Assembly (NCBI GenBank): GCA_028408365.1
Contig: JAOOLD010000007.1
Coordinates: 1 to 64,000, forward strand
Reading direction: 5' to 3'
Source: Bacteroidota bacterium
Lineage (GTDB): Bacteria > Bacteroidota > Bacteroidia > Flavobacteriales > BACL11
Length of the DNA stretch: 64,000 bases
Below, piece by piece: positions 1-64,000 of the stretch (positions are counted from its first letter, which is position 1; each line of letters begins with the position of its first letter). Under the pieces are notes generated by a model that was not told where the DNA came from, did not search any database, and saw only the letters and a list, made by a program, of their open reading frames with translations. The translations under genes and the position numbers were made by a program.

Positions 1-48
1 AAAAACTAAATTTGCTAGAACAAAAAATTCAAAAAAAACTACATTTTT

Positions 49-495
49 ATGAGAAACCAACTAAAAAAAATACTTGTATCGATAATTATTTTATTCTTAT
101 ATAATAACTGTTTTGGACAAAAGTACACTGACAAGTATATAAAAGATGCTACTATCATTGCAAATAAATGGTTGAATGATATGGATAATTTTAGATTTGA
201 TTTAACATACTCAATGATGGACAATGAAGTAAAAGAAATCTATGATTCTTTAGCTTGGCAAGGATATTTTAACGATTTAGTTAAAGAGTTTGGTAAAAAA
301 GAGCAGAACAGAAAAATATTATCCAGTGAGTTTCTCAGCAGCGTTGAGGGAGTAGGTGATGGTTTTTTTGTTGAAATAAAATATGAAGCATTTTTTGAAA
401 AAACTAGAAACTTTGAGGAAACTATATTGTTAAAGCAAAATGATCAAAGTAAGTGGAAGGTTATTGGCTATCAACCTCTGTGGGACAGCATGTAA
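49..495 (+). CDS. Secreted DUF4019-like protein
   Basis: ORF with signal peptide (MRNQLKKILVSIIILFLYNNCFGQ); ends WKVIGYQPLW, typical of DUF4019; TAAATTTG upstream at 7-14. Confidence 0.75.
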   Translation: MRNQLKKILVSIIILFLYNNCFGQKYTDKYIKDATIIANKWLNDMDNFRFDLTYSMMDNEVKEIYDSLAWQGYFNDLVKEFGKKEQNRKILSSEFLSSVEGVGDGFFVEIKYEAFFEKTRNFEETILLKQNDQSKWKVIGYQPLWDSM

Positions 496-3400
496 TTATC
501 TTATAAGATTAATTGTTCCAACAACTTTTTTACTATCAGCAATTCCATAAGCTTTGTAAATTATTTCATAAGCATAAATACCTGACTGAGCTTTTTTTCC
601 GTTTTTAGTATTACCATCCCACTCTCCCATCATGTAATAGGAATCAGTGAAGTTTTGACTAAAACATGAATTGTATGATGAACTTATTAATTCAATCTTG
701 TTAGATTTGAAAATTTCCTCACTACCCCATCTAGAAAATATTTTAATTGAGAAGTTTTCAAAACCACCAACGCCTATTACAGAAAAGTTATCATTACATA
801 AATCATTGTTTGGGGTAAAGCTTTTTGGTATATGAATTTTATTTTCAGGTATTACACATACCTGAGTGCTTGAAGAATCAATACAACCACCTTCATTTAT
901 TAAAATCAATTTAACATTAAATAGCCCAGTGTCCGAAAAGGTATGGAACGGATTTATTCCAAAAACATAGTTGTCAAAATAGCCATCGTCATAGTCCCAA
1001 TAGCTCTGATTTGAAATCTCAGATTCATTAACAACACTATTGTCAATAAATTGAAACTCTGAGGATAAAATTGATTGACATTGGTTAACATTGGCAAAGA
1101 AAGATGCATTTATCCTTGAATATCCGGGAATCTCAATTAGCTCTGAACTTGAGCAATTAGATAGAATATCTATTACTTCTAAAGTATAGTCACTTCCAAC
1201 TAAATCAGAAACACTATCAAGCTGAGATGGAATAGAATTATTCCATTTAAATTCATAATTACCTGTTGATATCATATTAGCCTTTATATAACCAATTTCT
1301 CCATAACATTTGATTTGAGATGTTTTGTAAGTAAAATCTATACTAGGATGTACAAAAACATAGAAAGATGCTGTAACATCTTCTGAGCAGCCATCAGAAA
1401 GCGTTAAATTATAAGTTGTTGAGCTAGCAGGTGAAATAAAATGTTCAAAACTGTTACTTAATCCATTATCCCAACTAAAAATATAATTTCCATTACCACC
1501 AACTGCATTTGAAGAAATTCTTACTTCTTCACCAATACAAATTGTATCCTTTGACTGACTAATACTAACATCAAGTTTTGGTCCTACTAGAATAACAGTA
1601 TCAACTGAGACAAGGCAATTTCCTGATCCATATTCATATCTTATCTGATGATAGCCTTCTCCTGCTAGAAACGGATTAAAATAATTAGCAACTATCCCGT
1701 TACCAATTAAAATACCACCTGATGGAGATACATTCACTAAAATATTAGAATCAACATTGCAATAAAACCCTTCAATTCCTGTAATTGCTAAGTTTGGAGA
1801 ATTATAAATCTGAATATTAAAAGTATCAATACATGAAGATGGACTTTGATAAAAAATTTGATAAGTACCAACTGACAATGAACTTGGTGAAAAAAGACCA
1901 GTATTAGAATTAATTATTCCTGGTCCTCCCCATGTTCCACCAGATGCAGTTGAATTTAATAAAATGTCATTTGATTGCTTACAAAAAATTGAATCCAAAA
2001 GTTCTGAAGATTGAATGATATTTACTAAAAAGCTGTCTTGACAACTGTTTAGCTCATAAATTAAATAGTGTGAGCCCAGTCCAGCTATGTTGGGATCAAA
2101 GTAATAATTATTATTAATTTGAATGATTCCCGAACCTGACCAAGAACCTCCAGCATAACTTACGGGTACATTATTTAGGTTTTGTATTCCTTCATTTTGA
2201 CAAATATCATAATTACCTATCAATATTTCAGTATTGATTACATTAATATTGATGGTATCTTGACATCCGTTAACTTCATATAAAACATTTGTTGGTCCTA
2301 AAGCTAAAGCTGGATCAAAAGTACCATTAGTTTGGTTAGTGATATAATTTCCAGACCATATTCCTCCTGAGGGTGTCCCACTAAGGTTGAAAGGATTTTG
2401 TAGTGGACATGCGCTAGTATCATTGCCAGCATCTACCTCTTTTATTATAATATTTAATAAATCATCGCATCCTTGAATTGAATACTGTAGATTATTAATT
2501 ATTTCATTTGAATAATCTGAAAGGAAAAAACCATCGATGGTGACTGGACCTGAGAGAATACTAACTTGATCAATAGCAACATCACTTTGCCATCCAGGAC
2601 CTATGGAACCATCTCCTGTAATTACTCTAAACCTTATTAAAAGCTCTGATGAATTAAAATTTGATAAATCTAAATAAACCTCGTTCCACTGATTTCCTAA
2701 ATCACCATCAACACTGTAAAAGTCTAATATCCATGAAACGCCATTATCATTAGATAAGTCAATTGAAAAGCGTCCTTGACCAGCTCCATATTTATGTAAA
2801 TAAAAGCTAAGAATTGGATTGTTGTATTGTGAAAGATTTAGACATGGACTTATAATACTTGCTGTTTTACTTGGATGGTTATTATTTGAGGCTTCTGTAT
2901 ACAAATATTGAATACCTTCAAAAGCAATGCTAGGCCCAGTATTAACAGAGGGTGTTGAGTTGTAATTAAAAGACCAATCAAAATCATTATTTGGATCATG
3001 TGCCCAATTATTTAAACCGAATTCAAAATTTTGTACATAGGGAAAATCAGAAATTGAATTAATACATGTACTACTTAAAAACGGATTCTGTGGCAATGTT
3101 GTCCATGAACCGCCTGATGGGTTAAAGCTGATAGGGTATATTCCTGAGTTCTGACATAAAGTATCATCAGCTTGAACAGACAAACTTGAAACAGTCACAT
3201 CTATTGTATCTGAACAACCGTTTGGTAGACTATAAATAGCATTTATTGTCGCCGGGACCCCTCCTACATCAATATTACCATTTGGCTGTATACATGAACA
3301 GCCAGACCATGTTCCACCAGCCGTAATATTGATAGTATTTAAATCGAAAGTTGGTGCATTAACACATGCGGAAATATCTAAACCAGCATTAATTTCTAAT

Positions 3401-4572
3401 ACATTTACCGTAGTAAAATCTGAACATCCAGAAAACTCATAATTAACATCATATGATCCAGATGGCAAGCCATCTGCAGAAAAAACTCCACTAGATGATA
3501 TGATTCCGATTCCACTCCAAATCCCACCAATTGGGCTTGCACTCAAGTTAATTGGTAAACCAGTTTGACAAATATCAATATTTGATTGAGCAATCGGTGG
3601 AGTGTTAACAACAATTGTAATTGAATCAATAATTTGTGATGCTGGACCATTATCATTTACAGTCAAGAAATAGGTGGTTGTAGAGTTAGGACAAACATTA
3701 ATAACACTGCTACTACTTGTAGAATTTGTCCAACTATATTGATAGCTAGTCGAATCTCCTCCACTAACATTAGAGTAAAGATTAACACATTCTCCTAAAC
3801 AAATTGTATCATCATCGCTTGAGAGCGTCAGTTCAAGAGGACAGTCATTAACAAATATTTGATTTGAAGGAATTAAAGACCATGAATCACCGCATTCGTC
3901 AATATATGTCATATGAAATGACAAATCATAAAGTCCACTTTGATTTAGTCCAGGACTTAATGTTAATTCTATCTGATTTGTAGAATCATTTATACAATTT
4001 ATAGCTAATGGTGAAACAGATTGATTTATAGGTCCTTGAAATAAATAATTAGCAATTAAGACAGAATCACAGTGTATTTTTTGATCTAAATTCACAACAA
4101 CTGTATTTAGACTACATGTTGGATTTGGAGCAAATGAAATTTGAGGTGTTGATGGTTGAGTTACCTCAGCTTCCCAGACCAATTCAAATCCTTCAGCAGC
4201 TACATTTAAATCAGAAATAAAAACAATTGTTACACAACCAGTTGAAATTATTTGAGGCGGTATGTTTGTTCCTGAAAACGGGCCAGCAAGAACTGGATAT
4301 GTTGTGTTTGGCCCATCATATATCACAACATAATCATTTGTTGGCTCAGTATTGAAAGATGTGAAATCAATTGTTATTGAAAGCGTATTGCTAGGGCAAA
4401 TTGTAAAGGCATAGTTTTCATTATGGTCATACCATCCAGCATTTAAAGAATTAGCTTCACTGTCTGTTAAAGTGCCGTAGCATTCATAAACAGTTTGGTT
4501 AGACATAGAAAATTGAGCAAATGAATTAAAACTTATAAAACAAAATAAAATAAGTGTTAATAAACGAATCAT
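496..4572 (-). CDS. Giant secreted protein: N-terminal CUB-like domain, about seven GGxWxGxGI repeats, inserted MAM-like domain, PKD-like domain, C-terminal CHU_C (T9SS type B) domain
   Basis: Signal peptide; C-terminus IPKSFTPNNDLCNDNF...WDGNTKNGKKAQSGIYAYEIIYKA; repeated GGIWSGIGI/GGTWSG/GGSWSGSGI motifs. Confidence 0.85.
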   Translation of the reverse strand: MIRLLTLILFCFISFNSFAQFSMSNQTVYECYGTLTDSEANSLNAGWYDHNENYAFTICPSNTLSITIDFTSFNTEPTNDYVVIYDGPNTTYPVLAGPFSGTNIPPQIISTGCVTIVFISDLNVAAEGFELVWEAEVTQPSTPQISFAPNPTCSLNTVVVNLDQKIHCDSVLIANYLFQGPINQSVSPLAINCINDSTNQIELTLSPGLNQSGLYDLSFHMTYIDECGDSWSLIPSNQIFVNDCPLELTLSSDDDTICLGECVNLYSNVSGGDSTSYQYSWTNSTSSSSVINVCPNSTTTYFLTVNDNGPASQIIDSITIVVNTPPIAQSNIDICQTGLPINLSASPIGGIWSGIGIISSSGVFSADGLPSGSYDVNYEFSGCSDFTTVNVLEINAGLDISACVNAPTFDLNTINITAGGTWSGCSCIQPNGNIDVGGVPATINAIYSLPNGCSDTIDVTVSSLSVQADDTLCQNSGIYPISFNPSGGSWTTLPQNPFLSSTCINSISDFPYVQNFEFGLNNWAHDPNNDFDWSFNYNSTPSVNTGPSIAFEGIQYLYTEASNNNHPSKTASIISPCLNLSQYNNPILSFYLHKYGAGQGRFSIDLSNDNGVSWILDFYSVDGDLGNQWNEVYLDLSNFNSSELLIRFRVITGDGSIGPGWQSDVAIDQVSILSGPVTIDGFFLSDYSNEIINNLQYSIQGCDDLLNIIIKEVDAGNDTSACPLQNPFNLSGTPSGGIWSGNYITNQTNGTFDPALALGPTNVLYEVNGCQDTININVINTEILIGNYDICQNEGIQNLNNVPVSYAGGSWSGSGIIQINNNYYFDPNIAGLGSHYLIYELNSCQDSFLVNIIQSSELLDSIFCKQSNDILLNSTASGGTWGGPGIINSNTGLFSPSSLSVGTYQIFYQSPSSCIDTFNIQIYNSPNLAITGIEGFYCNVDSNILVNVSPSGGILIGNGIVANYFNPFLAGEGYHQIRYEYGSGNCLVSVDTVILVGPKLDVSISQSKDTICIGEEVRISSNAVGGNGNYIFSWDNGLSNSFEHFISPASSTTYNLTLSDGCSEDVTASFYVFVHPSIDFTYKTSQIKCYGEIGYIKANMISTGNYEFKWNNSIPSQLDSVSDLVGSDYTLEVIDILSNCSSSELIEIPGYSRINASFFANVNQCQSILSSEFQFIDNSVVNESEISNQSYWDYDDGYFDNYVFGINPFHTFSDTGLFNVKLILINEGGCIDSSSTQVCVIPENKIHIPKSFTPNNDLCNDNFSVIGVGGFENFSIKIFSRWGSEEIFKSNKIELISSSYNSCFSQNFTDSYYMMGEWDGNTKNGKKAQSGIYAYEIIYKAYGIADSKKVVGTINLIR

Positions 4573-5000
4573 TTGTTAACAGCTATAGTGCTTGTATTGA
4601 TTAAATTACTCCAAGTTCCGCTTTGATCTTGAATCCTAATTGCATAATTTAAGCTTTCACTATTTCCATTTCCAAAAACAAATGGAGCATCAATTTCAAT
4701 AAAAATCTCTCCGACTATAGAAACACTTTGATTAGGTGGGTTCAAAGGATTAAGATGATAATAGTCTGGATTTTCTAATCTACTATCTTTAATTTCTAGT
4801 GATAAATAATCAGGATCATAGAATCCTAAGAAACCTTCTGGATGTTGGTATGATATTCTAACTTGAATATTTTCTTGAAATTCAGTGATTTCGGTAGGAT
4901 TTGTAGAAATATGAGTAATAAAAAAATCTTCATTATTTTCTTCTTTAGTGCATGATGAAATAAAAATCATAATAAAAAAAATGAAAATTAAATTTCTCAT
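4569..5000 (-). CDS. Lipoprotein of unknown function
   Basis: Lipobox-like IFISSCTKEE; 4-nt overlaps with both neighbouring genes. Confidence 0.75.
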   Translation of the reverse strand: MRNLIFIFFIMIFISSCTKEENNEDFFITHISTNPTEITEFQENIQVRISYQHPEGFLGFYDPDYLSLEIKDSRLENPDYYHLNPLNPPNQSVSIVGEIFIEIDAPFVFGNGNSESLNYAIRIQDQSGTWSNLINTSTIAVNK

Positions 5001-5947
5001 ATTATTGTCAATGTAAAATGTTTTATAATTTGATACTCACTTCCATTTGAAGGGATTTCAATAACACCATTAACATTATCATCTACAAAAATTTTTAAAA
5101 AGACAACGTCTCCAACATCAAATTGGGAGACGTCAAGACTATATTTATGAAAAAACTCATCAGTAGTACTCTGATAAAATCCTGTTTCAACTATGGGATT
5201 TGTTAAAACTTCTAGATCATAGAATGGTTTATTCTCAAAATTTAAAATATTGCCTGAGTACTTTAATTTGTTGAAAGAAAGTTGATTAGAAGCAAGTAAG
5301 TCATCTTCGACACTAAAATAAATATCAACAAAATTTAAATTAGAGGGAACATATATAGTTCCTCTTGGCTGAGATCTAGAAATTGGAGATGTTTGACCAG
5401 GTTCAAATGCAATACAACCTCTCATCTCCGGTACTTTATTTGGTAAAACAGGTAGATTTCCAAACATATCTTCTGCACCTGAATCAATCCAGTTTTTAAT
5501 ATTTTGAATGTGCTCTTCTTTGTCATTGTGCCAATAATGTTCTGGATCATACTCTGCTGACAAAGGCATAACACCAGAATTTCCATCAATATCAATTAAT
5601 AATCTTTTATACATTACAGACATCTCAGAATTACCCGGTAAAACTCTATACTGGTAAGTATTGTTGGGATCATTTTTTATTATTGGTTGATATACTAACG
5701 TATTGTATGAGCTTTCAATGGTTCTGAAATCCGGTTCAAAACTACCGTCATGACATCCGGAATTCGCACAAGTTGGTACAAAAATATTATTGTGCAAGGC
5801 AGAAAAAGATGAAGGATTATTAAAGTAGACTGAATCTTCTGTAATTACTGGAAATAAATCCGGATGATCATATGGATTTATAATCTCATCTTTTTTACAT
5901 GAGATTAGAACAAATAATATCACTAAAATTGATATCCTATTAATCAT
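4997..5947 (-). CDS. Lipoprotein with planctomycete-cytochrome (PSCyt1)-like heme domain
   Basis: VLISCKKDE lipobox; VPTCANSGCHDG (CX4CH) then VLPGNSEMSVMYKRL...GVMPL...IKNWIDSGA. Confidence 0.75.
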   Translation of the reverse strand: MINRISILVILFVLISCKKDEIINPYDHPDLFPVITEDSVYFNNPSSFSALHNNIFVPTCANSGCHDGSFEPDFRTIESSYNTLVYQPIIKNDPNNTYQYRVLPGNSEMSVMYKRLLIDIDGNSGVMPLSAEYDPEHYWHNDKEEHIQNIKNWIDSGAEDMFGNLPVLPNKVPEMRGCIAFEPGQTSPISRSQPRGTIYVPSNLNFVDIYFSVEDDLLASNQLSFNKLKYSGNILNFENKPFYDLEVLTNPIVETGFYQSTTDEFFHKYSLDVSQFDVGDVVFLKIFVDDNVNGVIEIPSNGSEYQIIKHFTLTII

Positions 5948-7275
5948 ATTAGATCAAAAAAAGATTGATTACTTGCAAGTAGACCAGTATTTACAATATC
6001 GTTTTTAAATCCTAATATCTCTGCAATAGTTGGAGCAATATTAACAATGTCACCAACTTTATTATTTTCATTTCCAATAAACAAATTTGAGTCAATGCCA
6101 GGACCTACCATCATATTAAATATCCTTTGAGAATTAGAATCTGAGTGATCATAACCATAAAAAGCATTAGCATCTTTAATTCCGTTTGGGTCATCATTTC
6201 TACCATGCTCAGGAGCAACAATCATAGTTGTATTACCTGACATTTCAGGAACTTGATTTTGAATAAAATCCCAGAGATGTCCAACACCATGGTCAGCCCT
6301 ATGTAAACTTCTCAAATAAGAAGAGAAATTCCCATGACATCCATCTACATTAGATAAGTAAATCACTGTTAATGTTGGCTTAAATCTTTTTAGAACCTCA
6401 CATGCATATCCAATTGTCTGTAAATCACCACTATCAGAAATGGGTGGAAATGCTATTGAACCACTATCCTTTTTTTGAAACATATCTCTAACAAACTGTT
6501 TTATTTGTAATTTCTCTTCTTCAGTATTTCCGATATTCGGCAATGCAGAACCTTGTGAATACCAGACATTGTCAAGAAAATATTTCATCTTATACATTGG
6601 ATCCAGCTCTTCCTCAGGATGATATACTTTTGCATTTTTCAAATGCTTATCTCCAGAGTTTCCAAATGTAACAATTGGAGCTAAAAAATTAGCACCATAT
6701 TGAGCTCCATAGTCTGAATGAGTACTGTAATCCAACAATGGGATGGAATTACCAATGCCATTGCCAATAAACCAAGTTTTAGTAGCTTTTTCTCCTGTTA
6801 ATCTTCTTAAATACTCAAATATCGTTGGCGTGAGAGGTTTATTTCTTAATCCTTGTGTAAACATATAATTACCAGTCAAAAGAGTATTTACGCCTGCATA
6901 ATGGCCAACTACTGAAGCATTAACTTCCTTAAAGAATGTTCCTTGTTGTTGAAGTGTTTGAGAAAGCATTTTTGGTATTGGAGTATCTCCGTTTACATAA
7001 TTCGTAGTTCCGTAGACTATTTTATCTGTTGGAGGTGCCCCATCTAAAATATTATACATGATATTTCCGGCGCTAGCATATGCTTGACTATCATCTAAAT
7101 ATCTTTGAAGCACTGATTCTTGCTGTCGCACACCTCCTGCAAAAGCAACAAAAACAACGTGATCAGCCATTCTATTTCCACTTGAAGCAAATAATCTTCC
7201 TGATGGAAGAACAAATGGCATTGTTATGGCAGCTCCACCTAATAACGATTTTTTAATAAATTTTCTTCTTTTCAT
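5944..7275 (-). CDS. DUF1501-family protein (alkaline-phosphatase/sulfatase-like fold), Tat-like signal
   Basis: MKRRKFIKKSLLGGAAITMPFVLPSGRLFAS leader; VVFVAFAGGVRQQES, MIVAPEHGRND motifs. Confidence 0.75.
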   Translation of the reverse strand: MKRRKFIKKSLLGGAAITMPFVLPSGRLFASSGNRMADHVVFVAFAGGVRQQESVLQRYLDDSQAYASAGNIMYNILDGAPPTDKIVYGTTNYVNGDTPIPKMLSQTLQQQGTFFKEVNASVVGHYAGVNTLLTGNYMFTQGLRNKPLTPTIFEYLRRLTGEKATKTWFIGNGIGNSIPLLDYSTHSDYGAQYGANFLAPIVTFGNSGDKHLKNAKVYHPEEELDPMYKMKYFLDNVWYSQGSALPNIGNTEEEKLQIKQFVRDMFQKKDSGSIAFPPISDSGDLQTIGYACEVLKRFKPTLTVIYLSNVDGCHGNFSSYLRSLHRADHGVGHLWDFIQNQVPEMSGNTTMIVAPEHGRNDDPNGIKDANAFYGYDHSDSNSQRIFNMMVGPGIDSNLFIGNENNKVGDIVNIAPTIAEILGFKNDIVNTGLLASNQSFFDLI

Positions 7276-7286
7276 AATAAAATATT

Positions 7287-7778
7287 TTAGTAAAACTGAT
7301 ATTCGTTTGAGAGTGCAAATGCCATATAAACCATCTCTGATGAAACGCTTGGATTTGATTCAAAAAAGTCAATAAAAAACTTTCTCTCCGCCTCAGTAAT
7401 ATCTCTAACATAAAAACGTTTATAGGTTTCTTCAACAAAATGATTCAAATCGCTTCTCATTAGTGAGTCAGATGGAATTAGCACTTGCTGACTGTTCATA
7501 AAATTACTCAACACTATTTCATGAGCAACTTCTTTATCCCCAATTGATTCAATACAATTAGTAATTTCTACTAGCTCATTTGAAGATAATGCTGTTTGAA
7601 ATAAGTTTGCATACAAAATTGATATGTACTGCATTGTTGATTTCAATTTATTCTTGTTAGCATTATATGAAGAGGAATTTATTTGATTTAATTCATAGAT
7701 TGGCTCTTGTTTATTACATGCAAAAAGTAACAAAAATGATATTAAAAAAATAAACTTTCTAAAAATGAGCATATTCAT
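7287..7778 (-). CDS. Small lipoprotein, DUF1585/DUF1553-like C-terminal fragment family
   Basis: LLLFACNKQE lipobox; ...VYMAFALSNEYQFY tail; inside operon. Confidence 0.65.
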   Translation of the reverse strand: MNMLIFRKFIFLISFLLLFACNKQEPIYELNQINSSSYNANKNKLKSTMQYISILYANLFQTALSSNELVEITNCIESIGDKEVAHEIVLSNFMNSQQVLIPSDSLMRSDLNHFVEETYKRFYVRDITEAERKFFIDFFESNPSVSSEMVYMAFALSNEYQFY

Positions 7779-8661
7779 TAGTTTTCATAATCTCTCTTTG
7801 AACATATTGCAAATCATAATCAAAATAAAATGATTGCATTAAAAAATCAGTCTCCTGAGTACTTGGATTTCGTGCCAATAAAGTTAAATAAGACCATAGA
7901 ATAACACCTTCATAAAACTCACTAGTGTTAGAAATAATATGTGTGAATCCTTCTTTATCATTAGCTGATTGACCAAAAACAATTTGAGCAGTGTTATCTT
8001 CAATCATCTTATAAACTTCATCAAACTCATATTGAGTAGGATATCTATATAGTAAGTTGTCAAAAGAGGCATTAACAAAATTAAAAGTATTCATATTGAT
8101 TTGGTCATAGATTGGATTGTAAATCATTCTCCTATGAACCTCATTAATATTTATGTCACCTTGCATGTATTCATGTTCTGAACTAATGATCATTGAAAGC
8201 ATATTAAATTGTAAAAGATTTTTATTTGCTTCCAACAAATTTCCTAATAGAGAATCATTAAGATATCTTTGGTATGCATTACCCATTGCTTCTTGAATAA
8301 CTCCATTTGAAACACCTTCAAGCAATCTAATTTTTAACATTTCATAGGTTCTATGAAAGTATGCTTTCTTGTATGAAGAATCTCCTTCAATAAAAAGGGT
8401 GTCAGATTGCAGTTTAAGAATTAAAGTGTCTCTAGAACCAAAGCTGACATCATTATCTCTTAAATAAAGTACATCTCGTTCCATTTCATCGTCAAGTGGC
8501 TCCCTACCAATCAGGTCAATGTATAATCTATTTAGATAGTTCTCTAGCAAAATTGTAGGAACCTCATCATAGTATGGAGCATAATTATTTCCAATTAATT
8601 CCTTTTCTTTTTCACAAGAAAAAAAACAAAGAATTATTAAGAAATATTTCAAATATTTCAT
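7759..8661 (-). CDS. Lipoprotein, DUF1549-like
   Basis: FFSCEKEKE lipobox; LENYLNRLYIDLIGREPLDDEME resembles the DUF1549 motif; 4-nt overlap with upstream gene. Confidence 0.65.
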   Translation of the reverse strand: MKYLKYFLIILCFFSCEKEKELIGNNYAPYYDEVPTILLENYLNRLYIDLIGREPLDDEMERDVLYLRDNDVSFGSRDTLILKLQSDTLFIEGDSSYKKAYFHRTYEMLKIRLLEGVSNGVIQEAMGNAYQRYLNDSLLGNLLEANKNLLQFNMLSMIISSEHEYMQGDININEVHRRMIYNPIYDQINMNTFNFVNASFDNLLYRYPTQYEFDEVYKMIEDNTAQIVFGQSANDKEGFTHIISNTSEFYEGVILWSYLTLLARNPSTQETDFLMQSFYFDYDLQYVQREIMKTNEYAHF

Positions 8662-9614
8662 TTAACAATTATATTTTCTCTGGTCAAATTTTTGTTATCT
8701 GAAATTTCGAAAATATAGAATCCTTTGTTGAGGATCAATGAGTGATTAATTGATTTATTAATTTCTCCATAAACAATTCTTCCAAAAATATCATAAACTT
8801 TTACATTCAAAGGATTATTATGTTTGGTATAAATATTTACTTTTCCACTACTGGGATTTGGAAAAATTTTAAGTGTTTTTTGGAAATCATTTAAATCGGA
8901 AGCAGAACAGGAATCAACCTCAACATAAATTTCTCCAGTTCTTATACATCCAAATCCATCAATTGCCTCAACTGTGTAAACAGTATTTAAAGTAGGATAT
9001 TCTATTATCATATTTGTTTGTTGACCATTAGACCAATTTACATTTGAGAAAGAGGTGTTTACTTCCATTGATACTGCATCACCTACGCATATGTTTGGTG
9101 GGTTGGGACTACTAGAAATATTAAGAGTACCAACAGAAATTGTAAAACATTCAGTATCAGTACAACCAACTGAATCTTGAGCAGAAACACAAAATATCCC
9201 AACTTCCATAACAGATAAATTTTGATTATTTGATAAAATCTGTGATGGATTGTTTTGATTATACCACTGATAGTTTTGTAAACTTAAAGAAGTTGATGTA
9301 TGAGAAGCAGATAATATTGTAGGGAAATTGCAAACTATTGAATCACCACTTATCACAAGTTCACATGGTGGTGATAAAGAACAAGAATCTCCTGGGTTGA
9401 GAAGTGGATTCACAGGACCTATATTGGTATTTCCATCACATTGTGCCAAACAATCATTAGAATATACAATTCCATTGCAAGCACAAACTGGAGCATAAAT
9501 CATTGGACAAAGACAAAAAGGATTTATTAAAGATGAATCAATACACGAACTCGTTTGTGTAAATGAAAACTTACAAAATAAAAATAAAACAAGTAAGAGT
9601 TTAATTTTTTTCAT
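8658..9614 (-). CDS. Secreted protein with Kazal-type domain and T9SS type A sorting domain
   Basis: CLCPMIYAPVCACNGIVYSNDCLAQC Kazal pattern; IFPNPSSGKVNIY...VYDIFGRIV C-terminus. Confidence 0.8.
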   Translation of the reverse strand: MKKIKLLLVLFLFCKFSFTQTSSCIDSSLINPFCLCPMIYAPVCACNGIVYSNDCLAQCDGNTNIGPVNPLLNPGDSCSLSPPCELVISGDSIVCNFPTILSASHTSTSLSLQNYQWYNQNNPSQILSNNQNLSVMEVGIFCVSAQDSVGCTDTECFTISVGTLNISSSPNPPNICVGDAVSMEVNTSFSNVNWSNGQQTNMIIEYPTLNTVYTVEAIDGFGCIRTGEIYVEVDSCSASDLNDFQKTLKIFPNPSSGKVNIYTKHNNPLNVKVYDIFGRIVYGEINKSINHSLILNKGFYIFEISDNKNLTRENIIVK

Positions 9615-9617
9615 TCT

Positions 9618-9657
9618 TATTGACTTCTAGTTATAAATATAAGAAAAAAAGTCAATA
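9618..9657. promoter_or_regulatory. 9-bp perfect inverted repeat (tattgactt ... aagtcaata) upstream of the 7-gene operon
   Basis: Arms 9618-9626 and 9649-9657, 22-bp spacer. Confidence 0.5.
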
Positions 9658-9674
9658 GATGAATTAAGAAATTT

Positions 9675-10436
9675 TTAGTGAACTCTAACAAATGTAGGAC
9701 AATCATCTGTTGAATTACTCTCAGAATAATTGTACCCCTCTAAATTAAATGAATGTAAATCCTCAACAGTTTGAGCTTTCGTTTGAATGATGTGTCTGGC
9801 CATCAATCCTCTTGCCTTTTTTGCATAAAATGAAATCATTTTGAGCTTTCCATTTTTTTCATCTAAAAACTTTGGAGTAATTACATTATTTTCAAATTTG
9901 TTTAACTTGACTGCCTTGCTATATTCATCTGATGCAAGATTAACTAGGTTTTCTGATGAAGAAATCTCGCTAATCAAAAAATCATTAATTGAATCTCCCC
10001 AATAATCGTATAAGTTTTTACCATAATCTGTTTTAAGCTTTGTTCCCATCTCAAGTCTGTATGGAAGTATTCTATCAAGTGGTTTTAAAATACCATACAA
10101 CCCACTTAAAATTCTTAGGTTGTCTTGAGCATAATTTATTTCACTATCGCTTAGACTTTCTACATCAAGACCTTTATAGACATCCCCTTTAAACATAAAA
10201 ACAGCATAATCAGAATTTCCATTAAAAGGAATTCTCCAATTTTTAAATCTGTTAGAATTAATTTCGGATAAGTTTTCACTAATACTCATAAGCTTTGAAA
10301 GATCACTGATTTTATATCCTTTGAGCATATTAACTAAATTCTCAGCTTTTTTTTCAAATTTAATTTTTGAGAAATTGAAGTCTCTTTGAGTGCATTTGTC
10401 TGAAAGCTTTTTCGCAGGAGAAATAATAATTTTCAT
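9675..10436 (-). CDS. yaaA: Peroxide stress protein YaaA (DUF328/UPF0246)
   Basis: MKIIISPAKKLSD N-terminus; LSGLYGILKPLDRILPYRLEMGT motif. Confidence 0.95.
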   Translation of the reverse strand: MKIIISPAKKLSDKCTQRDFNFSKIKFEKKAENLVNMLKGYKISDLSKLMSISENLSEINSNRFKNWRIPFNGNSDYAVFMFKGDVYKGLDVESLSDSEINYAQDNLRILSGLYGILKPLDRILPYRLEMGTKLKTDYGKNLYDYWGDSINDFLISEISSSENLVNLASDEYSKAVKLNKFENNVITPKFLDEKNGKLKMISFYAKKARGLMARHIIQTKAQTVEDLHSFNLEGYNYSESNSTDDCPTFVRVH

Positions 10437-10474
10437 CTAAGTAATGTTATTTTTGCACAAATTTACCAATAAAA

Positions 10475-11356
10475 GTGTACAAAATAATAGCAAAACATAA
10501 ACTTTTATCTCTCCATTTTATGGTTTTGATTCTTGGTTTTACTGGAATTTTTGGCAAACTAATTTCTTTAAACACCATAGAGCTAGTTTGGTATAGAATG
10601 TTGATAGCATTTATAACATTATTCACTTTCTTAGTTTTTAAAAAAGAATTAACAAAAATCAAAAAAAAAGATTTTTTTGGACTACTTTTTGTTGGTAGCC
10701 TTGTTGCTGTACACTGGTTCTTTTTTTTTGAATCCATTAAAGTTTCCAATGTCTCTGTAGCTGTAGTATGTTTATCCACAGCTTCTTTCTTTTCTGCAAT
10801 GATTGAGCCTTTATTTCTAAAGAGAAAACCCAAATTATATGAGTATGTACTAGGGATCGTTGTTTTTGTAACATTATTCTTAATGTTAGAAGCTGAAACG
10901 AAGTATACAATGGGTTATGTTTATGGAATTATAGCTTCATTTCTTGGAACTTTATTTACACTTTACAATGCAAAATATGTTAATAAATTGGAGGCTTCCA
11001 AGATCACAATGGTTGAGATGCTAGCTGGAGTAATTATTTTTTCAATACTGATGCTACTAAATGAAGAAATAGGTATAAATAATCTAAAAATAAATATCAA
11101 TGATTTTGTTTATCTTTTTTTGTTGGGAACAATATGCACTGCAGCAGTTTTTGTCTGGATGGTTGAATTAATGAAATATATTTCTCCGTATTCTCTAATA
11201 ATGGCAATAAATTTGGAACCCATATACAGTATCGTGTTAGCACTAATAATTTTTTCTGAATCAGAACACATGAATTTATCATTTTATATTGGGGCTTCAA
11301 TAATTATATTAGTAGTATTTCTTGAATCCTATTTGAAAAATAAAATTAAATCATGA
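10475..11356 (+). CDS. EamA/DMT-family transporter (GTG start)
   Basis: Multiple TM segments; FTGIFGKLI and LEPIYSIVLALIIF motifs. Confidence 0.9.
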   Translation: MYKIIAKHKLLSLHFMVLILGFTGIFGKLISLNTIELVWYRMLIAFITLFTFLVFKKELTKIKKKDFFGLLFVGSLVAVHWFFFFESIKVSNVSVAVVCLSTASFFSAMIEPLFLKRKPKLYEYVLGIVVFVTLFLMLEAETKYTMGYVYGIIASFLGTLFTLYNAKYVNKLEASKITMVEMLAGVIIFSILMLLNEEIGINNLKININDFVYLFLLGTICTAAVFVWMVELMKYISPYSLIMAINLEPIYSIVLALIIFSESEHMNLSFYIGASIIILVVFLESYLKNKIKS

Positions 11357-11375
11357 AATTTGTAAAAAACAAATT

Positions 11376-12803
11376 ATGAGAATCTTTCTTTTTACAGTAT
11401 TTACTTTAATATCTTTTTCATCTCTTTCAAAAGGATATAAAATAAATGGTGAGGTAAAAGGGTTATCGGATACTACTATCATATTAGCTTACTATTTTGG
11501 TGGTAATCAATATGCGAAAGATACTGCTTATTCAGTAAATGGAAAATTCACTTTTGAAGGTAAAAAGGAACTTCTTGAAGGAATGTATTTGATAGTACTT
11601 CCAGACCAAAAATATTTCGACATTATACTTACTGAACAAAATTTTAGCTTTACTACAAGTTTGAATAACATTGTTGAAAGCATGACATTTAAAAATTGTG
11701 TAGAGAATCCTCTTTTTTATCAATATTTGAAATTTATAACAAAGAAACAAAGAGATGTTAGTCAACTGAAAAATCAAGTAGCCTCTCAAAAAAGTGAATC
11801 TCAAAAATTAATTTTAGAAAAAAATATTGAAAGTATTGACAAAGAGGTTTTATCTTTCAGAGACGAATTTGTTGAAAAAAACTCAAATCTTTTTTTTACC
11901 AAAATAATTAAATCCACAATTGAAATTAGTATCCCTGAATCTCCACTAGACTCAATAGGAAATCCTGACAAAAACTTTCCATTTAGGTTCTACAAAAAGA
12001 ATTTTTGGAATAATATTGATCTGACTGACGAGAGAATGCTAAGAACTCCTGTTTTTCACAACAAAATGACTCAATATTTAGATAAACTAACAGTCAAAAA
12101 TCCTGATTCAATAATTGAATCAGCTGATTTGTTTATATCTAAAATAAAAAACAAAAATATCTTTAAATATGTGGTTTCGCACATCACATCAACATACGAA
12201 AGATCTAAAATCATGGGGATGGATGCAGTCTTTGTACACATGGTAGAAAATTATTATATGCAAGATAAGTGTGACTGGGTTGATGAAAAACAACTCAAAA
12301 AAATTGTTGAAAGAGCAGAAAAGATTGCTCCAAACTTAATAGGCAGAGTTGCCCCTGAATTTGTAGATATCATTGGAAGACCATTTATGAAAGATCCCAA
12401 TGGAAAAATATACAAACTATCAGATTTGAAATCAGATTACACAATACTAGTTTTTTATGCTCCAGATTGTGGACATTGCAAAAAAGAAATACCTAGCATA
12501 AAAGAAGTTACAGATTCTCTAAATTTAAATGGAATAGATATTAAGGTTTTTGCCGTGACAACTGAATTTGATAAAGATGAATGGGTGAAATTTATAAAAG
12601 AAAAAAATACTGAGAATTGGATTAATGTAGGTGACATACAAAAAGATGAAGAAGGAAATCCTATGGCAAGTAGTGATTGGAGAGATAAATACGACATATA
12701 CTCAACTCCTGTAGTTTATTTGCTAGATTCAAATAAAAAAATACTAGCTAAAAGAATTTCTTACGAACAGATAGTTGAAATAATTGCCCTTAAAGAAAAG
12801 TAA
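11376..12803 (+). CDS. TlpA/AhpC-TSA thioredoxin-like protein with DUF4369-type N-terminus
   Basis: YKINGEVKGLSDTTIIL N-terminus; FYAPDCGHCKKEIP active site. Confidence 0.9.
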   Translation: MRIFLFTVFTLISFSSLSKGYKINGEVKGLSDTTIILAYYFGGNQYAKDTAYSVNGKFTFEGKKELLEGMYLIVLPDQKYFDIILTEQNFSFTTSLNNIVESMTFKNCVENPLFYQYLKFITKKQRDVSQLKNQVASQKSESQKLILEKNIESIDKEVLSFRDEFVEKNSNLFFTKIIKSTIEISIPESPLDSIGNPDKNFPFRFYKKNFWNNIDLTDERMLRTPVFHNKMTQYLDKLTVKNPDSIIESADLFISKIKNKNIFKYVVSHITSTYERSKIMGMDAVFVHMVENYYMQDKCDWVDEKQLKKIVERAEKIAPNLIGRVAPEFVDIIGRPFMKDPNGKIYKLSDLKSDYTILVFYAPDCGHCKKEIPSIKEVTDSLNLNGIDIKVFAVTTEFDKDEWVKFIKEKNTENWINVGDIQKDEEGNPMASSDWRDKYDIYSTPVVYLLDSNKKILAKRISYEQIVEIIALKEK

Positions 12804-13304
12804 TTAAACAAAAACTAAAGTAGATCCTCCATCATTAGAGAGGTAATATCTTAAGCTTAGCTCGTTAAGAAGATTATGAATCTCTTTTTTTAGTACTCCC
12901 ATTCCAATGCCATGCACAATAATAAACTCCTCTTGATTAGATTTTAAAATCTTGTTTATTTGTTTCTCACAAAATTTGACTTGAATTTTAATAATTTCAT
13001 CATTAGAGTACTGAGAAAAATCTTTTACAAGATTTTCGATATGTAAATCAATTTTAAACTTACTTGCTTTTTTAATTTTTTCATTAGAAAATTCTAATGA
13101 GTTATTATGTATATCAAATACTGGTATATCACCATATGAGCTAACTTGATTAAACTTTTTATCTACTACAATTATTTCAGAGGAAAGGATAATCTCATCA
13201 AAGCCTTGTGAATTAGTAATTTTAATTTTTCTCTCAGAAATAATTTCCTTAATTGTTCCTGTGTCATTATCATTTTTAAAAACTACAAAATCACCAATTT
13301 TCAC
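12804..13304 (-). CDS. Smr-domain / DUF2027-like protein
   Basis: C-terminal IDLHIENL...IIVHGIGMGVLKKEIHNLL. Confidence 0.85.
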   Translation of the reverse strand: MKIGDFVVFKNDNDTGTIKEIISERKIKITNSQGFDEIILSSEIIVVDKKFNQVSSYGDIPVFDIHNNSLEFSNEKIKKASKFKIDLHIENLVKDFSQYSNDEIIKIQVKFCEKQINKILKSNQEEFIIVHGIGMGVLKKEIHNLLNELSLRYYLSNDGGSTLVFV

Positions 13305-14200
13305 TAAAAATAAATTTTATGAAAAATTACATTTTTTTTTGAAAATTCAAAAGTTGGAGAAGGAATCTTTACAAATGAGAGTATTTGAACTAGTTTTTCT
13401 AGCAATTTATTTTCTATATTAATTTTTGAAAAGTCAACATCTAGCGACAAAAAATACTGTCTATATGCTGTTGAGTTATTTGAATTATTAGCTTGAATCA
13501 TATTATTAGCTCCGTAGCCTATTGCAACATTTAACCATTCGATCTTATTATTTGATTTTATGTGTAATAATTCTTGTAAATTAAAAGTAAGCCAGTATTT
13601 TTGAGCATTATAATCTTTAAAAATAGCTTCAATTTCATTATTTCCAAGTAATCTTTTATTTTCAAACCTTGTCCTACTTGGAAAATAGCTGAACTTTAAA
13701 TTTATTTTCTGAGTATCAAAGATTAGCTGTTGTCCAATAAATAAAATAGATCCAGCTGAATTAGCAAAAAAATCCCCAGATGAAGCTCCCCACTGAGAAG
13801 AAAAACCATCCAAAATCTCAACTGCTGATAAAAAAATTGAACCTGACAAGCCTCCGCATAAAATAGATGTCATTTCATCATACCCTGCCCATTTAAAAGA
13901 ATTGTAGCCATATATTCCAAGTTGATAAGATGTAAAAGCATGACCAAATTTGTCCATATACATCCAGTTTTTATTATCATTTGTGAAATGAAAATCTGAT
14001 CTTGGGTAATCACTATACCAAAGTCTATCTAAGAAATAAAGTGATGATGCATAGGACAAAGAATATGTTGTTTTTAAAAAGAGTTTTTTGTTAACTTCTG
14101 GTTTGTTCTGCGAAAGAAAGTCATTTGATGAGAAACAAGAATTAGCAATTAATGTTGCTAATATTATGATACAAAGTTTAAAGAATTTCACTCTGTGCAC
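13304..14200 (-). CDS. DUF2279 (YfiM-like) lipoprotein
   Basis: ATLIANSCFSS; DKFGHAFTSYQLG motif. Confidence 0.8.
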   Translation of the reverse strand: MHRVKFFKLCIIILATLIANSCFSSNDFLSQNKPEVNKKLFLKTTYSLSYASSLYFLDRLWYSDYPRSDFHFTNDNKNWMYMDKFGHAFTSYQLGIYGYNSFKWAGYDEMTSILCGGLSGSIFLSAVEILDGFSSQWGASSGDFFANSAGSILFIGQQLIFDTQKINLKFSYFPSRTRFENKRLLGNNEIEAIFKDYNAQKYWLTFNLQELLHIKSNNKIEWLNVAIGYGANNMIQANNSNNSTAYRQYFLSLDVDFSKINIENKLLEKLVQILSFVKIPSPTFEFSKKNVIFHKIYF

Positions 14201-15572
14201 TTTCTAATATTTTTAGTGCTATATCTCTTGATGGAGCTTCAGAATAAGTTCTTAGTACAGGCTCTGTCCCTGATGGTCTAATCATTAACCATGTATCATC
14301 ATTGAAAAAGAATTTATATCCATCAGTTTTTTCAATTTTTTTAACATTGAATTCACCGAAGGATTTAAACTGATCATTTTGACATTTTTCAATAACATCT
14401 TCCTTCTTTTTATTTTCTAAATGAAGATCTATTCTCTCAAATGAAAAACTTCCAACAATATCATAAACTTCATTTATTAAATCATCTAAGCTTTTACCAG
14501 AGCTTGCCATATACTCAAAAAGAAGTAGACCAATCCAGATACCATCTCTTTCAGGGATATGGCCCTTTATAGCAATACCGCCCGACTCCTCTCCTCCAAG
14601 CAGAACATCTTCTGTTACCATTTTTTCGGCGATATATTTGAATCCAATTTTTACTGTTTCATGCTCAAGATTATAAAACTCACATAACTTCTTTACTTTC
14701 ACTGAGCAAGAAAAGGCAGTAACTACTTTACCACTCATCTTTTTATATTTAACTAGATAATGAATGACAAGAAGAATAATATTATGAGCATCAACAAATT
14801 CTCCTTTGCTATTGTAAAGCCCAATTCTATCAGCATCACCATCAGTTGCCAGTCCACAGTCAATTTTATTTTCAACTATAAATTGAGAAAACTCCGATAA
14901 ATTTCTATGAATTGGCTCAGGTGCAATATTACCAAAAGATGGATTCCAATCACAATGTAAAAATTTAGCATTACTTAGAATTCTTTTTGCAACAAACATT
15001 CCTGATCCATACATTGCATCGTAAGCTAGTTTTAGATTTGAATCATTAATTAAATCAATATCAAAGTTCTTAACAACTTCGTCGTAGTATAATTTTTCAA
15101 TATCAACGATTTTGTATTTGTCATTATTTTCTAAAGAAATAGCAGATAAATCATCATAAAATTTATCATCAATTAAATTCTCAATATCTGAAATTTCTTT
15201 TGGAAGTAGTGGACCACCAAAGCCTGCCTTTAATTTGTATCCATTGTAACTTGGTGGATTATGGCTAGCAGTTATCACTACTCCTATTGAAGCATTTAAT
15301 TGTTTTGTTGCTAAAGAAATCATCGGAGTAGTTATGAAATAATTTGAAGAAATTACTTTAATTCTGTTCTTAATAAAAACCTTTGAAGCTGTATCACTAA
15401 AAAGTCTTCCACCAAATCTACAATCAAAGCCAATAACAACAGATGGATTTGAATTATTTTTTAATAACCATTTTGAAACTGCTTGACTTACTCTACAAAC
15501 ATTATTAACAGTATAATCTTCTGCAATAACTGCCCTCCAACCATCAGTTCCAAACTTGATTTTATTTTCCAT
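14178..15572 (-). CDS. Phosphoglucomutase/phosphomannomutase
   Basis: IKFGTDGWRAVIAEDYT; TASHNPPSYNGYK; GDADR; RPSGTEP. Confidence 0.95.
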   Translation of the reverse strand: MENKIKFGTDGWRAVIAEDYTVNNVCRVSQAVSKWLLKNNSNPSVVIGFDCRFGGRLFSDTASKVFIKNRIKVISSNYFITTPMISLATKQLNASIGVVITASHNPPSYNGYKLKAGFGGPLLPKEISDIENLIDDKFYDDLSAISLENNDKYKIVDIEKLYYDEVVKNFDIDLINDSNLKLAYDAMYGSGMFVAKRILSNAKFLHCDWNPSFGNIAPEPIHRNLSEFSQFIVENKIDCGLATDGDADRIGLYNSKGEFVDAHNIILLVIHYLVKYKKMSGKVVTAFSCSVKVKKLCEFYNLEHETVKIGFKYIAEKMVTEDVLLGGEESGGIAIKGHIPERDGIWIGLLLFEYMASSGKSLDDLINEVYDIVGSFSFERIDLHLENKKKEDVIEKCQNDQFKSFGEFNVKKIEKTDGYKFFFNDDTWLMIRPSGTEPVLRTYSEAPSRDIALKILESAQSEIL

Positions 15573-15601
15573 AATACAATATTAAATATTAAAAAATTAA
15601 T

Positions 15602-16666
15602 TTATCTAAGTATTTTCTTTTTGTTGAGCGCTCTTTGATACTTTCTAGCGTTAACTAAATGAGAAGAGTAATCATAAGCAAAATTGTGATATCCTGAAAA
15701 ATCTTCTTTCGCACACATAAAAATATAACCGTGATTTTCATGATTTAGCACTGCATCAATTGAATTAATTGATGGAATACATATTGGACCTGGTGGCAAA
15801 CCATGATTCAAGTAAGTATTATACGGGGAATCAATTTTCTTGTCTTTATTTAACACTCTTTTAATATTAAAGTCCCCAATTGCAAAAATTAATGTAGGGT
15901 CAGACTCTAATTTCATTTTTTTTTCAAGCCTATTAAGATATAAACCGGCTATTTTGGGTCTCTCGTCATATTTAATATTTTGTTCTTTCTCTACAATTGA
16001 AGCTAACGCTGAAATTTCATACCAATTTAGTCCAAGACGCTCAGCTTTATTTTTTCTTGATTTCTGTGACCAAAACTTTTTATATTCAATCAACATTCTC
16101 TCAACAAAATCTCGAGCACTTGTGTTCCAGTAGAACTCATAGGTATTTGGTATAAAAATACAACCTACTTTATCGCTAGTTAAATCTAACTTTTTAAGAA
16201 AAATTGGATTCATAACTTCTCTAACAATAGATGATGAATCAGCTTCTATTTTTTTTGAAATTACACCAGCTAGGTGATAAATTGTTCTAACATTATTAAA
16301 AGTTAATTTGATAACTTTTTGGCGTCCCGAACGTAAAATGTTAACTAGCTTGTTGTTACTTATTGAATTTTCTATGAAATACCTACCTGGCTTTACATTA
16401 TAAACATAATTTTTTTTATCAGAAACCCACTTGAACGAATTGTAATTGACAAGAATTCCCTTTTTAGATAATATTTCAATAACGTCATCAAAATCAGATC
16501 CGGTTGGAATTTCTACAAAGACTCCTGATTTTGAGCTATTAATGGAAATATTTGGCTGAAAAATTTTTTTATGAAAGTGATTTGCAATAAAAAATATGCA
16601 GAGAATAACGACAACAAAAAAACTAATTAATAGTTTAAGAAACTTACTTTTAGATTTTTTCTTCAC
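15602..16666 (-). CDS. mltG: Endolytic transglycosylase MltG
   Basis: LASIVEKE, ESDPTLIFA, PYNTYLNHGLPPGPICIPS motifs. Confidence 0.95.
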   Translation of the reverse strand: MKKKSKSKFLKLLISFFVVVILCIFFIANHFHKKIFQPNISINSSKSGVFVEIPTGSDFDDVIEILSKKGILVNYNSFKWVSDKKNYVYNVKPGRYFIENSISNNKLVNILRSGRQKVIKLTFNNVRTIYHLAGVISKKIEADSSSIVREVMNPIFLKKLDLTSDKVGCIFIPNTYEFYWNTSARDFVERMLIEYKKFWSQKSRKNKAERLGLNWYEISALASIVEKEQNIKYDERPKIAGLYLNRLEKKMKLESDPTLIFAIGDFNIKRVLNKDKKIDSPYNTYLNHGLPPGPICIPSINSIDAVLNHENHGYIFMCAKEDFSGYHNFAYDYSSHLVNARKYQRALNKKKILR

Positions 16667-16678
16667 TGAGCCATAAAG

Positions 16679-18505
16679 TTATAGTTTTTTTTGTCTTTGT
16701 TGAATCGTTTGAATTTTTTTTAGATAGTTATTATAGTCTGTTTTATTATTAGTTTCAAGCTTCAAACGAGCTAAATTTTCATATGCTAGAATATAATCAG
16801 GATCTAAGTTAATAGCTCGTGATAAATAATCTTCACTTAACTTGTAATTTTTCTCTATTAAATTAATGTATCCTAAGTTTAAATATGGTTCTTTAGAATT
16901 AGGATTTAAAGAAATTATTTCATAAAATATTTTTTTGGCCTTGTTTATATTATTGGACTTGATATAGTAAGTTCCCAATTTATTCATATGCTTTAAATCG
17001 TTGGGATTAAGTTGACAAGAGAAATTCATTTGCCTGACAGCATCATTCCACATTTCAAAATTTTCATAGGAGTATGCAATCCTTGAAAAGGAATTAGGTC
17101 CTAAATCACTAAAATTATCAATAATATCATACTGCATATCTAGATTAACAATCATTCTATAATCTTCTGATAAAAAATAATAATCAATAAAAACATCCAT
17201 ACATTTTTTGATATTGCATTTATCTAGGTAGAAAAATGCACTATCTAAATATGATTCAATTTGCTCAAATGACTCATATCTTTTTAAATATGCTTTTGCT
17301 TTAGATAAATTAGTTGGATTAGAATTATTAATTGCAAAAAGACCTAAGAAGTTTCCAAATTCCTTTTTCTTCATTTCTTTTGGAACTGAAATTTTGTGAT
17401 CAGTAATGCTAACATGTGGAATGTCGATTGAACTTGAATTAGGCATATGACAAGAAGCACAATCATTTATATTTTTTTCTTCACTGCAAACACTATGACA
17501 ATTCATACACTTTGCATCAAAAAAAGCCGCATCAGTTTGTCTAACACTTTTATGCGGGTTATGACAAGTAATACATGTCATTTCTGAGTTTTTATAACAT
17601 TCGCTTAATTTAAATCTCTCAACATGAGAGGCCATGATAAATAAATCTTCATTTTCATATTTTGGTAAATAAACATCGATAAATTCGTTTAGTTTCTGAC
17701 CAGGCTTAAAATCATAAAAATCTTTATCATTATTTAAAACAGCAGTTCCTTGCAAATGGCATCTTTGACAAACATCGAATTGTAAATCAATTGGCAGTTT
17801 AGCAGGATTCACAATTGAATAATCAATTTCGAATGATGTGTCAACCATAATACCTTTTTGTATTCTTTTTACATGAGCTTCTCCAGGGCCATGACAATTT
17901 TCGCAATCAATTCCTTGTGGAATTTCATGAAACCTATTACTATTTGAATGATAATAATCTGCATGAGCATTATGACAACTCATGCACTCAGTACCAATCT
18001 CTCTATCGAATCTAGAATTATTACCATTTTCGAATCCAGGTGGTAAATCAAATATTTTATCTTGAGTGTAGAAAGTATATGGCATCTGATGAACATATCC
18101 ATTTTGTACAAATAAATGTGAATTGGTATGGTGTCCTGAGCCGATTATAAAATCAACTTTTTTGTCAATAAGATGAATTGTGTCATTTTCAAATAATCTA
18201 TACTCCTTTAACCAAAGACTATTATTTTTCCATGCGCCCATATATGATAAATTTTTATGAGGGTCATTTACCAATTTTGGAGTATCAATACTAGAATTCT
18301 CAGAAGTTGCATATCTAAATGATTGTCCCATTGCAGTTTGCATGTAAGATTCATAAATTTCATAGTGACATTGTTTACAGGTTTCCTTGCCAACATATGC
18401 AACAGTATCACTGTGATTAATATACTCTTTATATTTACTGATTTCAGGTCTAGTACAAGAAACTAGAGCAAATATCAAAATGACATTATATAGCTTGATG
18501 TACAT
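16679..18505 (-). CDS. Multiheme (7x CXXCH) c554-like cytochrome with C-terminal TPR repeats, lipoprotein
   Basis: CKQCH, CMSCH, CENCH, CQRCH, CITCH, CMNCH, CASCH; TPR-like NPNSKEPYLNLGYINLIEKNY. Confidence 0.9.
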   Translation of the reverse strand: MYIKLYNVILIFALVSCTRPEISKYKEYINHSDTVAYVGKETCKQCHYEIYESYMQTAMGQSFRYATSENSSIDTPKLVNDPHKNLSYMGAWKNNSLWLKEYRLFENDTIHLIDKKVDFIIGSGHHTNSHLFVQNGYVHQMPYTFYTQDKIFDLPPGFENGNNSRFDREIGTECMSCHNAHADYYHSNSNRFHEIPQGIDCENCHGPGEAHVKRIQKGIMVDTSFEIDYSIVNPAKLPIDLQFDVCQRCHLQGTAVLNNDKDFYDFKPGQKLNEFIDVYLPKYENEDLFIMASHVERFKLSECYKNSEMTCITCHNPHKSVRQTDAAFFDAKCMNCHSVCSEEKNINDCASCHMPNSSSIDIPHVSITDHKISVPKEMKKKEFGNFLGLFAINNSNPTNLSKAKAYLKRYESFEQIESYLDSAFFYLDKCNIKKCMDVFIDYYFLSEDYRMIVNLDMQYDIIDNFSDLGPNSFSRIAYSYENFEMWNDAVRQMNFSCQLNPNDLKHMNKLGTYYIKSNNINKAKKIFYEIISLNPNSKEPYLNLGYINLIEKNYKLSEDYLSRAINLDPDYILAYENLARLKLETNNKTDYNNYLKKIQTIQQRQKKL

Positions 18506-18944
18506 ATTTATTTCCTGAAATATTTTTAAAATTGTTATTTACAAAGAGATTTATACTTGATTGATTGGATTTTTCAATCTCAGACTCTAAGTAGTTTATG
18601 TTTAAATAATTTTTACAAAATTCTAGAAGTAGTTTTAGAGATTTATCTCCTACTCCTTTTCCTCTGAACTTTTTCAAAACAATTATACCAACTTTTGCGA
18701 AAGAATTTTGAAACTGGTAATCATACAAATCAATTAATCCTGCTTTAATATTATTATACTCAATCACGAATCTTTGATTGTCATTATTCAAAATCATAAG
18801 TTTTGATTGTTTGACATAATTTAAAGCATCTTCAAAACTGAGCTCAGATTTGTTTATTCCATACTTCCAATTAGATTTATCATTTTCTATTTTTAGCATA
18901 AAATTTAAATCTTCGTGGTCTATTTCTCTTATTTTGACACTCAT
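18486..18944 (-). CDS. GNAT-family N-acetyltransferase (RimJ/RimL-like)
   Basis: VGIIVLKKFRGKGVGDKSLKLLLEF. Confidence 0.85.
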   Translation of the reverse strand: MSVKIREIDHEDLNFMLKIENDKSNWKYGINKSELSFEDALNYVKQSKLMILNNDNQRFVIEYNNIKAGLIDLYDYQFQNSFAKVGIIVLKKFRGKGVGDKSLKLLLEFCKNYLNINYLESEIEKSNQSSINLFVNNNFKNISGNKYVHQAI

Positions 18945-18946
18945 AT

Positions 18947-19720
18947 TTAAAACTCAATCAAGCCATCAAAAATTTTGTTGATGTTACCTTTTAACCATAT
19001 TTCGTGAAAAGAATTACCGTCATTTTTAAAGGATATTGACAAGCTACCTCCATTAGTAGAAACAATGATCTTATCATCGCTGATTTTTTTCTTTTTAAAT
19101 ACATATAATGCAACAGCAACAGCACCTGTTCCACAAGAAAGTGTTTCATTCTCAACTCCTCTTTCAAAAGTCCTACATTTTATTATGTCATTATTAAAAC
19201 TTACAAAATTTACATTCACTCCGTTCATTTCTTCAAACTGGTTCCTAATTTTTTTTCCTTGCTCATATACATTAATTTCATCAACGTTTTCAACAATTTG
19301 AACAACGTGAGGCGAACCAGTGTCAAGGAAATTATATCCATTCTTTAAAACAATATCTTTAACATCATTCATTTTTAAGTAAATTTCGTTATCGACAACT
19401 TTAAATTTATGAACTCCATCAATTGCTAGAAAAGAATTAGTTTTTAGATTAATATCAAGTTGTAAAGCATAACTCACTAAACAGCGTCCTCCATTACCAC
19501 ACATGCTTGATTCATTTCCATCAGAATTAAAATAAATCATTTGAAAATCATAAGCTTTGTGCTTTCTAAGTAGTATTAAACCATCTGCTCCAATACCAAA
19601 TTTTCTATCACAAAGCTTTGATATCATTAAAACATTATCTTCACTAAACTCCTCTTTTCTATCGTCAATAATTATAAAATCGTTGCCATTACCCTCATAT
19701 TTAGTAAAATTAATTTTCAT
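18947..19720 (-). CDS. dapF: Diaminopimelate epimerase
   Basis: FTKYEGNGNDFIIID; MCGNGGRCL; SCGTGAVAVA. Confidence 0.97.
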   Translation of the reverse strand: MKINFTKYEGNGNDFIIIDDRKEEFSEDNVLMISKLCDRKFGIGADGLILLRKHKAYDFQMIYFNSDGNESSMCGNGGRCLVSYALQLDINLKTNSFLAIDGVHKFKVVDNEIYLKMNDVKDIVLKNGYNFLDTGSPHVVQIVENVDEINVYEQGKKIRNQFEEMNGVNVNFVSFNNDIIKCRTFERGVENETLSCGTGAVAVALYVFKKKKISDDKIIVSTNGGSLSISFKNDGNSFHEIWLKGNINKIFDGLIEF

Positions 19721-19766
19721 TGCTTATTTGATATTACAATAATAGAAATATAAAAAAAAATAAAAT

Positions 19767-19801
19767 TTGATAACGCCACTTATTTAACAATTTTAAATTT
19801 G
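19767..19801 (+). promoter_or_regulatory. Bacteroidota-type promoter (TTG ... TAAATTTG) for gap
   Basis: TTG 19767-19769; TAAATTTG 19794-19801; ATG at 19811. Confidence 0.55.
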
Positions 19802-19810
19802 CAATAAAAA

Positions 19811-21244
19811 ATGAAATCTTACGATTCCACACTAAAAAATTGGCTCAACAAAGAAAAAAACGGTGTTAGTCTATTAAAAACTGTCGCAAATTTAATGTAC
19901 GACAAAGGTGTTGAACTAGTTCTTTTCAGAAACCATCTTTTAGAAATAGGTATTTCAGAACTTATGAGTTTGTTCTCATATGCTAACAAGGTTGTCAATA
20001 GAGAAGTTGATGTTAAAATAACTAACGAAATTGCAAAAGAGATATCTTCAATTGATCTACCCCCCTCAAAAATTGACATTGGTCTATTGACAGCTCAATT
20101 TTCTGAATCTAACGAAACAGACCTTCGATTATTTCTAGAAAATAAGTTATCGAAAATCATGTCCAGTAATCTTGAGTTTTCTCCAAAGGATGTTGTTTTA
20201 TTTGGTTTTGGAAGGATCGGTAGATTAGTTGCTAGAGAATTAATTAAGCAAGCCGGTAAAGGTCAGCAGCTAAGGCTAAAGGGAATTGTTGTCAGAAATA
20301 TCTCAAATGAACAAATGATAAAAAGATGTGATTTATTCAGAAATGATTCTGTTCATGGTGCTTACAAAGCTGATATTGACTTAAACCTCAAGCAAAATTG
20401 TTTAACTGTAAATGGACAAAGAATATATTTCATTGAAGGCAAGAATCCAACAGAAATTAATTATAATGAGTATGGAATTAATGATGCTCTTCTTATTGAT
20501 AATTCTGGAGCATTTACAGATAAAGATTCTTTATCAAATCATCTAAAATCTATTGGAATATCTAAAGTGCTACTAACAGCACCTGGAAAAGGAATTCCAA
20601 ATATTGTTTACGGAATAAACTCTAAGGAGCTTGATATTGAAAATTCTAAAATTGTCTCAGCAGCCTCATGTACCACAAATTGTATCGCTCCCATACTTCA
20701 CGTTATTGAAAGTGAATATGGTATTAGCTCAGGACATCTTGAAACAGTTCATTCATACACAAATGATCAGAATCTGATTGACAATATGCATAAAAAACCC
20801 AGAAGAGGAAGGTCAGCTGCAATAAACATGGTTATAACAACAACTGGTGCTGGAAAAGCTGTTACCAGAGTTATTCCAAGCTTAGAAGGTAAACTTACTG
20901 CAAATGCAGTAAGAGTTCCAACTCCAAACGTTTCTCTTGCAATTTTAAAACTAAAGCTTAAAAAGAAAACATCTGTTAATGATATTAATAATACAATGAA
21001 AAAAGCAGCCCTCAAGGGCTCATTAGTAAATCAGATTAATTATCAAGTTGACCCAGATTTAGTCTCAACTGATATTATTGGAAATAATTGTTGTGCCGTT
21101 TTCGATAGTAGTGCCACGATAATTGATGAAAGTGAATTTAACACTGTTTTGTACACTTGGTATGATAATGAATTTGGATACACTAAACAAGTCATAAGAT
21201 TAGCTAAATTTATTTCTGGCGTTAGAAGATTAACTTATTACTAG
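19811..21244 (+). CDS. gap: Glyceraldehyde-3-phosphate dehydrogenase, N-terminally extended form
   Basis: GFGRIGRLVAR; ASCTTNCIAP; YDNEFGYTKQV. Confidence 0.95.
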   Translation: MKSYDSTLKNWLNKEKNGVSLLKTVANLMYDKGVELVLFRNHLLEIGISELMSLFSYANKVVNREVDVKITNEIAKEISSIDLPPSKIDIGLLTAQFSESNETDLRLFLENKLSKIMSSNLEFSPKDVVLFGFGRIGRLVARELIKQAGKGQQLRLKGIVVRNISNEQMIKRCDLFRNDSVHGAYKADIDLNLKQNCLTVNGQRIYFIEGKNPTEINYNEYGINDALLIDNSGAFTDKDSLSNHLKSIGISKVLLTAPGKGIPNIVYGINSKELDIENSKIVSAASCTTNCIAPILHVIESEYGISSGHLETVHSYTNDQNLIDNMHKKPRRGRSAAINMVITTTGAGKAVTRVIPSLEGKLTANAVRVPTPNVSLAILKLKLKKKTSVNDINNTMKKAALKGSLVNQINYQVDPDLVSTDIIGNNCCAVFDSSATIIDESEFNTVLYTWYDNEFGYTKQVIRLAKFISGVRRLTYY

Positions 21245-21245
21245 A

Positions 21246-21833
21246 ATGAGTAATCTTTCCATTGATAATTCTAAATATTTAAAATATAAGTTTTTTAACT
21301 CTCTTTTTCTTGGAATATCAGTAGGTAGTTATATAACAATCTATAGTCCTTTAGACATTAAGACTTTTTCAATAGGTGGGATTTTTTTGGCAATTGCCAT
21401 GATTATAATTGCTAAATACTATCATAAAATAATTAATATTAATTACTTTAAAAAAATTTCTCTTACTGCTGAATACTGCATATTAATATCACTTTTAATA
21501 CTATTGATATTCTCTTACAGCTATGCAATATCTCTAGCAATATATATTATTTACCAAATTACATTTAGTTTCGGCTCATATCTAGTAAGAACTGAAACAA
21601 TGCTTTTTAATGAAAAAAAGATTATATCAAAGCTAGATGTTATAAAACAACAAGGAACATTGATTGGCATGGGATTCTCTTTTTTATTTTACAAATCAAT
21701 TGAGAGATACTTTATGATTAACGACAATGAAACACAAGTCTATTACGTTCATTTTATTCTAGTAATTGTTCAAATAATTACAATTCTGTTTTTGTCTAAC
21801 TCATTTAAGATTAAAAGACATCAAAATCAATAG
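21246..21833 (+). CDS. Integral membrane protein, about six TM segments; may be an MFS-like half transporter
   Basis: Hydrophobic ORF directly after gap. Confidence 0.6.
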   Translation: MSNLSIDNSKYLKYKFFNSLFLGISVGSYITIYSPLDIKTFSIGGIFLAIAMIIIAKYYHKIININYFKKISLTAEYCILISLLILLIFSYSYAISLAIYIIYQITFSFGSYLVRTETMLFNEKKIISKLDVIKQQGTLIGMGFSFLFYKSIERYFMINDNETQVYYVHFILVIVQIITILFLSNSFKIKRHQNQ

Positions 21834-22860
21834 TAACATTCTTTGTTTTGTGATGAGATACACAAGCTAGAATATAACCTTCTTTAATTTCTGATTCCGA
21901 AAGAGAAAAATTCTTACTCATTTCAACTTCTCCAGAAATTAGCTTTGCTTTACATGTTGAGCAAACTGCACCCTTGCAAGAATATGGAGCATCCAGATCA
22001 TTCTTCAAAGCAATGTCTAAAACTGACTCTTTGTTATTGTGTTCAGTTATTTCATATTCTTCATCATCAATAATAAATGTGTAATTACAGGAAAGATTTT
22101 CAACGTTTGATACTTCAGGGTCAACATCAGATGATGAGAATCTTTCAAAGATAATTTTGTCTTTCGTAATATCTTTTTGAATCAGAAAATTATTTAAATT
22201 GTCAATCATATTACCTGGTCCACATATAAGAAAGTTATCAGAGTTAAGCAGTTCTTTTTTGTTAGCAAAAATTTCTGATAGATTATTTTCATCTATGTTT
22301 CCAAAAAAATGCTCTTCAATGTTTAAGTCTGAGTAAAACTTAATGATTTGTAATCTGCTACTGTATTTTTCTTTTAAAGCAACAAGCTCTTCCACAAACA
22401 TTTCAGATTCTGGCGATCTATTACCATAGATTAGCGTGAAAGTGGAATCTTCTTTAGTATGAAGTGTGTCTTTTAAAATTGATAAAATTGGAGTAATTCC
22501 AGAGCCTGCACATAAGCCTAAAGATTGATTTTTTATAGACGAATTAATTTGAAAAGAACCGTTTGGTGGCATAACATCAACTGTATCTCCAACTTTTATT
22601 ATTTCATTTAACCAAGTTGACATTTTTCCGTTTTTGACTTTTTTAACACCTATTGATAGCTTGTTCTCATGCATGGAACTGCAAATAGAATATGCCCTTC
22701 TTATACTTTCGTTTTTAATCACAGATTCAATAGTTATGTATTGACCTGATTTGTAACTAAACATTTGAGTTAAATTTTCTGGTATATCAAAAGAAATCTC
22801 AACAGCTTCGTCAGTCAGTTTCTTAATATCAGAGATTTTTATTGAATAGAATTTTGCCAT
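21811..22860 (-). CDS. paaE: Phenylacetyl-CoA epoxidase reductase subunit PaaE
   Basis: RRAYSICSS FAD motif; CKGAVCSTCKAKLISGEV 2Fe-2S motif; divergent from paaA. Confidence 0.93.
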   Translation of the reverse strand: MAKFYSIKISDIKKLTDEAVEISFDIPENLTQMFSYKSGQYITIESVIKNESIRRAYSICSSMHENKLSIGVKKVKNGKMSTWLNEIIKVGDTVDVMPPNGSFQINSSIKNQSLGLCAGSGITPILSILKDTLHTKEDSTFTLIYGNRSPESEMFVEELVALKEKYSSRLQIIKFYSDLNIEEHFFGNIDENNLSEIFANKKELLNSDNFLICGPGNMIDNLNNFLIQKDITKDKIIFERFSSSDVDPEVSNVENLSCNYTFIIDDEEYEITEHNNKESVLDIALKNDLDAPYSCKGAVCSTCKAKLISGEVEMSKNFSLSESEIKEGYILACVSHHKTKNVTIDFDVF

Positions 22861-22870
22861 AAATATTATG

Positions 22871-22941
22871 CAAAAATATTAATAATTATTTTTACAGGAT
22901 AACAATCTTGTATTTTTTAAAATAAAAATTATTTAATTTTG
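22871..22941. promoter_or_regulatory. Divergent paired promoters between paaE and paaA
   Basis: Minus: TTG (22905-22903) and TATTTTTG (22878-22871). Plus: TTG (22908-22910) and TAATTTTG (22934-22941). Confidence 0.6.
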
Positions 22942-22954
22942 TAAAAAAAAAAAA

Positions 22955-23881
22955 ATGCCAAATTCAATTTTTGAAGATAAAATAAACAAAGACTTAAAAA
23001 TCGAGCCGAGAGATGAAATGCCAGATGGATACAGAAGTCATCTCATCAGACAAATGTCTCAACATGCTCATTCTGAAATCATTGGAATGCAACCTGAAGG
23101 AAACTGGATAACACGAGCACCATCCCTTAGATCAAAAATGATATTGCTTGCAAAAGTGCAAGATGAAGCAGGTCACGGTCTTTATCTTTACTCAGCATGT
23201 GAAACACTTGGAATTACTAGAAAACAGATGATAGAGGAACTTCAAACTGGTAAAGCAAAATATTCTTCAATTTTTAACTATCCAACATTAACTTGGGCTG
23301 ATATAGGTGCAATTGGTTGGTTAGTTGACGGAGCTGCTATCGTTAATCAAGTATCTCTTCAGAAAACATCATATGGACCCTACTCTAGAGCGATGATTAA
23401 AATCTGTAAGGAAGAAAGTTTTCATCAAAGACAAGGGTATGAAATTATTTGTACTCTAGCAAAGGGCACAGACGAACAAAAACAGATGGCTCAAGATGCT
23501 CTTAACAGATGGTGGTGGCCATCAATAATGATGTTTGGCCCTCATGACAAAGACTCTAACAGATCTGAAAAAGCTCTCAATTGGAAAATTAAGAGAGAAT
23601 CTAATGACAGTTTAAGACAGAGTTTCATAGATAAAACTGTTCCTCAAGCTGAATTAATTGGACTAAAAGTTCCTGATGACAAGCTAATATGGAATGAAAA
23701 AACAAATCATTATGACTTTGGTGATATTGATTGGGAAGAATTTTGGAATGTTGTTAATGGTAAGGGATTATGTAATAAAGAAAGAATTGAACACCATAAA
23801 AAAGCTCATAATGAAGGAGAATGGGTAAGAAAAGCAGCTGTTGCTTATTCTGAAAAAAAATTGAATAAAAAGGTAGCGTAA
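22955..23881 (+). CDS. paaA: Phenylacetyl-CoA epoxidase subunit PaaA
   Basis: [44 protein letters not shown]. Confidence 0.97.
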
Positions 23882-24165
23882 TGAGTAACCATTTGATTCT
23901 CTGGGAGGTTTTTATTCAAAGTAAAGTGAACTTACCTTACAAGCATGTTGGTAATGTTCATGCCTCAGACTCAGAGATGGCTTTACAAAATGCCAGAGAC
24001 TTATATACTAGAAGAAATGAGGGTACAAGTATTTGGGTTGTAGAGTCTAAAAATATAATTGCCTCAAACCCTGATGAATCAGAGTCATTCTTTGATCCTG
24101 CTAATGATAAAATTTATAGGCACCCTACCTTCTATGATCTTCCTGATGGAGTAAAACATATTTAA
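23881..24165 (+). CDS. paaB: Phenylacetyl-CoA epoxidase subunit PaaB
   Basis: WEVFIQSKVNLPYKHVGNVHASD; FFDPANDKIYRHPTFY. Confidence 0.96.
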   Translation: MSNHLILWEVFIQSKVNLPYKHVGNVHASDSEMALQNARDLYTRRNEGTSIWVVESKNIIASNPDESESFFDPANDKIYRHPTFYDLPDGVKHI

Positions 24166-24166
24166 T

Positions 24167-24925
24167 TTGAATTTTAGTACTGATTTCGAGAAATATATTG
24201 CTCGCCTGGCAGACAGCAATTTGATTATGGGGCAGAGACTTTCTGAACTTTGTAGCAAAGGCCCGTATTTAGAGGAAGATATCGCAATTTCTAACATCGC
24301 ATTAGACTACTTGGGTCAAGCTAATATGCTTTATGAGCTTCTCAAAAAAGCTGGAAATGGCAAGTATAGTGTTGATGATTATGTATTTCACAGAAATGAA
24401 AGAAATTATTACAATCTATTACTAGTTGAACAAGATAATGGACATTTTGGAAAAACTATGGCGAAGATTTTTTTGTACTCAACCTATCAAAAGATTCTTT
24501 ACTCCCAACTTTCAAAATCAACTAACGATGACATTAAAGCAATTGCTTTAAAGTCTATTAAAGAAGTAAATTATCACTTTAAACACTCAAGAGCATGGGT
24601 ACTAAGACTTGGGGATGGAACTAAAGAAAGTAAAGTAAAAATTCAAGAATCAATAGATGAATTATGGAGATTCACTGGTGAGATTTTTGAGAGTGATTAT
24701 GTAGAAAATAATTTGATTTCTGAAAATATTATTACAGCATCAAACACCTATTACGATGAATGGTCAAAAATCGTTAAAGATACTCTACTAGAGGCATTAC
24801 TTACAGAGCCAGAGAATGTTGTAATGCTGACCGGTGGAAAAAAAGGCTTACACACAGAAAAGCTTGGATTCATGCTCGCTGAAATGCAATATTTACCAAG
24901 AACATACCCCAACGCCAAATGGTAA
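24167..24925 (+). CDS. paaC: Phenylacetyl-CoA epoxidase subunit PaaC (TTG start)
   Basis: Position in operon; ALDYLGQANMLYE; YHFKHSRAWVLRLGDGT. Confidence 0.95.
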   Translation: MNFSTDFEKYIARLADSNLIMGQRLSELCSKGPYLEEDIAISNIALDYLGQANMLYELLKKAGNGKYSVDDYVFHRNERNYYNLLLVEQDNGHFGKTMAKIFLYSTYQKILYSQLSKSTNDDIKAIALKSIKEVNYHFKHSRAWVLRLGDGTKESKVKIQESIDELWRFTGEIFESDYVENNLISENIITASNTYYDEWSKIVKDTLLEALLTEPENVVMLTGGKKGLHTEKLGFMLAEMQYLPRTYPNAKW

Positions 24926-25362
24926 CCAAAGAAGCTATTTGGAATTTACTTTCTGAAATTCCTGATCCTGAAATACCTGCAATATCAATTGTGGAACTAG
25001 GAGTTGTTAGGAAAGTTGATATCGTTGATAACAAATATCTTGTTAGTATAACTCCTACTTACAGTGGTTGCCCTGCTTTAAATAGAATGGAGGATGACAT
25101 CAAAAAAGAACTTTCCAAGCATGATATTGATTTTGAAATAAAAACACAATTATATCCACCATGGACAACTGACTGGATGTCTCAAGAGACAAAAGACAAA
25201 CTGGAAAATTTTGGTATCTCTCCCCCTACTAAAATAGTAAAATGTCCTCAGTGCAAAAGTTCTGATGTTGAACTAATAAGTTTTTTTGCTTCGACTGCTT
25301 GCAAATCCATGTATAAATGCAACTCATGCTTAGAGCCGTTTGACCACTTTAAATGTATCTAA
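24919..25362 (+). CDS. paaD: PaaD (MIP18/DUF59 family)
   Basis: LLSEIPDPEIPAISIVELGVVR; C-terminal KCPQCKSSDVELISFF...CNSC. Confidence 0.95.
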   Translation: MVTKEAIWNLLSEIPDPEIPAISIVELGVVRKVDIVDNKYLVSITPTYSGCPALNRMEDDIKKELSKHDIDFEIKTQLYPPWTTDWMSQETKDKLENFGISPPTKIVKCPQCKSSDVELISFFASTACKSMYKCNSCLEPFDHFKCI

Positions 25363-26170
25363 ACAGTTTTCTTTTTTTATTAAATTAGCAATAAAAAATT
25401 TGATTAAAACTAGTTTTATCGATGGTGTCAAAATCATCAAATTAAATAGAATTGAAAAGTTCCACTCGTTTACTAGAGAATTAGCATTTAAACTTATTGA
25501 AGAGCTAGAAAAATCTCAAAACGATGAATCTACAAGAGCTATAATGATAACAGCTGAAGGAAAAGCGTTCTGTGCAGGTCAAGACCTTAATGAGGCTATA
25601 GAAGATAACGGTCTTGACATTGAAAGAATAATTTCTGAGCATTATAACCCATTAATATTAAAAATTAGAAATTTATCAAAGCCAGTCATTGCAGCAGTTA
25701 ATGGTGTAGCTGCTGGAGCTGGAGCTAGTTTAGCTCTTTGTTGTGACTTAATAGTTGCCAAAAAAAGTGCAAAATTTGTTCAAGCATTTTCAAAAATAGG
25801 ATTAATTCCAGATAGCGGATCATCTTATTTTTTACCAAGACTTATTGGCATTCAAAAAGCAAAAGCTTTAATGATTACCGGAGATTCTATTTCTGCTGTT
25901 GAAGCAGAAAAAATAGGTATGATATACAAATATTACGAAGATGATGATTTTGAAAAAAATAGTTTAAACCTCGTAAAAAACATTGCAAGTCAAGCTACTC
26001 TATCATTTTCATTAATTAAAAAGTTGGTTAATGAATCATATGGTAATAATCTTGAAAATCAACTTGAACTTGAAAAAAAATTACAAAAAATAGCAAGTGA
26101 ATCAACAGATTATAAAGAGGGAGTTAATGCATTTTTAAATAAGAGAAAACCTAAATTTATTGGAAAATGA
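25340..26170 (+). CDS. paaG: Enoyl-CoA hydratase/isomerase, PaaG-like; true start probably TTG at 25400
   Basis: AFCAGQDLNE; GVAAGAGASLALCCDL; GLIPDSGSS (PaaG-type Asp); in-frame TTG at 25400 before LIKTSFIDGVKIIKLNR. Confidence 0.88.
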   Translation: MTTLNVSKQFSFFIKLAIKNLIKTSFIDGVKIIKLNRIEKFHSFTRELAFKLIEELEKSQNDESTRAIMITAEGKAFCAGQDLNEAIEDNGLDIERIISEHYNPLILKIRNLSKPVIAAVNGVAAGAGASLALCCDLIVAKKSAKFVQAFSKIGLIPDSGSSYFLPRLIGIQKAKALMITGDSISAVEAEKIGMIYKYYEDDDFEKNSLNLVKNIASQATLSFSLIKKLVNESYGNNLENQLELEKKLQKIASESTDYKEGVNAFLNKRKPKFIGK

Positions 26171-27336
26171 AGAATATATCAATTATAGGTTCGGGAACGA
26201 TGGGAATAGGTATAGCTCAGATTGCCTCCGTTTATAATCATAAAGTTGTTATTTATGATAAATCCAAAAAGTCACTTAAAATTGCTAAAGAAAAGTTAGA
26301 GAAAGTACTTAATCGTCTAATTGAAAAACAAAAAATTGACAAAAAAGAATCAAAAAGAATTCTTACAAATATCAAATTTTTGGATTCTATTAAAGAAATT
26401 GAAAAAGCTGAAATTGTTGTAGAGGCAATTATCGAAGATTTAGTTATAAAAAAAGATGTGTTTCAAAAAATTGAAAATCTTGTTTCTGATAAGTGTATAA
26501 TAGCAACTAACACATCTTCAATTTCTATTACATCGATTGCATCAGCATGCAAAAGACCTGAAAGAGTTATTGGTATGCATTTTTTTAATCCTGCACCACT
26601 AATGCCTCTTGTTGAAATAATACCTGCAATTCAAACAAGTAAAGAAACGATAAAAAAAATAATGACACTTTCAGAAAGTTGGAAAAAAACGACTGTTTTA
26701 TGCAGAGATACTCCTGGTTTTATTGTGAATAGACTAGCTAGGTCTTTCTACTCAGAATCAATTAGAATTTACGAGGAAAATATTGCAAACAAAGAAACAA
26801 TTGATTGGGCGATGAAAGAGCTAGGTGGATTTAGAATGGGGCCTTTTGAACTAATGGACTACATTGGAAATGACGTTAATTATAAAGTCACTGAAACAGT
26901 TTTTAATGAGTTTTATTTTGACCATAGGTACAAACCATCAATTACACAAAAAAGACTAGTTGAGGCAGGTTTTTTTGGTAGAAAAAGTGGTAGAGGATAT
27001 TATAATTATTTAGTTAAGGAGGATTTAAAAATAAATCAGAACCGAGAACTAGCTAAAAAAATAGTGTGGAGAGTTCTGTGTATGCTAATTAATGAAGCTA
27101 TTGATGCACTTTATTTGAAAATTGCCAGTAAAGAGGATATTGATAAAGCTATGAAAAATGGTGTTAACTATCCTAAGGGATTATTAGAATGGGGTGATGA
27201 AATTGGACATGAGATAATTTTAGAAGAAATAAATAAACTAAGAAATACTTATTCTGAAGATAGATACAGACCTTCACCTCTTCTGATTTATCTATCAAAA
27301 AATGACAAAAAAATATTCGAAAATGGAGAAAAGTAA
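26167..27336 (+). CDS. paaH: 3-hydroxyacyl-CoA dehydrogenase PaaH
   Basis: IIGSGTMGIGIAQIA; GMHFFNPAPLMPLVEII. Confidence 0.93.
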   Translation: MKNISIIGSGTMGIGIAQIASVYNHKVVIYDKSKKSLKIAKEKLEKVLNRLIEKQKIDKKESKRILTNIKFLDSIKEIEKAEIVVEAIIEDLVIKKDVFQKIENLVSDKCIIATNTSSISITSIASACKRPERVIGMHFFNPAPLMPLVEIIPAIQTSKETIKKIMTLSESWKKTTVLCRDTPGFIVNRLARSFYSESIRIYEENIANKETIDWAMKELGGFRMGPFELMDYIGNDVNYKVTETVFNEFYFDHRYKPSITQKRLVEAGFFGRKSGRGYYNYLVKEDLKINQNRELAKKIVWRVLCMLINEAIDALYLKIASKEDIDKAMKNGVNYPKGLLEWGDEIGHEIILEEINKLRNTYSEDRYRPSPLLIYLSKNDKKIFENGEK

Positions 27337-27739
27337 AGTCATTGTAGATGAAATGTACAAATCTGATAAATTTAGTCAATGGCTTGGAATAGAGATAGTT
27401 GAGATAAAAGAAGGCTATTGTAAACTAAAAATGAAAGTTAGAGAAGAAATGACAAATGGTTTTGGCATAGCTCATGGAGGAATTTGTTTTTCCATTGCAG
27501 ATACTGCTTTAGCTTTTGCTGCCAACTCTCACAACGTAAAATCTTTATCGATTGAGACTAGTATTAGCTTAATTAAAAAGGTCAAAGCTGAAGATATTAT
27601 CTTTGCTGAAACAAATGAAATTTCTAGAAATAATAAAACTGCAATTTATATTGTTAATTTAACAAATATTGCTAATGAAATACTTGCCTCGTTTAAAGGA
27701 ACTGTTTATGTGACGGCAAAGAAATGGATTGAAAATTAA
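27302..27739 (+). CDS. paaI: Hydroxyphenylacetyl-CoA thioesterase PaaI; start probably internal ATG near 27323
   Basis: Hotdog motif NGFGIAHGGICFSIADTALAFAAN. Confidence 0.92.
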   Translation: MTKKYSKMEKSKVIVDEMYKSDKFSQWLGIEIVEIKEGYCKLKMKVREEMTNGFGIAHGGICFSIADTALAFAANSHNVKSLSIETSISLIKKVKAEDIIFAETNEISRNNKTAIYIVNLTNIANEILASFKGTVYVTAKKWIEN

Positions 27740-28949
27740 AAATAAAAAAATTATGAGTTACATAATTGATTCTATAAGAACTGCAATTGGAAACTATGGA
27801 GGTACACTTAAAGATGTAAGAACAGACGATTTAGCATCTATTCCAATCAAAGAGATAATAAAAAAAACACAAATAGATCCATCTCATATTGATGATGTAA
27901 TCATTGGTTGTGCAAATCAAGCTGGTGAAGATAATAGAAATGTAGCCAGAATGGCTTTGCTTCTAGCTGGTGTTCCATACAATGTTCCAGGTGAGACAAT
28001 AAATAGATTATGCGCCTCAGGCATGTCATCTGTTATACATGCTCACAGAGCTATAAAAGCAAATGATGGAGATCTATTTATTTCTGGTGGCGTTGAAAAT
28101 ATGACTAGAGGTCCTTTAGTGATCTCAAAGGCTAGTAAAGCATTTGGAAGAGATTCAAAAATGTTTGACTCCTCATTTGGTTGGAGATTTATCAATCCTT
28201 TGCTAGATAAATTATATGGCACTGATTCCATGGGAACAACGGCAGAGAACCTAGTAAACAAATACAATATTTCAAGAGAAGATCAAGATATCTTTGCATA
28301 TAATTCTCAAATGAAAGCTTCATTATCTCAAAGCAATAGTATTTTTGAGCAAGAAATTGTTAAGGTTGAAATCCCTCAAAGAAAAAAAGAAAATATAATT
28401 TTTGATAAAGATGAATTCATCAAGCCAAATACAAGTATTGAAATATTATCAAAATTAAGAGCAGCTTTTAAAAAAGATGGTAGCGTCACGGCAGGAAATT
28501 CTTCTGGCCTTAATGATGGAGCTGCTGCAATGTTATTGAGCTCTGAAGAAGGATTAAAAAAATTTAATTTAAAACCAAAAGCAAGGATAATCTCTTCTGC
28601 TGTAGTTGGTGTTGAACCAAAAATAATGGGGATAGGTCCTGTGTATGCATCTAATAAAGCACTAAATAAAGCGAATTTAAGTCTGGATGATATGGACGTA
28701 ATTGAAATTAACGAAGCCTTTTCTGCTCAGGCACTAGCATGCATAAGAGAATTAAAGCTTGAAGATAATGACCAAAGAATCAATCCTAATGGTGGAGCTA
28801 TCGCACTTGGACATCCTCTTGGAATGTCTGGTACTAGAATCATCCAAAGTGCAACTAACGAGCTAATAAGAAAAAATAAAAGGTATGCACTAATAACAAT
28901 GTGTATCGGTGTTGGTCAAGGCTATGCAACTATAATAGAAAAAATATGA
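27729..28949 (+). CDS. paaJ: Beta-ketoadipyl-CoA thiolase PaaJ; start probably ATG at 27753
   Basis: INRLCASGMSSV; NPNGGAIALGHPLGMSG; thiolase fold. Confidence 0.93.
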   Translation: MKIKNKKIMSYIIDSIRTAIGNYGGTLKDVRTDDLASIPIKEIIKKTQIDPSHIDDVIIGCANQAGEDNRNVARMALLLAGVPYNVPGETINRLCASGMSSVIHAHRAIKANDGDLFISGGVENMTRGPLVISKASKAFGRDSKMFDSSFGWRFINPLLDKLYGTDSMGTTAENLVNKYNISREDQDIFAYNSQMKASLSQSNSIFEQEIVKVEIPQRKKENIIFDKDEFIKPNTSIEILSKLRAAFKKDGSVTAGNSSGLNDGAAAMLLSSEEGLKKFNLKPKARIISSAVVGVEPKIMGIGPVYASNKALNKANLSLDDMDVIEINEAFSAQALACIRELKLEDNDQRINPNGGAIALGHPLGMSGTRIIQSATNELIRKNKRYALITMCIGVGQGYATIIEKI

Positions 28950-29539
28950 TTTACGAGTTTAATGGATATAAACCGGTGATTCATCCAAGTTCATTTGTTC
29001 ACAAACAAGCTACTATTATTGGAAATGTTATCGTTGGAGAGAATGTATACATTGGTCCTGGAGCATCACTTAGAGGTGATTGGGGGCAGTTAAATGTTGG
29101 CAACGGATGTAATGTTCAAGACAATTGTATTCTACATATTTTTCCTGGAAAAGATGTCATTTTGGAAGAAAATGCTCATATTGGACATGGTGCCATTGTT
29201 CATGGTGCACATATTGGTAAAAATTCATTAGTTGGTATGAATGCAGTCATTATGGATGATGTAGTTATTGGCAAAGAGTGCATTATTGGTGCTCTCTGCT
29301 TCATAAAAGGTGAAATGATTATACCTGATAGAAAAATTGTTGTTGGTAACCCAGCAATTATCAAAGGAGATGTTACTGATGAAATGATTAAATGGAAAAT
29401 AAAAGGAACTAAATTATATCAAGACCTCCCTCATGAGTGTAGAAATTTAATGAAAGAATGTGAGCCTCTATCTGAAATAGAAAAAAATAGAAAAGAAAAA
29501 CAAAAAATAATTTTTGAAACCTGGAAGAAATCAAAATGA
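28946..29539 (+). CDS. paaY: PaaY-like gamma-carbonic-anhydrase-family hexapeptide protein
   Basis: ATGA overlap with paaJ (the supplied ORF starts upstream at 28901); GRDGWGQLNVG-like LRGDWGQLNVGNGCNVQDNCILH. Confidence 0.88.
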   Translation: MIYEFNGYKPVIHPSSFVHKQATIIGNVIVGENVYIGPGASLRGDWGQLNVGNGCNVQDNCILHIFPGKDVILEENAHIGHGAIVHGAHIGKNSLVGMNAVIMDDVVIGKECIIGALCFIKGEMIIPDRKIVVGNPAIIKGDVTDEMIKWKIKGTKLYQDLPHECRNLMKECEPLSEIEKNRKEKQKIIFETWKKSK

Positions 29540-31581
29540 AAAAATACGAAAACTATGCATTAGGAAATTGGGTATCAGGATATGGTAATGAAACAGTTCT
29601 TCACAACGCAATAACTGGAGCTGAGATTGGAACAGTGTCTTCTGGACTAGACTTTTTATCGATGATGGAATACTCTAGAAATATAGGTGGTCCGGCTCTA
29701 AGAAAATTAACATTTCAACAACGAGGTTTGATGCTAAAAAAACTTGCACTTCATCTTCACAAAGTAAAATCAAAGTTTTATCCAATTAGTTTTCAAACAG
29801 GAGCTACTAAAATTGACAGTTGGATAGATATTGAAGGAGGTATTGGTAATTTATTTGCTAATGCATCATTAAGAAGACAATTTCCCGATCAATATTTTCA
29901 TGTTGAAGGAAGTGCTGCTCCCCTCTCTAAGAACGGGACATTCATTGGACATCATATACTAGTTCCAAAGCAAGGTGTAGCAATACATATTAACGCATTT
30001 AATTTTCCAATTTGGGGTATGCTTGAAAAAATTGCTGTTAACCTAATGGCTGGTGTACCTGCCATTGTAAAAGCAGCTACATTAACATCATTTCTAACTG
30101 AATCAATGGTAAGAGAAATTATTGAATCAGACATTCTCCCAAAAGGAAGCCTTCAGTTGATATGTGGTAGTGCAAGAGGCATTCTTGATAACGTTGACTC
30201 CGAAGATGTTGTAACTTTCACAGGTAGTGCTGATACAGGAAAGATGCTAAAATCACATCAAAGACTCATTGAAAAAGCTGTTCCTTTTAATATGGAAGCT
30301 GATTCACTAAACTGTAGTGTTTTAGGTGAGGATGCTGTTCCTGGAACTGCTGAATTTGATATTTTTATAAAAGAGGTGCAAAAGGAAATGACTGTCAAAG
30401 CAGGACAGAAATGTACTGCAGTTAGAAGAGTCATCGTTCCTGAAAAATTAATTGAAGATGTACAAATTGCACTGGGTCAGAGATTATCAAAAACAACTAT
30501 TGGTGACCCTAGCGTTGAAGGAGTTAGAATGGGTTCATTAGCAGGTAAAAGTCAGAAAACAGAAGTGCTTGAAAATATTAATAAACTTGCAAAGTCACAA
30601 GAAATAGTTTTTGGAAACGAAGAATCATTTGAAGTTGTTGGAGCAAATAAAGATAAAGGAGCTTTCGTTTCCCCATTTCTTTTTCTTAATAGTTACCCAT
30701 TTAAAAATTTAGATTGCCACGATATTGAGGTTTTTGGGCCTGTAGCAACAATTATGCCATATAAAGACGTTAATGAAGCAATTAATCTTGCTAGATTAGG
30801 AAAAGGATCACTTGTTTGCTCGCTAGTAACCAATGATATGAAGTTAGCTGAACAATTCGTGCTGGGTGCATCATCTATGCACGGAAGAATTCTTGTATTA
30901 AATGAATCATGTGCAAAAGAATCAACAGGTCACGGTTCACCAATGCCACTGCTTACTCATGGGGGACCAGGAAGAGCTGGAGGAGGTGAAGAAATGGGTG
31001 GTATAAGAGGAATTAAACATTATATGCAAAGAACTGCCATTCAAGGCCATCCTTCCACAGTCACAGCAATTACTAAACAATATCAAATAGGTGCCAAACA
31101 AAATATCGAAGGACCTCATGTTTTCAGAAAGTATTTTGAAGAGATTCAAATTGGAGATACAGTTATTACAGACAAACATCTAGTCACTTTAGATGACATT
31201 GAGAAGTTTGCAGAGCTCAGTGGTGATAAGTTTTATGCACATATGGACGAAAATTCATTGGATGGAACTATTTTCACTGAAAGAGTCGCACACGGATACT
31301 TTATTATGTCTAAAGCAGCTGGTTTATTTGTTGACCCTCCTAAAGGACCAGTTCTACTTAATTACGGCATTGATGAATGTCGATTTACAAAACCTGTTTA
31401 TCCTGGAATGACAATAGGCGTTAGATTCACTGCTAAAGAAAAAATAACACAAGAAAAAAAAGATGAAAATGACATTGCAAAAGGTATTGTTAAGTTTCTT
31501 GTTGATGTTTATGATGATGAAAATGATACTGTTATGCTAGCAACAATTTTAACGATGGTTAAAATGAAAGATCAATCATAA
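29536..31581 (+). CDS. paaZ: Bifunctional oxepin-CoA hydrolase / aldehyde dehydrogenase PaaZ
   Basis: N-terminal ALDH (NMEADSLN, GQKCTAVRR), C-terminal MaoC hydratase (GDKFYAHMDE...RVAHGYFIMS). Confidence 0.95.
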   Translation: MKKYENYALGNWVSGYGNETVLHNAITGAEIGTVSSGLDFLSMMEYSRNIGGPALRKLTFQQRGLMLKKLALHLHKVKSKFYPISFQTGATKIDSWIDIEGGIGNLFANASLRRQFPDQYFHVEGSAAPLSKNGTFIGHHILVPKQGVAIHINAFNFPIWGMLEKIAVNLMAGVPAIVKAATLTSFLTESMVREIIESDILPKGSLQLICGSARGILDNVDSEDVVTFTGSADTGKMLKSHQRLIEKAVPFNMEADSLNCSVLGEDAVPGTAEFDIFIKEVQKEMTVKAGQKCTAVRRVIVPEKLIEDVQIALGQRLSKTTIGDPSVEGVRMGSLAGKSQKTEVLENINKLAKSQEIVFGNEESFEVVGANKDKGAFVSPFLFLNSYPFKNLDCHDIEVFGPVATIMPYKDVNEAINLARLGKGSLVCSLVTNDMKLAEQFVLGASSMHGRILVLNESCAKESTGHGSPMPLLTHGGPGRAGGGEEMGGIRGIKHYMQRTAIQGHPSTVTAITKQYQIGAKQNIEGPHVFRKYFEEIQIGDTVITDKHLVTLDDIEKFAELSGDKFYAHMDENSLDGTIFTERVAHGYFIMSKAAGLFVDPPKGPVLLNYGIDECRFTKPVYPGMTIGVRFTAKEKITQEKKDENDIAKGIVKFLVDVYDDENDTVMLATILTMVKMKDQS

Positions 31582-31601
31582 ATCATACAAAACAAATAAT
31601 T

Positions 31602-32357
31602 ATGAATGAATATGTTAAGGTAAGTTCAAAAAACGGAATAGCTGAGATTGAATTTTTTCATTCTCAAAGTAACTCTCTCCCCTCCTCTTTGTTATCAAAA
31701 TTAGCAGATACGATCAAATCAGTTGGCAATGACAAAAACTCAAATGTTATAGTCTTAAAAAGTGGTGGAGATAGAACTTTTTGTGCTGGTGCCTCATTTG
31801 ATGAGCTCATATCAATAAAAAATAAAGATGATGGAAAAAGATTTTTTATGGGTTTTGCTAATGTGATAAATGCGTGTAGGCAATGCCCTAAATTTATTGT
31901 AGGAAGAGTACAAGGAAAAGCAGTCGGAGGAGGAGTTGGAATGTTAGCAGCTACTGACTATTGCTTTGCAACAAAATTTTCTTCTGTTAAATTAAGTGAA
32001 TTGGCAATAGGAATAGGTCCTTTTGTTGTTGGTCCTGCCGTAGAGAGAAAAATTGGAACTTCCTCATACTCTGCGATGACCATTAATGCTGAAAAATGGT
32101 TTTCATCTGACTGGGCCTTAAACAAAGGTCTTTACAGTGAAGTATTTGAAAATAACGAACTCATGGACAGTGAAATAGAACTCTTTACACAAAGAATATC
32201 TAATTACAATCCTGAAGCTATGAAAAGATTAAAAAAAAATTTTTGGAAAGATACTGATCATTGGAATAAATTACTTGAACAAAGAGCTGAAGATAGTGGT
32301 ATCTTAGTTTTATCTGACTTCACAAGAAATGCTATAAATAATTTTAAGAACAAATAA
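31602..32357 (+). CDS. Enoyl-CoA hydratase/isomerase family, PaaF candidate
   Basis: DRTFCAGASFDEL; GKAVGGGVGMLAATDY; KLSELAIGIGP. Confidence 0.85.
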   Translation: MNEYVKVSSKNGIAEIEFFHSQSNSLPSSLLSKLADTIKSVGNDKNSNVIVLKSGGDRTFCAGASFDELISIKNKDDGKRFFMGFANVINACRQCPKFIVGRVQGKAVGGGVGMLAATDYCFATKFSSVKLSELAIGIGPFVVGPAVERKIGTSSYSAMTINAEKWFSSDWALNKGLYSEVFENNELMDSEIELFTQRISNYNPEAMKRLKKNFWKDTDHWNKLLEQRAEDSGILVLSDFTRNAINNFKNK

Positions 32358-32359
32358 AA

Positions 32360-34399
32360 TTGAAAGAGGAAACATTACTTCAAGCTTTTAATTTAATGTC
32401 TCAGTCAATAATTCTAACTGAGCTCTATGAAAAAAATAAAGAGATTACCTCTAAATATGTACACGCAACATCTAGAGGGCATGAAGCAATACAAATTGCT
32501 CTAGGCATGCAACTTAAACCATTTGACTGGGTATCTCCCTACTACAGAGATGACTCTTTACTTTTATCAATTGGTATGACTCCATATGAACTAATGCTTC
32601 AACTTCTGGCTAAATACGATGACCCTTTTTCAGCTGGAAAAACTTATTACTCTCATCCTTCACTAAAGGATCATGATAAACCTAAAATAATACATCAATC
32701 ATCCGCCACAGGAATGCAAGCTATTCCCACTACTGGTATTGCTATGGGAATTAAGTTTAAGGAAAAAGCATCATTAGAAAAACCAAAGAAAAATTTCGAG
32801 CCTGTAGTTGTTTGCTCAATGGGTGATGCTTCAATCACTGAAGGGGAAGTTGCTGAAGCCTTTCAAATGGCATCATTGAAACAATTACCTATTTTATTTT
32901 TAGTACAAGACAATGAATGGGATATTTCAGCCTATTCTGATGAAACAAGAGTATGTAACGCGCATGAATATTCTAAGGGTTTTGGACTAGAGTCATATTC
33001 AATTGACGGAACAAATTTTATCAAATGTTTCAATACAGTTGAAAAAATTCTAAAAAAAATTAGAAAGGATCGTAAACCAGTTCTCTTACATGCAAAAGTT
33101 CCGTTACTAAATCATCATACTTCAGGAGTTAGAATGGAATGGTACCGAGATGATATAGATGAATCAAAAAAAAGAGATCCTTTTCCTAAACTCAGAAAAG
33201 AACTTGTTAAAATAAATGTCAAAAATGCTTATTTAAATGAAATATTTGAAAAACATAAAAAAATCTTAAATGATCAATACACTAAAGCAGTTGCAGCTGA
33301 TGATCCTAAGCCTGAACGTATTTTTGATAATATCTTTGCTGAAAATAAAATAAAAGAAGAAAAAGGCAGTAGAGAACCAACAGACAGTGATCCAGTATTA
33401 ATGGTTGATGCTGCTCTTTTTGCCATAAAAGAAATTATGCTTGATCATCCTGAAGCACTTCTTTATGGACAAGATGTTGGAAAGAGGCTTGGCGGCGTAT
33501 TCAGAGAAGCAGCAACTCTAGCTCAGCAATTTGGTGATGATCGTGTTTTTAACACACCAATACAAGAGGCTTTCATACTTGGTAGCACAGTAGGTATGTC
33601 TGCTGTTGGTTTAAAACCAATCGTAGAAATACAATTTGCAGACTACATGTGGCCTGCACTAAATCAACTATTCTCTGAAGTTAGCAGGTCTAATTACTTG
33701 TCTAACGGAAAATGGCCTGTGAGCACTGTAATAAGAGTTCCCATTGGAGCATATGGTAGTGGAGGTCCTTACCACTCATCTTCAATAGAATCTGTACTTA
33801 CATCAATCAATGGAATAAAAATAGCATATCCATCAAATGGTGCAGATCTAAAGGGTCTGATTAAATCAGCATTTTATGATCCAAACCCTACAGTTATTTT
33901 AGAGCATAAAGGACTATACTGGAGTAAAATAAAAGGTACTGAAAAAGCAAAAACTATTGAACCAGATAAAGACTATATTTTACCTTTTGGCATCGCTAGA
34001 ACAGTAAAAACAGCAGAAGAAAATGAGAATAATAAAATATCAATTATTACTTACGGTATGGGAGTTTATTGGTCTGAAAATCAATATACTAAAGATTTAA
34101 AAAATATTGAAATTATTGATATTAGAACATTATCACCTATAGATTACGATTCCATTTATAATTCAGTTAAAAAATGTGGTAAATGTATTGTAGTGACTGA
34201 AGAGCCTAAAAATAATTCATTTGCCCAAGCTCTCTCGGGATCTATTCAAGAAAATTGTTTTGAATATCTTGATGCACCAATTCAAGTAATTGGCTCTGAA
34301 AATATACCAGCAATTCCATTAAACTCTAATTTAGAGAAGAGGACATTACCAAGTTCAGAAAAAGTTAATCAAGCTATTAATGAACTAATAAGCTATTAA
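32360..34399 (+). CDS. Fused 2-oxoacid (branched-chain-type) dehydrogenase E1 alpha/beta, ThDP-dependent (TTG start)
   Basis: Alpha half: SMGDASITEGEVAEAFQMASLKQLPILFLVQDN. Beta half: GQDVGKRLGGVFREA...FNTPIQEAFILG...GSGGPYHSSSIE. Confidence 0.92.
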   Translation: MKEETLLQAFNLMSQSIILTELYEKNKEITSKYVHATSRGHEAIQIALGMQLKPFDWVSPYYRDDSLLLSIGMTPYELMLQLLAKYDDPFSAGKTYYSHPSLKDHDKPKIIHQSSATGMQAIPTTGIAMGIKFKEKASLEKPKKNFEPVVVCSMGDASITEGEVAEAFQMASLKQLPILFLVQDNEWDISAYSDETRVCNAHEYSKGFGLESYSIDGTNFIKCFNTVEKILKKIRKDRKPVLLHAKVPLLNHHTSGVRMEWYRDDIDESKKRDPFPKLRKELVKINVKNAYLNEIFEKHKKILNDQYTKAVAADDPKPERIFDNIFAENKIKEEKGSREPTDSDPVLMVDAALFAIKEIMLDHPEALLYGQDVGKRLGGVFREAATLAQQFGDDRVFNTPIQEAFILGSTVGMSAVGLKPIVEIQFADYMWPALNQLFSEVSRSNYLSNGKWPVSTVIRVPIGAYGSGGPYHSSSIESVLTSINGIKIAYPSNGADLKGLIKSAFYDPNPTVILEHKGLYWSKIKGTEKAKTIEPDKDYILPFGIARTVKTAEENENNKISIITYGMGVYWSENQYTKDLKNIEIIDIRTLSPIDYDSIYNSVKKCGKCIVVTEEPKNNSFAQALSGSIQENCFEYLDAPIQVIGSENIPAIPLNSNLEKRTLPSSEKVNQAINELISY

Positions 34400-34403
34400 A
34401 AAT

Positions 34404-34425
34404 AAAGCCCTCAAAAGAGGGCTTT
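34404..34425. terminator. Bidirectional intrinsic terminator between the paa cluster and dnaK
   Basis: aaagccctc-aaaa-gagggcttt hairpin, A/T flanks on both sides. Confidence 0.85.
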
Positions 34426-34449
34426 AATATTTAAGAAAAGATACTAGAA

Positions 34450-36363
34450 TTATTTATCCTCTTTTACTTCTTCAAAATCAACATCTGTTACATCATCTGA
34501 TGATTCAGACTTTTTCTCATTAGCCTCCGGATTAGGATTAGCTGTATTTCCTCCAGCTTCTTGAGTTGCTTTGTACATCTGTTCAGATGCATTTTTCCAT
34601 GCTTCATTGATCTTCTCCATTACAGAGTCAATCAAAGCTAAGTCTTTGCTCTCATGTGCCTTTTTAAGCTCTTTCAAAGAATCCTCAATAGGTTTCTTCT
34701 TATCATCAGAGAGCTTGTCACCATAATCTTTTAGCTGTTTTTCAGTTTGAAAAATCATGGCATCTGCAGAATTTATTTTGTCTGCAGTCTCTTTAGCTTT
34801 ATTGTCTGCATCTGCATTTGCTTCAGCTTCCTTCTTCATCTTTTGAATTTCTTCATCAGAAAGTCCTGAAGAAGCCTCAATTCTAATTTTCTGTTCTTTG
34901 CCAGTAGCTTTATCTTTAGCAGAAACATTTAGTATCCCATTAGCATCAATATCAAAAGTAACCTCAATTTGAGGTACTCCTCTTGGTGCAGGCGGTATAT
35001 CTGCTAATTGAAACCTTCCAATAGTTTTATTATCAGTTGCCATTGGCCTTTCTCCCTGTAACACATGAATATCAACAGCTGGCTGATTGTCTGCTGCAGT
35101 AGAAAAAACTTCTGATTTTTTAGATGGAATGGTAGTGTTTGACTCAATTAACTTTGTCATCACTCCTCCCATTGTTTCGATACCTAAAGAAAGTGGTGTA
35201 ACATCGAGCAGTAAAACATCTTTTACATCGCCAGTTAATACACCCCCTTGAATTGCTGCACCAACAGCAACTACTTCATCAGGATTTACGCCTTTAGAAG
35301 GTGCCTTTTCAAAATACTTTTCTACAACTGATTGTATAGCAGGTATTCTGGTGGATCCACCAACTAAAATTACTTCGTCAATATCGGATGGACTTAATCC
35401 CGCGTCCTTCATTGCAGCTTTGCATGGTTTAATAGTATTTTGTATGAGTTCATCAGCTAATTGTTCAAACTGAGCTCTACTGAGTGTCCTTACAAGATGC
35501 TTAGGTCCTGATGCAGTGGCAGTAACGTATGGTAGATTAATTTCCGTCTGAGATGAAGATGACAATTCTACTTTTGCTTTCTCAGCTGCTTCTTTTAGTC
35601 TTTGTAAAGCCATTGGATCATCTCTTAAGTCCATATTTTCATCTTTTTTGAATTCTTCAGCCAACCAATCAATAATAACTTGATCAAAATCATCACCACC
35701 TAGGTGAGTATCTCCGTTTGTTGACTTTACCTCAAAAACACCATCTCCAAGCTCTAGTATTGAAATATCAAAAGTACCACCTCCTAAATCAAAAACCGCA
35801 ATCGTTCTATCTTTATCAGATTTATCCAAGCCATATGCTAAAGCAGCAGCAGTTGGCTCATTAATAATTCTCTTTACTGTCAAGCCAGCTATTTCTCCAG
35901 CTTCTTTGGTTGCTTGTCTTTGCGCGTCGTTAAAGTATGCAGGAACTGTTATTACCGCCTCACTCACTGATGTTCCGAGATAATCTTCAGCTGTTTTTTT
36001 CATTTTTTGAAGTACCATAGCAGATATCTCTTGAGGAGTGTATTTTTTGCCGTCAATATCAACTCTTGGTGTATTATTATCTCCTTTTACTACTTTATAT
36101 GATACATTTTTAATTTCTTTTGCCATTGATGAAAAACTTTCACCCATAAATCTTTTTATTGAAGAAATAGTTTTTTGAGGATTTGTGATTGCTTGTCTTT
36201 TTGCACTATCACCTATTTTTCTATCACCCCCATCAATAAAGGCAACAATTGAAGGAGTAGTTCTTGCTCCTTCAGAGTTAGGTATAACTACTGGCTCACT
36301 TCCCTCCATTACAGAAACACATGAATTTGTAGTACCTAAATCAATTCCTATTATTTTACTCAT
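34450..36363 (-). CDS. dnaK: Chaperone protein DnaK
   Basis: [18 protein letters not shown]; canonical HSP70 throughout. Confidence 0.99.
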
Positions 36364-36491
36364 TTTATTAATTTTTAAAGTTCAATAAAAAGTCAATGCA
36401 AAATTTATGCCATAAGTTTAAAAATATTAGAATATGTCAAAAATGCAGCTTTGTACATATTAAAGAAGATATTATTATGCCAATAAGTCAG

Positions 36492-37508
36492 TTAAGGAAT
36501 AAAATTTAGATCTGATAGTTCAACTGAAAGACCCTGATGAGTTGCTTCACTAAGTTGTAAATTGTCAATATAATGGTTGTATCTTGAAGTGAAGATTCCA
36601 ATGCCATTGTCTATATTGGTGAAAGTGGGTCTTTGTTGAGATATACCACTAATTGGCTCATTAATCTGCATGTAAGTGTATAAATCTTGAGTTGCAGCAG
36701 ATATTTGAATATCAACACCGATGACTTTTCTTTCGTAATCAGGATTTTCACCGTTATTTATATTCTTATTAATCTCTATTTCAAGCTTGGAAAAAAATTG
36801 TTGCCCACTAATAACTTGAGATATTTCTTGATTTCCGTCAAAGCTTAGAATTGGTAAAATCCACTCGAACTCTTGAATGTTTGCTATCACTCCTGCTGAA
36901 TCATTTCTGTATCTTACTAACATTTGCAGCTGATATATTTGAGCGTTACTAGCATGAGACCAATTGATTGAAGTCGAGGTAAATTCTCCACCATTATAGA
37001 ACCCAAGTCTGTAAAATGAAGGAAATGATGTGGTGACGTTAATATTATCTATTAGCTTTGTTCTTGATATAACAATGTTACCAGAATTAGTGTTAATAAT
37101 TTTTAATAAATATTCTTTATCTGCTCTTAAGAAATTTGTATCTGAAGTTTTGTAAATAATGTTATCATCAGTGTAAAATTCACCATTGTCTTTTGGCATA
37201 ATTGTATCAACTAAGTCTATAGAATCAAGTAGCTCATAATTAATCGAAGATGAGGTCATCTTTCGCATTTTTATTAACCTTACCAATAAATCTGAAGGAT
37301 TGTAATTTGAAGAATCAGCAATTGAGGCCATAACTAAAGCATCCTGTTCACCTAAAAAAGCTTTGTTAATTCTAACGAACTGTTCCCCTTGACTTTGATC
37401 TAAAATTCCATGAACTACCATTAACTCCTGCCAGTCAGCATTAATTTCAAATTCTGTTTCGCAAGAAAGTAAAAGAGTAGCTGATAAAAGGAATAATATT
37501 TTTTTCAT
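36492..37508 (-). CDS. DUF4249 lipoprotein
   Basis: LLLSCETEFEINADWQELMVVHGILDQSQ. Confidence 0.8.
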   Translation of the reverse strand: MKKILFLLSATLLLSCETEFEINADWQELMVVHGILDQSQGEQFVRINKAFLGEQDALVMASIADSSNYNPSDLLVRLIKMRKMTSSSINYELLDSIDLVDTIMPKDNGEFYTDDNIIYKTSDTNFLRADKEYLLKIINTNSGNIVISRTKLIDNINVTTSFPSFYRLGFYNGGEFTSTSINWSHASNAQIYQLQMLVRYRNDSAGVIANIQEFEWILPILSFDGNQEISQVISGQQFFSKLEIEINKNINNGENPDYERKVIGVDIQISAATQDLYTYMQINEPISGISQQRPTFTNIDNGIGIFTSRYNHYIDNLQLSEATHQGLSVELSDLNFIP

Positions 37509-37531
37509 ATAAAGTGCAAAGTTATTTTATT

Positions 37532-37565
37532 TTGATTAATTCATTGTTCAATATTTGTAAATTTG
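37532..37565 (+). promoter_or_regulatory. Bacteroidota-type promoter (TTG ... TAAATTTG)
   Basis: TTG 37532-37534, TAAATTTG 37558-37565. Confidence 0.5.
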
Positions 37566-37582
37566 TCTAAATACAATTTATT

Positions 37583-39364
37583 ATGAAAATCATTAAAATC
37601 TCTTTAATATTCTACTTTACAATAATTTCTTTTCACTCATACAGTCAGACAATTCAAAAGAGTAAATTTACGATTGAGCTTCTAAATGAAGATTTTGAAT
37701 CTGAAAATAATTACTTTCCAACAACAACTGACTATGACACATATTTACTTGTTGATAACGGAGACTACCTTGTCAGTAGAAACATCAATAAAAGTCAATT
37801 TATTAAATTAAATATTGGAACTGTAAAAGATTATAATTTAGAGACCAGTATTCGTATTGGACCATCCAAAAATTCATCATCTGGTATAGTATTATGTGCT
37901 AATGAAAAAAACATGATTGTCTTTGAAATTAATGGTAAAAGAGAATATAGAATATTTAAGTCATACAATGATGATATTAAATTCCTCACTGACGAAAAGA
38001 ACAATGGATGGATTAAAACCAAAAAACTCAAAAGGGCTGATCGAATAAACAAAATTTCAGTGCTAAAAAGTGGAAACAATTTTGAATTTTACTTCAATGA
38101 ATATTTTATTTTATCAAAGACTATTGCGTTTGAGAACAGTGAGCAAATGGGAATACACATTAATGGAAACTCAAAAGCTAGATATGGATTTTTTAAATTG
38201 ATGTCCAACAAAGTTGTTGAGCTAATTGACAATAAGCATGTAACTACTGAAATTAACGATAAATTAGATGAAACATCTATTGATGACAATAAAAGCGTGA
38301 TTAATTTTAAATCAAATGATTTAGAAATTGAAAATCAAAAAAAGCAAATAGATGAATTATCACAAAAAGCATTACTTTCCACTGAAAAAATATCTGATTT
38401 AAAATCACAAATTGATAAAATGTCTCAAGCCTCTTTAATTGCTAATCAAAAAATCAAAAAACTAGAAAATGAGCTAGAGTTAAAATCTAAGGATTTGATG
38501 GGTTGGGAAGTATCTTTTAACGACTTAAATGAGAAAGTTAAAGAATCAAACAAAATAATTTCAAAGCTAGAAAAGGAAAAAAATGATTTGATTGATAAAA
38601 ACTCGAAATTTGTTAATGAAATAGAAGATTTAAGTAAAAAAATTAGAAGTTTAGAAAATGAAAAAAAATCACTTAACAGTGAGGTGATTGACATTAGCAA
38701 CAGTCTGGCCTCATCCAAAAAATCTAGTGATGATTTAAATAAAAATTTAAAAAATCTAAACTCCAAGCTTAAAAAGCTCAAAGATGTTGAGAAAAAGTTT
38801 AAAGTATGTGAGAAGTCTGTTTTAAAGCTCTCTTCTCAGATTAAGGATTTAGAATCAAGAATTCAAGTTCTTGATAAAAGCAAAACTCAGCTTAAAAATG
38901 AAAATAAAATGCAGGCTATGAGTCAAAATAAGCTAATCAATGAAAAAAATAATCTTAAAGAAACAATAACCTCTCTGAAGGAATCAAATGATGAGCTAAA
39001 TAAGACCTTATCAAAAAAGAGAAATGATTATTTAAAACTTAAAGATGCGTTTGTTTACATGGAATTTGAAGAAAATGGAATAGAATCGATGAAAGATGCA
39101 GAAATGGAAACAAAAGATATAATTGTAGATTCAAGTAAAAAAAATAATGTAAAAAATTCATATTTTACAGTGAATCTTGGAGTATTACTTACACCAAAGT
39201 CCAATAAATTCAGAGATGCTCCTGATTTATGGATTATGAATAATAAAAATAATACTTTTTCTTATATGAGTAAAAAGTTTAATAGCATGAATGAAGCAAC
39301 TGAGCATATGAACAATCTAATATCTGCTGGGTACGGAGATTTATCTGTCGTTAAAATTGATTAA
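37583..39364 (+). CDS. Secreted protein: N-terminal LamG/DUF1080-like domain, long coiled coil, C-terminal SPOR-like domain
   Basis: Signal peptide; heptad-rich 280-510; C-terminal YFTVNLGVL...[32 protein letters not shown]. Confidence 0.75.
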
Positions 39365-40178
39365 AATGGAAAAGAAGGAATATAAAAGAATAACCACCAA
39401 TTCTTTGCTTGAGATGAAAAAAAGTAAAGAAAAAATCTCAATGCTAACTGCGTATGATTATACATTAGCTAGAATTGTTGATTCATCAGGTATCGATATC
39501 CTTCTTGTTGGTGATTCAGCTTCAAATGTAATGGCAGGCCATGAAACAACCTTGCCAATTACTCTTGACCAGATGATATACCATGCTTCATCAGTTGTTA
39601 GAGCAATCAAAAGATGCCTAGTAGTTGTTGATTTACCTTTTGGCACTTATCAAGGAAACTCAAAAAAGGCGCTTGCTTCAGCAATCAGAATAATGAAAGA
39701 AAGTGGAGCTCATTCAGTTAAGCTTGAAGGAGGAGAAGAGATTAGTGATTCAATTAAAAGAATATTGACCGCAGGAATACCTGTAATGGGACATCTTGGC
39801 CTTACTCCTCAATCTATCTATAAATTTGGTACATATACTGTTAGAGCTAAAGAAAATGCTGAGGCAAAAAAACTAATTAATGATGCAAAACTTCTTGAAA
39901 AAGCAGGTTGCTTTGCAATTGTACTAGAGAAAGTACCTGCTGAGTTAGCAAAAAAAGTAGCAAGTGAGCTGGAAATACCTGTCATTGGAATAGGAGCTGG
40001 AGCAGATGTAGACGGTCAAGTACTTGTATTACATGACATGCTTGGAATGAATAATGAATTTAGCCCAAGATTTTTAAGAAGGTATTCAAATTTGTTTGAG
40101 GAAATAAACAAAGCAACTACCAATTATATTAATGATGTAAAGTCAGGTTCTTTTCCAAACGAAAAGGAACAATACTAA
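39357..40178 (+). CDS. panB: 3-methyl-2-oxobutanoate hydroxymethyltransferase; start probably ATG at 39366
   Basis: [43 protein letters not shown]. Confidence 0.97.
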
Positions 40179-40843
40179 TGAACAGAATCATATATGAGGA
40201 TAACCACCTCATTGCTGTTTTTAAGAAATCTGGTGAAATTGTCCAAGGTGATAAAACCGGTGATAAACCGCTTTCTGAAGAAATCAAATCATATTTAAAA
40301 ATTAAATATAAAAAACCAGGCAATGTGTTTTTAGGAACAATTCATAGACTTGACAGACCAACCAGCGGTATAGTTTTATTTGCAAAAACTAGTAAAAGTC
40401 TTTCCAGGATGAATGAATTATTTAAAAATAAGAAAGTTCAAAAAACCTATTATGCAGTAACTGAAGACATGCCGAATAAAGAAAAAGGAGTAATAATTAG
40501 TTTACTCAAAAAAAATCAAAATCAAAACAAATCATACATTACTAAATCAGTTGATGGAAAAAAATCAGAGCTCGAGTACGAGCTTATTGAAAAACTTCAA
40601 AATTATTTTCTAATAAGAGTAATACCAAAAACTGGTAGACATCATCAAATAAGAGTTCAACTTTCCTCAATTGGATGTAAAATTAAAGGAGATGTCAAAT
40701 ATGGAGCTAAGAGATCAAATAAAGATAAAAGTATTTCTTTGCACTCATACTGCATGTCATTTGTTCATCCAGTCAAAAAAGAATTAATTAATCTTAAATG
40801 TGACTTTCCTAAAAATGATATTTGGAAATTTACAAGCTTATAG
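40178..40843 (+). CDS. RluA-family pseudouridine synthase
   Basis: GTIHRLDRPTSGIVLFAKT; TGRHHQIRVQL. Confidence 0.95.
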   Translation: MNRIIYEDNHLIAVFKKSGEIVQGDKTGDKPLSEEIKSYLKIKYKKPGNVFLGTIHRLDRPTSGIVLFAKTSKSLSRMNELFKNKKVQKTYYAVTEDMPNKEKGVIISLLKKNQNQNKSYITKSVDGKKSELEYELIEKLQNYFLIRVIPKTGRHHQIRVQLSSIGCKIKGDVKYGAKRSNKDKSISLHSYCMSFVHPVKKELINLKCDFPKNDIWKFTSL

Positions 40844-43262
40844 GGTCAATATCAACTTCAAGATTTGTTTTTCTATTAATTTTTTTGTTTTCAAATCTTT
40901 GTATGATCTCTTTTAAAATATTCTTTGCCTTTGATACAGAGGCATTTCTTTCAATTTTAATCATAAATCCAATGATATTATAATCTCTTATTTTAGAGAT
41001 TTGAGGTTGCATTGGACCAAGAACTCTATGACCAAAAGTATCTTTTAAAGCTTTTGACAAATATGATGATGACACATTCAATTCATTAACATTTCTTGAT
41101 TTCAACTTAATTCCAATTATTCTTGTAAAGGGTGGATAATTAAAATCTTTTCTTTGACTTAATTCTCTTTCAACCATTGAACTGAAATTATTCATCTTTA
41201 AATCAGCTAATAATTTATTCTCAGTATCAAATGCTTGAATCAATACTTTACCCCTCTCCTTTCTACCAGATCTACCAGAAACTTGTATTAATTGCTGATA
41301 TGCTTTTTCATTTGAATTAAAACTTGGGAAGTTTAATAAACTGTCTGCGTCAATTATCGAAACTAATCCTACATTATCAAAATCTAGCCCCTTTGTTACC
41401 ATCTGTGTTCCTACCAATACATCGATTTTCTTTTCTTCAAAATCATTAATTATATTTTCATATGAGTTTTTATTCCTTGTACTATCATAATCCATTCTTG
41501 ATACTCTTATTTGAGGAAAAATTTCAGATAAATTATCCTCAATTTTTTGAGTTGCAAATCCTTTTTTCTCAATTGTCTCTTGACTGCAGCTTGAACATTT
41601 TTTGCTAAAATCATACCTATTTCCACAATAATGACATTTTAAGCAGTTTGATTTTATGTGATAAGTTAACGACACATCACATGATTTACATTTTGGGACA
41701 GTACCACAAAACTCACATATTACAAAAGGTGAGAAACCTCTTCTATTATGAAAAATAATAATTTGTTTGTTATCATCTAATTGAAGTTTAATCTCATCTA
41801 TTAATCGATTTGAGAAAAAACCATTCATTTCTTTTTTTAGAATTGATTTTCTTAAATCAATTATCTCAATTGATGGTAATTCTATGTTACCATACCTTTT
41901 ATCAAGCCTAACAACTTCATATTTTTTTTGATTGATATTATCTATAGTCTCTAGAGAAGGTGTCGCTGAGCCTAAAATAATTTTAGAGTTATAAATTTTT
42001 GATAATATGATAGCACAATCTCTTGCATGGTATCTAGGATTTGGCTGAGTCTGCTTTAATGAACTATCATGTTCTTCATCAATGATTATCAAATCAAGAT
42101 TATCAAAAGGTAAAAAAATAGAAGATCTTGCTCCAACGATAATCTTAAATAAAGAAGAGCTGTTTAATTTGAACTGATTCCAAATTTCTACTCTTTCATT
42201 ATTACTCATCTTAGAATGATAAATACCTACCATATTTCCAAAAAAGGTTTTCAATCTTTTAATAATTTGTGTGGTTAGTGCTATCTCAGGTAAAACATAT
42301 AAAACTTTCTTTCCTTTTTTAATGTAATCATCTATAATCCTACAATAAATTTCTGTTTTGCCGGAGCCTGTAATCCCATGCAGCAAGCATATATCTTTGG
42401 TTAATAATTTTTCATTAATCAAATCATAAGCCTGTTGTTGTTCATTAGAAAGATTTGGAATGGGGCTGACCGAAATATTTGAAAAATCAAATCTACTAAT
42501 CTTATCATAATATATTTCAATGATACTTTTAGACTCAAGTGATTTTAGAAGAGAATTTGAGCTCAAGTGATTAGGTAAATCTTTAATTTTAATTTCTTTT
42601 TGATTAGAATCAAAAAAAGATTGCAAAACCTCAAATAGCTCTATTTGTTTTTTTGCTCTTTTTGAAATAAGATTCTCTTTGTTTTTTAAGTCTAAAATTT
42701 TTACTTTCTTTTCAACTTTATCAGAAAATTTTTCTTTAACACTTTCTTCAAGAAATAAGATTTCTCTTTTGACTAAACTGTATATTTTTTTTGCAGATTT
42801 TTGAAAATTATCATCTTTGAAAATTTGATCTAACTTGAGCTTTGAATTCTCATGAACATGAGATATTAAATCTATTTCTTCTTCTTTTAAGTCAGTGGTA
42901 TCCCCATCGTAGTTTTTACTAATTTTTACAATTGTATCACTCTCTAATTTCAAAAAATTTGGAATAGCTGCTCTCATTACAGCTCCTATACTACACATGT
43001 AATATTCACTAATCCATTTCCAAAAATTCAATTGATTTGTGCCGACTACTGGAATCTCATCTAAAATTTCTAATACACTTTTGTATTTGATACTTGAATC
43101 ATATTTATTGTTGTTAGAAAAGACAATTCCTGTATATAGTTTTCTTTTACCAAATTGAACTAAGACTCTCTTTCCTATTTCTATTTCATGATTACTTAGG
43201 TAAGAAAAAGTCCCCTTTAGAGAAACAGGTAAAATAACTTCAATTATAGATTTATCTTTCAC
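40830..43262 (-). CDS. priA: Primosomal protein N' (PriA helicase), GTG start
   Basis: LLHGITGSGKTEIY; IIDEEHD; zinc-finger CEFCGTVPKCKSCDVSL..CHYCG. Confidence 0.97.
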   Translation of the reverse strand: MKDKSIIEVILPVSLKGTFSYLSNHEIEIGKRVLVQFGKRKLYTGIVFSNNNKYDSSIKYKSVLEILDEIPVVGTNQLNFWKWISEYYMCSIGAVMRAAIPNFLKLESDTIVKISKNYDGDTTDLKEEEIDLISHVHENSKLKLDQIFKDDNFQKSAKKIYSLVKREILFLEESVKEKFSDKVEKKVKILDLKNKENLISKRAKKQIELFEVLQSFFDSNQKEIKIKDLPNHLSSNSLLKSLESKSIIEIYYDKISRFDFSNISVSPIPNLSNEQQQAYDLINEKLLTKDICLLHGITGSGKTEIYCRIIDDYIKKGKKVLYVLPEIALTTQIIKRLKTFFGNMVGIYHSKMSNNERVEIWNQFKLNSSSLFKIIVGARSSIFLPFDNLDLIIIDEEHDSSLKQTQPNPRYHARDCAIILSKIYNSKIILGSATPSLETIDNINQKKYEVVRLDKRYGNIELPSIEIIDLRKSILKKEMNGFFSNRLIDEIKLQLDDNKQIIIFHNRRGFSPFVICEFCGTVPKCKSCDVSLTYHIKSNCLKCHYCGNRYDFSKKCSSCSQETIEKKGFATQKIEDNLSEIFPQIRVSRMDYDSTRNKNSYENIINDFEEKKIDVLVGTQMVTKGLDFDNVGLVSIIDADSLLNFPSFNSNEKAYQQLIQVSGRSGRKERGKVLIQAFDTENKLLADLKMNNFSSMVERELSQRKDFNYPPFTRIIGIKLKSRNVNELNVSSSYLSKALKDTFGHRVLGPMQPQISKIRDYNIIGFMIKIERNASVSKAKNILKEIIQRFENKKINRKTNLEVDIDPISL

Positions 43263-43335
43263 GATGAAAAATTACAATTTAATTCTCTAAAATGCATTAT
43301 TTAATTGTTCTCTTTTATTTAACTAAATTTGTAAT

Positions 43336-44079
43336 ATGAAAAAACTATGCTCATTACCGCTAATCATCTTTTTTATATCTTGTGAAAAAAATGACAGTTC
43401 AACAAATTTAACATTAAACTTTAATCACACTGTTAACATTTCTAGTACACTAGAACTTGATAGCACTTCATATTTAAACTCATCATCTCAATCTTACACT
43501 GTCAATAGATTATGGTACCTAATTAGTGATTTGAAACTTCAGAATTCAAAGGGAGAATTAGCTGATATTGAAGACATTCATTTTGTTGACGTTAATAATA
43601 GAGAAACAATGGTTATTGATTATGGAACAATTGATGAAGGAATTTATAATAAGATCTCATTTACATTTGGATTAGATAGCTTAAAAAATGTTGACAACCA
43701 ATATGTAAACGATTCATGGCACAGTGACATGTTTTGGCCAAATAACCCAATGATGGGATCTGGCGGATATCATTACATGAAATTAGAAGGTACATACGAT
43801 ACAATAACTCAATTTTATAATTGTCACACTGGACCTACTATGGGATCTGATTATTCTTTTAATGTCGAGCTTCCCATTGATTTTAATACGAGTGATACTG
43901 AAGGAATTATGCTAAATATAATTATGAACGTCAATAACTGGTTTGAAAATCCTAACAATTTTGTTTTATCGAACAATGGGATAATGATGAACATGGGTGC
44001 ACAAATGCAACTCAAACAAAATGGGCAAGCCGATGTATTTAGCTCTAGCGTAACATATTCAGGAAATCTAGGAAGATAA
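43336..44079 (+). CDS. MbnP-family (copper-binding) lipoprotein
   Basis: FFISCEKND; NRLWYLISDLKL...ISFTFGLDSLKNVDN...MFWPNNPMMGSGGYHYMKLEG. Confidence 0.8.
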   Translation: MKKLCSLPLIIFFISCEKNDSSTNLTLNFNHTVNISSTLELDSTSYLNSSSQSYTVNRLWYLISDLKLQNSKGELADIEDIHFVDVNNRETMVIDYGTIDEGIYNKISFTFGLDSLKNVDNQYVNDSWHSDMFWPNNPMMGSGGYHYMKLEGTYDTITQFYNCHTGPTMGSDYSFNVELPIDFNTSDTEGIMLNIIMNVNNWFENPNNFVLSNNGIMMNMGAQMQLKQNGQADVFSSSVTYSGNLGR

Positions 44080-44083
44080 AATT

Positions 44084-45172
44084 TTGAGAAGTCTTAATTA
44101 TAGTTTATTAATTATAATTTTTGCTTTTTTATCTTGCAAAAAAGATAAGAACATAATAAATGGTTGCACTGACTCAAGTGCTGCAAACTATAATCCGTAT
44201 GCCATCTTAGATGATGGTTCTTGTTTGCAATATTTAACTACCCCCTATTTAATCAACATTCCAAATGGGTTCCCATTGATGCAAATTCCTTCTGACAATC
44301 CAATGACTATCGAGGGTGTTGAGCTAGGTAAAAAATTATTTAATGACCCTATTCTAAGTGCTGACAATAGTATTTCTTGTGCAACTTGTCACATACAGTC
44401 AAACTCCTTCTCTCAACAAAGTCAATACAGCGTTGGAATTGACGGTATTGCTGGCTTCAGAAATGCATCTGCCTTGATTAATTTAGGATGGAACTCAAGC
44501 TTTAACTGGGATGGCTCAGCAAGTAGTTTAGAGGAACAGGCTTTTGAACCAGTTACGAACCCTATTGAAATGCATAATGAATGGGGAAATGTAGAAACTG
44601 AACTAAATCAAAATGAACAATACAAGGATCTTTTTAAAAAAGCTTTCAACATTGACCACATTGACTCTGTTCATGTTGTCAAAGCGATTGCTCAGTTTGA
44701 AAGATCGTTAGTCTCTTACAATAGTAAATATGACAAGTTTATAAGACAAGAAGTTCAACTAACTCCATCTGAGCTCAACGGATTATCCATTTTTAATTCT
44801 GAGAAAGGAGATTGCTTCCACTGCCATGGGACAAATCTTTTCACTAACGATAATTTTCATAACAACGGATTAGACTCTGAGCCATTTAGCGATTTAGGTT
44901 TAGCGATTGTTTCTGGAAATAGTGAAGATGCTGGTAAATTCAGAACACCCACATTAAGAAATGTTGAACTTACAGCACCATATATGCATGATGGTAGGTT
45001 TTCTACTCTAGAGGAGGTGATTGACCATTACAATAGTGGAGGTCATTACTCCTCCACTGTTGATCCCTTGATGAAAAAATTAGGTGTTGGACTGCTTTTG
45101 ACTAACCAAGAAAAAGCTGATTTAATTGCATTTTTAAAAACATTAACTGATGATGATTATGTTAATGAATGA
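44084..45172 (+). CDS. MauG/MbnH-type diheme cytochrome c peroxidase-like protein with N-terminal GCTDxxAxNYNPxAxxDDGSC module
   Basis: CATCH and CFHCH hemes; TPTLRNVELTAPYMHDGRFSTLEEVIDHYNSGG. Confidence 0.9.
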   Translation: MRSLNYSLLIIIFAFLSCKKDKNIINGCTDSSAANYNPYAILDDGSCLQYLTTPYLINIPNGFPLMQIPSDNPMTIEGVELGKKLFNDPILSADNSISCATCHIQSNSFSQQSQYSVGIDGIAGFRNASALINLGWNSSFNWDGSASSLEEQAFEPVTNPIEMHNEWGNVETELNQNEQYKDLFKKAFNIDHIDSVHVVKAIAQFERSLVSYNSKYDKFIRQEVQLTPSELNGLSIFNSEKGDCFHCHGTNLFTNDNFHNNGLDSEPFSDLGLAIVSGNSEDAGKFRTPTLRNVELTAPYMHDGRFSTLEEVIDHYNSGGHYSSTVDPLMKKLGVGLLLTNQEKADLIAFLKTLTDDDYVNE

Positions 45173-47033
45173 AAGGCTGATCAAGATAGGCTTTCTTTTC
45201 TTCTTGTTATTATTTTCAAAAATCAACATGTCTCAAAATTTTGAAAAATGCGGAAGTATGTTGCTTTTACAAAAAGCCATTAAAGAAAATAAGCTTTTAG
45301 AAAGTAAAAGAAATTTGATAAATCAAAAAGTTTACACTGAATCTATGAACAATGTTACTATACCTGTAGTTGTTCATGTTGTATATAGTAATGCTCAAAA
45401 TAATATTTCTGATAGCAGGATATTTTCTCAGATTCAAGTATTAAACGAAGATTTTAGAAGAACAAATTCAGATGCCATTAATACCCCTTCTCAATTCCAA
45501 TCAGTCGTAGCTGACATGAGTATTAATTTTTGTTTAGCAAGTAAAGACCCAGACGGAAATCCAACAAATGGAATTATTAGAAAATTGACCAATAAATCTG
45601 GTTTCTCTTTATATGACACAACAATTCATTACAATGTAACAGGAGGAAGCGATGCTTGGGACTCTGACAAATATTTAAACATTTGGGTTTGTAACATTTA
45701 CGGTGGCATACTTGGATGGGCTCAGTTTCCATACGCTGGAACGAAAGAAACAGATGGAGTTGTAATTAATCATGATAATTTTGGTGTAAATTTAAATTAT
45801 TCAAGTGCATATAATCTTGGCAGGACAACAACACACGAAGTTGGTCATTGGCTAAATCTTTTTCATGTTTGGGGAGATAACACTTGTGGAGATGATTTTG
45901 TTTTTGATACACCAACACAAGAGCAAGCCAACTATGGTTGTAAGGCGCATCCTTTTATCAGTTGTCAAAATAGTGGAGATATGTTTATGAACTTTATGGA
46001 TTACAGTGATGATGACTGTATGAATTTATTTACAAACGGTCAAAAATCTAGAGCATGGAACTGTTTGATAAATTACAGAGACAAAATATTCATCTCTGAT
46101 GGATGTGATACCTCAAACTTTTCAATGAGCTGTGATGCATCAATTGAATCGATAATTCATCCATCAAATAATGATAGTATTTGTGATCAAAAAATTTACC
46201 CAGCAATTGTAATAAAAAATAATAGTAGTGATCCGATGTATACATTGGATATAAATTACAGATTAAATGGTCAACAGTATACTTATCAATCATGGAGTGG
46301 AAATTTATCTCAAAACATGAGTGACACAGTATACCTAGCTAGTCTAAAAAATGTGCAAAACAATAATATTTTGGAGATTGAAGTTTCACTACCCAACAAT
46401 AAGATTGATTTAGATTTTTCAAATAACTTCTCATCCACCAATTATTACTCTAACATTGGAAGAACTGTTAACATCCAAATTCAAACTGACAATTATGCTC
46501 AGGAAAATCAATGGTATTTATATAAGGAAGTTAATAATTCAATCATTGACTCAGGGGTTGTACTAAGTAATAACACACTATATGAGAGAGAATATTGCTT
46601 AACGCAAGGTTGTTACCACTTTGTGATTTTTGACAGCGGAAACGATGGTATATGTTGTAATTTTGGTAATGGTTATTTTAATGCATTTTTTGGTGATTCA
46701 CTTATTGGAAGTGGTGGTAGTTTTGCTAGCATTGACTCACTGAGCTTTTGCATATCAAATGAAAATCAATCAACTAATTTAAATAACTTACATGACTCAG
46801 TAATAGAGATATATCCAAACCCTGCTTCAGATAATCTATTTTTTAAATTTAAATCTCAAATAACAATTAATAATCCTATTTTTGTAGAGATTTATGACGT
46901 AGCTGGTAAGAAAATAATTAGCAAAAAAATTACTAGCAATATCTTAAATATAAGTAGTATAGAAAATGGTGTTTATGTTTTGTTTATGAGCATAGACTCA
47001 ACCAAATACACTAAAAAGTTTGTAAAACAATAA
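45165..47033 (+). CDS. M43-family (pappalysin-like) zinc metalloprotease with T9SS type A sorting domain
   Basis: TTTHEVGHWLNLFHVWG; Met-turn NFMDYSDD; IYPNPASDNLFFKF. Confidence 0.92.
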   Translation: MNERLIKIGFLFFLLLFSKINMSQNFEKCGSMLLLQKAIKENKLLESKRNLINQKVYTESMNNVTIPVVVHVVYSNAQNNISDSRIFSQIQVLNEDFRRTNSDAINTPSQFQSVVADMSINFCLASKDPDGNPTNGIIRKLTNKSGFSLYDTTIHYNVTGGSDAWDSDKYLNIWVCNIYGGILGWAQFPYAGTKETDGVVINHDNFGVNLNYSSAYNLGRTTTHEVGHWLNLFHVWGDNTCGDDFVFDTPTQEQANYGCKAHPFISCQNSGDMFMNFMDYSDDDCMNLFTNGQKSRAWNCLINYRDKIFISDGCDTSNFSMSCDASIESIIHPSNNDSICDQKIYPAIVIKNNSSDPMYTLDINYRLNGQQYTYQSWSGNLSQNMSDTVYLASLKNVQNNNILEIEVSLPNNKIDLDFSNNFSSTNYYSNIGRTVNIQIQTDNYAQENQWYLYKEVNNSIIDSGVVLSNNTLYEREYCLTQGCYHFVIFDSGNDGICCNFGNGYFNAFFGDSLIGSGGSFASIDSLSFCISNENQSTNLNNLHDSVIEIYPNPASDNLFFKFKSQITINNPIFVEIYDVAGKKIISKKITSNILNISSIENGVYVLFMSIDSTKYTKKFVKQ

Positions 47034-48413
47034 ATGAGAGTAACCAAACTAATAGCAATTTTGATATTTTTTTCGCACATTTTATGTGCTCAAAACATTA
47101 AAAAATGTATGGCAACCAAGCTCGTCGAATACGAACTAAGTATTAATAAAGATTATGAACAAGCCAGAGCTAATCTACTTTCAGATACTCGTAATTTAAA
47201 TAGTAGTTCAAGTGAAAGGGGTTCTGCTACAATAATACCAGTTGTTGTTCATGTGGTGCACAGAAATACTCACTCCTCAGTAGGTTCCGGTACAAATATC
47301 TCTAACGCTCAAATTGAAGATCAAATAAGAATTTTAAACGAAGACTATTCAAAAACCAATTCTGAATTTCCAAATCCTCCCAGAAGTACTTTCAAGAACA
47401 TTGCAGAAAATGCGAACTTACAGTTCTGCCTTGCTTCGGAAGATCCTCAAGGCAATCCAACTACTGGAATAACAAGAACATCAACCACTAGGACAAACTT
47501 TGATGCGGATGATAATAATGATGCTAACGCAATGAAGTTAAATTCTACCGGTGGTAAAAACGGTTGGGATCCATTCAATTATTTAAACATTTGGGTATGT
47601 GATTTAACTAACTCAAGTGGCGGTGGAATGACGCTTGGATATGCTTATCTTCCAGGACTACTTGCTGGCTTTGGATCTAACGCTTGGAAAGACGGTTTAG
47701 TTGTTGATTACAGATATTTTGGAACAACAGGAGTTGCTGCCCCTAGCAGCGATGGTAGAACTGCTACTCACGAAATCGGACATTATCTAGGCTTAAATCA
47801 TACTTTTTGTGAAACTGGTACCGGTAGTTGTTGTGATAATGATAATAACATTGGATGGCCACTTTCTTTTACAAGTGTCGACGATACTCCACCGACAAAC
47901 GGTGTATATTGGAGTTTTGTTAATGCATCATACCCAAGCACAAGCTCAGGATCTTACAATTCATGTAATGACTTTGCATACGGATTTAATTCAGACATGC
48001 CAGATATGCATGAAAATTTCATGTCATATGCTCTAAACACTTGGATGTTTTCTAACGGGCAGGTTGATGTGATGAATAGTGTACTAAATAGATCTGAAAC
48101 ACAAGCAGGAAGATCAAGTTTAAAAAATGGTAGTGTTCCCGTCAATTGCAGTACATTAGGCATTCAAGAAAATATAATTAATGATTTTACAATTTATCCT
48201 AACCCCGCAAATGGAAGGATAAAAATTAGCTCAAAAAATAACCTACATATTAATACGATTAAAATCTTTAGTATAGTTGGTAAAAATGTACACTATATTA
48301 ATAATTACAGATCTGAAATAGAACTTGACTTAACACACTTGACCTCAGGTGTTTATTTTGTAGATATTTCTACTGATGAAGGAACTATTTCAAAAAGGTT
48401 AATAATCAATTAG
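47034..48413 (+). CDS. M43-family zinc metalloprotease with T9SS type A sorting domain (tandem paralog)
   Basis: TATHEIGHYLGLNHTF; NFMSYALN; IYPNPANGRIKI. Confidence 0.92.
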   Translation: MRVTKLIAILIFFSHILCAQNIKKCMATKLVEYELSINKDYEQARANLLSDTRNLNSSSSERGSATIIPVVVHVVHRNTHSSVGSGTNISNAQIEDQIRILNEDYSKTNSEFPNPPRSTFKNIAENANLQFCLASEDPQGNPTTGITRTSTTRTNFDADDNNDANAMKLNSTGGKNGWDPFNYLNIWVCDLTNSSGGGMTLGYAYLPGLLAGFGSNAWKDGLVVDYRYFGTTGVAAPSSDGRTATHEIGHYLGLNHTFCETGTGSCCDNDNNIGWPLSFTSVDDTPPTNGVYWSFVNASYPSTSSGSYNSCNDFAYGFNSDMPDMHENFMSYALNTWMFSNGQVDVMNSVLNRSETQAGRSSLKNGSVPVNCSTLGIQENIINDFTIYPNPANGRIKISSKNNLHINTIKIFSIVGKNVHYINNYRSEIELDLTHLTSGVYFVDISTDEGTISKRLIIN

Positions 48414-49395
48414 TATAATTTCTCCATTTCTCGACAAGCTCACGCATATCATCTGGTAGATCAGAAACAAACTCAAGTTTTTTTTTGCTAGCAGGATGCT
48501 CAAATGATAGTGATCTCGCATGCAATGCCTGTCTATTACAAATTTTAAAACAATTGGTTACAAATTGTTTGTACTTTGTAAATGTTGTACCCTTAAGTAT
48601 CTTATCACCTCCATATTCCATATCATTGAACACCGGATGTCCTAGATGCTTTAAATGAACTCTAATTTGATGTGTCCTTCCAGTCTCTAATTTACACTCT
48701 ATTAATGTAGTATACCTGAACCTTTCAACAACTTTATAATTAGTAATGGCTTTTTTACCAAATTCAGCATTAGGAAATACACTCATTACTTTTCTATTTT
48801 TCAAACTTCTTCCAATATTTGCATCAATAGTTCCTTTATCTTCAATAACATCACCCCACACCAAAGCTAGGTACCTTCTGTCAAGATTCCTATCAGAGAA
48901 TTTCTTTGACATTATCGACATACTAACTTCATTTTTAGCAATTACTAAAATTCCTGAAGTGAGCTTATCTAATCTATGAACTATTCCAGGTCTTGTCTCA
49001 TCTCCTTTGTTAGGTAAGTTCTCAAAATGAAAAGCGAGTGCATTTGCAAGAGTACCTTCATAATTTCCATAGCCAGGGTGTACTACAATTCCAGCTTCTT
49101 TATTTAAAATAAGGATGTCATCGTCTTCATATTTTATATTTAGTGGTATGTCCTGAGGAACTAACTCAATCTCTCTTTTTGGATAGTCATAGATTATTTT
49201 AACTATATCCTCTGATTTTACTTTATGGCTTGACTTAACTGTAATTCCGTTTACGTAAATATTACCTGAATCAGCTGCCTTTTGAATTTTATTTCTAGTT
49301 GCATTTTCTATAAAATTCATCAAGAATTTATCAACTCTTAATGGATTTTGGCCCTTATCAGCAACAAATTCATAATGAATAAATTCATCACTCAT
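48406..49395 (-). CDS. rluD: RluD-type pseudouridine synthase with S4 domain
   Basis: GIVHRLDKLTSGILVIAK; N-terminal S4-like VDKFLMNF... Confidence 0.93.
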   Translation of the reverse strand: MSDEFIHYEFVADKGQNPLRVDKFLMNFIENATRNKIQKAADSGNIYVNGITVKSSHKVKSEDIVKIIYDYPKREIELVPQDIPLNIKYEDDDILILNKEAGIVVHPGYGNYEGTLANALAFHFENLPNKGDETRPGIVHRLDKLTSGILVIAKNEVSMSIMSKKFSDRNLDRRYLALVWGDVIEDKGTIDANIGRSLKNRKVMSVFPNAEFGKKAITNYKVVERFRYTTLIECKLETGRTHQIRVHLKHLGHPVFNDMEYGGDKILKGTTFTKYKQFVTNCFKICNRQALHARSLSFEHPASKKKLEFVSDLPDDMRELVEKWRNYTN

Positions 49396-51178
49396 TTTTA
49401 ATGATTATTTTTTTTGTCACTAATTCGTCTTTAAACAGAATGTTAAATAAGTATAAACCAGATGATAAGTTTCTTACATCAATACCTTTCTCAACATCTA
49501 AATAATGATAAGAGTTGATTTCTTTACCCCAAAAATCATAAATTATAAGCTTTTCAAACTGACTTGAACACTGAAAATAAATTTTTTCAGAAGAGGGATT
49601 GGGCCATAATCTAATATTTAAGTTCTCAACTTCACTTGTGGCTAGTAGTATGTCTTTTTCTGAAACAATTGATCTAATCATCCAAGAGCTTTGGTATTGA
49701 GAATTTAACCAAGTTCCATTAAAATTATAAAACATATATTGATTTGAGTTATTATCCAAATCAAGTCCTATGTTAAGCAAGTCGTCTGTTGTTTGAATCC
49801 ATCCTACATAGTATGTGCCAGACATTTGGAAAAGAGAATCAATTAATATCGTCTGAAATTTAGTATTTCTACTATGTCTTGGACTCTCCATCTTACTGTA
49901 TAGTATATCCCCTGGCTTTCCATTATTGTCATTCCAAATTGTAAGATAGAAATCCAAATTAGAGACAGAATCCAGCATTTGAGGAAAATATAATTGTACA
50001 GCTCTGAGGGTATCAGGTCTATTTAATTTAAATTGTAATGCTCCTTTTGCTCCTGTTACATTTATTCCATAGGCTGACTCAGCTGATCCATCATCGTATG
50101 CAAAACTTGAACTAAACTCTTGTGTATACTTTATAGTGTCATTGTATTTGTAATCATCAGAACCTGTCTTAATTACATGCTTAATTTCAAATGTTGCACT
50201 ATCTATTAGAAATGAGTTAAATATGTTATCATCTACTGTAACTGGCGGAGAATGTGAAAAATTTCCAATGGAATCATAATCATTTATTGAATAATTTCTC
50301 CAACCAGAAGATGGAAAAGTAGATAGTTGATTATTTTGTTGATCATAAACAAAATATTTGTAATCTACATTTATGCTAGCATCATTATTTCTTATTGGAA
50401 TATCAATACTGTCTATTAGTTCAGTTGATTCATTATTGAGAAAATGTTTCCATGGCATTTGCGTATATCTTTTAAGCAAAGAACCATGCTTGCCGACAAA
50501 AGCAACATCATTTAATTCATTTGTATCAGAAACACTATTAAACTTGTCAAGTAATATATAATCCAAGTTCCAATGATCAAAGTTTCCTGATAGAGTAGCG
50601 TAATTAAAAAATCGAAATCTAAAGTTTTGATGTAAAAATTTATTTTCGTTGATAAAAATTACTTTCTTTTCAAAAGGATAATATGAACTACCATTTATTG
50701 CCCATATTTTATTCCACTTGAGGGAATCATCAAGAAACTCTAAAACAAGACTATCCTGATTTTGAGGAAAATCACCAACGCCTTGAGGCTGGTAAAAAAA
50801 CATCAAGAATATAGAATCAAGATTTGAGATGTCAATTTCTCTTGATGTTAAATAGTCAGCAACTCCCCAAGAATTTGTTGATGAAATATCATATGCAAAA
50901 CCATTTGAATCTAACCCGTCAAATGTTGCAACTCCAGAAGATATAGGATTTATGGAATAGCTATTATTTATTAAAATGTTTCTGTCAGTCCAATTATTAT
51001 TAGAAATATTAAAATTGGAAAAGTCATCAAAAAAAGGAAATGTTGTTTGTTTAGCTAAAGTAAGATTTGTAAAATTAATATTTTCATAATGCCCTCTACT
51101 CTTAATTACTGATACTATCTCTTGAGAAAATGAACAAAAACTTGATAACAGAAAAAATAATAAAATAACTTTACTCAT
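49388..51178 (-). CDS. T9SS type A sorted secreted protein, unknown function; the supplied ORF starts upstream at 51283
   Basis: Signal peptide MSKVILLFFLLSSFCSFSQ; C-terminal LWPNPSSEKIYF...SSGLYLFNI. Confidence 0.8.
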   Translation of the reverse strand: MSKVILLFFLLSSFCSFSQEIVSVIKSRGHYENINFTNLTLAKQTTFPFFDDFSNFNISNNNWTDRNILINNSYSINPISSGVATFDGLDSNGFAYDISSTNSWGVADYLTSREIDISNLDSIFLMFFYQPQGVGDFPQNQDSLVLEFLDDSLKWNKIWAINGSSYYPFEKKVIFINENKFLHQNFRFRFFNYATLSGNFDHWNLDYILLDKFNSVSDTNELNDVAFVGKHGSLLKRYTQMPWKHFLNNESTELIDSIDIPIRNNDASINVDYKYFVYDQQNNQLSTFPSSGWRNYSINDYDSIGNFSHSPPVTVDDNIFNSFLIDSATFEIKHVIKTGSDDYKYNDTIKYTQEFSSSFAYDDGSAESAYGINVTGAKGALQFKLNRPDTLRAVQLYFPQMLDSVSNLDFYLTIWNDNNGKPGDILYSKMESPRHSRNTKFQTILIDSLFQMSGTYYVGWIQTTDDLLNIGLDLDNNSNQYMFYNFNGTWLNSQYQSSWMIRSIVSEKDILLATSEVENLNIRLWPNPSSEKIYFQCSSQFEKLIIYDFWGKEINSYHYLDVEKGIDVRNLSSGLYLFNILFKDELVTKKIIIKNE

Positions 51179-51947
51179 AAAACAAATCAATTGAACTTCC
51201 AGTATTAATTTTTTCTCCATCAATATATTCAGGTTTTTGATTAGTAATAATTGCTTTACTGGAGTCAGTAATTTTACTATCAAATATTTCCAGGCCTATA
51301 TTTAAAGAAAGTGTCTTTAAAATTATATTAGCCTCTACTCTAGTTAAACCCATGAGGTTTGGCATATCAATGTAATCATCACCAACTCCTTTACCTACCA
51401 AAAGATCAACTGTTGTACCTTCGAAAAGCTCTTGACCAGCCTTAATACTAATTCCATTAACGGATTGTCCTAATATTTTATTTCTTGCAATATCAACTTT
51501 ATAGTCTAGATTGCCTACAACTAATTTATTATCATTTAATTTTTTAACGGCCTGTCTTAATGTAAGATCATATATCTCTGGTAAGTATACTCTTTGTCTT
51601 TGAAGAGAATTTATGGTTAAGTATATCCTTCTATTTTTTTTTACTTCAAAATTTGGCTCTGGAGATTGATCTACAACAACTCCTTTGTCTGTGTTTTTAT
51701 CAAAAATTGAGTCAATGATAATGTACCTGAGTTTGTTTTTCTTAAAAGCAGAATCAAGATTACTAACATGAATACCTGAAAAATCAGGAACTTGAATATG
51801 TCTATTATTTGCTGTGTATATATCTAAAGATTTTAACCAAATAAAAAATAAAGCAAATAGTGTTAGTGCTGAATATACAATTGTTTTTAAATACTTTTTC
51901 ATAAGTCTGGTCAACAACAAATTTATGAACTTAGAAAATAATCTCAT
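51171..51947 (-). CDS. PASTA-domain membrane protein; start uncertain (51947 or 51902)
   Basis: TM segment then PASTA repeats: VPDFSGIHVSNLDSAFKKNKL, LPEIYDLTLRQAVKKLNDNKL, MPNLMGLTRVEANIILKTL. Confidence 0.88.
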   Translation of the reverse strand: MRLFSKFINLLLTRLMKKYLKTIVYSALTLFALFFIWLKSLDIYTANNRHIQVPDFSGIHVSNLDSAFKKNKLRYIIIDSIFDKNTDKGVVVDQSPEPNFEVKKNRRIYLTINSLQRQRVYLPEIYDLTLRQAVKKLNDNKLVVGNLDYKVDIARNKILGQSVNGISIKAGQELFEGTTVDLLVGKGVGDDYIDMPNLMGLTRVEANIILKTLSLNIGLEIFDSKITDSSKAIITNQKPEYIDGEKINTGSSIDLFYE

Positions 51948-51972
51948 TAAAATTAAGTGTATTTTTGTTTGA

Positions 51973-52893
51973 ATGAAGAAAGTTGTTATCATAACAGGTG
52001 GTTATTCATCAGAGCACAACATTTCATTGAAAAGTGCGCAGACTGTAGAAATTGAGCTTAAGAATTTAGGCTATTCAGTTAGTATTCTCAAAATTGAGAA
52101 ATCAGGATTTGATTATCGTTCAGTTAAAACTGCAATGTTTGATTGTGCATTTATTGCACTTCATGGACCTCCAGCGGAAGATGGAGATATTCAAAAACAT
52201 TTAGATAAAATTAAATTACCTTACAACTGCTCTGGTTCAAATATTTCAGCAATTACATTTAACAAATATGAATGTAATTTAATGCTAAAGAAATTAGGAT
52301 TTAAATGTCCAAAATCTATATCATTTATTAATGATAGTAAAATAGACTATCAATTTATTGAAAAAGAATTTTCATATCCACTTATAGTTAAACCTAACAG
52401 ATCAGGCTCTAGCTATGGTATCAGTAAAGTGAATGATATAACGCAACTAAAAGTTGCTATTAAGCTTGCTTTTGAATATGACAATCACATAATGTTCGAA
52501 GAATTTATTGATGGTACAGAGGTAAGTTGTGGTGTTTATTACAACGATGAGGTTACTTCTTTACCGATAACAGAAATTGTAACAGATAATGAGTTTTTTG
52601 ATTATGAGGCTAAATATGAGGGTAAATCCAATGAAATTACACCGGCAAGGATCGATAAAAAAATATATTCAAAAATTAAAAATTTAACAGAAAAGATATA
52701 CTCAGAACTCAACTTAAAAGGAATTTGCAGGGTTGACTACATAATTAAAAACAACTTACCCTATGTCATAGAAATTAATACTGTACCTGGCTTATCAAAA
52801 GAGAGTATAATTCCTAAGCAATTGAAATGTATGAACATATCATTGTCAGAAATTTTTAAAATAAGTATAGAAAATGCAACTTTTAATGAATAA
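51973..52893 (+). CDS. ddl: D-alanine--D-alanine ligase
   Basis: VVIITGGYSSEHNISLKSA; IVKPNRSGSSYGISKV; EINTVPGLSKESIIPKQ. Confidence 0.96.
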   Translation: MKKVVIITGGYSSEHNISLKSAQTVEIELKNLGYSVSILKIEKSGFDYRSVKTAMFDCAFIALHGPPAEDGDIQKHLDKIKLPYNCSGSNISAITFNKYECNLMLKKLGFKCPKSISFINDSKIDYQFIEKEFSYPLIVKPNRSGSSYGISKVNDITQLKVAIKLAFEYDNHIMFEEFIDGTEVSCGVYYNDEVTSLPITEIVTDNEFFDYEAKYEGKSNEITPARIDKKIYSKIKNLTEKIYSELNLKGICRVDYIIKNNLPYVIEINTVPGLSKESIIPKQLKCMNISLSEIFKISIENATFNE

Positions 52894-52911
52894 ATTTGAA
52901 AAAATTTTTTC

Positions 52912-53493
52912 ATGAGTAACTTAAATAACGAAGAAAGACTCAAAATACTAAGAGCAAGACTTGACGAGATTCAACAAAAGAATTTTTCTAATGAAAATTT
53001 AGAAAACGAAAAAGAAAAAGTTGTTGAAACAACTACTTCAAGTGATAAGAACACATCAAAAAATAATGTATTAAAATATGTTATAATCAGCGCTTTGGTA
53101 GGCTTTGGGTTGATTTACCTTTTTACTAATGTAATTGATATTAAAACTAAGTTTGAATTCGAAACTGATAAAATTACTAATGATTCACCTACAAAAGTTG
53201 AAGAAAGTGAAAAAATAGTTGAGGTAGAAGAAAATATTTCCTATAAATTTAATTTAAATGAAAACTTCTCTCATCTAATAATAACTACATTGAGTTATTC
53301 TGAAGAAGAAGCAAAAAAAATGGCAGATAAGTATACTTCTGAAGGCTATCAAGCCAGTGCTTTCTATATTCCAGACAATTCCAACTCAAGTCAAGAATTA
53401 TTTAAAATTAAAATCGGGCCATATTATTCAATAGAAGAGGCTGAGCAATGGAACTCAACGTTAGAAGAGGAAACTAAAATTATAGCTCTATAA
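52912..53493 (+). CDS. Membrane-anchored SPOR-like domain protein
   Basis: Single TM; C-terminal SYSEEEAKKMADKYTSEGYQASAFYI...FKIKIGPYYSIEEAEQW. Confidence 0.7.
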   Translation: MSNLNNEERLKILRARLDEIQQKNFSNENLENEKEKVVETTTSSDKNTSKNNVLKYVIISALVGFGLIYLFTNVIDIKTKFEFETDKITNDSPTKVEESEKIVEVEENISYKFNLNENFSHLIITTLSYSEEEAKKMADKYTSEGYQASAFYIPDNSNSSQELFKIKIGPYYSIEEAEQWNSTLEEETKIIAL

Positions 53494-53502
53494 CCTACAT
53501 AA

Positions 53503-53937
53503 ATGTATGTTAAAATCGTTGATGTTGATTCAATTCTTGAGCTGCGACGTAAAGTATTGAGACATGGGAAACCATTTGAATCTTGTTTTTACAAAGAAGA
53601 CAGAATTGCATCAACTATACATCTAGCAGGAGTTATTAAAAATACAATCGTCTCATGTGCGACTTTTTACAGTGAAAAAAATAATCATATTGCTCACAAA
53701 AACTCATTTCGTTTAAGAGGAATGGCAACTGAAGAAAAATTTAGAAAAAAAGGATTTGGCAAACTTTTGTTAAAAACTGCAGAAAAAATAATCAGTGAAA
53801 AAGGTAGTAATAATCTATGGTGTAATGCTAGAATTAAAGCTGTTCCATTCTATCTTTCATGTGGGTATAAAATTATTGGACAACTATTTGACATTCAATA
53901 TATTGGACCTCATTATATGATGTATAAAAATATATAA
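53503..53937 (+). CDS. GNAT-family N-acetyltransferase
   Basis: LRGMATEEKFRKKGFGKLLLKTAEKII; FYLSCGYKIIG. Confidence 0.88.
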   Translation: MYVKIVDVDSILELRRKVLRHGKPFESCFYKEDRIASTIHLAGVIKNTIVSCATFYSEKNNHIAHKNSFRLRGMATEEKFRKKGFGKLLLKTAEKIISEKGSNNLWCNARIKAVPFYLSCGYKIIGQLFDIQYIGPHYMMYKNI

Positions 53938-53939
53938 AT

Positions 53940-54176
53940 ATGGACTTTACTGATGAGCAAATAGACAGAATTATACAAATGGCTTGGGAAGACAGAACAC
54001 CTTTTGAAGCGATCGAGCATCAATTTGGAATAAAAGAAAATATTGTGAGAAAAATAATGAGAAAAGAAATGAAAAAAAGTTCTTTTATAATGTGGAGAGA
54101 AAGAGTAAAGTCAAGAAAAACTAAACATAAATCATTTTCTCAAGCAGATAGGTTTAAATCTAAAAATCAAAAATGA
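53940..54176 (+). CDS. TIGR03643/DUF2805-family small protein
   Basis: DEQIDRIIQMAWEDRTPFEAIEHQFGIKENIVRKIMRKEMK. Confidence 0.85.
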   Translation: MDFTDEQIDRIIQMAWEDRTPFEAIEHQFGIKENIVRKIMRKEMKKSSFIMWRERVKSRKTKHKSFSQADRFKSKNQK

Positions 54177-54610
54177 TCAGAATTTTCATATTACTATTTT
54201 TTTTTCAATCCTCTTTTTCTCAAGATTTACAATCAAAAGACTACTTTAAAAATTTAACAAGTAAAGAAAGAAAGATTATTGTAGATAAGGGAACTGAGAG
54301 GCCATACACTGGTAAATATAATAATCACTACAAAAAAGGAACTTACATATGTAAAGCTTGCTCCAACCCTCTTTTTAAATCAAATACAAAGTTTGATTCA
54401 AAGTGTGGATGGCCATCTTTTGACAAAGAAATAGAAGGTTCAGTTATAAAAATTCCTGATTATAGCTTAGGTATGAAAAGAACTGAAATAATATGCTCGA
54501 AATGTAAAGGACATCTAGGGCATATTTTCTACGGTGAGAGGTTTACAAAAGAAAATACTAGACATTGTGTAAACTCAATAAGCTTAAACTTTATCGAGGA
54601 TTCAGACTAG
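54173..54610 (+). CDS. msrB: Secreted peptide-methionine (R)-S-oxide reductase
   Basis: CKACSNPLF, CGWPSFDK, GHLGHIFYGERFTKENTRHCVNSISLNF. Confidence 0.95.
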   Translation: MIRIFILLFFFQSSFSQDLQSKDYFKNLTSKERKIIVDKGTERPYTGKYNNHYKKGTYICKACSNPLFKSNTKFDSKCGWPSFDKEIEGSVIKIPDYSLGMKRTEIICSKCKGHLGHIFYGERFTKENTRHCVNSISLNFIEDSD

Positions 54611-55332
54611 ACGTAATTTTTTTGGAGATATTCATTAGCTTCTTGAATTAGCTGAAACTTTTCCTTAGCCATATCTTTAATTCCTTTACTCATTCCAGAT
54701 AATTTGTCTGGATGAAATTCCTTGGCTAAGCTTCTATAAGCGGTTTTAATTTCATCTGCACTAGCAGATTTTTTTAATCCTAATATATTCAAATAATACT
54801 CTGATTTATCCTCTGAGGCCACAGAAGAACTGTTAATGAATTGACTCCTTATGGCATTGATTCTTTCAACAGTAAATCCAAGCTGACTACCAACTAAATA
54901 AATAATTTCATCCTCTCCTTTAGTAATTTTTCCATCTGAGGAGGATACATAATATAAAAATTGAAGTATGGAATAAAATTTAGATGGTATTAATTTATCC
55001 TTTATTACTTGTACTAATTGATTAAGACTATAATCTCTGATTGGTGATACTTTTGCTTCTTTAAAAATCCTATTTGTTCTTTCAAAACCAAATGCTCTTT
55101 TAAAGTAATTTCTTACTGTCTCAACCTCTATACTCTCAATATTACCGTCTGATTTGATAATCATTGAACAAATTCTGAGCAATGCTATTTCAAATGAAAT
55201 ATCAGTTGTTAATCTTCTTGTATATCTACTAACTATTGAATAGGCAATTATTGCTCCTAATATGCCTGCAAAATACCACCCAACAATAGCTGCTATCCAC
55301 TTATAATATTTGACATCAAAAAAACCAACCAT
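54607..55332 (-). CDS. TerB + DnaJ-domain protein (DjlA-like)
   Basis: C-terminal J domain AYRSLAKEFHPDKLSG; TerB-like central region. Confidence 0.9.
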   Translation of the reverse strand: MVGFFDVKYYKWIAAIVGWYFAGILGAIIAYSIVSRYTRRLTTDISFEIALLRICSMIIKSDGNIESIEVETVRNYFKRAFGFERTNRIFKEAKVSPIRDYSLNQLVQVIKDKLIPSKFYSILQFLYYVSSSDGKITKGEDEIIYLVGSQLGFTVERINAIRSQFINSSSVASEDKSEYYLNILGLKKSASADEIKTAYRSLAKEFHPDKLSGMSKGIKDMAKEKFQLIQEANEYLQKNYV

Positions 55333-55404
55333 AGAATTACAAATTTATGATAAAAACATAATACCTAATAAATAATTTATAATTTCATTTAATAACTTTG
55401 TTTT

Positions 55405-55824
55405 ATGAAAAAAATATTACCTCTTTTTTTAACTTTTCTTTTTTTCTCTTGCGCAGAGGATGATGTTGATACTATGAAGCTCCAATCTGTTTATACTGAA
55501 ATTGAAATAACTAATTGCCAAAATATGTCCTTCTCAGTTTATTCAGCAGGTGGAACTGATTCATTTACTTGTTCTGGAAACAACTATACTTACACCACAA
55601 ATACTTTTCAACTTAGTGTAATTGAAAACACTTCTTTTTATTATCAGTTGTCAGTAGCACCGTCTACTTATAATTTCACTACATGTATTGATATTGTTAC
55701 AAGAGTGTATCATAATAATAATTTACATGAGACTAGAACTTATTCTGTAGGGCCACCAGGGTCTCCCACTTTATCATGTTCTCACATAAGCGTGGGTGAA
55801 ATGTATTCAATAATTGCTGATTGA
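55405..55824 (+). CDS. Small lipoprotein of unknown function
   Basis: LFFSCAEDD lipobox; TAACTTTG at 55393-55400. Confidence 0.75.
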   Translation: MKKILPLFLTFLFFSCAEDDVDTMKLQSVYTEIEITNCQNMSFSVYSAGGTDSFTCSGNNYTYTTNTFQLSVIENTSFYYQLSVAPSTYNFTTCIDIVTRVYHNNNLHETRTYSVGPPGSPTLSCSHISVGEMYSIIAD

Positions 55825-56489
55825 TGAAGATCTTATCACTTGCTCTATTGATATTTGGAAGTTTAATTTCACAAGATAATAACAAAACAACTTTCACAAC
55901 AGTTAATCTAAGTAATGAGTTTAACGTACCCTATCCCAATACCAAAATTAAATTCAGTGGTAAAAGAACCAATATAGTTGCAATTACTGATAGCTTAGGT
56001 CAAACAGCTATTGACATAGTACAAGGAGATACAATCATTGTTTCTTGCGTAATAAACAACAAAGAATATAAATTTGATAACATAATCTACATTGATTATA
56101 CTCAAAATATTTCCTCTGCAGAAATTAATCTCCAGATTGATTTATATGAATCAATTATTGAACTTAAAAACCTAAACTTCGAATCAGCTAAATATGATAT
56201 AAAACAAAAGTATTACACTGATTTAAATGACATTTTTGGATACTTAAAACAAGAAAAAAATATCAATATTGAAATTGCTGGACATACTGATAATATTGGA
56301 GATGATGCGTATAATCAAAAACTATCAAATGACAGAGCCCTCAGTGTCAAATCATTTCTTGTTCGAAAAGGAATTGACAGCAAAAGAATCAAATGTGTGG
56401 GATATGGAGAGCAACAACCAATTGCTGATAATTCAACAGAATTTGGAAGAGAAAAAAATAGAAGAATTGAAATAAGAATTCTTAAATGA
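55821..56489 (+). CDS. OmpA-family protein with Ig/CarboxypepD-reg-like N-terminus
   Basis: IEIAGHTDNIGDDAYNQKLSNDRALSVKSFLVRKGIDSKRIKCVGYGEQQPIADN. Confidence 0.92.
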   Translation: MMKILSLALLIFGSLISQDNNKTTFTTVNLSNEFNVPYPNTKIKFSGKRTNIVAITDSLGQTAIDIVQGDTIIVSCVINNKEYKFDNIIYIDYTQNISSAEINLQIDLYESIIELKNLNFESAKYDIKQKYYTDLNDIFGYLKQEKNINIEIAGHTDNIGDDAYNQKLSNDRALSVKSFLVRKGIDSKRIKCVGYGEQQPIADNSTEFGREKNRRIEIRILK

Positions 56490-57784
56490 AAAAAATATTT
56501 ATTACCCTATTACTACTACAAACAATTATAACTTGTTCTTTTTCTCAGCAGTTAAACTTTGGAAATTACCACATAATCAGCACTGGTGCTGATGGCTACG
56601 GAAGAGCAAGAATAGTAACTCTTTCAAACGGAGATCCATTAATAGTTTGGAGAAAAGATAGTTCTCCAAAAATGCTTAAGGCTACTAGATGGAGTGGTTC
56701 TAGTTTTGTTAGCTCATATGACATCACTGCTGCAGGTGTTAATCCAAACTCATGGGATGGACCTGAGGTTGCTGCAAAAGGAGATACAGTCTATGTAGTT
56801 TTCACTTCTTTAGCAACTACTCAAACTTCTATAATGCTAATAAAATCTTTTGACGGAGGGCTTAACTTCTCTGATACAACAAGAGTATCTAAGAACGATT
56901 CGCTTCATAAATATAGAATGGGAAACATTGCAATTGACAAGTCAGGAAACCCAGTTGTTAGCTATATGCAATATCTTCTGAACTGGATGGAACCCAAGCA
57001 AATGGTAAATAAATCAAACGATTTTGGCAATAGCTTTGTTGGTGCTGTTGAGGCAAGTCACCTGTCACCTGGAGAGCCATGTGATTGTTGCAAGTCTTCT
57101 CTAGTCATAGACAATGATAACATTTACCTTCTTTACAGAAATGATGACAATAACGTCAGAAATAGTTTTGTTGCAAAATCTTCTAACGGTGGATTAATTT
57201 TTGACACTTACACTGACCTTGATGACTTTAATTGGATTATAAACTCATGTCCTGCAACAACACCAAAAGGAGTTATTAATAATGATTCTCTAACTGTAGT
57301 TAGAAAAAGCGGTGCAACAGGCAACAACGAGGTTGTTATCAGCAGTATTGATAAAAATAGTTTAAGTTCAGCACAATGTTTAAACATTGACTATCCCCCA
57401 CCTGGAACTATTCAAAATTACCCTGAGATTGATAATAATGGTGATTCATTATTTGTGGTTTGGCAGGATAATAGAAACGGACTGACTGATTGTTTTATAA
57501 AATACTCTATAAATGGAGTAAATAATCTAGCTCATCTCAGTTCATTTACTGATTCCTCTGTCTCTGGTCCAAAGTTAAATCCCCATATAGCCTACAGTAA
57601 TAACAAATTGCACTTGGTTTATACTGATTACAGCGCTTACAGTATAAAATATGTAAAGGCTAATCTCGGAAACACAACTTTTATTAATGAAAATAAGAGT
57701 TCTCAAAAAAAATATTTCAATTTTGATTTACTTGGAAGAAAAAATCGTAATTCTAATTACAGAATAATGCTCGAAAGCAAATGA
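56486..57784 (+). CDS. Secreted BNR/sialidase-like beta-propeller protein
   Basis: Signal peptide; IKSFDGGLNFSDTTRVSKND, DFGNSF, SSNGGLIFD Asp-box-like motifs. Confidence 0.7.
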   Translation: MKKIFITLLLLQTIITCSFSQQLNFGNYHIISTGADGYGRARIVTLSNGDPLIVWRKDSSPKMLKATRWSGSSFVSSYDITAAGVNPNSWDGPEVAAKGDTVYVVFTSLATTQTSIMLIKSFDGGLNFSDTTRVSKNDSLHKYRMGNIAIDKSGNPVVSYMQYLLNWMEPKQMVNKSNDFGNSFVGAVEASHLSPGEPCDCCKSSLVIDNDNIYLLYRNDDNNVRNSFVAKSSNGGLIFDTYTDLDDFNWIINSCPATTPKGVINNDSLTVVRKSGATGNNEVVISSIDKNSLSSAQCLNIDYPPPGTIQNYPEIDNNGDSLFVVWQDNRNGLTDCFIKYSINGVNNLAHLSSFTDSSVSGPKLNPHIAYSNNKLHLVYTDYSAYSIKYVKANLGNTTFINENKSSQKKYFNFDLLGRKNRNSNYRIMLESK

Positions 57785-58566
57785 ATTCATTTTTTAAAAA
57801 AGTTTTAGTCTTAATATGTATTTGCTTTAGTACAAATACTTTTGGCCAAAGCAATTACTCAATGCTTTCCCACTCGAGTGAATGGCATGTAACGTATTGC
57901 AATAATGGATGTATTACTGATTTATATTTTATTAATCGTGATACAATATTTAACTCAACAAATTACAAAGTACTGGATGGCTATCACTTTATTTCTAAAA
58001 CATTTTGGCTAAGAGAAGATATTACAACAAAACAAATATTCATGTCTTTTGTTCAAAATACAGAAAGAAAAGAAGTTCTTATATATGATTTTAGCTTGAA
58101 TACTGGAGATTCTATAATTATAAATAACCCTATTAGCCCTCTACCATCCAATATGGGCTACTTTCATGTAGATTCAACAACAACTATTAATCTCAATGGA
58201 AACAACCTAAAAATGCTTTTTCTATCCTCGAATAATTACAGTAACAAACCAATATGGATCGAAAGTATTGGTTCATTATCTTTAATTAACACTCCTGGAG
58301 GAACACCTAATGTTAATGGTATTGGAAAACTTAGTTGTCATTATGATACAACAAATTTGATTTACTCTCAACTCGATTCCATTGATCAATGCACCTATGG
58401 TGGTTCAATTATTATCAGTTCAAATAAATTTGAACATATAAAGAATCAAAAAAAATTATTAAAAGTTATAAATGTACTTGGAAAAGGTTCTAAGACTCAA
58501 AAAAACATCCCTTTATTTTTTATTTACGACAATGGATTAGTAGAAAAAAAAATAATTATTGATTGA
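57781..58566 (+). CDS. Secreted protein of unknown function with LKVINVLGK...PLFFIYDNGLVEKKIIID tail
   Basis: Signal peptide; 4-nt overlap with previous gene. Confidence 0.75.
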   Translation: MNSFFKKVLVLICICFSTNTFGQSNYSMLSHSSEWHVTYCNNGCITDLYFINRDTIFNSTNYKVLDGYHFISKTFWLREDITTKQIFMSFVQNTERKEVLIYDFSLNTGDSIIINNPISPLPSNMGYFHVDSTTTINLNGNNLKMLFLSSNNYSNKPIWIESIGSLSLINTPGGTPNVNGIGKLSCHYDTTNLIYSQLDSIDQCTYGGSIIISSNKFEHIKNQKKLLKVINVLGKGSKTQKNIPLFFIYDNGLVEKKIIID

Positions 58567-58570
58567 AATT

Positions 58571-58605
58571 TTGTATAACTATTTTAATTAATAGTTATAC
58601 ATTTG
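58571..58605 (+). promoter_or_regulatory. Promoter of cupredoxin gene with embedded inverted repeat
   Basis: TTG 58571-58573; IR tataactatt(58574-58583)/aatagttata(58590-58599); TACATTTG 58598-58605. Confidence 0.6.
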
Positions 58606-58621
58606 CAAAAAATTAATCAAA

Positions 58622-59131
58622 ATGAATTATTTAAACTATACATTAATTGCTTTATTTCTAATTGCATGTGGATCTAAAGAAGAAAAAAAAGAAAATGCAG
58701 TAACAGAGACTAATGTCCCAACAACCATTCAAGAAGTAAACGAAGAGGATAAAAACTGGAAGGAATTTGAAGTTTTTGCTGAAGGTAATACAATGGCGGA
58801 AATGAAGTTCAACATAGGTAGCATCTCAGTGGATGAAGGTGATTGGGTGAGAGTCATATTAGAAAATAAAGGAGTTGATGTAGCTATGATACACAATATC
58901 GTTTTTGTCAATTATGGAACAAGAAAAGAAGTAGCTATGCAATCTATGAATGCTGGACCTGAGCAAAAATATGTTGCTAAAGGTCCAAATGTCATTGCTT
59001 ACTCTGACTTAGCAGATCCAGGTGAAACAGTAACTTTAGAGTTTGAGGCTCCAAAAAAAGGAAATTATGAATTCATCTGCACCTACCCAGGACATGCAGA
59101 AATGATGAGAGGTTACTTCTTTGTAAAGTAA
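58622..59131 (+). CDS. Azurin/plastocyanin-like cupredoxin lipoprotein
   Basis: LIACGSKEE; MIHNIVF...FICTYPGHAEMMRGYFFVK (His, Cys, His, Met ligand pattern). Confidence 0.9.
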   Translation: MNYLNYTLIALFLIACGSKEEKKENAVTETNVPTTIQEVNEEDKNWKEFEVFAEGNTMAEMKFNIGSISVDEGDWVRVILENKGVDVAMIHNIVFVNYGTRKEVAMQSMNAGPEQKYVAKGPNVIAYSDLADPGETVTLEFEAPKKGNYEFICTYPGHAEMMRGYFFVK

Positions 59132-59235
59132 ATTCTAAAAATTTATCATTAGGTTTATTCCAAAAATATTCTTCGTTGAGATAAACCTAATGTTCTTGAA
59201 ATCTCATGTTAGTCTCACAAGCTTTAAAAAAACTT

Positions 59236-59257
59236 AAAACTTTCTCTAGAAAGTTTT
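59236..59257. terminator. Hairpin aaaactttc-tcta-gaaagtttt with T-rich flanks
   Basis: 9-bp perfect stem; on the minus strand it is followed by a T-rich tract. Confidence 0.6.
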
Positions 59258-59467
59258 TATCAGTGTAGCGTAATTATTTCTGATTGAATAGATGAAAGTA
59301 ATTCCAGTTTTTGATGTTGCTACAATCTGATTTCCTTGAACTATTGCACTTTGTATGTTGTTTCCAAATGTTTGTATAACTCCAGAGCGTTGAGACGATC
59401 TCAGCTGAATATATCCATTAGAAATTGTAGTATAATAATCTACTGGTACTGAGTTGTTTTTAACTAT
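59246..59467 (-). pseudogene. About 70-codon open frame with no ATG/GTG start at its 5' end; decayed or non-canonically started small gene
   Basis: Minus translation NNSVPVDYYTTISNGYIQLRSSQRSGVIQTFGNNIQSAIVQGNQIVATSKTGITFIYSIRNNYATLIKTF*; stop lies in the hairpin loop. Confidence 0.5.
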
Positions 59468-59474
59468 TTAAAGT

Positions 59475-59741
59475 TTACATTGTTAGTTCTTCAAAGGCAT
59501 ATCTTGTTGGAGAAAATCCATGTGTCTTAAAAATATTTTGAGTAGACTCTTTTGTTAGCCATTTCTTCAATTCCACAGGATTGACATCAAAGAAAAGTTC
59601 AACAAGATTATTATCATCTATTTTTGCAAAAATAGATTTCGAATTGTCACACCAAGAATCAAATTCTTTTTTTACAACATCATAGCCATTTTTTTTAAAT
59701 TCATCTACGTTATTGCACTTTGCTGTTAACATTAAGTTCAT
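59475..59741 (-). CDS. Small conserved-looking hypothetical protein (88 aa)
   Basis: Open frame 5 bp downstream of the rhodanese-Trx gene; no family recognised. Confidence 0.6.
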   Translation of the reverse strand: MNLMLTAKCNNVDEFKKNGYDVVKKEFDSWCDNSKSIFAKIDDNNLVELFFDVNPVELKKWLTKESTQNIFKTHGFSPTRYAFEELTM

Positions 59742-59746
59742 AATTT

Positions 59747-60451
59747 TTAATTTATTTGATTAATTAATATTGATTTTTCAACCAAGCCAGAACTTCTAAA
59801 AATTTCAATATTGTCTTTATAAAATATATGAGTAGGAATACTTTTTATATTATACAATTTTGATAGTTCTTTATTGGCATCCAAATCTAATGATAAAATT
59901 TTAACATCTCTTTCATTAGAAATTTCATCCAAAACAGGTTTCATTTTTTTACATGGCACACACCACTGAGTACTAAAATCTAAGATAGCTGATTTGTTAT
60001 TCTTTAAAAACTCATTAATTTCTTTAGCACTGTATATTCTACTCTCATTTGTTTTCTCATATCTTGAATTAATTACATCAAAACCACTGTCTTCCCAAGC
60101 CCCAATTCCTCCACTAAGGTTATACACTTCAGTAAATCCAAGTGATTGCATTATATTAGCTGCCCTGCTACTCCTTCCTCCACTTCTGCAGTAAACAAGA
60201 ATAGGAACATCTTTTTTTACTAAATCAAGCTTTTCTTTGAAATCAGAGCCATAGTAATCAATGTTTGTAGCATCATAAATGTGACCAGACACAAATTCCT
60301 CTTTAGTTCTAACATCTATAATAATACTATTGCCTTTATTGGAATTTACTTCAAATAAAGCTGCATCAACGTTTTGAATGCTTTGTGATGTAGATTGGTT
60401 TGAACATGAACACAAAAAAACTACAAGAAATATAAAGAGTATTTTTTTCAT
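59747..60451 (-). CDS. Lipoprotein with rhodanese + thioredoxin domains
   Basis: LCSCSNQ lipobox; VYCRSGGRSSRAANIMQSLGF; FSTQWCVPCKKMKPVLDEI. Confidence 0.92.
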   Translation of the reverse strand: MKKILFIFLVVFLCSCSNQSTSQSIQNVDAALFEVNSNKGNSIIIDVRTKEEFVSGHIYDATNIDYYGSDFKEKLDLVKKDVPILVYCRSGGRSSRAANIMQSLGFTEVYNLSGGIGAWEDSGFDVINSRYEKTNESRIYSAKEINEFLKNNKSAILDFSTQWCVPCKKMKPVLDEISNERDVKILSLDLDANKELSKLYNIKSIPTHIFYKDNIEIFRSSGLVEKSILINQIN

Positions 60452-60551
60452 AATCCAAACATAAATATTTTTTAATTCTTTTTTTGTTCTGATGATTTAA
60501 AAAAAAAAAGTTTAATATTTTCTATCTTTATAAAAATTTTTAAATAAGTTT

Positions 60552-63317
60552 TTGAGATCAACATCATTTATTTTATCACTCTTATTGGCACTAAATTGCA
60601 ATTATTTATACTGCCAAACAACTGATTGGGTTGTTTCATTTGGTGGTGTTGCCTCTGACAAAGGAATTAGTATTGGAACAGATTCCTTAGGCTATATTTA
60701 CGGAAGTGGTTACTTTAATAATCAAGCAACTTTTGGTGGAATAACTCTTACTAACAAACCTTTAAGTACATCAGGAAACAACAAAGAAAATTTTGTTTTT
60801 AAGATGGATTCTATGGGTAATGTGTTATGGGCAATACCTGGTGGAAATCAAGAATATGGTTGCTGCGATGACAGGGCTTTAGGCATGCATGTTACACCTG
60901 GTGGAGATGTTTTTATTACTGGTACTTTTTGGAGCTCATATTATTTAGGTGTTCGTGGAGCTCCGGGAACTATAAATGTTGCTGGTAATCAGTTAAATGC
61001 TCATGATAATTCATTATTAGCAAAAATTGATAAGGATGGTAATCCTATTTGGGTTATAGGCTTTGGTGGCGACGAGGGTGCAGGAAGTGGTTATAACTGC
61101 CCCTATCCTATTTATGATGCCGATGATCACTCTTATGACGTAAAAGTTGACAAAGATGGTTTTATCTACGTGACTGGGTTTTTCTCTGGTCTAAGTGCTG
61201 ATTTTGATAATTTAACAATAACTAATCCTAACTGGGGTGTTGATTGTCAACCTAAAGGATATATTGGAAAGCTAGACCCCGCGGGTAATTGGCTATGGGT
61301 AAAGGAATTTGATGGCATCAAAGATCAAAGAGGATCTAGAGATAATAGATTAGCGATTGATAAATTCTCAAATATTTATGTAATCGGTGGCTTTCAAAAT
61401 ACAGGCATCTATGGACCATTTACATTAACATCCAATGGAGAGTGGGATGCATTCATTTTTAAAATGGATAAAGATGGAAATTGGATTTGGGCTGAGGGAT
61501 TTGGAAGTGATAGAACAGACAGAGCAAATGGTATAGCTGTAGATGTTTGCGATGATATTTACGTTACTGGGGAATATAGAAACCCTATTGTTTTTTCAGG
61601 TGCAAATGCATCAAATGGAACGGACACCTTAAGTCACAAGCAAAAAAGAGATGTATTTGTTGCTAAAATAAACAGCGAAGGTGAGTGGAAATGGGCAAAA
61701 AGAGCTAGAACTGATGGCACTGATAAACCATACCAAATGTCAGTCGATGCTAATAAACAAGTTTTTTTGGGAGGAACTGCTAAAGGAGATTTAAAGTTTA
61801 ATGATAACTTAACTGTAGCTCCACAAATTCCTGGAGATACTACAGCTTCAGCATGGATTGCTCAGCTAGATGGATCTACCAATACTGGAGATTGGGTATG
61901 GGCAAAGCAAGCAGGATGTGATACAGATGACGATGACAGAACAAATGACATATGTGTAGATGGATTTGGTAATGTTTATGCCATTGGTTTTTTTGAGGAC
62001 CTAGCTAACTTTGACGGAACTGTTCTTGATGCAACAGGTAGACAAAAAGATATTTTTGTTTGGAAGATGAGCATGACACCTGGTAGTTTCACAATCTCTA
62101 ATACATATGATACTGTTTATACTGAGGAGATGGTTTATAATCCAGCAGATACAGGAATATTTATTACATCCACATACACAGTGGATGGGTGTGACACAAA
62201 CTTTGTAGACTCAGTACTTTATAATAAACTTGGTGTTTTGATAGATTTCAATATCAATAACCCTGGCTCTGCAACAATAACAATTGATGGAGTTTTAAGA
62301 AATATGCCATATACCCAAAGCTACTGGGCAGGTGATACTATTTTCTTATCAGCTATAATTCAACCCAATTGGTTATTCAACAAATGGTCAACATACTCCA
62401 ATTCTATTTTGCCCTCCTCTACTTACTTAAATTCTTACTTTATTGCTAGCGCTAGTGATTCATGTGTACTTCAAACATATCCCAAGCCACCACTGACTGC
62501 ATTTATTTCTGGTAATGATACCATATGTAATAACCAAAAAGAAATGTCCGAGATAAAAATATCATTTAACAGTGGTACTGAACCATTTACATTTACATAT
62601 TCGATTGATGGAGTTACTCAAACCAGTATCACAACAGACTTGAACCCCTATATTATTTACACCAATCAAAGTGGAGTCTATAGCTTAGAATCATTTTCAG
62701 ATGCTCTTGAAACAGGATCTATTTCAGGAAGTGCACTTATTGTTGTTAATGACGCTCCTGAAGCTATCTTTTCAAGCTCTAGTGATACCCTTTCAATTTT
62801 ATATCCTACTATTCAATTAACTGATCAATCAATAGGTTATATAACCTCATGGGCTTGGGATTTTGGTGATAATAGTCCAATAGAAAACATACCAAACCCA
62901 GTTCATAATTATAATGATGAGTATGGAATCTATCAAATTAGTTTATTAGTTGAGGATAACAACGGATGTACAGATACCTCTATTCGTCAAGTATGGGTTA
63001 CTGATGAATACTGGATGTATATTCCTAACAGCTTTTCCCCTGACTATGATGGAGTAAATGATTTATTTTGTATTTACTACAACGGTGTTAGAACCGAAAC
63101 TTTCTTATTTAACATATATGACCGATTTTCAAGCTTAGTTTATTCTACTGATAATATAAACGATCTTGAGTGTCTATTAAATACAAACGGCTGGAACGGA
63201 AAGCATCAAAAAGACGGAACACCTCTTCCAACCGGAACATATATCTACGAAATTTATTTACAAGATTTCGAAGGTTGGAAACACAAAGAATATGGTCAAA
63301 TATTTATTGTTAGATAA
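60552..63317 (+). CDS. Secreted SBBP-repeat beta-propeller + PKD + CHU_C (T9SS type B) protein (TTG start)
   Basis: Repeats such as KMDKDGNWIWAEGFGSD...GIAVDVCDDIYVTGEY; PKD WAWDFGDNSPIENIPNPVHNYNDEYGIY; IPNSFSPDYDGVNDLF. Confidence 0.9.
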   Translation: MRSTSFILSLLLALNCNYLYCQTTDWVVSFGGVASDKGISIGTDSLGYIYGSGYFNNQATFGGITLTNKPLSTSGNNKENFVFKMDSMGNVLWAIPGGNQEYGCCDDRALGMHVTPGGDVFITGTFWSSYYLGVRGAPGTINVAGNQLNAHDNSLLAKIDKDGNPIWVIGFGGDEGAGSGYNCPYPIYDADDHSYDVKVDKDGFIYVTGFFSGLSADFDNLTITNPNWGVDCQPKGYIGKLDPAGNWLWVKEFDGIKDQRGSRDNRLAIDKFSNIYVIGGFQNTGIYGPFTLTSNGEWDAFIFKMDKDGNWIWAEGFGSDRTDRANGIAVDVCDDIYVTGEYRNPIVFSGANASNGTDTLSHKQKRDVFVAKINSEGEWKWAKRARTDGTDKPYQMSVDANKQVFLGGTAKGDLKFNDNLTVAPQIPGDTTASAWIAQLDGSTNTGDWVWAKQAGCDTDDDDRTNDICVDGFGNVYAIGFFEDLANFDGTVLDATGRQKDIFVWKMSMTPGSFTISNTYDTVYTEEMVYNPADTGIFITSTYTVDGCDTNFVDSVLYNKLGVLIDFNINNPGSATITIDGVLRNMPYTQSYWAGDTIFLSAIIQPNWLFNKWSTYSNSILPSSTYLNSYFIASASDSCVLQTYPKPPLTAFISGNDTICNNQKEMSEIKISFNSGTEPFTFTYSIDGVTQTSITTDLNPYIIYTNQSGVYSLESFSDALETGSISGSALIVVNDAPEAIFSSSSDTLSILYPTIQLTDQSIGYITSWAWDFGDNSPIENIPNPVHNYNDEYGIYQISLLVEDNNGCTDTSIRQVWVTDEYWMYIPNSFSPDYDGVNDLFCIYYNGVRTETFLFNIYDRFSSLVYSTDNINDLECLLNTNGWNGKHQKDGTPLPTGTYIYEIYLQDFEGWKHKEYGQIFIVR

Positions 63318-63424
63318 TTTACGACAGAATTTTAACATTAATTTAACATATATATTAGTTTCTCAATTTATAATTTACAATCTAATAAAACTTCATTAAC
63401 ACATAAATAACTTCTTCACTCTAG

Positions 63425-63844
63425 TTTTGGTTCGAATTTATTTACATGTTAAAATTAGTAGTTGCATCTGAAAATTTAGATGAAAATGATGGGAAGTACT
63501 ACAGAAATATGTAAGGCCAATCACCTCACGCAGTTAATTTATCTATTTTTCATAAAAATAGTGATTACAAGTTGCAAACAGGATTGTTTTAAAATGTTAA
63601 GGGAAGAACACTATCAATTGTATCAATGAATTCAAGTTCTGATATTTATACTAATGAATTGCATAACTTAAGCTTTAATTTTAATAAAAAAGTCAAAAAT
63701 CATTTATCTCTTGAATTTGCAATTGAAAATATTTTAAGTAGTAAAAAACAGATGGTCACTTCATCATACAATTCTGAGGAAAAATTCTATAAAAGCATTG
63801 ATCCTCAAATAAGGTTTAATTTAAAGATAAGCTATGCACTTTAA
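63425..63844 (+). pseudogene. C-terminal remnant of a TonB-dependent outer-membrane receptor with two in-frame TAA codons
   Basis: MLKLVVASENLDENDGKYYRNM*GQSPHAVNLSIFHKNSDYKLQTGLF*NVKGRTLSIVSMNSSSDIYTNELHNLSFNFNKKVKNHLSLEFAIENILSSKKQMV...LKISYAL; stops at 63512 and 63590. Confidence 0.8.
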
Positions 63845-63845
63845 A

Positions 63846-64000
63846 CTAAATAATAATATCTTTATTTTCAAATACCATAACTCTTTGTGGATGTTTTTTA
63901 AGAGCTTCATTAACCATCTTTTCAGCCAATCTTAATACAGACAATGGCTTTAAAGAGTTAAGTACACCAACTGAGTTTAGAGCTTTAAATATAAAAATCC
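63846..64000 (-). CDS. C-terminus of a gene running off the window; possibly an SDR/NAD(P)-binding protein
   Basis: Minus frame ...FKALNSVGVLNSLKPLSVLRLAEKMVNEALKKHPQRVMVFENKDIII*. Confidence 0.5.
   Translation of the reverse strand, partial: IFIFKALNSVGVLNSLKPLSVLRLAEKMVNEALKKHPQRVMVFENKDIII

Follow-up and report, generated by a model that had tools for sequence, protein, structure and literature searches.

A conserved and widespread gene cassette related to the DUF1501/planctomycete-cytochrome modules

Background

DUF1501 proteins are uncharacterised members of PVC gene clusters (PMC4452313), and in some Proteobacteria their genes are linked with DUF1800 and chitin synthase (PMC5122149). 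PSCyt genes are abundant; their function is unknown, and they are often located near sulfatases or combined with carbohydrate-binding domains (PMC5615132). Modules composed of DUF1501 and planctomycete-type cytochromes are abundant and have no known function. Genuine modules of this kind (PSCyt1-DUF1549-DUF1553 plus DUF1501) are seen in two of the genomes used here (G452 and G463; loci L160 and L161).

Here we analyse a 64,000-nucleotide stretch of DNA (the window), of which one locus encodes a DUF1501-like protein, a predicted cytochrome and three further lipoproteins in a cassette that is real, conserved and widespread in its class. It is undescribed as far as we found: the literature searched, whose coverage takes in few subscription journals, yielded no description of the five- or six-gene cassette. 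It is a split variant of the DUF1501/planctomycete-cytochrome modules, not a new category. Since its core parts are separate genes of 140-445 residues, and since 67 diverse sequences fix the candidate residues for catalysis and for the heme, the cassette offers a tractable system for the role of DUF1501.

Like the modules of Planctomycetes and Verrucomicrobia, the cassette links a Tat-type DUF1501-like protein to a predicted PSCyt1-type cytochrome, with a helical partner. In contrast to those modules, where a fusion protein of 700-1100 aa accompanies DUF1501, its cytochrome, helical and alkaline phosphatase (AP)-fold parts are separate smaller proteins. Its heme motif is CX4CH instead of CX2CH, its helical parts are DUF4214-like instead of DUF1549/DUF1553, and it adds an Ig-like lipoprotein and, in one of its two clades (clade A), a T9SS partner. 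With the DUF1800-DUF1501 pairs of Proteobacteria and Bacteroidota (L162-L164) it shares a helical-protein gene directly 5' of a Tat-exported DUF1501 gene; however, the cassette lacks DUF1800, and the pairs lack both cytochrome and lipoproteins. DUF4214 (PF13946) and the phycobilisome linker (PF00427) exhibit sequence matches to most relatives of both helical lipoproteins, together with a tentative helical fold match, but elsewhere they are domains of giant or light-harvesting proteins, whereas in the cassette they form stand-alone operon lipoproteins. Finally, the Bacteroidota mono-heme CX4CH lipoproteins, many of which score above the PF07635 cut-off, exhibit the same C-X4-CH, an MP about 50-60 residues further on and W[IV]xxGA; the cassette heme protein differs from them by its own CHDGxFEPDFR loop and a C-terminal domain of about 150 residues.

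Organization of the locus

The ORF list of the window exhibits seven ORFs within positions 496-9614, all with ATG starts and all on the minus strand (Table 1). Four junctions are 4-nt overlaps, each reading ATGA (8658/8661, 5944/5947, 4997/5000 and 4569/4572). The genes 7759-8661 and 7287-7778 overlap by 20 nt (7759-7778), and an 11-bp gap (7276-7286) separates 7287-7778 from 5944-7275. An earlier sequence-only reading of this DNA had described the seven genes and their junctions in the same terms. Upstream, 60 bp separate the locus from yaaA (9675-10436), which has the same orientation; the downstream neighbour (49-495) is convergent. An 8-bp inverted repeat 5' of the Kazal gene (TATTGACT/AGTCAATA) was considered as an operator and rejected, since the closest relatives have not conserved it. 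None of the seven proteins matches the PADLOC models of anti-phage defence. The window lies in a contig labelled C52 of a host genome of 1.47 Mb (86% complete).

Table 1. Genes and predicted functional motifs of the locus (positions in the window)
Feature	Position	Strand	Evidence
Kazal-domain protein (318 aa) with a T9SS type A signal at its C-terminus; first gene, clade-specific	8658..9614	-	Pfam Kazal_2, Por_Secre_tail
DUF4214/phycobilisome-linker-like helical lipoprotein, 300 aa; core gene 1	7759..8661	-	DUF4214 matches of relatives, AF2 model, lipobox
Small DUF4214-like lipoprotein, 163 aa; core gene 2	7287..7778	-	DUF4214 matches, invariant residues
DUF1501-like AP-superfamily protein (predicted), twin-arginine signal, 443 aa; core gene 3	5944..7275	-	Foldseek, Pfam in relatives, hhalign
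Twin-arginine motif MKRRKF, N-terminus	7258..7275	-	xRRxF in about 60/67 relatives
H125, putative sulfatase formylglycine position, H-x8-T-G	6901..6903	-	67/67 relatives; same H-x8-[TS]G in genuine DUF1501 proteins
D311-x2-H314, predicted metal site	6334..6345	-	67/67; equals DUF1501 D-x2-H
E356-x-G-R359, equals DUF1501 SE-x-GR and sulfatase SDHG	6199..6210	-	E 66/67, G 67/67, R 67/67
D376-H377-S-D379, equals DUF1501 TDHG	6139..6150	-	D376, H377, D379 in 67/67
Predicted monoheme c-type lipoprotein, PSCyt1-like domain and C-terminal domain, 316 aa; core gene 4	4997..5947	-	hhalign, PDB match, invariant residues
CANSGCH, putative heme-attachment motif (C60, C65, H66)	5750..5770	-	67/67 relatives
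M127-P128, predicted axial methionine	5564..5569	-	67/67; aligns with FoxE 'rMP...WI..GA' stretch
Small Ig/fn3-like lipoprotein (probable), 143 aa; core gene 5	4569..5000	-	weak fn3/Big_3_2 in relatives, LES-type signal
Giant CUB/MAM/CHU_C T9SS protein, 1358 aa; follows the core as sixth gene in clade A	496..4572	-	Pfam domains, conserved place

Conservation of the five-gene core

Using the DUF1501-like protein as a query against 395 genomes of the order, we obtained matches in 73. The strong full-length matches come from families f1, f8, f9 and f14; the remaining ones are weak, cover the C-terminal half, originate mostly from families f3 and f6 and correspond to generic DUF1501-type proteins. 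The 40 neighbourhoods examined from this search exhibit a five-gene core. Its order is fixed: a DUF4214-like lipoprotein of about 290 aa, a second of about 160 aa, the DUF1501-like protein (about 435 aa), the heme lipoprotein (about 300 aa) and the small Ig-like lipoprotein (about 143 aa).

Sampling of the class (332 genomes) yields 83 genomes from 50 genera with a cassette-type DUF1501-like protein, nearly all with scores of 450-660 bits, and 31 of the 40 neighbourhoods fetched exhibit the complete five-gene order. Of the nine exceptions, two stop at a contig end (L195, L208), one has a disrupted heme gene (L184), one an ORF that was left uncalled (L204) and one an incomplete gene set (L202), while the other four are solitary DUF1501-like genes (L179, L206, L207, L214). 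A first impression that the cassette is rare in the phylum, drawn from a 398-genome sample with occurrences only in G000 and G435, was rejected after the class sample; the apparent rarity reflects the families that happened to be included in the first sample.

Altogether, the gene-neighbourhood comparison that the sequence-only reading had proposed reveals the complete order at 66 loci, spread over at least 20 families within a single bacterial class; over all loci, deviations from it are mostly contig ends or disrupted reading frames. The core has four inner junctions, which lie within -60 to +60 nt in 59-64 of 65-67 loci, never with the genes on opposite strands, so that the gene coupling seen in the window is more than chance. 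At one locus (L048) the operon contains two inserted genes, encoding an Alginate_exp porin and a membrane protein that is ferredoxin-like judging from its cysteine motifs. The ferredoxin-like gene was considered as a regular partner and rejected as a one-off, because it is present in one of the 295 genomes searched.

The DUF1501-like protein

The window protein does not reach the cut-off (27 bits) of Pfam DUF1501 (PF07394), and no other protein of its own genome does. Its relatives match Sulfatase (E-value = 3.6e-7), Phosphodiest (9.5e-7) and, in one of 14 relatives, DUF1501 (2e-4). Profile-profile alignment (hhalign) matches it to DUF1501 over the C-terminal half (Prob 90, E-value = 1.4e-6). 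The motifs H-x8-[TS]G, D-x2-H, [SP]E-x-GR and DH are common to this protein and ordinary DUF1501 proteins, and are nearly all invariant among the 67 sequences; D368 is also invariant (67/67). By these similarities it is a DUF1501 relative lying outside the Pfam cut-off. A Foldseek search against the PDB with a model of medium confidence (mean pLDDT 69.5) returned 366 matches with E-value<=1e-3 (best 7.5e-9), comprising sulfatases, LtaS/LtaP and alkaline phosphatases. The predicted fold is accordingly that of the AP superfamily, nearest to sulfatases. A TatC is encoded in the same genome.

The sulfatase formylglycine motif is C-x-P-S-R-x4-T-G. Judging from the spacing to the TG, H125 would occupy the formylglycine position. 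In the same motif reading, Gly-Gly appears to stand in place of the first AP-superfamily Asp, which follows strand 1, and His in place of the nucleophile.

The putative heme lipoprotein

The product of 4997-5947 exhibits no match to Pfam PSCyt1 (PF07635) at the cut-off of 22 bits, and one relative matches at E-value = 0.07. Against the PSCyt1 domain of a genuine planctomycete-type module, however, hhalign gives Prob 95 and E-value = 3e-8, and the set of PSCyt1 features (heme motif, downstream MP, W-I-x2-GA and profile similarity) is present. Besides the CX4CH heme motif, already recognised by the sequence-only reading, and the methionine, both of which are invariant, W153 and the lipid cysteine C17 are each found in 67/67 sequences. 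The CX4CH layout is in itself common among many Bacteroidota lipoproteins. The best sequence relative of the heme domain in the PDB is the iron oxidase FoxE (5mab, E-value = 0.0037), and a cytochrome c assembly protein is encoded in the same genome. We predict that this protein is a mono-heme c-type cytochrome lipoprotein of the PSCyt1 kind with His/Met ligands.

The same earlier reading had regarded the locus as a split planctomycete-type module. For the heme lipoprotein and the DUF1501-like protein, both below their Pfam cut-offs in an HMM search of the kind it had suggested, the profile-profile kinship to PSCyt1 and DUF1501 and the shared motifs uphold this view.

The other core lipoproteins

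The helical components had been labelled DUF1549-like (7759-8661) and DUF1585-like (7287-7778), and neither label survives. The large lipoprotein has no Pfam match of its own; among 13 relatives, DUF4214 is matched by nine (best E-value = 1.4e-7), DUF1553 by three (best 1e-3) and DUF1549 by one (0.044). Its hhalign comparison with the genuine module L160 is insignificant. Its AF2 model (pLDDT 89.7) exhibits the phycobilisome linker structures 3osj and 3nph as best PDB folds (prob 1.00 and 0.99), but with E-values of 0.1-0.25; its lipobox reads FFSC-EKEKE. The small lipoprotein matches DUF4214 at 19.6 bits (E-value = 9.7e-4), below the cut-off of 23.2, and DUF4214 is found in 12 of its 13 relatives and DUF1585 in none. 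Eight of its residues (C21, K42, K46, D81, R125, E131, E159 and Y160) are present in 67/67 sequences. Both proteins appear to be DUF4214/phycobilisome-linker-like. DUF1800 was also considered as a relative of the two and rejected, the hhalign result being insignificant (Prob 15, E-value = 0.002).

The fifth core gene probably encodes a small Ig-like lipoprotein, for which weak fn3/Big_3_2 matches are obtained, in relatives only. Its residues G56, G59, D72, R74, P88, G97, D125 and S131 are invariant (65/65).

Two ancient clades and the T9SS proteins

In a maximum-likelihood tree, 68 DUF1501-like proteins fall into two groups, and the window cassette belongs to clade A (support 100/97). The separation of clades A and B is a single branch also in the trees of the heme, large DUF4214-like and small DUF4214-like lipoproteins (support 100, 99 and 80, respectively). 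This agreement across core genes indicates that the cassette was duplicated and then inherited as a unit. The two clades are ancient, and seven genomes (G001, G048, G743, G751, G755, G897 and G943) carry both forms.

A homologue of the giant T9SS protein is encoded directly downstream of the core in 32 of 34 clade A loci, the two exceptions (L044, L195) ending at a contig edge, and in none of the 33 clade B loci. In the neighbourhoods examined, clade B cassettes are flanked by unrelated housekeeping genes. The giant protein of the window matches the Pfam domains MAM (E-value = 7e-13), CHU_C (3.6e-10) and CUB (2.5e-9). Its CHU_C score of 40.3 bits exceeds the cut-off of 27 and marks a T9SS sorting domain; TIGR04131 scores 32.8 bits, slightly below its cut-off of 35. 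In L151, a PorP/SprF gene is located 3' of the giant gene.

The Kazal protein likewise carries a T9SS sorting domain (Por_Secre_tail, E-value = 1e-8, 35.8 bits for a cut-off of 27), in addition to Kazal_2 (25.0 bits, cut-off 22.8), so the two T9SS substrates announced by the sequence-only reading are both found. Its homologues occur only at loci of family f1, the window's own; L033 lacks the gene, and its flanks differ. The Kazal gene is a family-level addition to the cassette. Of the seven-gene unit seen earlier, what holds more widely is the five-gene core and, in clade A, the giant gene. For the neighbourhoods, the regular-expression call of T9SS C-termini is a rough flag only.

Cellular location

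A lipid cysteine is present in all four core lipoproteins, in line with the anchoring claimed before. The lipoprotein export signal (LES) C-X-K-(D/E)2, defined in Capnocytophaga, sends lipoproteins to the surface (PMC5080379). A signal of this type (C-x-K-[DE][DE]) is exhibited by 23/61 of the Ig-like lipoproteins and 17/63 of the small DUF4214-like ones. For comparison, it is present in 4/131 of the remaining lipoproteins at these loci, a background picked by a crude lipobox rule for a signal that varies within the phylum. Surface exposure is predicted as likely for part of the complex. The signal is weaker in the heme (7/54) and large DUF4214-like (5/57) lipoproteins, so both may face the periplasm. 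In the window, it is found in the heme lipoprotein (C-K-K-D-E) and the Ig-like lipoprotein (C-T-K-E-E), and is absent from 7287-7778 and 7759-8661.

Possible function

The explanation that we favour, tentatively and as something short of probable, is that the genes encode a co-inherited envelope complex around the DUF1501-like protein and the heme lipoprotein. Most likely it would function as a redox/hydrolase complex of the envelope, with a polymer or the T9SS partner as its target. The redox-active complex suggested before stays conjectural. In such a complex, the DUF1501-like protein may be an active metal-dependent hydrolase or transferase using His in place of a Ser, Thr, Cys or formylglycine nucleophile. 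The DUF4214-like lipoproteins would scaffold it at the outer membrane beside the cytochrome, and the latter would exchange electrons with the DUF1501-like protein or with its product. For clade A, the giant T9SS protein may bind or display the target, most likely a surface polysaccharide, or be itself the target; in the window's own family the Kazal protein would probably shield the complex from proteases. Apart from the insertion in L048, no linked electron donor or acceptor is found at the loci examined, and the single-heme cytochrome could be structural or sensory.

In its widest form, which we consider doubtful, the proposal is that of a class-wide envelope enzyme system in two ancient forms, one tied to T9SS, pairing a mono-heme cytochrome with an AP-fold enzyme that has His at the nucleophile position; the same chemistry would then explain the DUF1501 modules of Planctomycetes and other phyla. 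The predictions for the candidate active site and the heme are sharp and testable, and the strict link between clade A and the T9SS protein provides a lead to the site of action.

That link also suggests another role, in which the DUF1501-like protein would be a transferase modifying or attaching the giant CHU_C protein. The giant gene is sixth in every intact clade A locus, the AP superfamily includes the phosphoglycerol transferases LtaS/LtaP, and PorP/SprF is encoded after the giant gene in L151. Yet clade B maintains the same five genes without a linked T9SS protein. The function common to both clades can therefore not lie in modifying a linked T9SS cargo, and we regard this role as unlikely.

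Somewhat less likely still is a surface electron-transfer chain, in which the cytochrome lipoprotein would oxidise or reduce an external substrate such as a metal, with the other proteins serving for anchoring and assembly only. FoxE being the best PDB relative of the heme domain, and the two genes inserted in L048, point in this direction. However, the FoxE match is short and based on a general motif, the insertion occurs in that single genome among the 295 searched, each cassette has one heme and no multiheme partner, and the invariant AP-superfamily residues of the DUF1501-like protein are left unexplained.

To about the same low degree we credit a locus for uptake or degradation of a sulfated or phosphorylated polysaccharide, a role like that suggested for the PSCyt/DUF1501 modules of Verrucomicrobia. 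The proximity of PSCyt genes to sulfatases and their carbohydrate-binding domains (PMC5615132), the sulfatase-like fold predicted for the DUF1501-like protein, and the CUB and MAM domains of the giant protein are consistent with it. Against it, no glycoside hydrolase, SusC/SusD or sulfatase genes were recognised in the neighbourhoods examined, and unrelated housekeeping genes surround the clade B cassettes.

Least probable of all is a non-catalytic surface structure with a pseudo-enzyme and a structural heme, which the Gly-Gly and the His apparently standing at the first Asp and at the nucleophile position, respectively, would allow, but in which D311, H314, R359, D368, D376, H377 and D379 would hardly be invariant in 67/67 sequences, nor the same motif set be kept by ordinary DUF1501 proteins, which is unusual for a dead enzyme.

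Variation in the cassette and its surroundings

The cassette of genome G258 resides at a different chromosomal site, where both the yaaA/EamA/TlpA flanks and the Kazal gene are absent, suggesting that it has been relocated. In genome G048, the DUF4214-like genes of the cassette are separated by two extra genes, of which the one encoding the membrane protein was found in a single genome in a search of 295. In one clade A locus, the giant T9SS gene has a PorP/SprF-type gene as its immediate downstream neighbour, and ORFs of similar size are found 3' of the giant gene in loci L198 and L209. Ahead of the Kazal start (by about 20-25 bp) lies a TATATTTA-type element, possibly a Bacteroidota-type -7 promoter element; [TA]ATTTA-type elements occur at a comparable position in other loci of the window's family.

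DUF1501-like relatives outside the cassette

Three DUF1501-like relatives stand alone, without a cassette. These are shorter (324-365 aa), and in two of the three loci the gene is followed by that of a LEA-like lipoprotein (154-171 aa). Two AP-fold proteins beyond the class, each encoded as a single gene, exhibit partial similarity to the DUF1501-like family (E-value = 6e-31 for L154 and 3e-37 for L152).

Positions of the features in the window and in loci (L) of related genomes
Feature	Locus	Position	Remark
Cassette of G258	L033	6286-14498	
Alginate_exp porin gene	L048 (G048)	within 10371-12805	co-directional, short gaps
Membrane protein whose cysteine motifs (CPMG, CxxxCP, CxxCxxC) resemble those of ferredoxins	L048 (G048)	within 10371-12805	co-directional, short gaps
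PorP/SprF-type gene	L151	14855-15841	
Region upstream of Kazal gene	window	9615-9674	
Solitary DUF1501-like relative	L179	7627-8724	
Solitary DUF1501-like relative	L206	8047-9060	
Solitary DUF1501-like relative	L207	7256-8230	
AP-fold protein	L154	7799-9469	
AP-fold protein	L152	6588-7502
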